This document shows positions 1 through 64,000 of a stretch of 64,000 nt of DNA, piece by piece (within the stretch, counting starts at the first letter, position 1; every line of letters starts with the position of its first letter). Source of the DNA: Paracyclopina nana (taxonomy: Eukaryota; Arthropoda; Copepoda; Cyclopoida; Cyclopettidae); contig JAGUCH010000007.1 of assembly GCA_019096065.1 (NCBI GenBank), positions 5,912,501 to 5,976,500 on the forward strand, written 5' to 3'. A program made the translations under genes and the position numbers. The notes below the pieces were generated by a model, which saw nothing but the letters and a program-made list of their open reading frames with translations, had not been told where the DNA came from and did no database searches.

Positions 1-284
1 GACTTGTCCTTCTCGTCCAACTTCGTGTTTGTGGCTGCCAACTTTTCCAGTGTGTTGTCAAGGTCGTTTTCCACATGTTGCATCTTCTTCTGGAGATCTC
101 TCACCTATGACAAAAATAATTAATATAAGATTAGTGAAAAATCAAATTTTGTGCTTACAGTCTCCTCGTATTTTTCTGCTCGTTGAGTGGCCTCTTTGGC
201 CTCCCTGTCCAATTCCTCAGCCCTTGACAAAGCATTGTCAGTCTCGGATTTGAGACTCTGCATCTTCTTCTTGATGGCATCCAT
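1..284 (-). CDS. TPM: Tropomyosin, N-terminal exons (partial, runs off left edge)
   Basis: Coiled-coil actin-binding protein of thin filaments. The start codon is at 284-282 and opens with MDAIKKKMQ, the highly conserved tropomyosin N-terminus. Exon 1 (284-159) encodes residues 1-42, rich in K/E with heptad spacing ([20 protein letters not shown]). A GT donor (gtaagc) follows at 158. The next exon begins at 104 after an AG acceptor, in phase 0, with [16 protein letters not shown], and is still open at base 1, so most of the about 284-residue protein lies outside. Residue spacing across the junction matches tropomyosins exactly. Whether this is a muscle or cytoplasmic isoform cannot be told, because the diagnostic C-terminal exons are absent. 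Transcription is leftward. Confidence 0.95.
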
Positions 285-973
285 GATGACTCGAATGAGG
301 ATGCTACTTGACTCCGTGAAAGCTTCCACTAAAGTGACTTTTGGAATCAGGTGCAAGGAGAGCAAGATTTTTTCTAATCATGAGGAGGCTTGAATTATCT
401 CCTACATTCTCTTGCATAAATGTATACATGCTTATTTCAATCAATTTGATTCAATTTTTATTTGAGCAACATTTAGGGCTTAAATCCATAGTTATCAGAG
501 AAAATGCTGGAGATTAGTTAGGTAAAAAAGGGAAATTCGACGCAAATCAACAGCCCCTCTCCTTTTGCTTGAACTCTTCCCAGGGCAGTTCCAGTATACG
601 TAGATGAGTGAACTTTTACATTTGGGAAAGCCCGCCATGTAAGCAACCTTTAAAAGGGAAAGAATCTAATCTTGGGCGAGATGCTGCTTTCATTTTCCAG
701 CGCCTGAGCTGATATGCTGAACGCGATCGCACACAGTGGGGCAAAATATGCATATCTGCGTGCAAGGATAAATCCGCTGTGGCAAAGAAGCTCTGACTTT
801 TCCAAGTTTGTATATTCTACACATGAGCTCACAGCTAGGCTCTGTTTACTCTAAAGCTACTGTTTCCTTTTGGACACATTTTCCCAGGGAAAATTGCTTC
901 ACTTAACTTGCAAGCTGAAAAATTAGTCACGTGGCCGAAAATAGCTCATTTTATTCATCATTTGTTTTTTTCA
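285..973. other. Upstream region of tropomyosin, no gene recognised
   Basis: AT-rich with only short open frames and no recognisable protein. It presumably holds the 5' UTR and promoter of the leftward tropomyosin gene; no TATA box could be assigned with confidence. Confidence 0.5.
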
Positions 974-1099
974 GTTCAACACGTTGCCTTTATTGGCCAT
1001 CTACGTTGTGGCAGCTTTGATGCTCACATGCTTCTGCTGTTGCTGCTGCAAATGTTGCCTCTGCTGCTGTAGGCGAAAAAGAACTCCACCAAAAGGTGC
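974..1099 (+). pseudogene. Isolated exon-like block: membrane helix plus cysteine cluster
   Basis: A strong acceptor-like tract (T-rich run then cag at 971-973) is followed in frame by a hydrophobic stretch (LLAIYVVAALMLTCF), then a dense cysteine cluster (CCCCCKCCLCCC), then basic residues and TPPK, ending at a possible donor (aaag|gtgctt near 1097). The layout resembles a palmitoylated membrane segment, as in cysteine-string proteins (DNAJC5) or Shisa-like proteins. No J-domain or other partner exon is visible on this strand nearby. It may be a stray exon copy, part of a gene whose other exons I do not recognise, or chance. It directly abuts a degenerate copy of the RBM7 3' end. Confidence 0.3.
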
Positions 1100-1140
1100 T
1101 TTAATACTTATCATTAACCCGCATGAGGAAACGCTATTTT

Positions 1141-1325
1141 TTCAGCTTCTGGATCTTCAGGACGAGACGTTGTTTTCGTGCGAGCTTGAGCAAACAATAA
1201 AGAGTAATAGCCTTTCGCCTCCTCAAGTAAAGATGACTGTGATAATTGTACTCTCATGAGCTTCGGTTGTCATGATATGGATGATTACTCAGCCATCATC
1301 TTTTTCATGATTTTGTTGCTGCTCA
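1141..1325 (-). pseudogene. Degenerate partial copy of the RBM7 3' end
   Basis: This stretch is clearly similar to the last exon and 3' flank of the neighbouring RBM7 gene at about 1390-1660, in the same orientation. For example tcggttgtcatgatatggat occurs at 1263-1282 and again at 1519-1538, and gattttgttg occurs in both. The copy carries substitutions and lacks the middle of the exon, so it encodes nothing useful. It lies just downstream of the RBM7 stop codon. Confidence 0.75.
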
Positions 1326-1467
1326 CATTCAATGAAATGCTTTTCATTGTAGTGATAAAGAGTTGAAGTTCTTGCTGTCTTTTAATTGCACTCATATCAA
1401 CTTCTCGAGGTTTAGGACAATACGGTATTTTTGTACGAGCTTTGGCAAGTAATTTAAAAGAAATTGC

Positions 1468-2152
1468 CTATCGCCTCCTTCTGCTATGATGATTGTGATT
1501 ATTGTACTCTGATGAGTTTCGGTTGTCATGATATGGATGATGTTGACGATTGCTTCGGTGACTTCGACGATCATCTCTATCATGATGATTCCTAGGATAT
1601 TCGTGCGACCTGCGATCGTTGTAATGCCTTTCATACTGATGATTTTGTTGGTGCTGCTGCTGCATAAGCTGCTGCTGTTGAAGCAGTAACTGTTGCTGAA
1701 ACAATGCTGGAGGAGGCTGAAATCCTTGCTGTTGAACGGGAGGCTGAAAAGGCTGAATTCTGTGATGTGGAGCTGAGACTGAGCGGTGATGATGATTCAT
1801 GCCCGCTCCAGTTGATTTGTTCTGGAGCTTCAGAATCTTGCCAAATAACCTGAGATCATCACCAAATAGCTTGACTGCATAGGGAACACTTTCCTCGTGT
1901 TGAAACTTGACGAATGCAAATGGCTTGTTCCTCTTCGACACATGGTCGACTGGAATGTTAACTTTTTCCAAAGGGCCAGCCTGGAATACGGAATCGTAAT
2001 TAAATGTGAACTTTTAAAAAGATAAAAGAGCGGCTGGAAAATCTCACGTTTTGGAATAGTTCATAAAGAATCTCTTGATCAACTTCGTCGGTGATTCCGT
2101 AGACGAAAAGCGTTTTCCGGTCGTCATCACTTATTTCATTGCTGTTCGCCAT
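1468..2152 (-). CDS. RBM7: RNA-binding protein 7 (NEXT complex RRM protein)
   Basis: Predicted RBM7/RBM11-type protein; in animals RBM7 guides the nuclear exosome targeting (NEXT) complex to short-lived nuclear RNAs. Two exons: 2152-2048 and 1980-1468, phase 0 junction, 205 codons. One RRM spans about residues 13-87: RNP2 is TLFVYGI and RNP1 is PFAFVKF, and the ELFQNAGPLEKVNIP stretch is typical of this subfamily. The C-terminal half is low complexity: Q- and H-rich (LLQQQQLMQQQHQQ), then R/H/S-rich with an RRRR end. The ATG at 2152 is followed directly by the RRM lead-in. The gene is divergent from the ZNF800-like gene with about 610 bp between starts. A broken copy of its 3' end lies at 1141-1325. 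Confidence 0.9.
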
Positions 2153-2765
2153 GGCTTTGCAAAGAAATCTTTCAATCAAAGATTGTATCAAAAATGCTAT
2201 TATTATTTGTTGACAGTTTCCTATTTTGCATCGGATCGAATAAATCTCAATCTTCGAGATTTAGAATCGCGAGTAAACAAAAAATGATAAATGCACTTAT
2301 TCAATCGTCAACTCAAAAGCAATTCTTTATTCATTTTAGGCATTTAATTTTGGTTAACAACAAATAGGCAATTGTATTTCAAAAAAATATGCATCAATTA
2401 GTCTAAATGCCTCAAAGGTATGTGCACGGTTTCAAACGAGTCCTTACTCGCTTTGCACTTTCTAATAAATATATCGCGAAATTGGCGCTAGTTAAAAGCA
2501 AACGGCGGTTTTCGCAAACACAGTTTTCAAGTGAGTGACAAAAGTTCCACTCTTGGTCTTGATCACTTCTCAGAGGGCTTGTCCTTCAGGATTGTGGCTC
2601 CCAACGCTTGAAAACTGAATTGGAATTTGAAAAAATTGCCAAAGTGAGCCTTGAAAAGAGACAAAATAAATTAAAAGTGAATACTGGAATTGCAGAAGAG
2701 TTAAAAACTTATTTAACTGCCATTTGGAGACTAGTGAATGGAGTGTTGATCATTGACCCGCCAAG
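2153..2765. other. Divergent intergenic region between RBM7 and the ZNF800-like gene
   Basis: About 610 bp between two start codons pointing away from each other; it should hold both promoters. The part near 2470-2525 is richer in CpG (gcgaaattggcgc, acggcggttttcgc) and includes an E2F-like TTGGCGC. No coding sequence recognised. Confidence 0.5.
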
Positions 2766-4532
2766 ATGTCTTCCAGGCGTCCAAATGCCAAACCTGACCA
2801 TTCTGTGCTGAGGCCAAGCATCGAAGTGGCCAACACTGGCATGAGACAAGCTTTGTTGGCCATGAAATGTGGATCTCCAGAGGTGAGCACCCTTTTACAG
2901 TCTCATGATGCAAATTGACCGGAATTGAATATTATTGTTTCAGGTCATCGAGGTTTTGCTGCATGAATGCAATTTGATCTACGAGTGCAAGGTTTGTTTC
3001 AACATGTTCAGGAGTCTCGCGAATTTGATTTCGCACAAGCGATCCTTTTGCCGGAATCGTTGCCGTAATGTGTTACACATGAGAAGCAATGATGACGATG
3101 CGGCCAAAATTGAGGCTCAACAGGTTGTCATTGTCCAACCTGAGCCCGTGGAGACTCTCTTTCCGGAGAAGGAGTTTGACTTGCTCGAATACAGCCCTTC
3201 TATCGAGCTTTTGAAAGAAGCCGGCATTTTGGCTGAAATCGAGGAAAGGCCACTCATCGACACACTCAAGCCCACAAAACACTCACAAAGCAAGCTTCCA
3301 GACATCATCAAACGCCTCAAAACCATCCAAGCTTGCAAAGATGAATCCGACTCTGGTCACTATGTCTTCCTGGAGCCCATGAAGCAAACTACCAAAGCAG
3401 TGTTCCAGGTTAGTTAATTGCAGCAAGAAATTATTTTTGTGGAGCTGACTATTTTTTTTCAGAATTTGTCCAAGGCTGGAGATCAGGGCACAATGGGAAA
3501 TAGGTATGCTGAGTTGGTGAAAGCTAGGCAATTAGCCAGTGCCTTTGTTGGCCCGAACAACAAAATTATCGAGCCTGGCAGCTCCAGTTGCTCCTTTGTC
3601 TCCAGAAGCAGTTCTCCCTCTGTGTGCTCAAGCGAAATGAGCTACAAACCATCGAAAGGAACGCCGGCCGCCTCGAGGTTCCCTTGCACAAAGTGCCCGG
3701 CAGCCTACACCAGAATGTACAGAACCATCAATCATATGATGAAAGGTAAGCTGAAAAAATCACGCATTCATTTGAGGATTATTTTAATTTTTTCTCCATG
3801 AAATAACGCTAAACTAATTTTCTTCATATTCATGTTTCGGACAACTAAGCAGTCAAGTTATTTGCAGTTCACGATCTGGAGGAGTCAAAGATTCCCTACG
3901 AGCGGAAGTTCATCCGGATCAAAGCCAACTACTATGGGAATCTCGTCAAAAAGGAGCCCATACTCAAGCTGGAGCGATTGTCAGAGTCACGCAAGTCCTT
4001 GGTAAGCAAATCCGAGTCCTTCAAGCTGGCCATGGATAGTGTGACGAAAACTGTGCAAGTCTCCCTACGAAAGTTGTCCCCTTCCAAAATTGGGTTGTCC
4101 TCCGAAAATGTAGTGAGGGAAGAGGAGAAGAAGAACCTGAACCATTCCTCAAGCTCGGATTCGGACAATGAAGTTGTCATCACGAAGCATCCTGCTGTGC
4201 CGAGCTCAAAGCGTTCCAGATCATCCTCGCCCATTTCGAACAGCAGTGACAGCTCAAAAATTGAAAATGCCTCAAGAAATGGTGACACCAAAAGACCTCT
4301 CAATCCAATGCCCAAACGACGTCGATCAGCTTTGACAGCCAAGCTGGAAAACAACGCGAAATCTCCGGACGAATCTTCGAAGAAAAGTTTATTAAAGAAC
4401 AAAGAGCTTCATAGACTTCTCAATGGTGACCAAATAAAAGTGATCAAATTTGAGGGGAGGCAAACCCGAAGAGGAGCTGGACCTGCATCAGTGATGAAAC
4501 GAAGGGAGCTCAAATTGCTGAAGAAGAAGTGA
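2766..4532 (+). CDS. ZNF800-like C2H2 zinc-finger protein
   Basis: Predicted nuclear zinc-finger protein of the ZNF800 type. Four exons: 2766-2882, 2944-3408, 3463-3745, 3868-4532, all GT-AG, joining in frame to 509 residues. The first finger (LIYECKVCFNMFRSLANLISH) with its lead-in VIEVLLHECN closely matches the first finger region of vertebrate ZNF800. A second C2H2-like finger (CTKCPAAYTRMYRTINHMM) spans exon 3 to 4. The C-terminus is Ser-rich and basic with NLS-like KRRR and ends RRELKLLKKK. The ATG at 2766 is the first in frame with the conserved part. It is convergent with ADA, only 70 bp separating the stop codons. The molecular role in arthropods is not established. Confidence 0.87.
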
Positions 4533-4602
4533 ATTTCCTATTTATACTCTTTTTGTTAGCATATTATTAGATATTGATACATTAAGACCGGAAGAAGCTT
4601 TT

Positions 4603-5937
4603 TCAATCCAGAAGGCCGTAAATGCTCTTGAGCTTCTTGAGCAGCTCGCTTTTTTCACCTTGGGGCAAGAAACATGATCGAGCTGCATTCATAGTCTGCA
4701 AAGGAAAAAGGGAAAATAACCTTGAATTCCCACTAAAATGAAGCACTCACAGCTCTGACAAAGTGGACCTCGTTCAAGCCCCAAGTCCTCAGGATTTGGT
4801 ACTCGTGATCCAGACCGGTGCCAAGGATCGTGGTGTCGTCAGTGTTGATGGAAAAGTTGGCATTGTCATGAGCAAATTGCAAGATGGGATGCTTGAGCAG
4901 AACAGCATTGGCCATTTGAACCGATCCGGTCAGAATGGAGGACGAGGGGCAAGCCTCGAAATGGATGTTATAGTCATGTATGCATTTCTCGTACAACTCC
5001 GGATCCTGCATCACCCTGTAGCCATGGCCAATGCGCTCGGCAAACATCTCCTCAATGGCTACTTTGACGTTGGTGGCCGGTCCATCTTCTCCAGCATGAA
5101 CCGTTCGGTGGATGCCCAATTGCTTGGCCTCCCTGAAGATGGACTTGTCAAAGTCATTGTAGAGCTCGCTGCCTCCGGAATTGGCAATGGCGTTCTCATT
5201 GCCAGCAATGTCTATGCCAACCACTCCGTCATTCCTGAACTCATCGCAAAGGGCCAAAATCTCTTGGGAAAATTGTGGCAGTCCATTTATGCAGCATAAA
5301 ATGGCCCTGGCCTGCAAAATGCAAAAAATAATTATTATAATGATGAATTTGATCAATGGTCTACTCAATTAAATTTCACCTTGATTCCATGGAGGCTTTC
5401 GCCCTCTGCAAATCCTTCGAGGACAGCCTTGAGCACTTGTCTTGCTCCAATCTCTGGGTGCTTCTCATCCAGCATCAAATGTGGGCAGAATCTGGCCTCC
5501 ACATACAAAACTCCATTGTTGGCCACATCTTCACAAAACTCCACAGCTATTCGCTTGATAGCCTTCAAATCTCCCCTTTACAAAATTGATTAAACGAAAA
5601 AACATCATTCTTATAATTATGTACTGAATGGCAGGCATGAAGTGGCTGAAGGCAGTGAGAAAATGCTGCAAATCCTTGGGGCTTTGCACCTCCAAGGTGC
5701 CTTTGAAGTCTTGAAAGGTGCCATCTCCAGGACATGGCAAGCCCTTGACTTTCAGCAGCTCAAACAGAGTTTCTTGCCTCATTGACCCATCTAAATGAAC
5801 ATGCAATTCAACCTAGAATCTAATCCTCATAATTTTTGTTACAGCACATCCAATTAGTATAAGCTTACCCTTGATAAAGGAAGTTTTGGCTTGATTGCAT
5901 CCAGGATGGATTTGGGAAGGTATAAATTGGTAGCCAT
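4603..5937 (-). CDS. ADA: Adenosine deaminase (ADA1 type)
   Basis: Zn-dependent hydrolase converting adenosine and deoxyadenosine to inosine and deoxyinosine in purine salvage. Five exons: 5937-5869, 5812-5625, 5575-5380, 5311-4751, 4695-4603; 368 residues, close to 363 in human ADA. Visible active-site motifs: HVHLDG (two zinc His), HAGED (His and catalytic Glu), GHGYRVM, and INTDD (zinc and catalytic Asp pair). The short N-terminus MATNLYLPKSIL has no signal peptide, so it is cytosolic and distinct from the secreted ADGF/ADA2 family. All junction phases agree. No motif is missing. Confidence 0.97.
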
Positions 5938-6840
5938 GCTCTTTTTTCCAATGAAAATCAGAGGCAGCTGAAATGAAATTTCAAAGCTACTAACACGAAG
6001 TCACACCATAAGCAAGCTGCTGGAAATTGACCTTGGTGAGCAAAACTGGAATCCTAGGCAGGGAGCAACCCATAATGTCCGTTATCCTTATTTACTCCAA
6101 TTTTGTGAAATATAGCTTTTGTTGTGACGCCCAACGTATATATAAAAATGCATTTTTTGGAAAATGGCCAAAAGCGGAATTTTTGAAAAGCTGTACAAAC
6201 TTATTTACCTTCAAACCGGGGACATTAATTTTTTGCTTTGATTATTAATTTGCAGGTTTGTTGGGTGAATTTGCTCAACTTGCTCACACTATTGTCTCAT
6301 TTTCACTGTTTTGTGCTGATAATGATGAGATTTCTAATCAAAGCAGAAAACTGTTTCTTGGCTAATGATTATTTTGTATAAGTTGTAAATAAGTGATGAT
6401 TTGAACACCTGGAGCAACTTTGAGCACAAGTGAATCAAAATAGATAGATATAAGCAACTCTAACAGGCAAAAATTCATAAGTTTTTTGATTAAAGATGTC
6501 TTCATTCTTCTTCTCTTCATTCTCTTCTAAATTGTATATTGTTATATTGAATGTTTTTAAGGTATATGTACAGTGGCTTATGCCGTAATAATAATAGCAA
6601 CAAGGTACCTATCCATTTTAGAAAATTGAGGAATTTTTCATTTCAGTAAGTGACAAAACACATAATGCAGACTTTATGAATATAAATACAGCCATAATTT
6701 TGGATGAGTTTTTCATACTCTCAATAATTCCATCAATTGATTTCTCAAGGACCTAAGGATTTCTCTAGCTTTTAATTATTTTTATTTTGTGCAAGATGAA
6801 GTTTTCCATTTTTTTGTATCTGCTATCATATCAGTAACCA

Positions 6841-6873
6841 GAACTATCTCTTTCTTCCATCAAGAGATAGTTC
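6841..6873. repeat. Perfect 12-bp stem hairpin
   Basis: GAACTATCTCTT at 6841-6852 is followed after nine bases by its exact reverse complement AAGAGATAGTTC at 6862-6873. It sits about 10 bp outside the left end of the MITE at 6883. Function unknown. Confidence 0.7.
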
Positions 6874-6882
6874 TTTTTCATA

Positions 6883-7459
6883 TACAGCCTGTTTCAGAGA
6901 ATTCTACGCACTTTGAAATCAAAAGTTTGTGTTGCGGATTTGAGAAATGCGGTACAAAATGGATATCGTTGGAAAGCTTGAATCTTTTGCCATCTATTTT
7001 GTAGCAGTGAAAATCCCAAAATAAAAATAAAAAAGATAATAAAATTAAATTTTTCTGTGGCAACTTTTTTAGAGCAAAAGTGCAATTTTTCACCTACTGA
7101 ATGCAGCTAAAATCTAGCATTTTCATAATAAAATCAAAATCACTGATGAACCATTAGTATTTTAATGCTGAGAAGAACAATTTATCCTTTATCGAAAAAA
7201 AAAAACACGTCAAAATTCGCAATTTTGACCATTTTGAAATGTGTGCATTGCCATCAAAAAATGGGTGCCATTTTTGAGTGCTTTTTTATTTTAGGCTTTT
7301 GATCCAAATCTTAATTAATTTTTATCAAAAGTGATATTAATGAAAAAGAAGACCAGAGTTTCAAGGTTTCCAACGATATCCATTATGTCTAGCATTTATC
7401 AAATCCGTAACACAAACTTTTGATTTCAAAGTGCGTAGAAATCTCTGAAACAGACTGTA
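6883..7459. mobile_element. Tc1/mariner-like MITE (copy A)
   Basis: A 577-bp non-coding element with terminal inverted repeats of roughly 110 bp. The left end begins TACAGCCTGTTTCAGAGA, the right end is the inverse of TACAGTCTGTTTCAGAGA, and both continue with ATCAAAAGTTTGTGTT and TGGATATCGTTGGAAA. A TA dinucleotide flanks each end (6881-6882, 7460-7461), as expected for Tc1/mariner target duplication. No transposase frame is present. A related element sits at 9519-9913. Confidence 0.82.
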
Positions 7460-7645
7460 TAGTACCTTTTAAAAGTGGATAGGTTGTTTCATGGACTTAT
7501 TGGTGGATCAATGATATCATCATCAGTGAAAATTCTTTCTTGAGAATTGATAACAAAATTATCTCTGATTGATGAGCACTCTGTTGAGCTGCTTTGGTCT
7601 TCCTTGGGATAAGGATTGAATGCATTTTCTGTAATGTTAGTGGTA

Positions 7646-10568
7646 TTAATTCCTGCTGTTTGACTTGTGACTGCTTCTGCTTTCTTCGCCTACTTCACCT
7701 CCCTCATTTTCATCATTGCCAAAAGTAAAGGCATCAGATGGTGAATAAAGATTCTTTCCCTTCAATCTAACTATGATTGTGCTGATGCTCACATGGTCAA
7801 TGAGCACTTTTTTGTAGACTTCCTCGATCTGAAATATCAAGTTGCGCAACTGCTCATAGTCAGCTCATTTATGGGTCTTTTGAACATACCTCTGGAACAA
7901 ATTTGTTCTTGTCAAAAGTGAGTACTCTCCAATTTCTCCCAGCCTCACTTGCAGCCAAGCAAATAATGCAAATGGTGTCGTACACATCAATGTCATCATG
8001 CATTGACTTGTCACGGACATGATCAAAGCAAGCCGGATAGGCCAAGACAAGTGGTTGTCCACCCCTAGGCAATCTGCGAGCTCCAAGTTTTGCAGCATGT
8101 TTGCAAGGAATTAATGGTGTCTTGTTTTTAGGCAAAGTGTGCTACAAGTAAATGCAAATAAGGATTGATTAATGAATAAACTTAATAATCAGCTACCATA
8201 TTCCTTGAATAATAGAGCATGTCTAGCTTGTACATCTTGTCATGGAAGTCAGCATCGTCCTCAGATCCAAGGGCAGCAAGTTCTTCAACTCGACTCCTTC
8301 CATTGCTGCACAAATGCATAACAATAGCCTTGAAAACAGCATAGAAGTCAACCAACTCTTTCCCATGATCTTTCAGCCAAGTTGTCATGAGAATCGCAAC
8401 ACGGCTTTCCACCATTTTCAGAAATCCAACTGGAATTGGGCGCTTTGACCACTCAATTTGCTTCTAAGCTCTGCATAAAATAATTGCTTCACATCTCATG
8501 AATAGCTCATAGATTGGCTTACCCAGACTTTTCTCCTATGATCAGGTGGCCTCTGGCAATGAGATTAAAGCACTTGATGAAAATCTCTCTACTGGCTACT
8601 TTGAGCATATCTTTTCCTGAAAAACCTACTATATGTGCTGCTTCAAATATAAATAGACAAGTTCTTGGCAAATGTGGAATGAGAAAATAGTGTCAGCACA
8701 CTTTCCCATGACATCGAAGGGTAACAACTGTGCAATAACAGCAATGCCTCTAGCTTCTTGGTCACTCTTAGCCTTCACAAGCTCTTTGTTTGAGTTGATT
8801 GCTGTCAGTGCAGTGTTAGACAAAAGGTTAAACTTCTTCCCTAAGTCATTGACTGCTACCACAATTTTCTGAAAGCGAACACATTTTAAATAAATGACAC
8901 AATGGAGTTTTATAGGCTATCTTACCTCTTCCTGACTTGACTGAGTGGTCAGTCTTTTAGAGACACTTTCAATGTTGACTTTCAACTCAGAGATGACTGG
9001 CAAGATCTTGCTATTGAAGAACTCATCCAGGATTTTTCTAAGCCTTTGTTCACTCTCTAATTGATAATTTTGAATTATCTTGGCAATATCAGAATTGCAT
9101 TTTTGGGGTTGGCAGGTAGGATTTTTTTGAAACAAGGTGTCCGTGGCCTCTTGTTCACGAGCATACAAAGCTGCACCACTTGTTACTAACTCATTTAAGG
9201 CCTTGGTTTTCTTTTTTGGTGGACTTATGGCAGTAGCAAAGCTTTCATATGACTTAGAGCTTTTTTCTGGGTGTGAAGGTGCTTGATTATCAGAAATGTT
9301 GACAGAAGTGACTGTCCTTTTAGATGGCCTTTGATTTGCTGTTTCTGTCTTCTTTGAGTGAAGTTCATCTTTCTGTGTAGGTCGCTTTTCTAAAGCTATT
9401 TTGGCCTCTTTTCCTTTTGGATTAAGAATATTCTTCTGTGGCTCATACAAATTGTCCACTTCAAGATTCTGTTGAGAGCATTCCTCTTTGGACAAAGTCG
9501 CTACCTGAAATGCTCATATACCCTCTGACCGTTCAAAATTGGACAGTGTGGGAATCAAAAGTTTGTGTTGCAAATTCATGAATTTTGTGGCTTTTAAATG
9601 GGTATCGTTGAAAAGCTTGAACCTTTAGACATCTTTTTTGTTTTCTGACAAAATGAAAAATATTATAGTGAATTCCCCGTGACATCAAAAATAAATGACT
9701 CACAAGTTTTTTCATGACAATTTTCTGGATTACCTTGGGAAAATTGAATTTTCCTGGTTTTTTCTTCCTTAAATTGATTTTTTCTACTTTAACAAAAGAG
9801 ATGGAAAAAGGCTCAATCTTTCCAACGCTATCATTTAAAAGTCCTGTATTTCGTGAATATGTGACAAAAAGTTTAGATTCCGGTACCGTCCAATTTTGAA
9901 CGGTCACACTGTATAAGGCATTGATGAGTTACAAATGAGCTGCACAAACTTACAATTTTTGCCTTTTTTGCAGCTACTTCTGAGTTTGCCAAAGGTATTT
10001 CAAGCAAAGGTTGATGTGATTGAATATTTTGATCATTGGTGCACATGTGCATTGAACCTCTTTTGGACAAGCATGCCAAGAACTCTTTCCCAATTTCAGG
10101 GTAATTGTAATCGCACAACATTTTCTCATAAAACACTTTTCCCATAGCTATGTATTCCTTCACTCGTTCAGGGCCAAATACCTTTCGAATTCTAGAGTTG
10201 AGCTTCTTCAAATTGGTGCACAACAATTTCTTTTCAATCCCTAAAAGATCTCATGAATGAGCAATCTATGACCTGTCTATGAGGTACGTCTTACCTTTCT
10301 CAACTCGTGCAAAGATAGAGATCTGAATGGATTTCCCCTCTTTCAGAAAAGTACAAAATGTTGATCGACTGGCATAGCTCATAGACTTGGTAGGGTTGAA
10401 TCCAAAGATCTCTTCCAAACTTTTCTTGTCATCAGACTTTGTTTTTGCTGACATAAGTTGAAAGACTGGGTCGGCATCCATTTTAGCAAACACCAAATAT
10501 TTGTAATCAGCCTTTTCACCACTTTCATGAAACCTTTCCACATCTTCTTTCCATACTTCTTCAACCAT
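7646..10568 (-). CDS. Unrecognised multi-exon protein gene
   Basis: Protein-like exons with good splice signals, no family recognised. Firm exons: 10568-10295 (ATG, MVEEVWKEDVERFHE), 10240-9954, 9504-8926, one starting at 8868 (KIVVAVNDLGKKFNLL), one ending at 8197, 8141-7890, and 7849-7646 (stop TAA). The third exon is Lys/Ser/Glu-rich and disordered-looking, followed by helical sequence; a later exon has TICIICLAASEAGRNWRVL. No membrane helix or signal peptide. The joins between 8470 and 8700 could not be closed: the exon-like stretch IFIKCFNLIARGHLIIG (about 8590-8540) ends in a good donor at 8523, but its phase does not fit the frame that resumes at about 8460. This may mean an unusual splice, a sequence error or a decaying gene. 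A MITE occupies the second intron. Confidence 0.65.
9519..9913. mobile_element. Tc1/mariner-like MITE (copy B) inside an intron
   Basis: A 395-bp element between exons 2 and 3 of the unrecognised gene. The ends are inverted repeats of about 100 bp: the left begins TACCCTCTGACCGTTCAAAA and the right is the inverse of TACAGTGTGACCGTTCAAAA, with TA on both sides (9517-9518, 9914-9915). Its arm contains ATCAAAAGTTTGTGTTGC and GGTATCGTTGAAAAGCTTGA, shared with copy A at 6883-7459. No transposase frame. Confidence 0.82.
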
Positions 10569-11235
10569 CTTGGTTGTTTAGAAGCATCAAGCTTACTGCT
10601 ACCGAAAACTTACAAATGATAAATCAGCACTCAGCCGGTCAGCTTGATGCGTGCTAATTGACTATTGAGTCATCGCGCGCACGGCGCAGTCTTCAAAAAG
10701 GCCTGCCAGATAATTTTCTCATAGTCCGCCAACATTTCCACAAAACAGCCCAATTTGAAAAAGTTCACATGAGCTAGGAAAAACTCTTCGAATAATATCC
10801 CTTTTTTGTTTTTGCATTAATCTATTTTCAGTTGAAGAGCTCCTAGGGACAAACATTTTTCTCTTTATCTGATAAGTAGGAAAAATCATGTTATTTTCAA
10901 AAGTAGTGCTTGAAATATAAGAAATCCTATTACTTAAGCATCTTCTTTGTCTATTTTTGCTGTTAGAGTAATTTCCTTGACAATCCAAGACAATCCTCCT
11001 AGTACATAGGATTTCATAACCTTCATCATTTTGAAAGTTTCTCTCATGTCTCTCTCCTAGTTCAAGATAGAGAAAACAGGCTGAGAGAAACACTTGCTTA
11101 ACTGTGCTCGTTGAGCCACAACTGCTCCTGAGTTGCATACAATTTACCAGAAGCCATATTCTCATTAAGGCCAAAAGACTTGATTTCTCAAAAAATTTGT
11201 AGCAACACTACTCAATTATATCAAACTTAGAGAAT
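10569..11235. other. Divergent intergenic region
   Basis: Lies between the starts of the unrecognised gene (-) and the seven-helix protein (+). A short CpG-rich stretch at 10670-10690 (catcgcgcgcacggcgcag) probably marks promoter sequence. A 151-codon open frame on the minus strand here (10719-11174) has no protein-like features and is not called. Confidence 0.45.
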
Positions 11236-12084
11236 ATGGACCTGAGAGGTGCAGTGTCAGTTATTTTTTCTTGCATTTTGATGCTTTCTTTACTGGTAGC
11301 TTTGGTCTTGTTCATCATCATTTGGAGCTACTTGGAAAGAAAACCTTTAGGAATGCAAACCCCTTTTGACTCTATGATTAAGGACCTATTAGTGATCTCT
11401 TACCTTGCTACATTAATAGCAACCATAAACAACCTTAAATGGGGTCCCTTCACTGCTTGCCCTCCATTAGCTGAAGTTGTCATCTATCTTCAAATCATGT
11501 CAGGAGTGGCATTTTACCTGCAGATACAATTCACTGTCTGTACAAGGTATCTGTACATTTTTCACCTGAGATGGATCCAAAATGTGAAAGATGGATCAAT
11601 GATAGCTGCTGCAAGACTCACCAATCTGTGCATTGCATGTGGGGCTACTCTTTATGAAGGCATGAAGACAAATATTTCAAAAGGACAAGCTTACACTTAC
11701 TTGACAGGAGTGCCAAATGAAGGCACTGCTGAAGACATGCCAAATTCTGCTGTGAAGCTCATGATAGTTCTCAGTGTTATTCTAGTGATTGGCATGCTGA
11801 TCAGAATTGAGCTTCTAATGACTCGAAGTCCATGCTGCAATGAGTTTGCTGGCTACACCATAAGAACCTTGTGGATTTTGACCATGGTATTTCTTTTTTG
11901 TGGGCTTGTCACAATTGCTTGGCTTAGCAGAAACACCTTTGATCCTGAGGGGATGCCAATCATCATGTTTCATGCCATCATGACAGTATTTATGGTAAAT
12001 GTGTTGCCTGCAATGATGATAGCAAAAAGTGAGGCCCTCTCCACATTTGCAAAAAATAATTATTTCATTACTGTAAAAGTTTAA
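11236..12084 (+). CDS. Orphan seven-transmembrane protein, intronless
   Basis: One uninterrupted frame of 282 residues with seven hydrophobic segments: about 9-33, 49-68, 76-108, 125-144, 175-199, 211-236 and 240-262. A TRYLYIFH stretch at the end of helix 3 sits where DRY lies in rhodopsin-like receptors, suggesting a divergent GPCR-like protein, but canonical helix 6 and 7 motifs (CWxP, NPxxY) are absent; helix 7 ends MVNVLPAMMIAKSEAL. The N-terminus is short with no signal peptide. One plausible N-glycosylation site (NISK) lies between helices 4 and 5. Being intronless among intron-rich neighbours suggests a retroposed or chemoreceptor-like lineage-specific gene. Family not recognised. Confidence 0.68.
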   Translation: MDLRGAVSVIFSCILMLSLLVALVLFIIIWSYLERKPLGMQTPFDSMIKDLLVISYLATLIATINNLKWGPFTACPPLAEVVIYLQIMSGVAFYLQIQFTVCTRYLYIFHLRWIQNVKDGSMIAAARLTNLCIACGATLYEGMKTNISKGQAYTYLTGVPNEGTAEDMPNSAVKLMIVLSVILVIGMLIRIELLMTRSPCCNEFAGYTIRTLWILTMVFLFCGLVTIAWLSRNTFDPEGMPIIMFHAIMTVFMVNVLPAMMIAKSEALSTFAKNNYFITVKV

Positions 12085-13365
12085 ATTTTCTTAAAGTATT
12101 TGATGGATATCAAAAATAACACTGTACATAATGACATGCTAATGACCAATGCTAAAAACTGAATATTGAATGATTCTGAATGTTTCCATATATTTCCATA
12201 TAAATACTATTACATGCTGACTATTAGGAGTGGTTGATCTCAAAAAGAGCACTTTTATGCATGCTTTACTAAAAAGAACTTTTCAATTGCATGCAGCTTT
12301 TTTTCACTTTGATTTCCAAAATATTCCAATACCTTAAGATACGATACATAGCTTTCATTTTAATTAAGCTAATTTCGACTTTCAGCGGATGTAAAGTCAT
12401 GGATATAAAAAAGCTGAAAATTTCCAGCACAGCAAAGCAGGAAATTTGTGAGCAAAAAAATTACTAAAATCCATTGCAAATTGTATACTTGGCTGCGTTA
12501 CTCACAAAGTCTTGCTGGAGGTCCTAACCCAAACTTTTTCCAAAACCCTAAAAATATTTTTTACGGACAACTTGTGTTCTTAGGTTCATGATGAAGCTTT
12601 TTTTACTTCATAATCAAGTCTGTAAAATGCACCAAAATTGAGATATTTGCTATCAAACTTATTATGCAAAATTAATCAAATTGGTGGTAATCAACTTTTA
12701 GCATGGCTATACATCCCTTTCTGTTCATCATTGGGATTTTACTATGAAATAACAAATCTTTTGCTTCCCAATTTTAGTGGAGGTCATGGAAGCTAATTAG
12801 CCCTATGAAATGAACCGTTTTTCTGCTAAACGTTTTTGAAAATTATGTTATTGGATTTCTATTTTACTACCAAATTAAGTATAGATCATCTTGTACCAAA
12901 TGAGCTCTAGGGAATCACGCTTTCAGACAATATGCCATTCATGGGTGTTGCAAACAGTTTGGGTTAGGTCGTTTGCCAAGTCAATGGTGAACTAATATTA
13001 AAAGGAGGAAAAAGTGTAGAGATTATCTCGACAAATATTCACTGCCACAAAATACCATGCTCCTCAGCGTTTACTGAGTGTATGTCTACACTTGCTTTTA
13101 AAGGAAGAAGCTGAGTAAGTTAAACTAAGTTCACAACAAGACTCAGCAATTGCAAATGAGCGCGGGCTACTCAACATATAACAGTAAACTCTCAACAGTG
13201 CAAATTGTTTATGGTTCTTTTTAACTTGCGCGCACGCGTTTGCCCAGCTTTACCCCTAAGCAAGCAGGCAATCCCCGGCGCGCGTATAGCAACTGTTGAC
13301 TGTTGTTATTCTTTCAATCTTTTGTTTTTGCCGGGAAAAGAGCTCCTCAAATTGAAGCCAAAATC
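12085..13365. other. Intergenic region with one candidate inverted-repeat element and the TK promoter
   Basis: No coding sequence recognised. A possible element with 27-bp inverted ends lies at 12523-12968. The last 200 bp before the TK start are CpG-rich (ttgcgcgcacgcg near 13226, ccccggcgcgcg near 13273), consistent with an S-phase-type promoter carrying E2F-like GCGC cores. Confidence 0.45.
12523..12968. mobile_element. Candidate inverted-repeat element
   Basis: The left end CCTAACCCAAACTTTTTCCA and the inverse of the right end, CCTAACCCAAACTGTTTGCA, match over about 27 bp with few differences, 446 bp apart. No clear target duplication was found, so it is only a candidate. Confidence 0.4.
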
Positions 13366-14103
13366 ATGAACAACTTTCCTCGCTCTCGCAAGCTTTCAAC
13401 CAAATCCAGGATGGGTCAAATTCAGGTGATCCTAATGAAAATTCCTATTTAGCAAAAATTTGAATTTTCAAAGTCACAGGTCATCATTGGTCCCATGTTT
13501 TCTGGCAAGTCCACCGAGTTGATTCGGAGGCTGAAACGCTACCAAATTGCACGGTACAATTGCCTGATCGTCAAGTATGCCAGGGATGTGAGGTACAACG
13601 AGGAATCCATTGCCACTCATGACCTCCAAACCTTGAAGGCTGTCAGTGCAACCAACTGCAAAGACATCAAATTCAACCATGAAGACTATGATGTCATTGG
13701 CATCGATGAAGGCCAATTTTTCCCTGACATTGTTGACTTTTGCGAGGAGATGGCCAACCGAGGATTGACAGTCATTGTGGCAGCCTTGGATGGGACCTTT
13801 CAGCGCAAAGGCTTCCCCTCTGTGCTTGAACTTGTCCCACTGGCTGAACAAGTGGACAAGCTCAAGGCCGTGTGCATGTCTTGCTTTGGCGAAGGCTCCT
13901 ACACCAAAAGGCTGTCAGCTGACCAAGAAGTTGAGGTCATTGGAGGGGCTGACAAGTACATGGCAGTCTGTAGGAAATGCTACTTTTCCCAAGTGGCCTT
14001 TCCTGCCAGCCCCAGAATCGCCTTCAAGGCCCTTGACAATGCCAACAACGTTGTTAACTCCGAGCAGATTGAGATTGCTGCTCACAAACGAGCCCTTTTT
14101 TAG
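13366..14103 (+). CDS. TK1: Thymidine kinase (TK1 type)
   Basis: Cytosolic thymidine kinase phosphorylating thymidine in pyrimidine salvage, usually S-phase linked. Two exons: 13366-13425 and 13480-14103, phase 0, 227 residues (human TK1 234). The P-loop is [20 protein letters not shown] is the Mg/catalytic segment with the Glu base; the zinc ribbon is CMSC with a later CRKC. The LID region GSYTKR is present. The intron sits just before VIIGPMF. The promoter is CpG-rich with E2F-like sequence. The C-terminus is slightly shorter than in vertebrates; I see no obvious KEN box. The gene is convergent with SAMM50 and its partial duplicates, the stop lying only tens of bases from the first duplicate. 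Confidence 0.97.
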
Positions 14104-14119
14104 CAAGGGTGAAACGCAT

Positions 14120-14362
14120 TTAGTGTATAGCAACTAGCGTTTAATTTCGAATGACTAAACCAAATCGTGTCTCTAAGCATGCTTGTCCCCCCTTCAAGTC
14201 CTTTAAGGCACACCATAATCAAGCTCGATGAGAGCTACGTCCCCTGGTTTCATGGCCGATCCGAGGCCATATGCATGTCTGAAGTTTAGCACTGTCCAAA
14301 ATTGTTGAATTAGACGTTGGACATCAAGCATTGACGAACAGAATGGTCGAAAGAGCATGCCA
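14120..14362 (-). pseudogene. Degenerate second partial copy of the SAMM50 last exon
   Basis: Matches the SAMM50 terminal exon and 3' flank with many substitutions and small deletions (shared: ggtttcatggc, gatccgaggccatatg, gtctgaagttt). The frame is broken. It precedes a perfect 28-bp tandem repeat. Confidence 0.8.
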
Positions 14363-14418
14363 TCCTTTCATTAAAATACTCTTAAAGAAATCCTTTCATT
14401 AAAATACTCTTAAAGAAA
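14363..14418. repeat. Perfect 28-bp direct tandem repeat, two units
   Basis: The unit tcctttcattaaaatactct plus taaagaaa occurs at 14363-14390 and again at 14391-14418 with no change. The same sequence flanks the other SAMM50 3'-end copies, so it marks a duplication boundary. Confidence 0.9.
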
Positions 14419-14697
14419 TAGAGCGTAATATAGTAACTAGAGCTTTTAATTCCTGTCGACTAAATTCACAAAAAGTCCACACCGACACCAAATTGAATCC
14501 CAGGAGCGTGCTTGTCTCCTCTTTGAGTCCTGATAGGCACACAGTAATTGAGCTCAATTCGAGCTATGCCCCCTAGTTTCATGGCTAATCCGAGGCCATA
14601 TGTAAGTCTGAAGTTTTGCACAGCACTGTCGAAATTGTTAAATTTGAAGTTGGACACCAAGTTACAAAGCATTGACAAACAGAATGGTCAAACGAGC
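14389..14697 (-). pseudogene. Recent partial copy of the SAMM50 last exon
   Basis: Nearly identical to the end of SAMM50: the open frame 14678-14466 repeats the barrel terminus, including GLAMKLGGIARIELNYC and the same final GVGVDFL and stop, with a few changes upstream (SNFKFNNFDS against SDFQFNNLDS). The 3' flank is duplicated too. The rest of the gene is missing, so it cannot make a working protein by itself. It could act as an alternative 3' terminal exon if spliced. Confidence 0.88.
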
Positions 14698-14780
14698 ATG
14701 CCGTCCTTTCATTAAAATACTCTAAAAGAAATAGAGCGTAATATAGTAACTATAGAGCTTTTAATTCCTGTTGACTAAAT

Positions 14781-16319
14781 TCACAAAAAGTCCACACCGA
14801 CACCAAATTGAATCCCAGGAGCGTGCTTGTCGCCTCTTTGAGTTCTGATAGGCACACAGTAATTGAGTTCAATTCGAGCTATGCCCCCTAGTTTCATGGC
14901 TAATCCGAGGCCATATGTAAGTCTGAAGTTTTGCACAGCACTGTCCAAATTGTTGAATTGGAAGTCGGACATCAAGTTGCCAGCGTTGACAAATGAATGG
15001 GTGCGGAAAAGGTCGAAAAAGCCTGCAGCCTTGCTCAGCCCGAAGTACGGCAGGGGCGTGTAGACATGGAGGCCAGAAGACCAATACGTCAGCCCACCCA
15101 GCGAGCAATTTTCACTCGAAGGACCAAGGCCTCTCATTTCAAAGCCTCGAACATTGAGGGGACCACCGAGAAAAAATCTGTCTGGCAAAGTCATCGTTTT
15201 GCTCGAGTCTCCAGTTGCTGTTCGTCTTATGTGTCCAGCATGAAACGAGCCCTGAAAGAAAGCCAAATTTTCTCTTTCGGAATCATAATGAATAGGATTT
15301 TTTTACCTGAAATATCACATTGGGAAAAATCGGCAATGGTACATTGATTTGAGTCTCCACTTCGTTCTTGAAGAAGCCAATGTCACCTCCCAGACCAGCA
15401 TATTCTTGGACAAGTTTGAACAGAGTTCCTTCGGAGGGGAAGACCGGATTGTCCCTCCGATCCACGCTTAATATGTGCCTTATGGACGACTTGAGAGAAT
15501 GGCCACATTGCTCTCTAACCGCAAAAGCACTCGTTTGATCCAGACAAGTTAAATGCCTCCACGAGGCCTCATACTGCAAATTATGGGCCACTTGGGGGCC
15601 CGAAAAAAAGGCCAAATCCAGAAGCAAGCCCCTGTTCAATTCCTTATACCTGGACCACGGAAATTCGCCCATTTGCTGAAACCCTGCAAATTAAAAAAAT
15701 CAGAAGTTGCGGAGATGACATGGGGGTCATCATTACCTGTGCAGGATATGGTTGGTGCTGATCCATGGGCAGTTTTGAAGTCGTGCAGGGGCTTGATGAA
15801 GCTCACGTTGAATTGGCTCGACTTTTTTGTGCCATGAGAGTAATCCACTTGAAATCTCTCTCCCTGTCCAAGCACATTGGGAGACTTCAAGCCCAACATC
15901 AGTGAGCCTTCTTGGTTGCCCATCATGGTATTGATCGAGCCCGACAGCCTCTTCAGCTCGTTCACCTTGAAGGTGATTTCGTAATCAGATTTGCCTCCAG
16001 CTGAAGAGGTATCAATCAAAGCTGGCTCCACTGAGGAGAAGCATCCCAACCCTTTAAATCAAGAGTACATTTTTAGCAAAAACCAATCTTAGAATGATAA
16101 GTGCACTTTCTTGCCTAGAAGCCGATTTTGCACTTCGACAGTCTCGAGGGCCAGGTCCTCAAAGTTGGTCACTCGGAAGATGGAGGACAAGTTCTTCATG
16201 ACCAAGGACTCATTTGTCCTTCCAATGCCATCCACGTGAACTTGGACAACCCTGGCTGACAGGTGTTTCAGACTCACTGAGGCCTTACCCTCGACATTGG
16301 ATGATTCTTCTCTACTCAT
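14781..16319 (-). CDS. SAMM50: SAM50 / SAMM50 mitochondrial outer-membrane assembly barrel
   Basis: Core beta-barrel of the mitochondrial sorting and assembly machinery (Omp85 superfamily), inserting barrel proteins into the outer membrane. Four exons: 16319-16115, 16051-15737, 15683-15307, 15251-14781; 455 residues (human 469). A POTRA-like domain (VVQVHVDGIGRTNESLV) precedes a 16-strand barrel; LPDRFFLGGP..VRGF carries the Omp85 VRGF loop motif and GVGVDFL is the terminal strand signal. The first intron uses a GC donor (G|GCAAGA), needed to give RLLGLGCFSS in frame. The ATG at 16319 (MSREESSNVE) is the first in frame. The last exon has been partly copied twice downstream. Confidence 0.97.
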
Positions 16320-16566
16320 CTTGGCCTTTTCCAAATTACCAAATAGAATATTAAGTTACCACAACTCTAGCGGCCATTGTTGTTGTTTATTTTGATTTCG
16401 CGGAATTTATGTCAACTCGCGCGCAACCTTTCCACTCATAAAGTAAATCAGGATTCCTAGCATCAATCTTGAAAACTTGGGTTAATTCTTATTGAAAGGC
16501 CAAATAATTTTTCTAAAGTGATAATAAGTTTTCAGAAAAAAACCATACTTCAGAGCATTTATTATT

Positions 16567-17156
16567 CTATAAGTCTGGCAAAGGCCAATAATCTTTTTCG
16601 GGCATCCCAATGGAACTTCGCACATGTTCTTGAGCAATTTGTGCAAACTTGTCGCGATCGTCTCGCCACATTTTGGCGGCGTCCACGTTTGCAGGACTGT
16701 TTATATTGGGCTCAGCAATCATGGACATCACTGACAAAAGGATCTTCTCCACAGACTGAACGGGAGACCACCTTTCAGAACTCTTTTCGTATCCGAGAGG
16801 ATCATCACCAGGTGGATGTAAGATGGATATGCACACTCTGCCATCGGGATAGATATTTGGATGGAAGATTTTGGTCGTGAATCGCATTGCCGGGGGATTC
16901 AATGGGTAATCTTGAGGGAAGACCAGCCGAGCCACGAAAACGCCGTCCTCAAAAACTGTTCCTTCAGGGCCTAAAAAGGTGTGCATGACCTAATGAAAAT
17001 TAGCTAAAAATCAGAGGAAAAGGTACCAGTGATTGCTGCTTCCCATTCGAAGTAGTTGTCTTCTTTGACTGGGCCTGCAATGATTCCATCTGGAGAGCTT
17101 TTGTTCAGCTGTTTGTACTCTGCTACCAACCGTCGAAGGGCAGATGTACCCATCAT
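16567..17156 (-). CDS. UBE2G2: Ubiquitin-conjugating enzyme E2 G2
   Basis: E2 enzyme of ER-associated degradation, the UBC7 orthologue, partner of RING ligases such as gp78 and HRD1. Two exons: 17156-17027 and 16970-16567, phase 1, 177 residues. The UBC fold motifs are complete: [16 protein letters not shown] with the catalytic Cys, then the acidic-loop insertion [11 protein letters not shown] typical of G-type E2s, and [14 protein letters not shown]. Two adjacent ATGs (17156, 17153) can start it. The C-terminus runs about ten residues beyond the human protein, ending YWPLPDL, which is unusual. It lies 250 bp downstream of SAMM50 on the same strand. Confidence 0.97.
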
Positions 17157-17906
17157 TGTCAGGCCGCACCCTTCAGCCAGAAAATATAGCTTGAAAGATG
17201 CCAGCAAAGCCGACCAAAGAAGAAACTTGATGCGGGATTTTGTTTTCGATTACGTGTTTACAATGACATTTCTTCAAGGTGCAATGTCAACCCCATGATT
17301 TTAAATACAATCATATCAAAAATTGAACTCTTTAATAATATTAAAAACTGAGCAAAACGTATTTATTAAAACTATATAGCGTATTTTAGAGTGTTTGAAT
17401 GATTTTAAAGTAATGGTCCTTTAAGTTGACTTCTGATGGGTGTTTTTCACAACTTTAAAATTCGGCCTTCTCACAAGCTCACTAGGAAAAATCATAAAAC
17501 AAAGCCAAACTTAACAAATCTTCCGTCAAATCAAAGCTCGTCAAAACAGTCAGTTTGACCCTATATATAACTGCCGATTTGAAGTCGCAGAAGGTTCAAT
17601 TGGATTTTTGGAATAAAATGGTGGAACTCAGTTGGCATTGAGGCTTTTTCCGTCAACTTTTCGACCATTTCAGTTGGTGACAACTCCCTCATGAAAAGGA
17701 AAAGTGTTTTCGATTCATTTTATCCGACTGAAATGGGATCGTCGAGTTAGATTGAGTGCATTTTATCACGTATTCCCAATATTTGTTGTATTTTCGGCTG
17801 TTGAACGACGTGATAAGGAAGCTTATCACCGATTGCACGAGGTGAGTTGGGAAATTAGAGTAAAAGCCGAAGGCTGTCAATTCTGAAAAGCGGCTGTAAT
17901 TCAATC
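17157..17906. other. Divergent intergenic region UBE2G2 / C14orf119-like
   Basis: AT-rich, 750 bp, no coding sequence recognised. It should contain both promoters. A cacgtatt..acgtgataag pair near 17768-17816 gives a short imperfect inverted repeat. Confidence 0.45.
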
Positions 17907-19039
17907 ATGGCCACTGTGAGTACCAATTTTCATGCAAATCGAGTCCAAAATTGGCATTTTAGTCCTTGCAATTCATCTTTCAGCCGATTTTCGATTTGCA
18001 TACCATGGAAATTGTTTTATTTGACTTTCCTGTCAAAAATGTCTCAGTAAGCATACGACTGATAATTCATGGACCAGATTAACTTTGTATGATAACAAGA
18101 TCGCATGTCAATGCTTATCATGGCAGAATTTCGCTGCAGAAGCTAACTTAAAAGTGTCTCAATGCGAATGCGGAATTGATAACTGTCTTTTGTGAAACCC
18201 TCCAATTTTCTCACTTGAGCATTGATTCGGAACATTTTTCATCGGATTCAGCAGCATTGCATTATTATTGATCTGGATTTTCCCAGGAGCTCAAGCAGTG
18301 GCCATTGTTTTTTTAAAGGTCCATGACGAGGCATTTCATTATGGCATAGTACCTGAAAAAAGTACAACTTGTCAAGAGGCTAGTTTTAACAAGGTGTCTA
18401 CTTTATCTTTTGCAGAAACTCCTCGAAGAAAAGAAGCCCTTCCATGGTCTAAAAGTACAGAAGATGACAGGCGGCAGCGAAACGACCCGAATGCTCGAAC
18501 GGCGAGTGTCCAACAACCGAGCAGATTTGAATGGTGACCAACAGATGAATTACTTCCTCTCCTGGTTCAACACTTGGTCAGACCTGCAAAAGACCGACTT
18601 CGTTCCCATCCTGGAGAAGAAGGTCAACTCTGACCCTGACCAGCAGCCAAACATGAACGGGCTCTCGCTCAAGCCGCAGAGGCCAATGTCACTCTTCCAA
18701 TGTCAGTTGAAGCTGTTCAAGGACTGGAGCGGATCCTGGAGCCCAGATCAAAAAGAATACTTGCTCATGCGCCTCAAGGATTTGGATGGCAACTTTTACG
18801 CCCAGTATGAGGAGTACGTGCAAAATGGCGGCGAGCACAAACCGAAAGACTACTTCGAGCCTGGCATTCCTCCGGAATTGGTGAAGGCTTCCCGCAAAGA
18901 CTCGGCCTCGACCTCTCCCGGCAGCTCACCCAATGTGTCAATCAATGATGAAAATGGCAAGAATGAGGAGTATCGTGATGACGATAATGAGGACTACGAG
19001 GATCGCGAACCGCTGTCAACTATTCACGAAGATGAATAG
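17907..19039 (+). CDS. C14orf119-like conserved protein
   Basis: Small conserved animal protein of unknown function. Proposed exons: 17907-17915 (only MAT, then gtgagt) and 18416-19039 after a ttttgcag acceptor; 210 residues. The core matches the family pattern: a first helix pair (MNYFLSWFNTWSDLQKTDF) and a second (FQCQLKLFKDWSGSWSPDQK) spaced as in human C14orf119. The C-terminus is an acidic Ser-rich tail (YRDDDNEDYEDREP) missing from the 140-residue human protein. The tiny first exon is inferred from phase and donor; translation could instead begin at MTGGSETTRM in exon 2. No membrane or signal segment. Confidence 0.75.
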
Positions 19040-19769
19040 TGTTACGTAACGAATTGAGACTAGTCTGAAGAAAGAATGCATTTTCGCACGTGGGTAACTC
19101 TTACTGCATTTTGACTCCTAGCTGCAGCTATTAATATCGTGCATGACTGCTCGCTTTTTTGCATCATGATAATTTTTGCCCAAAGACAACTACTACTACT
19201 CTTCATTCCCCTTTTTACTCATGTAATAATCGTACTCAACTTGGGGTTGTCATTTTTCATCTGCATTTCCAATTTTTTCAGTTCTATGGAAAATTGTCAG
19301 AAACTACTTCTGCTGCATTTCTACGCTCCTTTTAATAATAGTATCTCCCCAGATACATTCAAAAAGACAACTTGAAAATAATGCTATACATCATTGTCAC
19401 AATTTTGTAAAACGGATTCGACTGTGAATCCCAGCGCGGACCAAATAAATTAGTGAACGAAAATCCTGGAAATTGGAATTCCCTTCTTCTTTTGTGCGAT
19501 TTGGCCACCGAGGGTCGTTCAAAAAGGATCTACTTTCAAATAGGAAGCAAAAAAGAGCAACTATTGATTTCTTCTAAAAGCGTGAACTCTTTTGTTGAAA
19601 AACCTAAAAAAAAAGAATTAAAATGTAAAGGTTGATCCTATTGTCTGTAGAAGGTATTCACGCCCCCCTTTTGTGACCTGTCTATGGTCAAGCTGACCGG
19701 CGCGCCGGATTATAATTGTCCAGTAAAAGTTTGACGTCGTTGGCAGAAAATCACTCTCACTGAAAAGTC
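19040..19769. other. 3' UTR and intergenic region
   Basis: Probably holds the 3' UTR of the C14orf119-like gene; AAATAAA occurs at about 19442. A perfect 12-bp palindrome CCGGCGCGCCGG lies at 19697-19708, some 60 bp before the next start codon, probably in the promoter. No gene recognised. Confidence 0.5.
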
Positions 19770-21284
19770 ATGATTTTATTTGCTCAATTTGCTTTCCTTG
19801 CTGCTTTGGCTCAAGCAAGACCTCAAACCAACATAAGAGAGGCTCTTGAGGACGTGGCCGATGACCTTAGGTCAGTCATTGCCAGCAAGTCTGGAGCGGT
19901 CAATTTCGTCACCGATTTGACCATGAATGCCACCTTGGAGACTTTTGGAGGCTTGGACCTCGAGGATGCGGATCTGGAGCTGGCCCTGAACAACACCGAG
20001 GAAGCAATCAAAGCCAACAAGATCCAAGTCATAGAGACTCTTTTCGATGCGAAGCGGCAAGTGATCCGAGCTTTGGGAGCCATCAAGGAAGAACATGCCG
20101 GAGCCTTGAGGTAAATTGAAAAAATAATCCATTAAGCTTAAAAATTCACAGTGAGGAAATCTGACAATTCACAATTATGTGTCTTCTGGCACCAAGAGCT
20201 TTCTTGAAAGGTTGTGAACCATCCGGAGGAATTTCCAAAAAAATACTTGCGATGCCATAGGGTTTATCACTTGAGCTCCTGAAAACAAAACATTGGAACT
20301 CAAAAGCTATGGGAATTTCTCTTTTAAGTGTCTTACATTGATTATTATTTTTAAGATGATTATTTATGATTATGGCATTATCCACGCCACACTTGGGGTG
20401 TCTTTTGAAAAAAGGTTTTTCTTTATAATTCCCATTACGTTGAATTGCCATTCCTTGCCGATTATCGGCACAAATGCTAAACCCTTTGGCATAACGAGCA
20501 TCTCAAAGAAATTCCTTCCGATGGTAAATGATATAAACAGAAAGCTCTTGGTGTCACCGGAGCCCTAATTGAAAATTGTCAGATTTCCTTCATTCACCAT
20601 GCCAAATCATGTTTAATATATATTTATAGCGAAGTCTACAACACAACTTTGGAAGCTTTGCAAGAAGCGGCTGATTCCACAGCAGTTGGTCTCAGCGTGA
20701 GCAAGGAGTTCATTGGCGAAGCATACGCTGGAATGACGCTGGAAAATGCCAACCAAGCCGTGATCAATGCTCAAGATGTGGCCAACGAGGCCGTGGTCAA
20801 TGTCCAGGTGGCTGCCAATGATGCCTTGCTCGGAGCTCAGGATTTGCTCCTGGATGCATACAATGCAACGACAAGTACTGTTCAAGCCACTGGAGAAGCC
20901 TTGGTCTACGCCATTTTGAGTGCCAAGGAGAATTTGCACGAATTGGCCGAGAATTTCGACTCCCAGCAAGCAATTCACAACGGAACCATATCCGTTGGAT
21001 TGGCAATCAATGCCAGCCTTCATGGAGCTGAATTGGCAGCCTCTGACATTGGAGTGTTCGAGGCTCTGGATCAAATGGTCCAAGGCATTGCCCAAATCCC
21101 TGCCAAGATCAACAGCTTTCTCTTTGGAGGCTCCAAAATCATGACGAATAATCAAGAGAGATCCAAGAGGAATCTGGAGTCCATGTCAACGCAGGAATTT
21201 GAGGACTTTCTCAAGCAAGAGCTTCAAGTTTGGACCAATTTCAACAGAGAACTGGAGAGGCAATTGAGAATGCTCAGGGATTGA
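19770..21284 (+). CDS. Secreted alanine-rich helical glycoprotein, family unknown
   Basis: Two exons: 19770-20110 and 20630-21284, phase 2, 331 residues. Starts with a clear signal peptide (MILFAQFAFLAALAQA, cleavage probably before RPQT). The mature part is rich in Ala, Glu, Asn and Leu, with amphipathic helix repeats (NAQDVANEAVVNVQVAANDA) and at least five N-glycosylation sequons (NATL, NNTE, YNTT, YNAT, HNGT, INAS). A basic RSKR site near residue 287 could be cut by a furin-type protease, leaving a helical C-terminal peptide ending ERQLRMLRD. No cysteines or catalytic motifs noted, suggesting an extended lipid-binding or structural secreted protein. No family recognised. The intron carries an inverted-repeat element. 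Confidence 0.75.
20154..20588. mobile_element. Inverted-repeat MITE in the secreted-protein intron
   Basis: The left arm GGAAATCTGACAATT (from about 20154) and the inverse of the right arm (GGAAATCTGACAATT, ending about 20588) match, and both arms continue with CACCAAGAGCTTTCT and a GGAATTTC stretch, so the imperfect arms extend to about 90 bp. The element fills most of the 519-bp intron. Ends and target duplication are not exactly defined. Confidence 0.7.
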
Positions 21285-21537
21285 TTTTTGCTCGCAATTT
21301 ATCACTGCTAACGTATAATGACATTTACAAAAATAGTGTGTTAGTGTTGGCTACACATGAAGTATAAGCATCATAGTTTTTAGTTAGTGGTCATCCTAAG
21401 CTTAACTAATATTTTCAATCAATTTTTGGGCCAAGAAAAAAAAATCCTTTTTTGCTACAATAAAAAAAGCTGCTAATTCAAGGCCTACCTATTTTCTTAG
21501 AACATAATAATAAAGTAGTTTGGTGATGTTGGCTTCA

Positions 21538-23771
21538 CTAGAGATTTGGTAAGAACATCATGGCCAAAATGAGTGACAATGTGGAATAATTAATGACTGA
21601 GGTTGTTGCACTGTTCTTGAATATTTTCTCACTCGTTTCCACATCGTAGATTTTGCGGCCTTGCAGGTCTTGCACTGGCCTGAAATTGTCTTGCAAGTAT
21701 TTGTCAGAGCCTTTCTCAGCCTCCAGAAGAGTCCTGAATTTGGCCAATTGGTTGCTTGAAATGCCCACAGTGGTCTGAAAAAAAATGGATGTAAATAGTT
21801 GATTTTCAACCTGACCAGAAAGATAAACTTGATATCGTGATAAAAACAAGTCTAGCATTACACTAATCATGATTTGTCATGAGCTTACAGCCATTAAAAT
21901 TAAAAAAAGCATTTTTTGGATTATTTAGCACAAATCATGAATTTTTTGGAATGTGTTGTAAAAAGTCAGATTTGATGGCATCTCAGTTGGGAAACTTGCC
22001 AAAATTGTTGCCCCCTTTAAACAATGTACTTTAAGCATTTTCCCAATTTTCCAAAAAAAAAAGACTAATAAAAAAAGGCACAAGTTCAGGGTTGCATTAA
22101 TGTTGGAAAGGGCAGGAGTTTCCAACCTGTTTTGGTTTGGGGTTAGTTACATGTAAAGATTTGTTTCCTTGAAATTCTGAATGTGATTCAAGCTGAAAGA
22201 TCAACAGTAATGCACGTGTTCAAGGCGTGCTCTCTTGAAAAATACTGGATCTATGCCAATAAATTAATTAACAATAAAATTGCTGCAAGTCATGCCCTCT
22301 TGGAAAAAAGCCCACATGCACTGTTGAGAGAAGAATACAATGGCTGACAGCTTTTGTACTGCAAAATAAGAAAAAAGGTTTTTTTTAGTACAAGCGTACT
22401 TTGAATGGCACAGCCAGGTATTTTTGAAACTGCTTTTATCTTGATTGTCCTTTTTTGCTTGACCAGCTACAAACTTCATGAGAAATTGTGGCGTTCGTAA
22501 AAGTTTGTTCTAAGACCAAAAACCTGTTGTTTCAAAAAAAAAAAAAAAAACTTTGCAAGCATGTGAAATGATACAAATTTTGTGGACTTGAGCTTGTACT
22601 GCAGAGGAGGGGAAAAAGAGATCTGGAACTGAGAATAATCAAACAAAACTCTCAGTCAAAAAATAGCTGAACTGACTGACTACTGAGAGGTTGAGTCATT
22701 TGCTTAGTCTAGTTGAGCTCTTTTGAAAACACTTTAAATAAATTGTGTACCTTGAACACAGTCCAAATAACCAGTTCATTGCAACCAGGTGTTGTCAGAG
22801 ATCCTTGGTACCTATAGAAACTTTCAGTGTTTCTAGGCAGCAAATTCACCATAGGGAATGCTGACATGTCAGCTGTCTCATCTCTGGCTTGCACTTTGTC
22901 TAAAGCATCCACAAGGTCCTCTAGCCTGTCATTGTCCTTCTCCTGGATTTCAAACATCACTCCCAATACTGCAAGAGTGTCATTGGCACCTCTGCTACTG
23001 GTAACAGCTTCTGTCAAAGTTGTTCCATAGTCTTTCTTGAAGTGAACCAAGTGAAGCTCCATTGGGTATTTTTTCTGCAAAACAAATGTCAGAAACCAAA
23101 CTTTTAAGGCTTTTTATTGAGTGTGTGCCATACTCCTTGAATGGTATGTTCTGAGCCTTGGCTGTCTTTGGATCCCCAATGGAAGTGAAATTGGGCAAAC
23201 ACATATTTGCCAGGCAATCCACCTCCACCAATCTGCAATTTGAGCAGAATTAAATATAATGTTTTTATGATTATTGCTATTCTAGTGTACCATGGGAAGT
23301 TTTTGGGCTCTGAGGGTTTCCAGGCCAAGCTGAATGGTGTGACCATTGTTGGAAAGTGTTGCTTTTTTGGCTGTCTCATCATAGCCATAGAACACAAATG
23401 GAGGATGCTTTGCTTTGACTAGATTTTCCACCTTAGGGATGTCTATGGGCGACTGAGCCTTGCCTATGGCACACACAGCTGGCCAATGGTCTGGACCTGC
23501 AAAAACAAATTATCACTCACAGCTCAAAAGTCTGAGCATGCATCACATAATACCATAAAATAAAAAAGTTGTATTACTATGTGGGCAACAAAAAAGTACT
23601 AAATAGTTTCTTTGATATTGGCTCTCCTTTCAGAGTTATTTGACATTGGAAGATTTTTTGAACGCGTCTGTACTTACCATGCTCCCCGTGGTATCCCCAA
23701 TCTGATGACTGCGCTGAGGGCATGTAAAGGGCTACAAGCACCAAAGTGCACCATGTGTAGTGGAGGAGCAT
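21538..23771 (-). CDS. Alpha carbonic anhydrase, secreted, likely GPI-anchored
   Basis: Zn enzyme interconverting CO2 and bicarbonate. Five exons: 23771-23678, 23496-23291, 23232-23134, 23074-22751, 21774-21538; 319 residues. Signal peptide [20 protein letters not shown]. Zinc ligands are all present: the two His of FHFHWGS and the His of [21 protein letters not shown] carries the substrate-binding Thr and WNNG-like NNGHT is present, so it should be active. The C-terminus ends in a hydrophobic tail ([15 protein letters not shown]) with no basic stop-transfer residues, typical of a GPI-anchor signal and of CA4-like membrane enzymes. The fourth intron is long (975 bp) and contains A/T homopolymers. 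Confidence 0.95.
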
Positions 23772-26700
23772 TTTGACAAGTCCAATTAATTATGGAATTA
23801 AATGCTGCTTTGCTGCTGCTGCTTCCAAGACGAATCCTTAAATGAGAATGTCAAAGTTAGTCTGCAGGCGAGCTCCTCTTATTATTGTCCCAAAGTAATC
23901 TAGCATCCGAAAGTACCAGAATACGCAAGAGAACCAACCGGTGGCACAGCTTCACCAAATAATCACTCATCACTTCTACTTGATGCGCTTCACTGTAGCA
24001 GTCTTCTTTTATTATCAGCAAAATGCTCTGTTTATAACAATTTCAGAGTAGCTAAAAATATCAATTTTTTTGGCTGGATTTCAATTGCTATCAGCACTTA
24101 GCTGGAATTGCCATTTTTTCACCAATTCTACATCAGACCAGTCGAGTTTCAAAGCTCTTAATTTAGTATATAAATATTTGTAAGTTGAAATAAGGTTTCA
24201 GAGGGTGTTGTTCATTTTATAAATAATTTTAAACATTTAGTTGTTCTTGTCAAATTCGTGCTTTCTTTAATATAAGAAAGGATGACTTGAATGCAATAGT
24301 TTTTCCTTTTTTTTTCTTACTTACTTATTTGGCTCAATGCCACCTTTAGAGGAATTATTCCTGGACTTACCAAAGCAAAAAATAATTATTCAGCTTTAAC
24401 TTTCAAGGAAATCCCAAATCTTGCGAATTGCAGCTGGAACAAATTATGGGTCACTCAAAAGCACGGGCATTTCTAAGAAGCTAGTGAAGCATTTGCACTC
24501 AGTTTTGACCCTGAATGTCAATTTCGTTGAGAGTCAACAATAAAAAATTGACAACCTTGACATTTCTTTGCATGAGATATAGTAATAATAATGTAGCTGT
24601 CCAATAAGCAATATTAGCAAAACTTCTCTCTATGCAATTATTCCTTAATGAGTACGCTGAGCTTCATCAAAATTCAATGACATCAATTTAAGTTCCTGAA
24701 AAAACTAGACTACACTAATTGTTGGACTAATCTGCTTTTACTGTATTATAATGCAGTTCAAAAGATTATTAATTTGTAAATTCTGCCAAAAATACATCTG
24801 TTAAAGCAGTTACCACCAGTTTAAAAATTGCTCATCCAGCTTTTTTGCATTTTTCATACCCTAAAATTGCAGTCCTGGTTTTGCCCGAGGGCCTTTTAAA
24901 AATGCTTGAATTTTATAGACCAATTTGCTTATGGGCTTGATAATGCAATTGGTGATATTTCCAGCACAAAATTCCATGCTGTTGTCACCTTTCTGGTCTT
25001 TTTTGTATCTTTTTTCGCTTACTAAAAATGTGGCGAGCTTTCCATTTATAGTGAAACGTACTTTGCTGCAACAAAATTGAGTTGAGAGAGCTAAAATTGA
25101 TGCAATTTGTAAGTCAAACTTCAGACCTTTGTGATGTGAATGTCAAAATGCCGAATTTTCAACACATTTTTCGAGCATCATTTTGCAGGAGATGATTTTT
25201 GTTCGGTCAAAATACTCTGCATAAAATGTTGCCATAAGCTACAGATTTGCACATGTAATACATATGTCAAATCTCTCCATTTTTTTATTCAACGCGTGAT
25301 TTGAATGTTTTGAAGCTCTATTGAAAGCAGTTAATTGACAAATTCCTTGCCATTTTTTTGCTGCATTTGTGCCATTAAAAATTAATTACTTCTCGGCTTT
25401 TCATTTAAGCAATTGCTTTCACAACAAGGAAAAATGCATGGATAGCTTAGAAAAGAGCTTTTTATTAACCAGTGCATAATCTAATTATGTATGTAAAAGG
25501 TGAAACAATTCAACAGCTGAGCTCTCTTGAAATGCACCAATAAAAAATTCATTTGCAGCCCTAGCCTAAATCTAGCTAAAAAAACTCACTTAATGCATTA
25601 TGATGATGTTGAGGAGATGAGGTTTTTAACTGCTTTCATGCCGAAATCTGATCTATTTAGCTTTGTATGACTTGTGTTGAAAAAGGGCTTGTCACATCTG
25701 GCAAAACTACTTTTTAAAGCCAAAAACCAAAAGGTAGCAGGTGTGAATTGCATCAGAAAATATTCATTTGGGATTTCCTACAAATTTTACGCGCAAAATT
25801 ATGATGTGAAATCTTGCATTGAAAAACAGCTAAAATGATACGGATTCTTTTGTTTTTGTTTTGGATCATTAAGTGTTATGGGGGGGAGCGCTGCGCGCGC
25901 TCGCCCCAAACAATTATGTAAATTCTACCTTTCAATCGCTGCAGCAATGTCCAAGTGTCAACTTTTCGGCTTAACCAGGAACAACATTAAAAGTTGCTTT
26001 TCTTTCTGCCCTTTTCTCTCGACTGACCGAAGTTGAATTTGAGTCTTTTTCTTTATAGCGTTTTAAAGCGCAAGCTTCTAGCTCTTGAGCAGCAGGAGCT
26101 CAGAAGCTTCGTGACTTATGCTAACTTGGATTTTCTATAATTAATTATAAATACATACGGAGATGGCGACAAAGGCCTCAATTCTGTGTTAATGGCCTTT
26201 TTTTACTCGTAATGAGCCAGTTTGACTACAAAGCGTTCACACACCGCTTTTATGCGCTTACTGTCAGTTCTTACACGCACGTGCAAAATTCGTGCAACTC
26301 AATCCTTATAATCAGTTTTTCAGGAAAAAACCCAAAATTAACTGGATGGCAATTAGGAAATGTAGTACATGTTTGGCACAGGTAAACAAGTCAAAGTTGC
26401 TTATTTTCATAGAAGAGAGCTGGAACAAAGTTCAAATAAGGCTAGCTCACATTTTTTCAAGCTGAGAAAATGTTGCAATTTTTGACCTGAATGGAAGCAC
26501 AAATTGTGGAAGTTTTGGCCTTGCTGGCCAAACTTGGCCTTTCTTTGCTTGGCTCTGCAAAAGTTTCTCCTTTTAGTGGTGTCTTTTCAACTGATATACT
26601 CTATTTAGGTGTCCTAGGCTTTGTTGCCAACACTGAGGATTGGAAAATTCGAGCATTGCATTGTAGCAAAAATTATGAAAAACATTGGTTTTTTTAAGAG

Positions 26701-27480
26701 AAATGGCTGAGATAATAAATCAAAGAAAAAAAACTCTGGCTGATTTCCGAGTATTTAGATAGTTTCAATTAATTTGGAGCTAAAATGGCAATTAAAGGCA
26801 CTATGTTAACTTGTTTTTAATTTAAATGTACCAAGCTAAAAGCCATTGAGGATTATCCAGTTCTCTGATAAAGTGATTCTTCTTCAGTTGCAGTTTTTAA
26901 ATACCTTTTTAAGGTAATGTTAAAGCAATAATTGCTTGATCCTTATCAGGTTAAAACTAGCTTGAATTCAAATTCTGATAATGGCTTCTGATCGTTTTAG
27001 CAAATAACAAATCTTCTCTCATTTGTAAGCATGAGTGTTAACCAGTATTTTTCCATCCTTTTACCAAAATATTCCCCTATTTAAAATCCTGCTGTGTACT
27101 AAGGGTATATTAAAAAGTTGACCTAAAAGTGAGGTTGCGTGATTACAACTGTAATCTTTGCGTTAAACAAGATTTTGGGCCACTTTTCAAAATTAAACTT
27201 GAATAATGAGATACCAACAGATTAGTTCCCTAAAAGGCAATTATAGACAAGCTGTAACAACATGGCATTTTTATTGAACAATAATTGTGTTAACAAGTGC
27301 CCTTTTTTCTGCACTCATCATATGAAATGATCCTTAAAGCTTTGTAATGGGATGTGTTTGTGTGTCGTACTCTTTCCAAAAGTTTCCTTTGACAATTCAG
27401 TTTTCTCATGCAATTTTGCAGAAAAGTAGCTTCAAAACTGGTTAAGACTGAAGTCAGAACAAATGCAGGTATTTCTTTTT
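23772..27480. other. 3.7-kb intergenic region, no gene recognised
   Basis: AT-rich, with only short open frames and no splice-linked protein-like exons. The first few hundred bases should hold the carbonic anhydrase promoter. The notable feature is a GC-rich near-palindrome at 25880-25907. Confidence 0.5.
25880..25907. repeat. GC-rich near-palindrome
   Basis: GGGGGAGCGC, a short centre, then GCGCGCTCGCCCC: a nearly perfect inverted repeat in otherwise AT-rich DNA. Could be a regulatory island core; nothing around it looks coding. Confidence 0.55.
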
Positions 27481-30400
27481 TCAGTTCAATGACTTGAGAG
27501 ACGAAGAGCTGTCCTTTGCTGTTGACATGTCTTGCATGTTGTTGGGCAGAGAATCACTGTGAGAATTAACCAGTCTGGTAGTGACTTCATCGTTTTCATG
27601 AATGGTGACAAACACCTTTCTGGGAGATCCATTCCGAGTGTTGGGAGATCCAACTGAGGCTGTGCTGCCACCAGCTGTATTTGGTGAGTATCGGTGTGAT
27701 GAACCATTATTATTGCCATTCTTCAACGTGGCTGGCAATTGCAAATGGCGGTTGTTGCCAAAATGTGAGGCATTCTGCAGTGGAATCCTCTCTGGCGTCA
27801 CAGAAAACCCACCTTGATTTGGGTGAGTTGACAGCCTAAAAAGTGCGATAATAGCTTTTATAGTTTATGTCGATTGGAACAACTTTAGGACGCAACAACT
27901 TTAGCAAATCAAATGGCTAGCTATTGAGACTTGACAATTTTCGCCCCATTGTAATTTCAGTTTGGCATACTGAAATTGCACTCCAAAGGATAACGTATCT
28001 TGGCGTCAAGCTCCGAATGGACATGTTTGATTTAAGAGACTGACGTATACATACCTTGTATCTGTGGTTGCAGTGGAATAGTAGCCAGCCATGCTAAAAG
28101 ATTGGCGATTGGAGGCTCTCCGATTGGCACCACTGTATGGATCTGAGCCTCGATTCAGCCTCCATCGTTCCCAATGCTGCTTGATGATGCCTCGAATCTC
28201 GGTATTGAGGAAGCAATATGGAAGGGTGATCACAAATCCCTGAAAATATGCAGCATTGATGAGCTCTATTCACAGAGGGGTCAATAATTAGATCAACCTG
28301 AATGGAAAGCAGAAAAGCTCTGACATATTGGAAGACTCGATGGCCTGGAGTGCCTTCAGTGGGCCCAACAAGAGTGATAATATAGGAAATGCCCAATAAT
28401 GGAAAGATGACAAGGAGTGCTTTGGCAGCTCTCCAATGTTGCCTGTGCCTCTCAGTGGAGCTCTCGGATCTCAGCTTACAAATGACAACCTACAATGAAA
28501 AGATTTGGTAAACCATTCATCGACAATGTCTGGACGCAAAGAAACAATCTCCTTTGAACGTTGAATTCAGTCTCACAGACTGAACGCTCAATTGGGTGAT
28601 GCCATTCAATTCTCAATGATCTGCCATTTGATTTAGTAAAGTTGTAAAGACCAAAAATTGTGCAAAGCGACAAAAACTTTGGACGAATGAAGCTAATTAC
28701 CGCCATGATGACAATCAGGAAGACCATGTTGCAAGCCAGGATGAGCAGGACTGGAGCCTTATAGGCCCACTCACTGTGTGAGGCCTCCACCAGGAATGGA
28801 CAGTGAACTGCGGAATGGTTGACAACAGCCTCTGGTAGCTCTTCTTCATGGGACTCATAGATGAGATCTTCGCTGGCATTGAAGTGAGCCAATGGAGAGG
28901 ACTCTTCATACAGAGCATACTCAGTGCTATAAGAAATGCTGCCCACAACCGCAGAAGTGGAGGTCTGCAGGAAGTAGGTGAGACAGGACCATAAACCAAC
29001 CACAACCAGAGGTAGACCTTTAAGGCAGTCAGAATTAATTTCACAGATTGAACCAAAATTGATGATTTATGGCAGTTACCCCAACCAATGCACAAGTAGT
29101 GCCTGAGTTTGACAATTTCCACGTGGAGGGGCGCCATAACTTGCAAATACAAGTAGAAACCTGCAAGTAGAAAGAAAAAAAATGAGTGACTCAACTTTGT
29201 TGCTCTCTAGCTTGTTTTCAGAGATAACACCAGATACTTTGAAGAAGTGACCTTCTTGACTTTCTGGCCAAAACCAGCATCAGATAGAGTCAACACTTTC
29301 ATTTAGCGGGCGAATTTTCAATTTGCTTCCAAAAAGCTGGGCAAATTTAGCTTTTGGAGTGGCTGAATTGCTTAAATCCACAGAAAATTGGTGGCATCTG
29401 GAGGAAACTTTTTTTTGGTGCATTAATTAAGCACAACTCAGGCATTCTGCCATTTTTGAAACAGTAAAAGTAACAAAATCCCAGCAAATTGCAAACCAGG
29501 TACCATTCAGCATGCAGTAAGGCCAAATTTGGCCAAATATCGCACAAAAATGCCAAATTCAATTGGTCAAATTGCCTTAATATTGGCCAAAATATGCATT
29601 TGAAGTCACCTTCTGGTGTAAATTCTTTTTTAGGCTTTTTTGTGCTTGTGGGACTTTGGCCTTGTCCCCTAAAACAATAAAGGATGCAGAGATGATGCCA
29701 ATGACAGCAACACTTGAGATAAGAGCCAAAAGTAAACAAAACTTTTCCCGCGCGCGCGCGCGCGCTCAGCTGCCTTTGTTTGTGTTAGTTTTTACACTAG
29801 CCAGAAGCTACCTGATTAATCGTGTGATTTAATTAAATATGTACTGCGGGTCATCCAGAAGACTGGCTTGGCTCAAAAACGGGGCTTTAATGAAACCATA
29901 CCTTACTTGTACATAAAATTATTCAAAATACAAAAAATTAGCAAACGCACGCATCTGACTTAAAATTCAGGAGACAGAACAAGAGCTAAATTACCAGCAT
30001 TAACTTGACTTGACTTATTATGCAAGAAAATACCAGTATATTCCACAACAGAGACTTAGATTACTAGAGAAGCGAAATTATGTGACGTCATAGGGGGTGC
30101 GTGCCTCTTTTTTGGGACGCTCCAACAGAGATTACAATGGCTCTTTGGCGCTGGCTGCCTGAGTTTGGGCTGGGGCTGACTTTTCATTCCAAATATTTCA
30201 GAAAAGATCCATTTGTGATCAATGTCAAGTATAGTTTGAATGTAAGTTGACCAAGTGCCTCTAACTTTTATTTTCAACAGTTTTAAGGTTCTTATTGAAA
30301 GTTTCAATTTATTTAAGAATCATTTTTATGGTACAGCCATTTTATCATTCCCGGCTGAGCGTTCCTGGAAATGGTCAAACACTTTCAGAAAAAGTCGATT

Positions 30401-33400
30401 TTTTAACATATATGATCAAACTTGCGAATCTGGTTACTCTGATATCATTTGACGGAAAATCTCGGCTGTTAGGAAACCAAGGCAGTATGGGTAATCTCTT
30501 TCTGATGTAGCACTGATTTTGGCCTTACTCTAAATGGGATTTTTATTGTCAAACAAATGCCGAGTGTGGCATTTTTTGAAAGTATACGTCTACATAAAAG
30601 TGATGAAAAAGATAACTTATTGACGCGTAGCAGAAAAGTGGAATGTTTACATTTTTACTTCGCTTCTCTTATAATCTAAGTCTCTGTTCCACAACTAGGC
30701 AAAAAAGTCCAATTGCGTCATTGTTTTGCTTACCTGACCTGAGCCAAGTAAATGTTATTTATTCCTGCTTTTATGACAACATTCATTTGGACAATCTACC
30801 TCAGTAGAAGAATGAAAGCCAAAAGTTTTCGCATTCAGACTCACAAAAGGCCCAGTTCATCTGATTAATTTCGAGCATAGTCCTCCATTGCTTTCAAATG
30901 TAACAAAAGTTAATAATATTCTCAATATTTGTCAGCTTTAATGCTCAGCTAAAGGTGAGCACAAGGCGCAAAAAGTTTTTTCTTCACCTAGAAGCTTTTA
31001 CATTTTGGCCAAATATGACACGACTTTTTGACATCTCTTTTCCAACAGACGAAGTTTGACACAGCTCAGGTTTTCTCTCACTTTGACACTTTTATGGCCG
31101 CAAATATTTCAATTTCAACTAGTTTTAAAGGTCGCACACAAAGGGAAAAGTTGCATTTCATAATTTTGCAGCATAATTCCGCCATAATTCAACTGCTTTT
31201 CCAGATTGCTGGTTTTTTGAGCTGCTGAAAAGCAACAATATATATTTTGTACGTCAAAATGCAGGGGCATATTTTTATGTAGCAAAAAACGCCATAGATG
31301 GGTTTTCCCCTGAGCCAAGTCAAGTTTGATCGATTAAAAGCTGACGCGGCCTTTATTTCGGCCTTGATAGCTCCTTTATTACACAGAAAGCCATTTTGAT
31401 GCATGCATACAACATATTACGTAAGGTAGTTTAATCGTGATTTATGCCATCCTTTCGCGCAGATTTCCCTCGAGTTTTCTCTTCCTCCATAATTTCCCAG
31501 CTTTTTTGCACATTTTGAGGGGAAATCAAGAGCTTATTTGCAAGTCCACCAAGGAAGAAAAAGGAGAAATATGGGACCTCATGGGGGGCTTTTCACATGC
31601 ATTGCTACTACTGCTTCTTTTCTGTTATAATATTCAGCAGCAGCTGAGGAGATGAACGCGCATTAAGCTGGGGGATAAACCGTCCCTAAGGGAATTCAAG
31701 GTGTGGAAAAAATGCATTCATCCAATCACTAAATAGGATTTCTTCAACACAGTGGATATGGAGGCCTGGATCAACTGTGATTATTAAAAAATATCGCGCG
31801 ATGAAATGCTCATATTTGCAAGTGTAAGCTATTTGCAAATTCATAATTTTTCCCCAGATACGGACATTTTGCACCAAAAGCCTTAATACGAAATTTTTCA
31901 ACAATTCTTAATGATATTTTGTTAAAATATCACCTGCACTTTATGGCTAATATTTTGACGAAATATTTTAAAAGCTAAAAATAGCTAAGAAGTGCTTAAT
32001 ATCCCGTTCATCTGCCCCCAAATTCCTTACGATAATGCACGCCGAACGCCTTACGGAAAGGAGAAAAATTGTCTTATGACAAACACAAAAGTAAACTTCT
32101 GCTGATGCTAATACTTTGGAAAAAAACGGGTCAATTTTAAGACTATTGAAAAGTAAACACTCAAAATTACATTTAAATTTCATTGCCAAACTGGTTACTT
32201 CTGAATCCATATTCATCACACAAATTCATATGAACCAACTCAAAAATTGCAGAGTTATTACGTATAAGATATAGCAGAAATACTCAAAGTTTTTTCTGAA
32301 TTTTGCCCTAAATTTGTTAACTCGATTCCTGGTTCAACTAGTTGAGAAGCTCTTCTTAAGTGGTTTGATAGCAAAACTCCTTTGCCTTATGACAATTTTT
32401 TACTTTCCGAAAAGCAACTTTGCACATGAACGGGATATAAAAGTGTGATTGGATTTTCCTTTGTAAGGCCGATTTTGTCAAAAATTATGTGAAAAATCTA
32501 TTGGTAACTGGCTTGAATTTGCTGTGTTTTAGTCCATATTATTGTGGCGATTGTGGCAAGTCAAAATAATGATATTTTGCAATTTCTTCAATTATGCGAG
32601 CTAAAGTTTCTCAAATAGTCCGCTGTGTTTTTCAGTAGGATCTCAGGCCTCGGAAATGCCGTTTTGCCACAGTGGGTTGTTTCCCCGAAATTATACGCGC
32701 ATAATTTAATCACTATCTTAGATCCACATATTTTTCAAATGTGCTCACTTTTTGAAATGCTCCTGAAAAAGCAGCTTAATTTTCCACTGTGCGTAAGGCT
32801 TAGAGTGCAAGATATGGGAAATTGGAATGGGTGACAACTTTCCAGCTGCTGACACATAAAGATAATCATAATAGCTAAGTAAGGACAACAAAACGCAATC
32901 TTGCTCCTCAGCAGGAAATCGAACTTGGTTCTTAGAGCGGAGCGAGGCAACCCGGCGAAATAAATCTTTTTACACTTTATATGGTCGATAATATTTAAGA
33001 ATATTTTAAGAATAGCTATTTTATTGGTAGCCGCATACTGCAATGCAAAAAAGGCGCTACCTAGTCTCGAACGCTGACCACTCCCATGAAAGTCAATAGC
33101 CTAGTATATTGCGCCAACGAGGCTATAATCTAAAAGCGTCCGCTCTAATAATCCGAGATGGCGTCGCAGCACTCACCGCCAAGGACGCCCAACTATTTTT
33201 AGAATAATAGTATCATATTATTATTTGTTCTGAGCCAGCAAAACAAAGGTGTAGGGAGTTGGCATGTCACTGTATGCATGTATACTTTAGGAGTAGGAAA
33301 TATTATTGACTTTATTGGTCTTGCCATCATTTGGCAAGTAGAGGATATATGATAAATTACCCTGAAGAGAAAGGTAGCAAAAACCCAAGTAAAAGGAGAA

Positions 33401-36400
33401 GAAGAAGAGGCTGTACGTAAATTCTGCATGGCAAAAAGCATAGATGGAAATGTTTACCAACTCTGGGCAATCTTGGTGGAGGCTTTCTAAAGTACTGCTG
33501 CAAATGTGGACTGGGCAAACAAAACAGACTCTGCAGCCCAGCTGATGAAAAGTAAAATATTGACAATGCAAAAAAAAAATCTGGAGAAGATAGCCAACAA
33601 AACAACCGAGAGGAATTCGATCAATACACTTTGCAAAATACATACACTTCACTGAGCAAATTAGGCAAGCTTTTAGGATATAAGCCAAAAAAACCTTGGT
33701 AGTTTTTGAGGGGCTATTTATTATTATGGAAGGACAACAAAGAAAAAATGAGAGTTATTTCCTGTTAAACAAAAAATCCTCCACTCTCCTGACTTGACTA
33801 CAAGGTAGTACATTAATCACCCAAAAATACAGGATAGCCGAATATAAAAAAGTTAATTAATGAATGTGCTCCAAAACCAGCATGGAAATATGGGCAATGA
33901 TCAATAATATTTTATCTCTGCTGATAAAACACTGTCGAGGTCAATCATGTTGATCCAAGAAAGAGGCAACGTACAAAGCCATAAGGCAATCATCTACCAA
34001 AAAATAAGAATCTTGAAAGAAAGATACAATTTTAAAGTTAGTTTTCCTATTCAAATTCTGTCTTTTGGAAACTGACATTGACACTGTAAAATGACAATTG
34101 AGCCTACACATTTTAATACATTATTTCAAATGTTCAAATTAACCAAAAATGCCTTTTACTTTTCTGAATATTGTCCATTTGGTGTTTGTTGAAAAGCAAT
34201 GTAATGGCAAAAAGGCCTCATTAGATGAACACCACATTATGTCTCAAGAGCAAAGCAGAATATGATGAATGAAGTTGAATATGAGCATCTATGCTCATTA
34301 CAAGTGTTACATGCAAGGCCATCTTTTTCCTCTCTATGAAAGTTGCCTAATGAAAAAGTGTGCTACAAAAGCTAGCGGCAAAGTAGGCAGTTTTCCAGAT
34401 ACAATCACAACAAGATCTACACTCGAGAATGAAGGCTTTAGAAGGGTTATCAGTAGGAGGAGCTCTCTGTGTGCCGCATCAATTTACGTCAAAAAGTGTC
34501 AAATCCAATCTTCTTCTCCTAAATAAGGTCTGGGTCTTTAGAAAGGATAAGCAGGTTCCTCCTTCTTTGGTGAGTGTTCAACTTTTTTTTGCTGCAGGCA
34601 ATCTTCTCGTTAAGAACAACACTCATGTATGTTTCTCAGCTTGCTGGTTTGCAGCCTCGGCCAATCATTGCCTCCATCAGAGTAGGTAATTTAAGCCCCC
34701 AAACAATTAATGAAAAACGTAGCCCAAAGTAAACATCATCAGAGAAGACGAGACATCTAATGGAAACAACTTATTGAAATGCCAGCTGATGCAAAATCAA
34801 CCTAGAATGGAACAAATAATGATATTTTGCTTACTTGCTGAGCTCAAATTGAGCACGTTTTCCTTTTAAAGATATAGTTAATTATTTCTCAATAAAGAGG
34901 TGTTATGGGAAAGACAATTCAAAGTGAGCAAAAAGTAGCCTAAGTTGCCTGAAAAAAAGCCGCTCGGCTTTTGGCTTAACTAGTTGAGAGCGCAGGTTAG
35001 CTAATCAACATCAAGCTATCTTTGCCTGAGACAATTTTGACCAATTCTGGAGGTCAACAGGGAATTTATATAAGTATTCTCCTCTCAGCAAGTTGTGAAA
35101 GAGCCCTAGTAAAATACTGCAGCATCAAAATTGTATTCCAATACAGGAAGTCCCTGGAAGACTCTCTTTGGAGCTTTACTGAGGGAAAACTTGACTTTTA
35201 GCTCCATTCCTCTTCTTGTACTTTGCATACATTTAGAAAACCATACCTCTGTTATTTCAAGCCTGAGGCCTTTTATGCCCTGTTCATGTACCTTAAATGC
35301 CATGAGGCATGAATAAATTGTCTTTTCTGAAAAATGACTCACCCCCTGACTGCCAAATAGGTGTAGTTCTGAACAAGTTAAGCTTGAGGTTGAACAGCAT
35401 TTTTTGGGCAAAATTGTCTGTATTGTCTGATCACAAAATTCAATTTTTAACATAACTGAGTGTTTCAAAGAAATGTGGTTCTAAATTAAATGTTTCAAAC
35501 TCATACTTGAGTACATCAGCTACCAAAAAATTGAGATTGTTTCCTCTAAAGTTGAATTTGATCTAATTTTTAGCATTAGCTGAAAACTCATGGTGCTTTT
35601 ATTTGAAGTATTTTACATGAACAGGGCATGAGCAATATCCATATGGAGTAAAAGCACTCTTCACACATATTCAAGAGACGCCAGCCACTTACAACATAAC
35701 TTATAAGGAGTCTTTATAGCTTACTCTTGCCCTTGCTGAGTTGCAAAGTTCCAAGGCAAAATTATTTCCTCTTCCAGAGTTATCTAATTAAGCTTTTAAT
35801 CTACACAAAGCTAAGCTAATTTTACATCCTGAAGTGTCTGCCAAACTCCAAATTTCTTTGTTGACTGAAGAGTAAATAGAAGGCCTGTGATGACATTTTT
35901 TCTTCCCTTTTTATGGCAAATGACTGATAAGAAAGTTAGGCAAGGAAGCATTAAAAATGTCCAACTTCTCTTTCTTGCAAGATAGATTAGGCTTCCTACA
36001 CCCCTTCAAACAATTGCTTTCTTGTTATCTCTCAGAGGAGACAAATTCAGTGGAAGAAATCCTGGATCAGACTCCAGTTCAGCTGCCTACCTGAAAAGTC
36101 AAGTGAAAGGCTTGCAAACAAATGAACCTTAAAATCACAAGAAGGATAATCTTCATTCTCCCCCCAAGCAAAATGTCATTCATTCACCTTTACTAAGTAG
36201 ATCCAAGAGCACTGTGGGAACATTTAAGCGGATGCAAAATAATGTCTAAAAAGCTGGCCTTGGGAAGGTGAAAAAGGCATTATGCCCTAGAGTGACATGA
36301 CAGAAGCCATTTTCAATAGTAGGAAAGTGCAAAAGGCAGAAGCATCTTGGTGGTTTGCACAGTGAGCAGAATAAAAAATAAATAAATAAAAGAGCCTCAC

Positions 36401-39400
36401 AATTGACAATTTGTCCAATTAAAACTTGGTATGTTTGAAAAACTTTGTATCCATGTGCTTAGATTGCAGATAATCAATACTTTGGACCTGAAGTAATTTG
36501 GCCCATCACAGGCAAGGCCATAAAACGAAATTAAAAAGGCCTAAAGCCTACTGAGAGCTGCTGAGATAAAGTGCAGCACAAAAGAAGGATCTGCCCTGAA
36601 GGCCAAAGCCAAAAAATCACCTTTGATCAGTTCTTTTTTTTGAGATACAATTCTTAAATTGTCACCAAACAGGCTGAGAAAAAAGTGGTAGTGTGTGGAA
36701 GGGATGGATTTTGGACAAGTGCCAAATTTGGTCGTTGGTTGCAGATTGATCACCGCATTGGCCATGTGGAAGAACGTGGAAGAACTCAAAATGGAGGAAG
36801 GGACTTTTCTTCCAAGGCCGTTAAGGGCTGAATGTCTGGGACCTTTCCTTTGTGTTTGCACACACACACTCACAATTTCACGGAGGGTTAAACGGGCGCA
36901 AAATGGCTAATGGTTTCGCTTCTTTTTCGAGCAAAAAAGGTCGATAATGAACCGAAACACGTGGCTTTGTTTACAAATCAAATTTGGCGCGAAACGTTTC
37001 GCGCGCCACAACACAAATTGTAAACAAAGCTCTAGAAAAGAAATTACGGGGGGGTTGAAGGCAGGTTTTCCCCGCTGTGAGCCTTTTTCTAAGGCCTTCA
37101 GTGAAGGCCACCAGCCATCCCCCTTTCATAACCGATTTCGTGCCAGGCTGGCATTATTGCAAATATGCTCATTTCATAAAGTGCTGTACATATAGCAAAA
37201 ACTTGCGCTGTATTGCTAAATACATGTGCTACACCTTTGGCATGATTGAACGAAAAACAAATGAGAAATTGCCGTAAATAGTACGTAAAGGCATATTTTT
37301 CATAGCTCAGACTATGTGCAAACATTCACTAATGAATTATATTATTGAATTTAGGCTTTAAAAACCAAAGCCATAAGAGGATGCAAATTCATTTCAGAGC
37401 CAAAAGTTGGCCCAAAACAACCACCTGGAAATAGACTGCCAAATGGAGGCTTTATGCAAATGCCTACTAGATTCAAATTCCCATATGAAAATGCTAGATT
37501 TTGGGCATGCCTAAGAATACTGTGAATGGGGTATTTTTAGAGCCTGGATGAATTATTAGTGAGATTTATGAGAGGTAGTTATATCCTGAAGGTCGAATGG
37601 TTTTTTCGAGGTCTTCACAGAAGGTTCTGCAGCTAACCTTTCCCACATTGGCAAAAATTGTGCTATAAGATTACCTTTTTTATTCATTATCTTTGATGAA
37701 GGGAATTTGGCTGCATATCACCTAATATATTTTAATTTGTGAGTTGACTCGCAAAAAGTCTGCTACATACAAAGCCATGAAATACTGCTAGTGTATTTAG
37801 CCTTCTTCTCCTTCAACAGCACAAAAACAAATGTTTGCTGACACTTAGAAAACCCTTGGTGGCCACCACATTGGCCATGGCCATGAACAACTCAAAGTTT
37901 AGCAAATCCAATAAGAGAGCCTTCATTTTTCGCAAGAACTAGCTGCTCCAAAATATGCCTGGTTAATTAAAATTGTCCCATGGGACATTTAAAGCATATT
38001 TGATTATTTTCATAACTATGTTTGCCCCAAAATGGCCATTTTGGGCACAAAGCAAGATATCACAATTGCAAAGTACTCTAAAAGTGATGCCTTTTCAGTA
38101 AGGAAAAAGCTTTCTCAAACCGATTGGCTTGAATTAGAAAGCAATTCAATGCTAGTCATTTTAACATTGCAAATCACTTGGAGAAACCTTGATAGATTGA
38201 GGAGGTCTTCTTCAGTGCATTTCGCAACCACCAAAAGTTTGTGCATAAAAAGAGCTGGTTAACAAAAAAGCACTTTCAGTGGTGGAAGGATAGTAGAGAG
38301 GAGTCAAAAATCCATCTATCTTGGTTGACACAAGAAGATTTTGCCCAAAGTGCCTCGGGTCTTCTTCTTTTAGAGTAAGTTGAGAGCAATTTCTGCAGCA
38401 GCAGTTTCCCATAAACCTGGTCAAGGTTTCCAAGAGCAAGGCCATTACAGCAATTGGTGGTTTTTCCCTTAATATGTAATTTTTTAAGTGATTTAAGTAA
38501 TTTTGCAGATACCTAGTTCATGAAATGTTGCTTGTAAGCAATGCTTGAATAAAACTATAGTCAATATTTTGGCGAAATATTGACAAGATTGATTAGCCTA
38601 AGCATTGTTTTAGTGCGACAGTTATTATCCTTTGCTGTACATGTAATCAGTGAGGTCATTTGTAATAAAAAACCATGAAACACGTTAGGAAAACTGTATT
38701 TATTTTACACTATTTAAAATAAAATAAAGTCATCACCTCGATCAAGATTTTTTTGGATTGCTGAGTGAAATAATCCATTCTTTTAATTAAATATCAGTTT
38801 AGAAAGCCTCGAGATGGATGCACTTTTAGCTAGGTTGCTGCCAATATACAAATACACACATTTTCTTCCACTGCAGTGGTGGTATCTTTCTCTGCCCGAA
38901 ATGGGCCTTTCCAGCCATTTTTCCTGCTCTAGAGCCACACAACCACTCACAATTTTCATTATGCTCCTTTTAAAAGGCAATTTCTGGCTTGCATATGCGC
39001 CATAATGAGCCTTCAGGCAAAAAATGGCTTTCTGCTTCATACATGATTTTTTTTGACAGAATAAATGCAAATGGTGAGAAGGCTTCTGATTCCCTATTTT
39101 AATAGGTGAATTTGTGGGATTTCATCAAATAGAAAAAAATGAGGCCCAGAGTGAGCACAACAAGCTTTCAAGCAAAAGCAAATTTGTCATTTTGACACTT
39201 CAATGTAGACCTGGGCGTGCATGCATGACTAAGCAAAATAAGTTACATTATAAGCAAGGTTTTGATGAGGGGGGAAAGCCAGCTCAAAAAAAGAGTCAAA
39301 AATAAATATGTATTGCTATCTTTTGCAGTCCAAGGCCATTTAGATGACAAATCGATCAGAATAACAGGCATAATTACTATACACTCTGTTTTCCTAGTAT

Positions 39401-42400
39401 CTAAGCCATCAGTCAATATAATTTATTATCCAGCCTTTTCCTAGCTAGCTACACAAAGTGTATTCTTTTAGAAAGCCTTGGAAGAATGCATTTTTGTGGG
39501 ATCCACTGTCAATACTTGGAATAGACCACACACAACAAAAATCTGACAGCAAGTAGTGCACATCTTTTTGAGCTGAGAACAAAGGAGTAGTTCAGGAGAA
39601 AAGCACCAGTTCAAAGATGGAGGTCTCATTTTTGAAGCCTTTCCAAACTGTCACAAGCCTCATTCAACTTTATCAACAAACTGGCCACACACTACCACTC
39701 CATATCTGAAAAGTGGCCACCAAAAAAGTGCACGGCATTGGGGAGCCTAAAATACGCGTTTTAAGAGACTTTCAAGACTGCTGCTACTTGAAATGTCAAA
39801 CCCTTAGGGCTCCACGTGCAATCAAGGTTAGCTTATGCCTTTAGCCTTGAAGGCTATATCTATACTATATAGCAAAGGTCGCGCGAGCATTTATTGCAAA
39901 GAATTGCTTTCTCTCCTGCTGTGAAGGTTGTTGGTGTTTTTTTTATGGCGTTACTCTTTCACTACTTCTTCTTCTGGAAGGTCCGGAGGAGCTTTCTAAT
40001 GGAATGGACCCGAAAATACACAAATTCAATAAGCCAAAACACTTCATCAAATATTGAGAGAGAATTATGCAAGCATTGTATGTAAAAAATTAAAATAAGT
40101 GACTTTCTACCTTGAATTTCCACTTGATAGATTATGTAGTGGATGATAGCAATCTTGTCAAAGTAGAAAGGCCTTGGATTAATTTGGCATTTTGTTGGCA
40201 CAGAAAATAGTAGTCAGACCCAATAGAAATGCTGACTCACAAAATGAGGCTTGCCTCAGTGAGTACAGCACAGCCATAAAAAGTGGAAAGAAAAATGTGG
40301 CTGGCTCGCTCTTGGCTGTCTTCTTCCTTCAGGTGCAATTAGTGGCACTTTTGGTAATTGAAAGTGATTTTATTATGAATGACCATTGCAATTACAATGC
40401 TCCCAAGAAAAAAGAGAAATGGCCAAGAGAGAAAGCCCTTGGTCAATAAAACTACAGATTGGAGCTGATGCTGGACAATTACAAAGTAAACAAAAGTCAC
40501 TGACTTGAAGTAATGGTCAATGTACCGGATAAATTAATGATGGTGCAGTCTACTGCTTACTTCTACTTAGTACAACAGGGTTATAAATTACAAATGTCCA
40601 AAGCAAATGCACCAAACAAAAGGACGGTTTTTTCAAAAACCCAGGTATTGAGTGGCTGAAAGAGGAGGCCATTCATTCATGAAGAAACCTCTGTGAATTG
40701 ATGGCATGTCTTCAAGTCATGCTGTGACAAAATTGATAAAAAAGCTCATTTACAACAAACACACATGCAGCATGGAACCTTTTTCAGCAGATAAAACCAC
40801 TCCAAATTTTGAATGCAACATCAAGAAAGAATCCCTTCTCAGCATATCAGTCAATGCAACATCAGCATATCATAGGGCAAACTTCATGAAGTACTTCTGT
40901 AGGTCTTACCTTCAGTAAACATCCAGAAAAATGTGGACATGTGAAAGTATCTCACAAGAACAAAACTAACACATGATGCTGTTAGTCCTCCTTGAGAAGC
41001 AGTGGTCTGAAACAAAGGAATGTGACAATGAAACAATTGAGCTCATTTCCATTAGCACCACTAAGTCAACTTATGTAAAAGGCATACTGCAGTAACTTAA
41101 CAAGATGAACACTTATTTCTACTCTGACTTGATTCCATTTGAGGTAAACTTAAACCAAAAAAGATAACAATTGCTTCAATACCATTTCAAAATTCAGAAG
41201 AATCCCTACTGAAAATGTTTGCAATTTTAAATAACCTCCTAAATTACAAATGAAGACCTCATTAAGCAAAACATTTAGCTATCAATAAAATGGATGAAAA
41301 GGCTTTAAGGCAGTAAACAAGCCAAGTCAGAAAGTTACATTAAATATCCAGCCAACATTTGCACAAAGTTTTTTTGGCAAAAGGAGGACACCAAGCAAAC
41401 CACAAGCTCGGTTTTTCATGTGAGTAATGCAGACAAAACTTTGGTTTATCGGAGGGAAGAAGAACATAAAAGTGTCTTCTGCTAAAAAAAAAGCTGGATA
41501 AGACATCATTGATTACATAAAATCAGAAACATTCTTATAGTTGGCAAAATACAGACTTTTGTGTAGAATTAGTTGCAGCAACAGTAGCAGTGCGTGTGAC
41601 ACTTTGAGTGACTTTTCCAAGCACTTTTTCATGTCAAGCCAACTAATATTAGTAATTAATACCTGTGTTAAAGCTGTCACAATCCAGGCCGACAATGATA
41701 AAACATAGGTGAAAAAGAGGTTTGCGTGGATTTTGTTGCGTAGACAGCGAATCTCCCTGCAAAAAGAGAAGAAAATGAAGTATTAAAAAAGTTTCCAATC
41801 GTGAATGATTTGAATTTATGAAAAATGGATCTTCACAATATATTCTTACACTTAGTGGAATTTTGAGAGGAGGAAATTCGAAATTCGGTAACTCATCGAA
41901 GTCCGCGAAGATTTCTTTACACAATGGTTCAGTTTTTAAGCCGATCTAAAAATAGCTTTGATTGCCATATTAAAAGATTTACCATCTTTTTTGGACGATA
42001 ATTCAAAAATAACGTGAGCATGCTTAAGACTCTAACTGGCTCTGAAAGCTAATTAAATAGCCAAATTCGTCGATTTAGCGCTGATTCGGAACGTGAAATT
42101 AGTTTTTATAGTCTTAGAAATGTCGCTTCACTTCATTTTAGCTCAGCTTTTGCGATTGTTTACAAATCGATACAAACTGCTAAGACAATCTCAATTAATC
42201 TTTAGCTCAACTTAGCATTATTCATTATCTTTTTTCAGCATTAATGATTAGGATGAAATATCAAAATACCTCTTAAAAGCAGGTTTTTTCTTGTTCTACC
42301 ATTACGAATCAAAGACTTAATCGATTGAGTAAAAGAGCTTTGAAGGTATTTTTGTTCGCCTCAAAAATGTTGCTTAAGTTCGCCATGTAGCATGAGTCAG

Positions 42401-45400
42401 CAAAATAATGAAAACACGTTCAAACTGGCGCAAGAAGAAGATGGGAAACTTGGCGAAAACTGGCGCAACTTCCAATCTATATGCCGACAAGTGTCTCAAA
42501 AAGGTACTCTCATATTCTGCAAACTTCACTTCGTGACATTCAATCTCCATGCTTGAAATCGTAGGAAAAAGGTACTTACCGAAAGCTCATGAAGAGACAG
42601 AGAGCCATGATGAGCGTGACCAGAGACAAGGTGTATCCAATGCTGTAGATGAGCATTGAGTAGTCATTGCATAGATAAGGATTAGTCGAGTTGTCACAAG
42701 TGGCTTCTGGAATGGAGGTCACTGTGGGCTTGCAGCTCCCATATTCAGCCTTGTCATCCCAAATGCCTTCTAGTGAGCAGCCTCTGGTGGCATTGTCTGG
42801 AACAAGCAAAAGGTCATTTGTTTTGGGAGGATGATTTATTTGGCCAAATGTTGTTGTTAAAAGTCACAAGTTTTGCATGGCATTCTGTCATTATTTTTTG
42901 GTGGGCAAGAAGAAAGAGGAGAATTTGCACCACTTTCCTTCCTTTTTTTGCAGCTAACTGCAGGCTAATTATTGTTATAGCTTTTGGCATGAAACTCCCT
43001 TTTGGCATGAAAACTTATCTTGATTTATTTTGTACAATTTCAGAGAGGTTCTCCAGGTTTGCAAAAACTAATGTGCTTGGGATGAATTTGGTGAAGCTGC
43101 GGAGGACTTATTGGCTCAGCAGGCTGAAAAGTAACTTGACCACTCTTTTTCTGGCCCATAAGGCGCCAATTCCACATCAGCCCAATGGCCTGCGAAAAAG
43201 CCTTCAGAAGGTTCTTTGGCTGGCTACAAAACAAGCAAGAAACTACTGCTGCCTCTTCCAATTTTTTGTGGGCTCTCTCTGCCTACTGCATAAGTAATGC
43301 TAGCCCCAAAAGCAAGATTGATACTCAATTTTTGGGAAAGGAGATTTTAATAGGTGAATCATACAAATCAATATTTAGCAGGTCCCTAATGCACTTTTTC
43401 CATTGTTAGTCTGGCATAAAAGAAAGCCCACAAAGTGGTCCTTGATGAAAGCAAAAAAGCTGTGGAACGTGTTTGCATAAGAAATAATGATGGAGAACTA
43501 AAGCCTTGAAGAAACCTTTTGGATGGAGAGAAAAAGGTATGATATTTTCTCTAATAAAAAACCAATTTTATGCCTGCTTCTATGTGAAATTGGATTTCTT
43601 CCGAGGCTTGGAAAAGTTAAAGAATAATTCTTCTTCTTACTATTGGTGTAAGAAGTAGGAGGAGGACACCCATATAGACAAAAAATGGTTCTCCCATGTA
43701 GAGATTCCTATCTTACACTCTAGTAGTACAGCGGTACAAAATGATATCTGGATCTGAGTTCTTTTCATCTCTTTTGAACTAAAGTTGCTTGGGCTCAGGA
43801 TAACTCAGTATAGGCAATTCATTACCAGAAAAGCACCTAAATGAAATCAATTTCCTTTTCTTTTAAGCTCATTTTCTAGTCTGGAGTATTCTATGGATCA
43901 TGGCTTTGCATTATTCATATGGGGAAGATTGGGTAAAAAAATAGCAAGATATATAATGCACTATAGGTGCTAGTTTTTTCCTGCTATGTTTATGTAAGTA
44001 ATGCCTGAGCATATTCAACATTTTGGCCTTGAAGGCTTGGGTAATTGATGGCCTAAGGTGTACATCTGTGGTATGATAGGGCCTCACTACTACTGAAAGC
44101 GTTTGCCAGATGGCTCTTCAATAACCATGAAGGGCCCAAGGAAAGTTCACAAAAAAGCCCAATTGATGGCCTTGAATTCAGACCTGAAACCACGCTTTTT
44201 CAGCTCATATTCTTGGTATACCCATTTTGATGATGCTTTGCTTTTTGATGGTTGCAGTGTATTTATTTTTTGATGGTATTTGCTCCCGCTGTGCATTAGG
44301 AAAGTAATGCTGAGCCAAGCAAAAAAATTATTTAGATGGGCCAAGAATGGATACATGCCACTTTTGCTTCAATTGCTGCCTCTAAGCATTTTGCTTACCA
44401 TTGAAAAAATCCGATTTGCTGATGTCATGGAAAGAAATTCTAGTTTCAATACTGATCTTTCTTTTTTGCTGTACTCAGCTTTAAAAAATGCCAAAAAGCT
44501 AGTTTCACCCTATAGAGCTGCATTGAAGGATTTATGATGTACTAGTACAACCTTATGTCAGAATGTACTATGTTTTTTATTGCCTAACATAAAATGGATT
44601 AAGTATTGACAACATTATTTTTCTGACAATTGGATCAGTCTATGGGCTCATTTGAATTTACATCTGCTGCCAAACCAGATGTGCCATCTAATTATGGCTT
44701 TTTGGGGGCGTATTGTGCCAATAAAAAAAGGAGGAGAAGAATGAAATTGCTGTGGCAAATATAGAGGCTGTGCTCAGCAACTGTTTGCAGGGCTATGCAG
44801 CAAAAAAATCCAGATTCCTTTGGCAAAGTTGCTAATAGAGCAGCTTTTTTGGGAGTAATGCTGCACATCCACTGTTACATAAACTCTGAAGAGAATTATG
44901 AATGATTGAGTCAATTTGGCCTTTGCACTTCTTTCCCTCATGTCAGCAGCAATAAAAAGCTTTAATTGTAGTAGCCAGCCTCCACAGGGAACATCATTGT
45001 GCCTCTGGCTTATTAGCTATGGCTACACATGACACACAGTGTGCTGGGAGATACATTAGGTCCAACCCAAGATGATGTATAATATATTTTGTTATTATAA
45101 TTATCTTGTTGCATACTAAAAACCTTGAAAAACGAAATTCAAAATTACTTGTTTTCACCTATATTTGGGCTTTGAGCTACATTTTTTAAAACTCCATTGA
45201 AGTTCTTTTCCTGACTGTTCTTTGATCTATTTTTATGTTGATCATCAATTTGAACTTGAAATCCTTGTAGCTCATAGAGGTGAAGTTGTCTACCAGCTTC
45301 AGCGTAAGGAAGCTGGGTAAACACGCTGAAAATCCAGGGCTTTATTGGGCTGATTCATTCTAAAGTAGTATTTGGGGTCAAGCATCATCGATTGCTGTAT

Positions 45401-48400
45401 TGGGAAACATTTTTTCTCACATACCCTAACTCTTTTTTTCTATCTGCGGGAGTTTCCTGCATGTGCCATTACTTGTATCTTGGTAAAGCATCAAGAAGCT
45501 TTTCCTGTATTACTTATTCCGTGCTTTCCTTACTTTGTGAAAGCATTCTTTGGAAAAGCTGCGTTCAGCTGCATACCATGGCCGATATTATTTAGGCTAA
45601 ATATCCATGTGATCAACAAGCCAACAACATTTTATTTAGCTCAATTGGTTGCCCACTTTTCTCCACAAATACTATTTTTCTAAGTTTGTTTTTACCCTTA
45701 TTTTTTTTTTTTGGCAAAATAAGGATCTTTTCAGGCAATTTTGCCTTTGTTTGAAGACTTATCATTTCTGTGAGAAACTATTTTTGGCAAATCAAATGAT
45801 ATCAAATCAATGGACTGGCATGCTTCAATTTTGCTTTCTGATGCCAAAACTGAAATTGAACGTCAAAGTTGAAAGTTTTCGCTCGTCGAGATTTTCCACT
45901 GCTTTGAAGAAACTTCAATTTGCTGTTGTGTAACAACTAGTCATACATAAATACTTTCCAGCTGCAAAGTTTTCCTCGTTTGCAGGATAATGCAGACTCA
46001 TGAGCACGCTGTGCTAACTGTTCAGGGCAGGTTTTATGTTTTGCAGGCTCATTTTTTCAAGGGAAGGAGGGAAAGACTGTGATAAATGGACTTTTTCTTG
46101 TCTACCGCCTCCTTCCACTATATAATATTGTAGTATATGAAAGTATTTACAGGATAGGCAAAGATTTTCATGATGCCATGGAAGAAATAGCTTCTTATGC
46201 TGCATATTCCACAGTGGATTTTTTTGACATTTGTCTAACTAAAAAAACTGATGAAAGAATAGTATTATTTCTTAAAATAATTCTTAATTACAAATATGGC
46301 TGAAAACCCTTATTGCAACATTTTAAGCCACTAGAGGAGTTCATACTGCATTCTTTATGTGAATCGTTTCATGAATGCTCAAGCTTGGTACAAACATGAA
46401 ATCACGTACGTGTATTTATGTAAACGAGCATGCGTGTATGTACCAACATTGTGTGCAGTAATGAAAATATGAGTGATGTGAGTCACACTTTTCTACAATT
46501 GTTGCACTTTAATTGAATAAGACTTTATTACGCCGCAGTTCCTCAATTGCCAGCAGATGTGCGTGTGTATTTATTATCATGAACCTGATTAATTGAAAAA
46601 AAGGCAATACCTAAGCACATGTTATCAACAATGTACTATCAAAATATCTCACTTGTTCTTCTAAAAAAAGAAGCTATTAAAACTTTCTTTGACACCCCAA
46701 AAAGAGCCTTTTTCTGAGACAAACAAAAATTAGCTTATGTTGCTATGGCATAAATAAAAATATGGAAAAGCTCAACTTGTTTCCATCTGTATTTGTGCTT
46801 ATTATGTACACATTTCTTGTGCAGAATCTTGCGTCAGTTCGTCGTTGCATTTCTCCACCAAAAGCGAAAGGTAAGTAATGATACAAGTAAAATGCTGCAT
46901 TTTTACTTTCCTCCTTTAATAACATAGCCTTACGTTTCATGAATGAACAAGTCAACAAAATGGAACCTAAGCGAGACTGCAGCTGTGTTCAGCTGCCCAA
47001 TGTGGCAAATATTTTGGCGAGAAAAGCAAGCCAGATTTGTTTGAAAGTACGATTAGATTATCTTTGGTTGTATTGTTATGGCAATTTTGGACAAAAAATG
47101 TGAAAAAAGCCTTGGAAGGTGGCTTGCATTTGCTTTTTTTGCATCTGATAATTGGACAAAATATCGCATATTATGGACCAGATGAACAGGGCTGTTGACT
47201 AACGAATACTTGGCGTAGCTACGCAACTTTCCATATTTGGCTGTTGTAGTCTTCAATTACTAGCAGACTGTATTCATTCAAGAAGAATAGAGTGCATAAT
47301 TGAAATACAAACATAACTAGGAGTATTATGTAATGCCACCAAAATATCGATTTTCATGGAGAAAAAAGTTAAAAATAACATTTTTAGCTTAGGCCTTCCC
47401 CTTGTTGGAATCAAGCCTTCGGCGTACTATGAACCTTTTGTATCCGGAGAAGTTTGGGTCATTATTGGAAAATGCACATGGAGAAAAGCAGATATTTTGG
47501 CTAATCATTACTTATGTGCTACTATTTAGGCCCTGTTCATTTCGTCCATAATACGCTATATCTTGTACAAGTGTTCCGCAGAAGCCAGCAAATTGAAGCC
47601 ATTCTGTTTTGATTTTTTAACATTTTTTGACCAACCTTGACATATCTGTTCAACGCCAGAAAATCTTGTTGTACTTACCAGCAATTTTGATTGTTTTTTC
47701 TCGCACTCATATTTTGCCAAAATAAGCAGCTGAATGCAGCCCAAGTGTAGTTCATGTGTGTGTGGTTACCAAAAAGCTCCTTGCCTTATAACTGTTTCGT
47801 TTGACACAGGCCATAAATTACACCCATTACTAAAACTAATTCTAATAATTGCACATAGTTGTACTATGCAAAGTCTCAGCAATAAATCCTTTTCATCATT
47901 TCTGTATGTAATCAATTTTGAAAAAAGCAGCTTTCTCTCTGGCAAAGTATTTTTACACTTCAGTTTTGGTAGATTTCAATGCCATGGCAACTGAATGAAT
48001 GTTATTCTTGAGTTAGGTGCAAGTTTATCGATTCTCCAATAAAGCCTTAGGCCTTCTACTAGTACTTATAGTGAATACAACTGTGGGTGATAAGGGTCCA
48101 AAAAAAGTTGTGCTACACAACCTACCCAGAATTAACTTTTACTACACACCTTTGAGCTAGTGAAAGAAGCTTTTTTATTCCTTCTTCTCCTAGCCTAATT
48201 TTCTTGGAAAAACTCTCAAGTCATATAAAAGCTCTATAGCATGAGAGACACATTTAGTTTGAAAGGTTGACTATACATTTTCTCAAATGTCTTCCATTGG
48301 ACTTTTTGCAGATGCTTTTACCTCTAGACTCCTCAAAAATGTAAATATAGCATATGTATATAAGCACTCTGCTTTTCTTATTCTTTTATTGAGAATGGAT

Positions 48401-50437
48401 AAGATAGGAGAGGAAATGGGCATTTCACTCTATTTTTATGGGGCCTTCAAATTGTATTTTTCCCCTCTCCCTTATAAATAACCTTGTTAATTTTGGCAAG
48501 AATTGCTAAACATCACAAATGACCTCATACTTAGCTAGGTGTTTAGTAGGTACTGGCCTTGAAATAAATTGTCTAGTAGCTTTCTCAGTGTTTCTTCTAA
48601 ACTGTGTCTGAAACATTCTGTAACTGTGAGAGAATGTAATAACTGAGAGTGAACCCTTTTTAAGCTTAAAGTGTCTTTTTAGTGTCTCAAGAGTGAATTC
48701 CCAAAAGGGGAAACCTAGACAATTTGGCAGCAGATTTACAAATTAGGAAACAACTTCAGGATTTTCCCTTCTTTGAGCAAAAAGTGGAATTTTGTGGGCT
48801 GGAATTTTTTCTTCTAGCTCAAGAAACAAAGGAGTGTTCTCCTTTTTCTGCCTCAGATCAATTCTCATGAGAATGTTGTAATCTATTTGTCTTCTATCAA
48901 GTTTCTTGTTTATACAAGTTCCATTTCTAGCAACAAGCTGATTTTTTTCTATCTTGTTGTTGTTTGACCTTTGACTAAAATTTCTGACAAGCAAGAATCT
49001 TCAGTGTTTGACTTTTTACACATCTCAATATGCCTCAATAAGAAAAACAGCAGTGTGCAAAATGATTTCCAGATGAAATATTCCATGGATAAAACGTGGT
49101 ATGTTCCAAATACCCAGATTTCTTTGCAGACAGATTTTGTAGAAGTTTCCCATTTTGTGTGACAAATGTGCGAATTTTTATGCGGCAGCAGGCAATTTGC
49201 GTGTGTGACAAACCCCGTGGTCGCCATTTCGCCATTTTTTTTTCGTGGCTGGCCTTCATAAAAGCGGCCTTTTTGCGCTAATTGCTACACATTGCAGATG
49301 TTTTACATGAAACATTTTTTGACTTTGAAGATCCTTGGCGTTGCAAAAAATAATTACAGTGCAATGGCGCGTTGCTAAGTGATTTTTGATGCTACATTCC
49401 TTTGAATAAAAGTATGTCATATCGCATTTTCATATATTCAAACATTGATAAAAGAAGTGAACGAAAATGAGATACTGAATGCTATTTGCCTTCAAGTAAC
49501 GATAAAGGCCATCCAGCTTACGAGGTCAAATCAAGATCTGCGGGATAAAAAGAACTTTTCGGCCTTCAATGCTTACAGTTACGCAAGAGTCTGTTCCAAA
49601 TAAAAATGCCCACTTTTGGTACCAAAAGCCATGCGACAACAATATTTAATATCTCATTTTCTCAGTATTTCTCTCAAACATTTTGCCAAAGTTTCAGCTA
49701 CAATATGCAGGTGAACCAGGCCTATGTCTTTTTTTTTTTTTTTTTTTGAACAACATTCTTTATGTTCCCTTTGAAGCCAAACGTAAAAAAGCGATTTTTC
49801 GGTTTTCAAAAAAGAAGACGATTCATGCCACAAAACTTATTTCTATAAACTTAATAAAATAAATAAAACTTAATAATTTTTTATATAAGAACCTTGTTTA
49901 TTTTAAAAAAAGGCTGATTTTTACAAAAAATAAGAAGAAACTACTACACGTTTTGCATTATAACACCAAGCTTCCTTCTTTGAAAATCACTTTCTTTTTG
50001 TCTACATAAAAGAAGATATGTTTTTTTCGGATCAGACTCTTATTACTCACAAAGTGGTCCTGAGTGAGCTCAATTTTGGGCAAAATGTGGGACTTACTCG
50101 ATGTATCATACGGTGTCGTGAGGATGTATTGTGGGCATGGAATGACACTCAGCTGTCCGGCTTCGATGGCAGGGAAACAGGACAAATTGTCCCACAGTGG
50201 AGGACACAATTCGGTGTTGTTGCTGCCATATTGCTGCTCAAAAAGGAGGACAATGACTCTGCACAATTCGCCATGGTTGAGCAGGATTTCGGGGGCTCCT
50301 TCGGTGATGTTGGCAAGCAGGGTGGCATAGTCACGATGCCAGAAGCCAAAGCCTGGAAAGGCCACAATTTCGGCCTCACTTTCGCGAAGGGGTGCAAAGA
50401 AATCCTCGTACACGTTGTCGTAGTCTGGCATGGCCAT
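27481..50437 (-). CDS. Class B (secretin-family) GPCR, CRF/DH44 diuretic hormone receptor-like
   Basis: Nine coding exons join in frame: 50440-50098, 42796-42580, 41756-41663, 41006-40910, 29160-29080, 29017-28701, 28489-28298, 28239-28055, 27835-27481; 625 residues from ATG 50437. The extracellular domain has the hormone-receptor Cys pattern (ELCPPLWDNLSC, AGQLSVIPC, RGCSLEGIW, YGSC) closest to CRF/DH44 receptors. Helix 1-2 is joined by REIRCLRNKIHANL; helix 3 has STFFWMFTEGFYLYLQV; helix 4 has LCIGWG; helix 7 to 8 has PYCFLNTEIRGIIKQHW. Extracellular loop 2 is about 65 residues, far longer than usual, acidic and Ser-rich. The tail has Ser-rich phosphorylation-prone sequence. No signal peptide is seen in the first exon, which starts right after an acceptor, so an upstream exon is likely. 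Couples to Gs in known relatives. Confidence 0.9.
29749..29765. repeat. (CG)8 alternating run
   Basis: Uninterrupted alternating CG of about 17 bases, a potential Z-DNA former, in an AT-rich intron. Confidence 0.9.
30049..30686. mobile_element. Non-autonomous hAT-type element
   Basis: A 638-bp element flanked by a perfect 8-bp duplication TTCCACAA (30041-30048 and 30687-30694). The inverted ends begin CAGAGACTTAGATTA and continue, after a two-base mismatch, with AGAGAAGCGAA. The CAG start and 8-bp duplication are hallmarks of the hAT superfamily. No transposase recognised inside. Confidence 0.85.
33053..33190 (-). ncRNA. Pol III-type unit, tRNA-derived SINE or degenerate tRNA
   Basis: Read leftward, a GC-richer unit begins GGGCGTCCTTGGCGGTGAG, contains a tRNA-like segment CCTCGTTGGCGCAAT (A-box-like) and GCGTTCGAGAC (B-box-like, 33064-33074), and ends GGTAGCGCC followed by TTTTTT (33052-33047), a Pol III stop. 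The ends can pair (GGCGT with GCGCC). It does not fold as one standard tRNA. Probably a tRNA-derived SINE head or decayed tRNA; support is by eye only. Confidence 0.4.
36964..37030. promoter_or_regulatory. 67-bp palindrome with E2F-like core inside GPCR intron
   Basis: Outer arms GCTTTGTTTACAA and TTGTAAACAAAGC are exact inverses; the centre GCGCGAAACGTTTCGCGC is an 18-bp perfect palindrome within TTTGGCGCGAAA, which fits the E2F/DP consensus. The outer arms also contain TGTTTAC, a forkhead-type core. The surroundings (36840-37080) are CpG-richer than the intron average. Suggests an intronic regulatory island or alternative promoter, or a small foldback element. Confidence 0.5.
41007..41662. 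other. GPCR intron, nothing recognised
   Basis: A 656-bp AT-rich intron between the exons for helix 2 and helix 3. Confidence 0.6.
42797..50097. other. 7.3-kb intron of the class B GPCR
   Basis: Splits the hormone-binding domain between PYDTS and NNATRGC. AT-rich with short open frames only. A T19 homopolymer lies at about 49729-49747, immediately beside a lone right-end fragment of the GGCCTGGTTCACCTGC inverted-repeat family (about 49705-49725). A related left-end-like GGCCCTGTTCA sits near 47528. No gene recognised. Confidence 0.55.
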
Positions 50438-50534
50438 TACCTGCAAATAAAGTAATTAATTGTGTCAGCAAGAATGTTTGCAGAATAGTGACAAATTGAA
50501 CATTTGCCAGATATGTCCATTTATACCCTATTTA

Positions 50535-50756
50535 GGCATGGTTCACCTGCTTATAATATCTGATATTTTGTCAAAATATCTGAGCGAAATACTGAGAAAC
50601 TGAGAATTTAGATACTGTAGTAGGATGGCTTTTGGTACCAAAAGACCGAATCCGAAGAAAAAATCTGAGAAATGATATTGGAAGTACCTCATATTTGCAA
50701 ATATCAGCATAATATCGCTCGATATTTTGATCATAATATCGCAGGTGAACCAGGCC
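50535..50756. mobile_element. PIF/Harbinger-like MITE
   Basis: A 222-bp element flanked by TTA on both sides (50532-50534, 50757-50759), with inverted ends GGCATGGTTCACCTGC and the inverse of GGCCTGGTTCACCTGC. TTA target and GG-starting ends are typical of PIF/Harbinger. Internal TTTTGGTACCAAAA palindrome; no coding capacity. Confidence 0.85.
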
Positions 50757-51054
50757 TTACTATGTAATGAATCAGGGAGAATACTCCTTTGTATTTCAAG
50801 AAATTCAGTAGTAAATCATTATTATTACTATTATTTTTCTTTGGTGATTGTGATTTTTGGGGCCTCTTAAAATAATTTCATGAAATATTGTTAAAGAAGA
50901 AAATAAATATTATGTAGTGAAATATTTGATATGTTTAACTAACAACGATGTAAAGTATTATTTATTCAACTGCAATAACTCAATATAATGCCTCATTTTG
51001 CAGTTACGGACGCAAATTTTCCTCGGAGCACATAACACAGCTCAAAAACGCACT

Positions 51055-51222
51055 GGCTTAGTCTTTCGCAAGTTTTGCATAGTCACGCTATTTAAGTAGC
51101 TCATAGCATAAAATGTATTTAAATAGCCTCTGGATGTATTTAAATAGCTGCTATTTAAATACGTTTTATGTTATGAGCTATTTAAATAGCGTGACTATGC
51201 AAAACTTGCGAAAGACTAAGCC
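51055..51222. mobile_element. Foldback MITE, 168 bp, nearly perfect palindrome
   Basis: Arms of about 70 bp are almost exact inverses: GGCTTAGTCTTTCGCAAGTT at the left end and its inverse at the right end, with repeated TATTTAAATAG in the middle. ACT flanks both sides (51052-51054, 51223-51225), a likely 3-bp target duplication. Would form a long hairpin RNA if transcribed. Confidence 0.85.
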
Positions 51223-54111
51223 ACTAATAGGACACAGAAAAGGAAGTGCACTAGCAGAAAAAGCACTACTTTGAGCATTTTCTCCAAAGCATGCACATTT
51301 GTCGCATTGTCAGGATGAGAAAATACCATATCATCCGTAGAGCAAAAGTAGCTTTCTGTTGGAGCCAAGCCACATTCCTCAGCTACACTTTACAATTATA
51401 CACTGTTTGGTGATGCAATAATTTGGAGGCTGGAATTTGTTTACATTAAAGATTCTCAAGGCTGATCATGTTTTTGATATCACATCCTGAATGCACTTTC
51501 ATGCAAAAAATTTGATAAATAATGATTAGTGCAATTTTGGCTGGAGTAAAATCACACCTGATGTTTTAAATTATGTATCATATAATGTTTGTGTGGGTCT
51601 ACTAGATCAATAAGTAGTGCCAAATTATTGATTTTTGCTCGCAGGAAGGCCTTTAATTCAGCACCCTTCTGAGAAAGGCCAATTGTGAAAGGCACCCAGC
51701 TTTCTAGGAATAACTGCTGATTTCTTGACATTCAACTGTGTTGCAATCAATGCAATCAAATAGCTTTGCATCTCTACTTTCCTTCAAGACTTTGCTTGAA
51801 AGTGTGGCCAGAGTCAAGAATATTTACTATATACTGAATTGCCTATTTTTTCAGGCTGAAATAATCATGATGGACAGAATTAGGCACAGCCTATAGAATA
51901 ATAGAGAAACTAGATCTATAGAAGAAAACTTTTCCCATTCTTTTTCCCAACGGAAAAAATAGTTGCTATAACCAAGTGTAGCAACCCAAAAAGCAGTATC
52001 TGCTTACTGCTGCATTCACGTATTTGGTGCCACAAAAGATACAGCTGCTCGTGGGCCCTTTTTTCTCTTATTACACAAATCTCCATAATTCTTGCCTATG
52101 TATGTGAGCAAGGGATAATAAAAAGTGAACTGTCATAAATGCCTGATGATGATGTATAGGATAATGCACTATGCATAGCATAGAATGTCGTATCCTAAGC
52201 ATCAGTCTGTATTGAAATGTATCTCCACATATTTGTGAGGAAAAACATGGAATGTGACACATTTTGGCAAACCAACTTGTTATGATGTTGCTGCTCCAGC
52301 TTTTGTGACTACTCTATTTTGAGTGGGCTAATTTTGGTGGGGAAATTGACAACAATATGGAGAGTGTGCTGCAACAAAAAAGGCTCTACTTTACCACACT
52401 GTGAAAGGGAGCTAATAGCAGTTGCCTTAATTAATGTAGCCTCTCTCTCTCTCCTGGGTAAAAATGGCTCTCAGTTGGGCCAGATCAGTGGAAAATGCAT
52501 AGCACTCTACATGCTGTATCTTTTTTGATTTTTGGCCGTACTAATCATAGTCCTGTATTTACAAGGCCTCAATCAATCTTAGAATCTGCTTGGTGCAATA
52601 TTTATGAACTGTAGTATCCATGGCAAAATACAGAATAGCCCGCGCTATCTTGGAGCAAAAATGAGGTTTTTATTCAGCCGTAATAGCACGAAATTGTGAA
52701 AGCAGCAGAGGAAAATAGTTGGGCCCAGATCACTACTTTTACTATCTAGCTGAAGCAAAGAACATTTATCAAGAGATAAAAAGGAGAAGAAGAAGAAAAG
52801 TATTGATTTGTAAAAGCAACTCTTTGGAGCACATTTGTGAATTGGGCCTGTCTCAATGTGCGATGAAATGAAATGAAGGAGATCGAGAGAGAAGAAAGTT
52901 TTCTCATTCACTGATAAATCTGTCATGTTTGCCAAGTAAAAAGAAACTTCCCTTTTTTTTCTAGACACCTTTTTTCACACATTCACAGCTGCTATTGTTA
53001 TTGATACAGCCTCTACTGGTTTTGAAATTTGAAATACTTTTGCTGTAGCATATATTGGCAATATTTGCAGATACAGCTAGACTTTTTTTTGAAATAAAGA
53101 TAAATAGCTAATAATTTACTATATGAATATTCTTACCCGTTTTTAAGGAGTGTATGAAATATAGTTCACTCAAGTAATATTATTTTGGTGTTGAAGAAGA
53201 TGCAGAAATTCATTGGCAAATTACACTGTAAGGTTTGACGTTGCACCAAATAGCGAAAGCTTCGGCTTCGCGCACTCAACTACGGTGCACTGATGGGACA
53301 TCTTGGTGCGCTACTCACTTAAGCCACTAAACGCGCGCAGAGTTCTGCGAGGCCGAGGGCGATGAAAACTTGGCCTCGGCCTTCAAAAAACAACACCTCC
53401 TATTGGAGAAAAGGCTCTTCTGGCTCCCATAAATAACGGCCTTTTTTTTGGATAAACTCCCTGTACAATTTTTTTCTTAGAATTTCTGAACTCAATCAAT
53501 TTTGGCCTAGTCTAGAATTTCAGGTTTTCTTCACTCTCTGAAAAAAGTGTCATCGACCTTTTTTGACCGAAATATCAGTTAGATGGTGCATAGCTCCACC
53601 CACATTGATAAAAAGGATCCAGATCGGTTTTTTTGTGTGTAATGTACGCCTACGCAGACATGGCAAATATGTGTGTTTAGTTTCAGGTTTATCGACATGC
53701 TAGAACCGCCCAAAGCAAGGTCAAGTTATTGATAGCAATCCTTTCATTGTTGCTGGTGTGTTGGCAATTTTGCACTCCTTGAGATTTCTATTTTTGGATA
53801 TATAAAGAATAAAGCTTGCGGTTCTTGAATAATTGGCTGTATTTTCTATAGAGTTGTGTGGGCTAGTGGGACACGGCGTGCCGCGCCAAAATGGACCACT
53901 TTTGTTTTGAAGCAGTTGCAGCGCCCTCTAGAAATTTCTCATAATTGAAAGTGAACCAATTTTCCCGTTCATTGCTGCGTAAGTGATGGCAGGCTCATTC
54001 AGCTTGAATATGCCTCAACTAATGAGACAAGGCTCTAATTAACAAATAAATAGCGATGTAAGTACAACATTAGCTCAAGGAGCATGATTAATGCTAGCTA
54101 GCTTGCCATTA

Positions 54112-54320
54112 GGCCGTTCTCATATTGCCGGAAAAAGCTAAGCTAAGGTAAAATTAGCTAAGCTAAGGTAAAAATTATGCAACGAAAACCGGTTATTTCG
54201 CTCAACATTCACAAAAAGCAGCTACTTTGCTTGAAATGTTGAGCGTTTGCTTAGCTATTTTTACCTTAGCTTAGCTATTTTCACCTTAGCTTAGCTTTTT
54301 CCGGCAATATGAGAACGGCC
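54112..54320. mobile_element. TA-flanked palindromic MITE
   Basis: A 209-bp element with TA on each side (54110-54111, 54321-54322) and ends GGCCGTTCTCATATTGCCGG / inverse. The arms contain repeated AGCTAAGCTAAGGTAAAA, and an inner ACCGGTTATTTCGCTCAACA arm region. A truncated sibling lies at 58067-58218. Confidence 0.85.
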
Positions 54321-54550
54321 TATTGACGTCAAAATAATACTATCCTGTTCCCTATTATTGTGTGACGCCACAAAATAGCAAACAATTGCCTATTTATAGT
54401 TTCTTTCTAGAAGGCAATTAGCTGATATTGCACAACACTAAGAAAACCAATACCCGAAAGCATTTTTTTTTCCATTGCAAACGTGACTATGAGATAGAAT
54501 ATGCATTTAGCATAGCTGGCTTTGGTTTTTTTGATTGATGAGCTCGAGCT

Positions 54551-55811
54551 TTATTTGCACTCATAGACAAAGCCATTGACAAGTCCAAAATGGTCTCGCC
54601 TGATCTCCTCTCCCAAGTCATATTTGGCCTGGCACTCAAGATCAATTCCAGTTAACTTTCTGTCTTTTTCCAAGAGCATCCAACGCCCAGGATCTCCAAT
54701 GAAAACACGCTTTGTGCTTGGGGAGGTAGCCTTAAATAGCCTGGCCAAGTTGGACAGTTGGATCCCAAGGTTTTGATCAAAGAACATGTCACCCATCAGA
54801 ACAATGTCAAAAGTCTCAGAGAGCTCTTCTGCTTTCCTGCAAATAAGGCTGCATTAATTAGATAGAAAATTGCACTATTTGCAAACAAACAAAAAAAATT
54901 CTGCATTATGGCTACATAACAAGGGTGCTCCAACTTTGAATTTTATTTTGGTGAGCCATAAATTCAGGTTGGTGGTTCATATTGATGGCCTGAATTGGTT
55001 AGGCCCGTTTATGCGTTCACAAAATTAAAAATAGGAGTGTGAATGGATCTGATATTTTTTGCATGAAATGCAATGGAGACCAAGGTCAACTTTTTCAAGA
55101 TTGAAATTTTCAGAATTTTAGGCTAGCTGCCTTTTTATGATCTCTTCACTACTTTATGACTTCCACCAATGGTAGTACCTTTCAAGGTCACCCTTGAGGT
55201 AATTCGTGGAACCAAGCTTGAGAAAATCCTCTTTGAAGGGGACATCATTTGCATGACAATTCAATTTCACAGCTTCTAATGCATTGGGATCAATGTCATT
55301 AAATGTCACAGGGGTCTGGCAGCCTTTTTTCAATTATCTCCAAATTATGGCTCTCAAACAAATGAATTTCACCAATCTAGAAAAGAAAAATCCTTAGCCT
55401 GTTCTTCTTCGTCAAGAGAGAGTCATTGTTGAGTCAAGAAGGCAATTTTAGCTCTAAATTGAGGGCAATAATTTGGAGAGTTCCTTTTTTTATGGCAGCA
55501 AGGCCTTGAGCTCCACAGCCACACCCCAAGTCAAGAATTCTTTGGCCTTTGACCACTTCAGTATCAAGGATGTATCTAGTCAACACTTGACCACCGGGCC
55601 AGAAAATGGCCCAAAATGGGTCGAAATCTGCCTGTTCTTCTTCGCTGTATTTTGCATGCCATTCTGGCTGATTTGGAGTGAGCAGATAGAAAGCCAACTC
55701 TGGTACCAACTGAGATCTTGAGGTCTGACTTATATCCTTGGGAGCAAATGTGGACTTTAATCTTTTGGGCGCCAAAAATAGCACATTTCTATAGAGTTGT
55801 AGCCTTTTCAT
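54551..55811 (-). CDS. ETFBKMT: ETFBKMT (METTL20) lysine methyltransferase, split by an insertion
   Basis: Mitochondrial SAM-dependent methyltransferase that in mammals methylates lysines of electron transfer flavoprotein beta. Coding pieces: 55811-55483, 55322-55179, then 54836-54551 after a GT-AG intron. Removing the insertion (55331-55482) plus one copy of its 8-bp duplication joins the first two in frame, giving 252 residues that align well with the human protein: FDPFWAIFWPGGQ, DLGCGCGAQGLAA (SAM loop), FNDIDPNAL, VLMGDMFFDQ, FIGDPGR. The start MKRLQLYRNVLFLAPKRL looks like a mitochondrial presequence. With the insertion in place the frame shifts and meets a TGA, and there is no GT-AG pair to remove it. 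Either this allele is broken or a non-canonical intron is used. Confidence 0.9.
55331..55482. mobile_element. 152-bp inverted-repeat insertion within ETFBKMT coding sequence
   Basis: Flanked by a perfect 8-bp direct repeat CCTTTTTT (55323-55330 and 55483-55490). The ends carry inverted copies of TCTCCAAATTAT followed by GGCTCTCAA or TGCCCTCAA (19 of 21 bases match). It interrupts an otherwise continuous reading frame, so it is a recent insertion or a transposon-derived intron. Duplication length suggests hAT, though the termini lack the usual CAG. Confidence 0.88.
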
Positions 55812-56139
55812 TTTGTGTTTACAAATTGCTTCAATTTGTTGTGATGAGAGGTTGCGTTCTTCAGTTTTCCTTTTACTTTGACACAGTTTGCTAATTCTTG
55901 CACTTTTTAGCCTCAAAGAAACGTTTACAGCCTACACTTTTGGGTACATTTTTCAGCTATCCTCTTTTGCTGCTATATGGCAAGGAACACTACTCTTTCT
56001 GTTTCAACTTGAACCAAATCAAAAAAAGGCATCTTGCTTGGAAAGTAAAGAGGTTCAAATGAACTTTTTTGGAATTTATTTTGTCAGTTCACATCAACAG
56101 GAAACTTGGTTGCTCACTGGTTACAAAATGGCGCCATAA
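55812..56139. other. Short intergenic region
   Basis: Lies between ETFBKMT start and the stop of the first sulfotransferase gene; AT-rich, nothing recognised. Confidence 0.5.
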
Positions 56140-57370
56140 TCATTGTTTGGCTTCAGTTGTGAAGCCCAATTGGATATAAACATCTGGGCTGTAGTCAAAC
56201 AGGTCAAAGTCCTTTTTGTACATTTGATAAAGCTGCTGAATTTTTGACCTTTGAACAACTGAAAAGTAATTCTGTGCCATTTCTCTAGTTGAGCCACCAG
56301 AGCTTGTATTCTCGTGAATTAATTGGGGTATCTTTTCCTCCAGCCCAACCTTAAAATATTATGAATCGGTGTAATATGGAGTGTTCAATATTATCAAATA
56401 CCTTTTTGATGATGTATTTCATATCTTTATCAAAAGTCTCCAACTTCCCTATAAAGTCATATGGAATTGTGCACAGGCCACATCTTGATGAGAATGATTC
56501 TATGTGAATATCATGTTTATGTCCAACATCCAACACAAACTCAACAAATTGGCTGAAATTTGGCACCTCTTTCCCATCATGTATGGCCTTGAAAAAGCAA
56601 TCATTATAAATCCACTATGGTAAATTGACAAATACTACTGGCTTGTCCCATGATGAGCTCTTGTACTTAGTCAAAATTCTTTGAACGGGATAGTATTTAT
56701 GATTGACAACTTTATCTTTGTACGCTGAAACAAGCCTCAAAAATGGATGTCTGACAAATATAATAGCAAAGGTTTTCCCAAAAATGGCCCTCTTTTCTCG
56801 GTACTTCAAAGAGGTAGGAATTTCAAATACTTTTGGCATGTACATCCATGGAGTCCATTCTTCCTCTAATTGCTCTGGGAGCTGAGCGAGCTCCTAGGAA
56901 AAGAGTAAACTAATTCGAAAGGTGAATTGACGAAGAATACTTACCATGAAATAATTGAACCATGTTGTAGTACCCACTTTTGGAGTCCAACAGTAGCTCA
57001 GCTGGAGTTCAAAACTGGTAAGAATTTGGTCTCCAAACTGGAACTCTAAGTTGAGATCCTCTTTATAGTTGGCTTGGCATACTTCATTCACTCTTTTCGC
57101 TCTTTCGTCATACTCAGCTTTTTGTTGGTTATCCTCAGAAGAAAAAGTCAAGTTTTCCTTATTGATTTGTATTTTTGGTAGTGTTGTGATGTTTCTTATT
57201 AGTATTTGCTGATACTTTTCTGGGAATGGAGGATTTACTTGCAATATTCTAGTCTCTTGAAATTCTACTTTAGATTTAAAGGTGACAATTAGTAAGCTTG
57301 ATAAAATAGTCAGTGAAAGAATAAGGACTATTTTTTGTTTCAACAAGTTCTCATCTGTTCGCCCTGACAT
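56140..57370 (-). CDS. Carbohydrate sulfotransferase (CHST9/11-like family), tandem copy 1
   Basis: Golgi type II membrane enzyme predicted to move sulfate from PAPS to a glycan such as chondroitin or a related chain. Four exons: 57370-56945, 56893-56639, 56587-56402, 56349-56140; all phase 0, 358 residues. Short cytosolic N-terminus, signal-anchor KIVLILSLTILSSLLIVTF, Asn-linked sites in the stem (RNIT, ENLT), 5'-PAPS site CWTPKVGTTTWFNYFM, 3'-PAPS site VRHPFLRLVSAYKDK. Exon 3 has a FSSRCGLCTIPYDFIGKLET stretch typical of the family. It is the most diverged in exons 2 to 4 of three tandem copies, all transcribed leftward. The true acceptor glycan cannot be told. Confidence 0.88.
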
Positions 57371-58066
57371 TATTTATGCAAGTGAGGCTATTTGCATTAT
57401 GCTACTTCTAGTGAATCCAGCATGTTCAAGTTTACAGCGCATATTTAGCTAAAAATGTGTTTTTTTAGGAGTGTGTTTTCTTTTGAATGATTGTGAAATA
57501 CGCTAAGTGTTGCTTCATTTCCTTTTTGTATATTCATTATTCATGGCAATTAGGACAAGTTATTGGGGAAACAGGAACCAAAAGCTATTAAACCATAGTG
57601 CTAAATAGCCAGGCCATCCACTATGACAATTCTAGACGGAAGTATGCAAATTGATTCACCAAACCTATTTTAGTTCTTTCGTCATTTGTGCGGTGGCGCT
57701 TCAATGAAAAAGCGGGAAATTCAAATTTAGATTTTAGCGCCAATTTTTTAGTGCTCGAGTTGGAGGAGATTATTAACCAGCTTTACCAGACTTGGAATTT
57801 TCACTTCAAAATTTGCTTAAATATGGCGTTTTCTATCATCTGACAGCTTTTTCATAAAACTCACCATTCATAGAGCTCTACTGTTTTCGTCAGAAGCCCT
57901 TCCATAGCAAAGTCAGATGAAGTGTAGAAGTACAGCTATGATAATAGGTCACCTTATATTATAGATCATCTTGGTATTAGCAACTTATTGGTTAAATTAC
58001 TTTTAGAATTTTGCCATGAAAACGAGCAGCTAAGCTAGCATGCATTTTGAATAATATAAACCTGTA

Positions 58067-58218
58067 GGCCGTTCTCATATTGCCGGAAAAAGCTAAGCTA
58101 ACGTAAAAATAGCTAAGCAAACGCTCAACATTTCAAGCAAAGTACCTGCTTTTTGTTAATGTTGAGCGAAATAACCGGTTTTCGTTGCATATTTTTACCT
58201 TAGCTTAGCTTTTTCCGG
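58067..58218. mobile_element. Truncated copy of the TA-flanked palindromic MITE
   Basis: Starts after TA with GGCCGTTCTCATATTGCCGG like the element at 54112-54320 and shares its inner arms, but stops at TTTTTCCGG, missing about the last 16 bases of the right end and part of the left arm repeat. Confidence 0.85.
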
Positions 58219-58339
58219 ATTGTAGATTGAAGATTGCTGAGTGTCAAAGTGGCACAAGTGTTGCAATAGTGAATAAGCAAAAAGAGATTGCGTGGCCGAT
58301 TTTGACGGTTGATAATATATTAATAGAAAATGAAATATA

Positions 58340-58500
58340 TCCTATTCGCTTTGAATTCTACTTTAGATTTCAAGGTAACAAACAGTAAGCTGAATAAAAT
58401 TGTCAGAGAAAGAATAAGGATTATTTCTCATTTCAACAAGTTATCATCTGTTTGCAATAACATGTTTTATGCAAGTGAAGCTATTTGCAACACGCCACGA
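58340..58500 (-). pseudogene. Relic of a sulfotransferase exon 1
   Basis: Closely similar to the start of tandem copy 1 at 57255-57405, including the aagaataaggA..atttc segment, tttcaacaagtt, and the upstream atttatgcaagtgaggctattt (here ttttatgcaagtgaagctattt). The start codon is changed and only the 5' part (signal-anchor region and flank) remains. It shows a fourth gene copy once existed between copies 1 and 2. Confidence 0.8.
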
Positions 58501-59787
58501 GGATTGAGGCCTGGTTTACCTGGTGAAATAACGTATAATGACGTGAGAACTGTCCATGAAACTGGTATGTTATTTTGCTAAAAAGATTCATCCATGGTGT
58601 TGCATTAGCTTTGTAATTTGCCTTGCATTTCATTGCATCAGATACTTAATGACAATAAGATATCCTATAGGGATTAGCGTCATGTCAATTTGTGTCATAG
58701 AACTGTGTGTCGTAGATTGCACTTAGCATGATAGGACTTTGTGCAATAGCACTTTGTATCATAGGGAAATGCATCATGGCGCAAATTGTTCAATAGGAAA
58801 ACGTATCATATCACTTTGTATTGTAGCACTCATAGCTAGGGATATACATACATAGATCATAAAGATAGTAAAGATCACTAATCTTTAAGGCCAATATAAA
58901 AGACACAGAAGCCACTTTGTACCTATCAATTGTAAAGTGTAGAGATAGTATGTAAATAATAAGAAAAAGGGTATGAGTATATTCTCAGCTGTAGGGTTAT
59001 TTGGGAGCCCTGTGCAGCATAAAGTTTGAGCTATCAACCTGAAATTTGGCACGGGCATTCCTCTCCCCATTGCACATAAAGTTTATTGGCGGCACTTTAC
59101 GATTTTCCGCCAAATGACAGACTTTCATTTTTCTCTGTTTTCCGAACACCAAATAAGCTGATTTTTTGTGTGTGACTCTCATTTTGTTAGGGCAACAACT
59201 TTTATTAATAACTTTTTTCCAGATTCAGGCTTCGAAGGGGACTTGCTTATGAACACTTTACGTATTTTTGCAATATCGGCTACAAACCTCAACCAAATGA
59301 GCTGAATTTTTTAATGTGATGATAACTCTCCATGTCCTTCAACTTTTACTCGTATTATTTTTGTGCTTTGCGATTTTTTATCGCTTATAATAATGCAGGT
59401 GAACAGGGCCTTAGTCAGCCCTAGCTAGCATGCACTGAACTTGACCATCACAATTTCCCGATTTGTACACTTACGACTGGTCTTATTTATGCTAACTTCT
59501 GCTAACCTTTTTAGATTTTTGAATTTCAAAGTGACGCAAGTGTTGCAGCAGTGAATAAGCAAACTAAAAGTACATTTGAAGCTTTTAGAGAAGAAAACAA
59601 TGTAAAAAGTTCAAAATATTTATGAGATTTGCCAAAAGCATCGCTTTAGCATAATTATTCATGGATTAAATTTGTTGGCTAAAAAGAAACTTATCATGAG
59701 GAGCTTCTGAAAGTCCAGAGGACTTATTTTACTTTAATGTCCGAAGTAAAAGCGCACTCAATTCAACATTTTTGAAAAGTAACCCAT

Positions 59788-61021
59788 TCAGGTTTTATTT
59801 CTGGATGCAATTTGGATATAAGCATCAGGGCTGTAGCCAAATAGGTCAAAGTCCTGCTTGTACATTTCATACAGCTGTTCAATTTTAGACCTTTCAATTG
59901 TTGAAAAGTATCTCATTGCTTTTTCTTCTGTTGAGCCACCAGAGCTGCTTCTCAAATGAATTAATTCAGTTATCTTTTCCTCTAGTCCAACCTTTGGATG
60001 TGATGAAAAACCGTAAATAAAATTGCCGCCTTCAATAGTGTTGTAAAATACCTTTTTGATGATGTATTTCATATCTTTATCAAAAGTCTCCATCTTCCCT
60101 ATAAAGTCATATGGAAGTGTGCAAATGCCACACCTTGATGAAAATGACTGTATGTGAACATCATACTTATGGCCAACGTCCAATACAAACTCAACAAATT
60201 GGCTGAAATTGGGAAATTTTTGGCCATTGTGGATTACCTATAAAAAGCCTTTATTATTGATGAATTGAAAATTTAGTTTAAAATACTACAGGTAGGTCCG
60301 AAGATGAGCTGTTGTATTTTGCCACCTTAGTTCTAAAGTTATTATAATTTGTATCAATGACTTTGTCTTGGTAGCTTGAGACAAGCCTCAAAAAAGGATG
60401 TCTGACAAATACAACAGCAAAGGTTTTCTCAAAAATGGCCATCTTTTCTTGGTATTTCAGTGAGCTAGGTATATCAAATAGTTTAGGCATGTACATCCAT
60501 GGAATCCATTTTTTGTCCAATTGCTCTGGGAGCTGAGCAAGTTCCTAAGAAAAGAGAGTAACTAATTTGAAGGGTGAATTTTGGCAATGAATGCTTACCA
60601 TGAAATAATTGAACCATGTTGTAGTGCCCACTTTAGGAGTCCAACAGTAGCTCAGCTGGATTTCAAAGCTGATTAGAATTTTACTTCCAAATTGGAACTC
60701 TGATTTGAGATCTTCTTTATAGCTTTCTTGGCATACTTCTTTCACTCTTTTCAGTCTTAGGTCATACTCAGCTTTTTGTTGATTATCCTCTGAAGAATTA
60801 GTCAAGTTTTTGGTCTTGACATGTAATTTTGTGAGAGATTTGATGTTTCGAAAGATTTGTTGAATTTTGTTTGGGAATGTTGGATTAAGTCCCAATATTC
60901 TAATCTGTTTGACTTCTCCTTTAGATTTTGCTGCAATTAACGCAAAAAATAAAACAAATATCAGTGCTAGAAGAAAGACTATTTTGCGTTTCAGCAAGTT
61001 TTCATCTGTTAGCTCTGACAT
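59788..61021 (-). CDS. Carbohydrate sulfotransferase, tandem copy 2
   Basis: Same four-exon plan as copy 1: 61021-60599, 60544-60290, 60237-60052, 59991-59788; 355 residues. Signal-anchor KIVFLLALIFVLFFALIAA, 5'-PAPS site CWTPKVGTTTWFNYFM, 3'-PAPS site VRHPFLRLVSSYQDK. Exon 1 is closer to copy 1, whereas exons 2 to 4 and their introns are almost identical to copy 3, including the end ASRNKT. The last intron (about 60 nt) is open in frame, so a retained-intron product would read through. Role as for copy 1. Confidence 0.88.
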
Positions 61022-61891
61022 TTTTTATTCAAGTGAGGCTATTTGCATTATGCTACTATAAGTGAATCCAGCATGTTCTTTTTCAGGTATTCATGTTTAA
61101 GTTTACAGTTTATTTTTGACTAAGTAAATATTTCTTAAGGAATGTGTTCCCCTAAAAATGCTTTATTAAAGGTTGTAAAATGTGTAAAATGTTGCTACAT
61201 TTCTTTTTTTACATTCATTTTTATAGCAATTAGGACAAGCTACTGGGTTGACAGATATAAAAAGCTATTGCTCCATAGTGTTAAATGAGGAATTTATCAT
61301 TTTATCAGTTTAGCATTTTGCTAAATTACTTCTAGAATCCCTGTATGTAGTTTGCTATGTGTCAAAGTAGTACAAGTGTTGCATCAGTGAATATGAAACC
61401 TCAAAAAGTAAGTGTGTAGCCTATTTCGATGGTTAAAAATCGAATATTGCCTTATCAATGTAAGACTTATCTTTTTCTGTCCATGAGCCCCATTCTAACA
61501 AGGAATGTCACAAAGTATAGTAGGGTAAACCAGTTTTAAAAGTCAGGTCGAGCTAGCTGTGACCTGACTATTCTGAAAAGTTAGGTCATGTCTCCTGACT
61601 ATGCTGATTTTCCTTATTGGAACCGGGCTATATATGTGATAACCCAATTTGCCTTTTTATTGTAATGTTAAGCATTAGCATTGCTTTGGTAGCATACTAG
61701 CATATTTCTTATTTTTATGGATGCATGATAATATGTGTATCCTACATATGTTAATGCTTAGAATAAGAAGAAACTTATATCATGTGCTGCATTTCAAAGA
61801 ATATGGCTGCAAAAATTGAATTGACCTTCCAGTCTAGTTTTAAGCCCAAATTATTAGTGCATTTAATGCAACAGTTTTGAAAGTAATGCAT
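61022..61891. other. Region between sulfotransferase copies 2 and 3
   Basis: AT-rich. A possible 144-bp inverted-repeat element lies at 61486-61629. The first 200 bp resemble the upstream region of copy 1 and probably hold the copy 2 promoter. No gene. Confidence 0.5.
61486..61629. mobile_element. Candidate small inverted-repeat element
   Basis: The ends AGCCCCATTCTAACAAGG and the inverse of the right end, AGCCCGGTTCCAATAAGG, match at 14 of 18 bases. Inside is a perfect AGTCAGGTC / GACCTGACT hairpin. No target duplication identified. Confidence 0.35.
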
Positions 61892-63126
61892 TCAGGTTTT
61901 ATTTCTGGATGCTATTTGGATGTAAGCATTAGGGCTGAAGCCAAATAGGTCAAAGTCCTGCTTGTACATTTCATACAGCTGTTCAATTTTAGACCTTTCA
62001 ATTACTGAAAAGTATCTCATTGCTATTTCTTCTGTTGAGCCACCTGAGCTGCTTCTCAAATGAATTAATTCAGTTATCTTTTCCTCCAGTCCAACCTTTG
62101 GATGTGATGAAAAACCTTAAAAATAAAATTGCCGCCTTCAATAGTGTTGTAAAATACCTTTTTGATGATGTATTTCATATCTTCATCAAAAGTCTCCATC
62201 TTTCCAATAAAGTCATATGGAAGTGTGCAAATGCCACACCTTGATGAAAATGACTGTATGTGAACATCATACTTATGGCCAACGTCCAATACAAACTCAA
62301 CAAATTGGCTGAAATTGGGAAATTTTTGGCCATTGTGGATTACCTATAAAAAGCCATTATTATTGATGAATTGAAAATTTAGTTGAAAATACTACAGGTA
62401 GGTCTGTAGATGAGCTGTTGTATTTTGCCACCTCAGTTCTAAAGTTTTTATACATTGTATCAATGACTTTGTCTTGGTAGCTTGAAACCAGCCTCAAAAA
62501 AGGATGTCTGACAAATACAACAGCAAAGGTTTTCTCAAAAATGGCCCTTTTTTCCTCATACGTCAAGGCCGCAGGAATGCTAAATAATTTAGGCATGTAC
62601 ATCCATGGAGTCCATTTTTTGTCTAAAGAATCTGGGAGCTGAGCAAGTTCCTTTGAAAGTAAATAGCTGAATAAGTAATTGATTGTGAGCAAATTAGAAG
62701 CAGCTTTACCATGAAGTATTTGAACCATGTAGATGTGCCCACTTTTGGGGTCCAGCAGTAGCTCAGCTGGAGTTCTAAACTGGTAAGAATCTTGTCTCCA
62801 AACTGGAATTCTGTACCATTATCTTTTTTGTACTTGGTGTTGCATATTTCTTTCATTCTGTTCACTCTTTGGTCATACTCAGCCTTCTGATATTTGTCCT
62901 CAGAGTTATCAGTCAAGTTTTTTATCACCGTTTGTAATTCTGGCAGTTTTGTGATGTTGGGTAGTTCTTCTGTTGTTGGAAATAGTGGATTTTGGTCAGC
63001 AATGAGCAAGGGTGATTCACCTTGAGGTGTAATTGTTGCAGCATGAAGGAAGCACATCATGATAATGAGAGCAAGGAATAGGAAAATTTTGTGCTTGAAC
63101 AAATGCTCAACTATTTGCCCAGGCAT
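61892..63126 (-). CDS. Carbohydrate sulfotransferase, tandem copy 3
   Basis: Exons 63126-62710, 62650-62396, 62343-62158, 62095-61892; 353 residues. The start at 63126 (MPGQIVEHLFKHKIF) aligns with the starts of copies 1 and 2; an upstream non-ATG extension is in frame but unlikely. Signal-anchor IFLFLALIIMMCFLHAA, 5'-PAPS site CWTPKVGTSTWFKYFM, 3'-PAPS site VRHPFLRLVSSYQDK. Exon 1 is strongly diverged from the other copies while exons 2 to 4 match copy 2 almost base for base, which points to gene conversion or an unequal crossover in the 3' half. Confidence 0.88.
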
Positions 63127-63611
63127 ATTGTAGCCGAGTGATTTTCCGAAACAATAATCCAATGCTGATAGCAATCACACTCGTTCTCACATTTGAAAAA
63201 CTGTTGGGTTGCTTTTCTCACATTTTGATTATGAAAGTTGCTTTGCTCTGGAAAATGGACAGCAACTGCTGAATACGAATATGAAATTGAGCAGGCAAAT
63301 AAATGAATAATTAGCGCAGGGTTGGATAATGTTATTGTACTCATTCCAAAAATATTGATTGGATCAATTAACTCAATTTTGTGCGACAGTCACAGAATAA
63401 AGGCAAAGAGGATAAAATAACACATTACACATTGGCTAGATGTTATCAGCCAAAAGTCTGACGACAATTTGATTATTCAATGAAATCATTTTTGTTGTAG
63501 GCTTAGCAAAAGCCACCTTCTACTTTGTGTATTCGAGTTTGTCACAAGCTTCTGATTTTTATAAGAACATTTGATTTGGCCACCAATTTTCATTAGGGCC
63601 AAAAATAATCC
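63127..63611. other. Intergenic region, nothing recognised
   Basis: AT-rich 485 bp between the start of sulfotransferase copy 3 and the stop of the rightmost gene. No feature recognised. Confidence 0.5.
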
Positions 63612-64000
63612 TCACTTTTTCCCATTTTTCGGCTGCTCAAAATACACGCAATGATTGAATGCGATGTAAGCCTGATTTGTCTTTTCTTCAAAGAAAACTT
63701 TATCCAACTGAGCCTTGGTGATTTGCCCTTTCATAAATCTCCTTTGAGCCAAGAAAACATTGGTCTTCACCAGTTCACTCAGCATCTTGCCTCTCCATGT
63801 GGAGTAGCCAGTTTCGACTTTGGAGAGCGTTTCCAGCACATCACGAATACACTGAAGTTTGCGTTCAATTTGCGGATTGGAAAGCTGCTGGCCAAGCCCA
63901 TAGGATTTGAGGTTGCCATACAGGACTGCCAAGTGCATTTTGATCTCAATTAGCACTTGGTGGTTAGGATGGAAAAACTTCTCTTGCTCATACAAAAACC
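63612..64000 (-). CDS. C-terminal exon of a possible SMYD-type (SET/MYND) protein, partial
   Basis: The open frame enters from the right edge and ends at 63612, about 129 codons. The helical sequence (LYEQEKFFHPNHQVLIEIKM, LAVLYGN, and a later AQRRFMKGQITKAQLDKVF) resembles the C-terminal TPR-like helical region of arthropod SMYD-A proteins, in which HPNH-type phrases occur. SET and MYND domains would lie outside the window, so this is a tentative name from a weak, remembered similarity. The codon pattern and long open frame support real coding sequence. Confidence 0.5.
   Translation of the reverse strand, partial: FLYEQEKFFHPNHQVLIEIKMHLAVLYGNLKSYGLGQQLSNPQIERKLQCIRDVLETLSKVETGYSTWRGKMLSELVKTNVFLAQRRFMKGQITKAQLDKVFFEEKTNQAYIAFNHCVYFEQPKNGKK

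Follow-up and report, generated by a model that had tools for sequence, protein, structure and literature searches.

A 152-bp insertion with inverted arms breaks the reading frame of the only ETFBKMT locus found in a copepod assembly

The window, i.e. the 64,000-nt stretch of Paracyclopina nana DNA analysed here, contains an ETFBKMT (METTL20) gene whose coding sequence is interrupted by a short insert; the enzyme methylates ETFB, an electron carrier of the mitochondrion. The question raised by this locus is whether the insert abolishes the gene or is taken out of its transcript by some unusual form of RNA processing, the two outcomes between which the original prediction had left a choice. That choice stands, and the evidence leans towards the null allele: the most likely explanation is an unremarkable loss-of-function insertion, in a gene dispensable to mice and people, and a very odd intron has a smaller chance. 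The coordinates of all features are collected in Table 1.

Table 1. Features of the interrupted ETFBKMT locus, in positions of the window
Feature	Position	Strand	Description
Window	contig C7 (G000:C7:5912501-5976500)		assembly of 91.95 Mb in 10 contigs
ETFBKMT (METTL20) exon 1	55484..55811	-	ATG, presumed mitochondrial leader, DPFWAIFWPGGQ, SAM-binding loop DLGCGCGAQG, end ...AIKKG; 110 aa
8-bp direct repeat AAAAAAGG, first copy in gene order	55483..55490	-	
Insert	55331..55482		152 bp, between ETFBKMT exons 1 and 2; one copy found in the assembly
Inverted-repeat arm	55459..55479		3 nt inside one end of the insert
TGA terminating the unspliced frame	55434..55436	-	15 codons past the join
Inverted-repeat arm	55337..55357		6 nt inside the other end of the insert; 19/21 complementary
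8-bp direct repeat AAAAAAGG, second copy in gene order	55323..55330	-	
ETFBKMT exon 2	55179..55323	-	...CQTPVTFNDIDPNALEAVKLNC...GDLER
ETFBKMT ordinary GT-AG intron	54837..55178	-	342 nt
ETFBKMT exon 3	54551..54836	-	...FDIVLMGDMFFDQNL...RVFIGDPGR...GFVYECK, stop
Hypothetical GA-AG intron	55324..55483	-	160 nt (insert and one repeat copy); donor 1.4, acceptor -4.4
Alternative hypothetical GC-AG intron	55316..55466	-	151 nt, in phase, net +3 residues; scores -10.4 and -2.3

Read without splicing, the frame that opens at the ATG at 55811 passes through DPFWAIFWPGGQ and DLGCGCGAQGLAAIKKG, enters the insert and ends inside it after 125 codons, so that the insertion does break the frame as had been predicted. 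When the insert was removed together with one copy of the repeat, a joined protein of 252 aa was obtained, with an open frame of 205 aa across the insertion site, and the predicted restoration of the frame was thus confirmed. The joined protein scored 34.9 bits for the seven-beta-strand lysine methyltransferase domain (Pfam PF10294; cut-off 21), vs 17.8 bits for exon 1 alone and 19.0 bits for the read-through product. Alignments to 3mgg_A and 4dcm_A crossed the join without a gap, and the third of the three alignments shown, to METTL5 (9ohl_C), had a one-residue gap after the join, immediately ahead of the conserved DID. Searched by itself, exon 1 had no match in the PDB. Human METTL20, in a sequence not drawn from a database, was 36% identical to the joined protein over 248 columns (E 6e-38) and had the motifs DPxWAIxWPGGQ, NDIDP, GDMFxD and RVxIGDPGR in common with it. 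The identification of the gene as ETFBKMT is supported by the domain score and by this identity. The "near-identical spacing" to the human enzyme was overstated, since the joined protein has one residue extra near the join relative to this human sequence.

The exons on both sides of the insertion are intact, and the gene retains an ordinary GT-AG intron. It had been described as single-copy, and a protein search of the 92-Mb assembly agreed with this description: no second ETFBKMT locus was found, as the 12 matches comprised the gene's own three exons and nine weak ones, none better than E 1.3e-5, that covered part of the protein at 23-36% identity. Three matches to ETF-domain genes were present in the genome, and a search for COX1 gave no match.

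The word CCTTTTTT stands at 55323-55330 and again at 55483-55490, 152 bp apart, and the predicted duplication is perfect (8/8 bp). Because the repeat is an A-rich, low-complexity word, and because one of 29 ordinary introns carries a 7-bp repeat at its ends, the duplication alone is the weaker evidence. The inverted ends of the original prediction were found as two arms complementary over 19 of 21 positions. Neither arm abuts the duplication, one being separated from it by 6 nt and the other by 3 nt. None of 400 segments of 152 bp drawn at random from sampled DNA of the same genome held an inverted repeat of this quality, and in 15 other introns of at least 60 bp the best end-to-end match was 9-14 of 21. 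When the window was scanned for TSD and TIR together under laxer settings, three hits were obtained, vs 4, 1, 1, 0 and 1 in randomised sequence. The strong part of the insertion anatomy is the inverted arms combined with the restored frame. To call this "direct evidence" of an insertion was too strong, since the evidence comes from the occupied site.

Further copies of the 152-bp element failed to appear: DNA searches of the assembly (E up to 10; very common words skipped) returned only the insert itself. The arm pattern was searched separately with 3 mismatches permitted and the reversed pattern as control, and was found at 57 places vs 11 for the control, two of the 57 being the insert site itself. 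Of the 55 other places 28 were fetched, and none of these 28 had an inverted partner arm equal to the insert's own (20/26); the best partner arms among them reached 18/26, in loci L005 and L030, at 713 and 744 bp. A MITE family for the insert was rejected on these two results. Only sub-threshold matches were obtained in an Rfam search of 55150-55650, and no relative turned up when prokaryote genomes were scanned.

Inverted repeats of the insert type were counted in a non-random sample of 346,608 bp (the window, the 28 arm-pattern loci and 20 kinase loci). The sample contained 64 clusters vs 2, 0 and 0 in randomised sequence, so the genome does hold such inverted repeats. TIR-like sites with 8-bp repeats numbered 13 in the same sample, including the insert site, vs 0, 0, 1 and 1 in randomised sequence. 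A frame test covered 11 of these 13 (two L030 hits were omitted as simple repeats), and of these the insert site was the only one to interrupt a long frame, 205 aa as against 30-74 aa at the other 10.

Other repeated elements were observed during these searches. The TIR-like sites with 8-bp repeats include an abundant family with the ends TAGTGATGGAACGAG, which was read in two copies, at L046 (7828-8326) and L047 (7575-8071), both with 8-bp repeats beside them; its arms had 646 matches in the genome, whereas the reversed control had 6, and among the 100 places listed many pair about 480-490 bp apart. A hAT-like element lies at 30041-30694 of the window, flanked on either side by TTCCACAA; its inverted ends resemble each other over about 30 nt and start CAGAGACTTAGATTA.

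The reading that we prefer, at a probability of roughly one half, is that a small insertion, whether a TIR element or a product of break repair, makes the assembled ETFBKMT allele null or nearly so. A 152-bp segment with inverted ends would have entered an A-rich site at the present end of exon 1 and left the 8-bp duplication behind; its source may have been a small non-autonomous TIR element, or it may have been inserted during the repair of a staggered break. Transcripts of the assembled haplotype would then retain the insert, shift frame and stop after 15 more codons, and the enzyme would lose all that lies beyond the SAM-binding loop, with ETFB presumably left unmethylated. Since the gene shows no other damage, a young age is probable for the insertion, and it may still be polymorphic.

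A null allele is plausible because the loss of METTL20 is tolerated in mice and humans: one report describes viable knockout mice and a homozygous loss-of-function mutation in humans, and places the gene in the tolerant class (PMC5775328). This dispensability, the 30 other introns that can be read as GT-AG and the poor acceptor of the GA-AG cut (both set out below) are the reasons why the evidence leans towards the null allele. The same reading is favoured by the other TIR-like sites with 8-bp repeats in the sampled DNA, by the single ETFBKMT locus found and by the GT donors ahead of the in-insert stop, which all cut in or before the SAM loop. Several points count against it. A recent insertion would be expected to have a source, and neither a second match in the assembly nor an equally good partner arm at the 28 fetched loci was found; the arms are set back from the ends and are not perfect copies of each other; an undamaged gene would also be predicted if the insert were a spliced intron; and the join falls at AAG/G, with a donor context that is ordinary apart from the A at +2.

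The principal alternative, which is the less probable of the two, is that the 160 nt form a young non-canonical GA-AG intron that is removed by the spliceosome, the protein being made. The insertion would have hit a proto-splice site, AAG/G; the 3' AG would be supplied by one copy of the duplication, the 5' GA would consist of the G of the other copy and the A of the insert, and the paired arms would bring the two ends together. The GA-AG cut is in phase and restores the spacing of the family, the flanking exons are intact, and the join at AAG/G is the usual exon consensus, all of which speaks for this alternative. Nine equivalent cuts over the repeat yield the same product and none of them is GT-AG or GC-AG; GA-AG is the only one that ends in AG, and is also the best-scoring of the nine.

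The GA-AG donor and acceptor are each below 28 of 29 introns, and their sum (-3.0) is below all 29 (lowest -1.8), on a matrix that penalises GA by construction because it was trained on GT-AG. With +1 and +2 left out, the donor scores 3.0, which is mid-rank among the 29 introns, and it belongs to the best 3.3% of GA sites. The acceptor tells against splicing, as it has no pyrimidine tract and its score is equalled or exceeded by 66% of AGs taken at random. The predicted fold joins the ends of the insert in a 12-bp stem, as an intron with paired ends would have it, but overall the fold is no stronger than those of shuffled sequences (z -1.04; 28 of 200 shuffles as good). The insert is also single copy, unlike introners. 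Precedents in print speak for the GA-AG intron: introners with TIRs and duplication-derived splice sites, some of them with a 5' GA, are described from hosts that include copepods (PMC9860276), and the new introns reported from Oikopleura are frequently non-canonical, mostly GA-AG (PMC4202315).

Other cuts were tried and rejected. The GC-AG cut at 55466-55316 is in phase but imprecise, and its donor scores -10.4. All of the GT donors ahead of the in-insert stop (15/15) cut in or before the SAM loop. The best acceptor of the region (11.8, at 55377) belongs to the acceptor-like TTTTTCTTTTCTAG within the insert (55353-55377, minus strand), which is followed 4 nt later by a donor-like GTGAAA site, and leads into a TAA in the frame of exon 2.

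Splicing elsewhere in the genome was assessed at 22 exon junctions in 20 protein-kinase loci, where any pair of dinucleotides was allowed to compete. GT-AG was the best pair or within 0.5 bit of the best at 12 of the 22 junctions and within 5 bits at six more; the resulting 18 were kept at first (GT-AG within 5 bits of the best), and all 22 were used in the intron comparison. Five junctions were placed by eye, i.e. the remaining four and that of L044, and clear GT-AG sites were read there. At L043 the score of a GA-AG pair exceeded that of GT-AG by 3.1 bits, and the junction was read as GT-AG since GTGAGA...TTTCTAG fits the consensus; at the first junction of L034 GT-AG fell 8-9 bits short of GC-AG and GA-AG pairs, and was again preferred from the splice consensus. 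The acceptor of the second L034 junction is probably misplaced, which would explain the lowest intron scores, -6.8 and -1.8.

With seven introns of the window and one of a sulfotransferase gene added to the 22 of the kinases, 30 of 30 other introns were readable as GT-AG; the seven window introns were read by eye, a procedure that favours GT-AG. Genome-wide non-canonical splicing of the Fritillaria or Amoebophrya type found no support in this result, which also weighs against a GA-AG intron in ETFBKMT. A bolder form of that alternative is a little less probable: the insertion would have worked at once as a GA-AG intron in an otherwise GT-AG animal, with a 3' site from the duplicated target, a 5' site straddling duplication and element, and arm pairing that offsets the missing signals, and would thus be a newborn intron without an introner family.

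Three carbohydrate sulfotransferase genes apparently stand in tandem on the minus strand of the window at 56000-63200. Frames were checked for the gene at 56-57 kb, which matches Pfam PF03567 (1e-10), and an apparent stop in it falls inside a 51-nt GT-AG intron (56638-56588).

A further alternative, improbable in our judgement, concerns the origin of the insert and is compatible with either a null allele or an intron as the outcome: the insert would be filler DNA from the repair of a staggered break and not a transposon, templated in part from local sequence, with the arms created by fold-back. Daphnia neointrons often have repeats that are ascribed to staggered breaks in the published account (PMC4202315), and the single copy of the insert fits such an origin. 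Over 15 nt (55397-55411) the insert is identical to a direct match in exon 1 (55630-55644), and 51 other chunks of equal size had local direct matches of at most 13 nt. This 15-mer is weak evidence for break repair because 16 of 600 random segments had a local direct match at least as long, and 19/21 arms close to the two ends are found more typically in TIR elements.

An artefact of the assembly or of haplotypes is very unlikely: the contigs are long, arrays of TTAGG, the telomere repeat typical of arthropods, stand on at least one side of C1, C2 and C7 (four contigs were sampled at their ends, C4 at one end only), and a target duplication with an undisturbed frame to either side is not what an artefact should leave behind. 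Arrays of CCTGG/CCAGG, not TTAGG, were seen at the start of C1 and at the ends of C2 and C4 (L052, L055 and L056); at their other ends C1 and C2 have TTAGG. An 83-nt 18S rRNA probe matched two places on different contigs, L059 and G000:C6:6394470-6394552 (99% and 96%), and the 18S sequence had the look of a copepod's.

Scarcely credible is the idea that the mRNA keeps the insert and that ribosomes skip it, leaving the message at one copy of AAA AAA GG and rejoining it at the other, past an intervening hairpin: matching take-off and landing words do flank a structured insert, in analogy to the duplicated words around a hairpin in known translational bypass elements, but we know of no case of ribosome bypass in animal nuclear genes.

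If the allele is null, as we prefer, ETFBKMT of this copepod would add to the natural losses of this dispensable mitochondrial methylase, and would help to probe ETFB methylation outside mammals. If the insert is spliced, a single inverted-repeat insertion would be able to create a non-GT-AG intron in an otherwise rule-following animal, a result that would bear on the origin of introns.

Several known systems resemble the locus in part. The introns of Amoebophrya, a dinoflagellate and not an animal, are alike in the inverted repeats of 8-20 nt at their ends, in their direct repeats and in their uncertain borders (PMC7789003), but more than 60% of them are described as non-canonical, vs none shown among 30 here. 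The non-canonical introns of Fritillaria borealis share with the insert an intron-like form without GT-AG; by the published figures only 5% of mapped introns are canonical there, and AG/AC and AG/AT, with a YAY triplet, are the commonest of the other kinds (PMC13326754), whereas 30 other introns are GT-AG-readable here. The telomere repeat sampled here, TTAGG, is a further difference from that species.

MITEs of the hAT-like type with 8-bp target duplications are alike in the length of the duplication, the inverted ends, the small size and the lack of coding capacity. The insert differs from them in that no second copy was found in the assembly and in its arms, which are 19/21 alike and leave 6 and 3 nt of the insert outside them; its ends are also unlike those of the repeated 8-bp elements in the same genome. 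Introners (Gozashti et al. 2022, PMC9860276) offer a likeness in the insertion into a coding exon, the duplication, the TIR and a possible duplication-derived AG, and 5' GA sites are reported in some of their families. Those families comprise at least 5 copies (PMC9860276), whereas the insert has one copy, a hypothetical splicing and a poor acceptor. Among the break-repair neointrons of Daphnia 118 of 120 derived introns are given as GT-AG, and precise removal of the insert would here be GA-AG; the likeness to them lies in the direct repeats, in a unique sequence and in insertion into an arthropod exon (PMC4202315).
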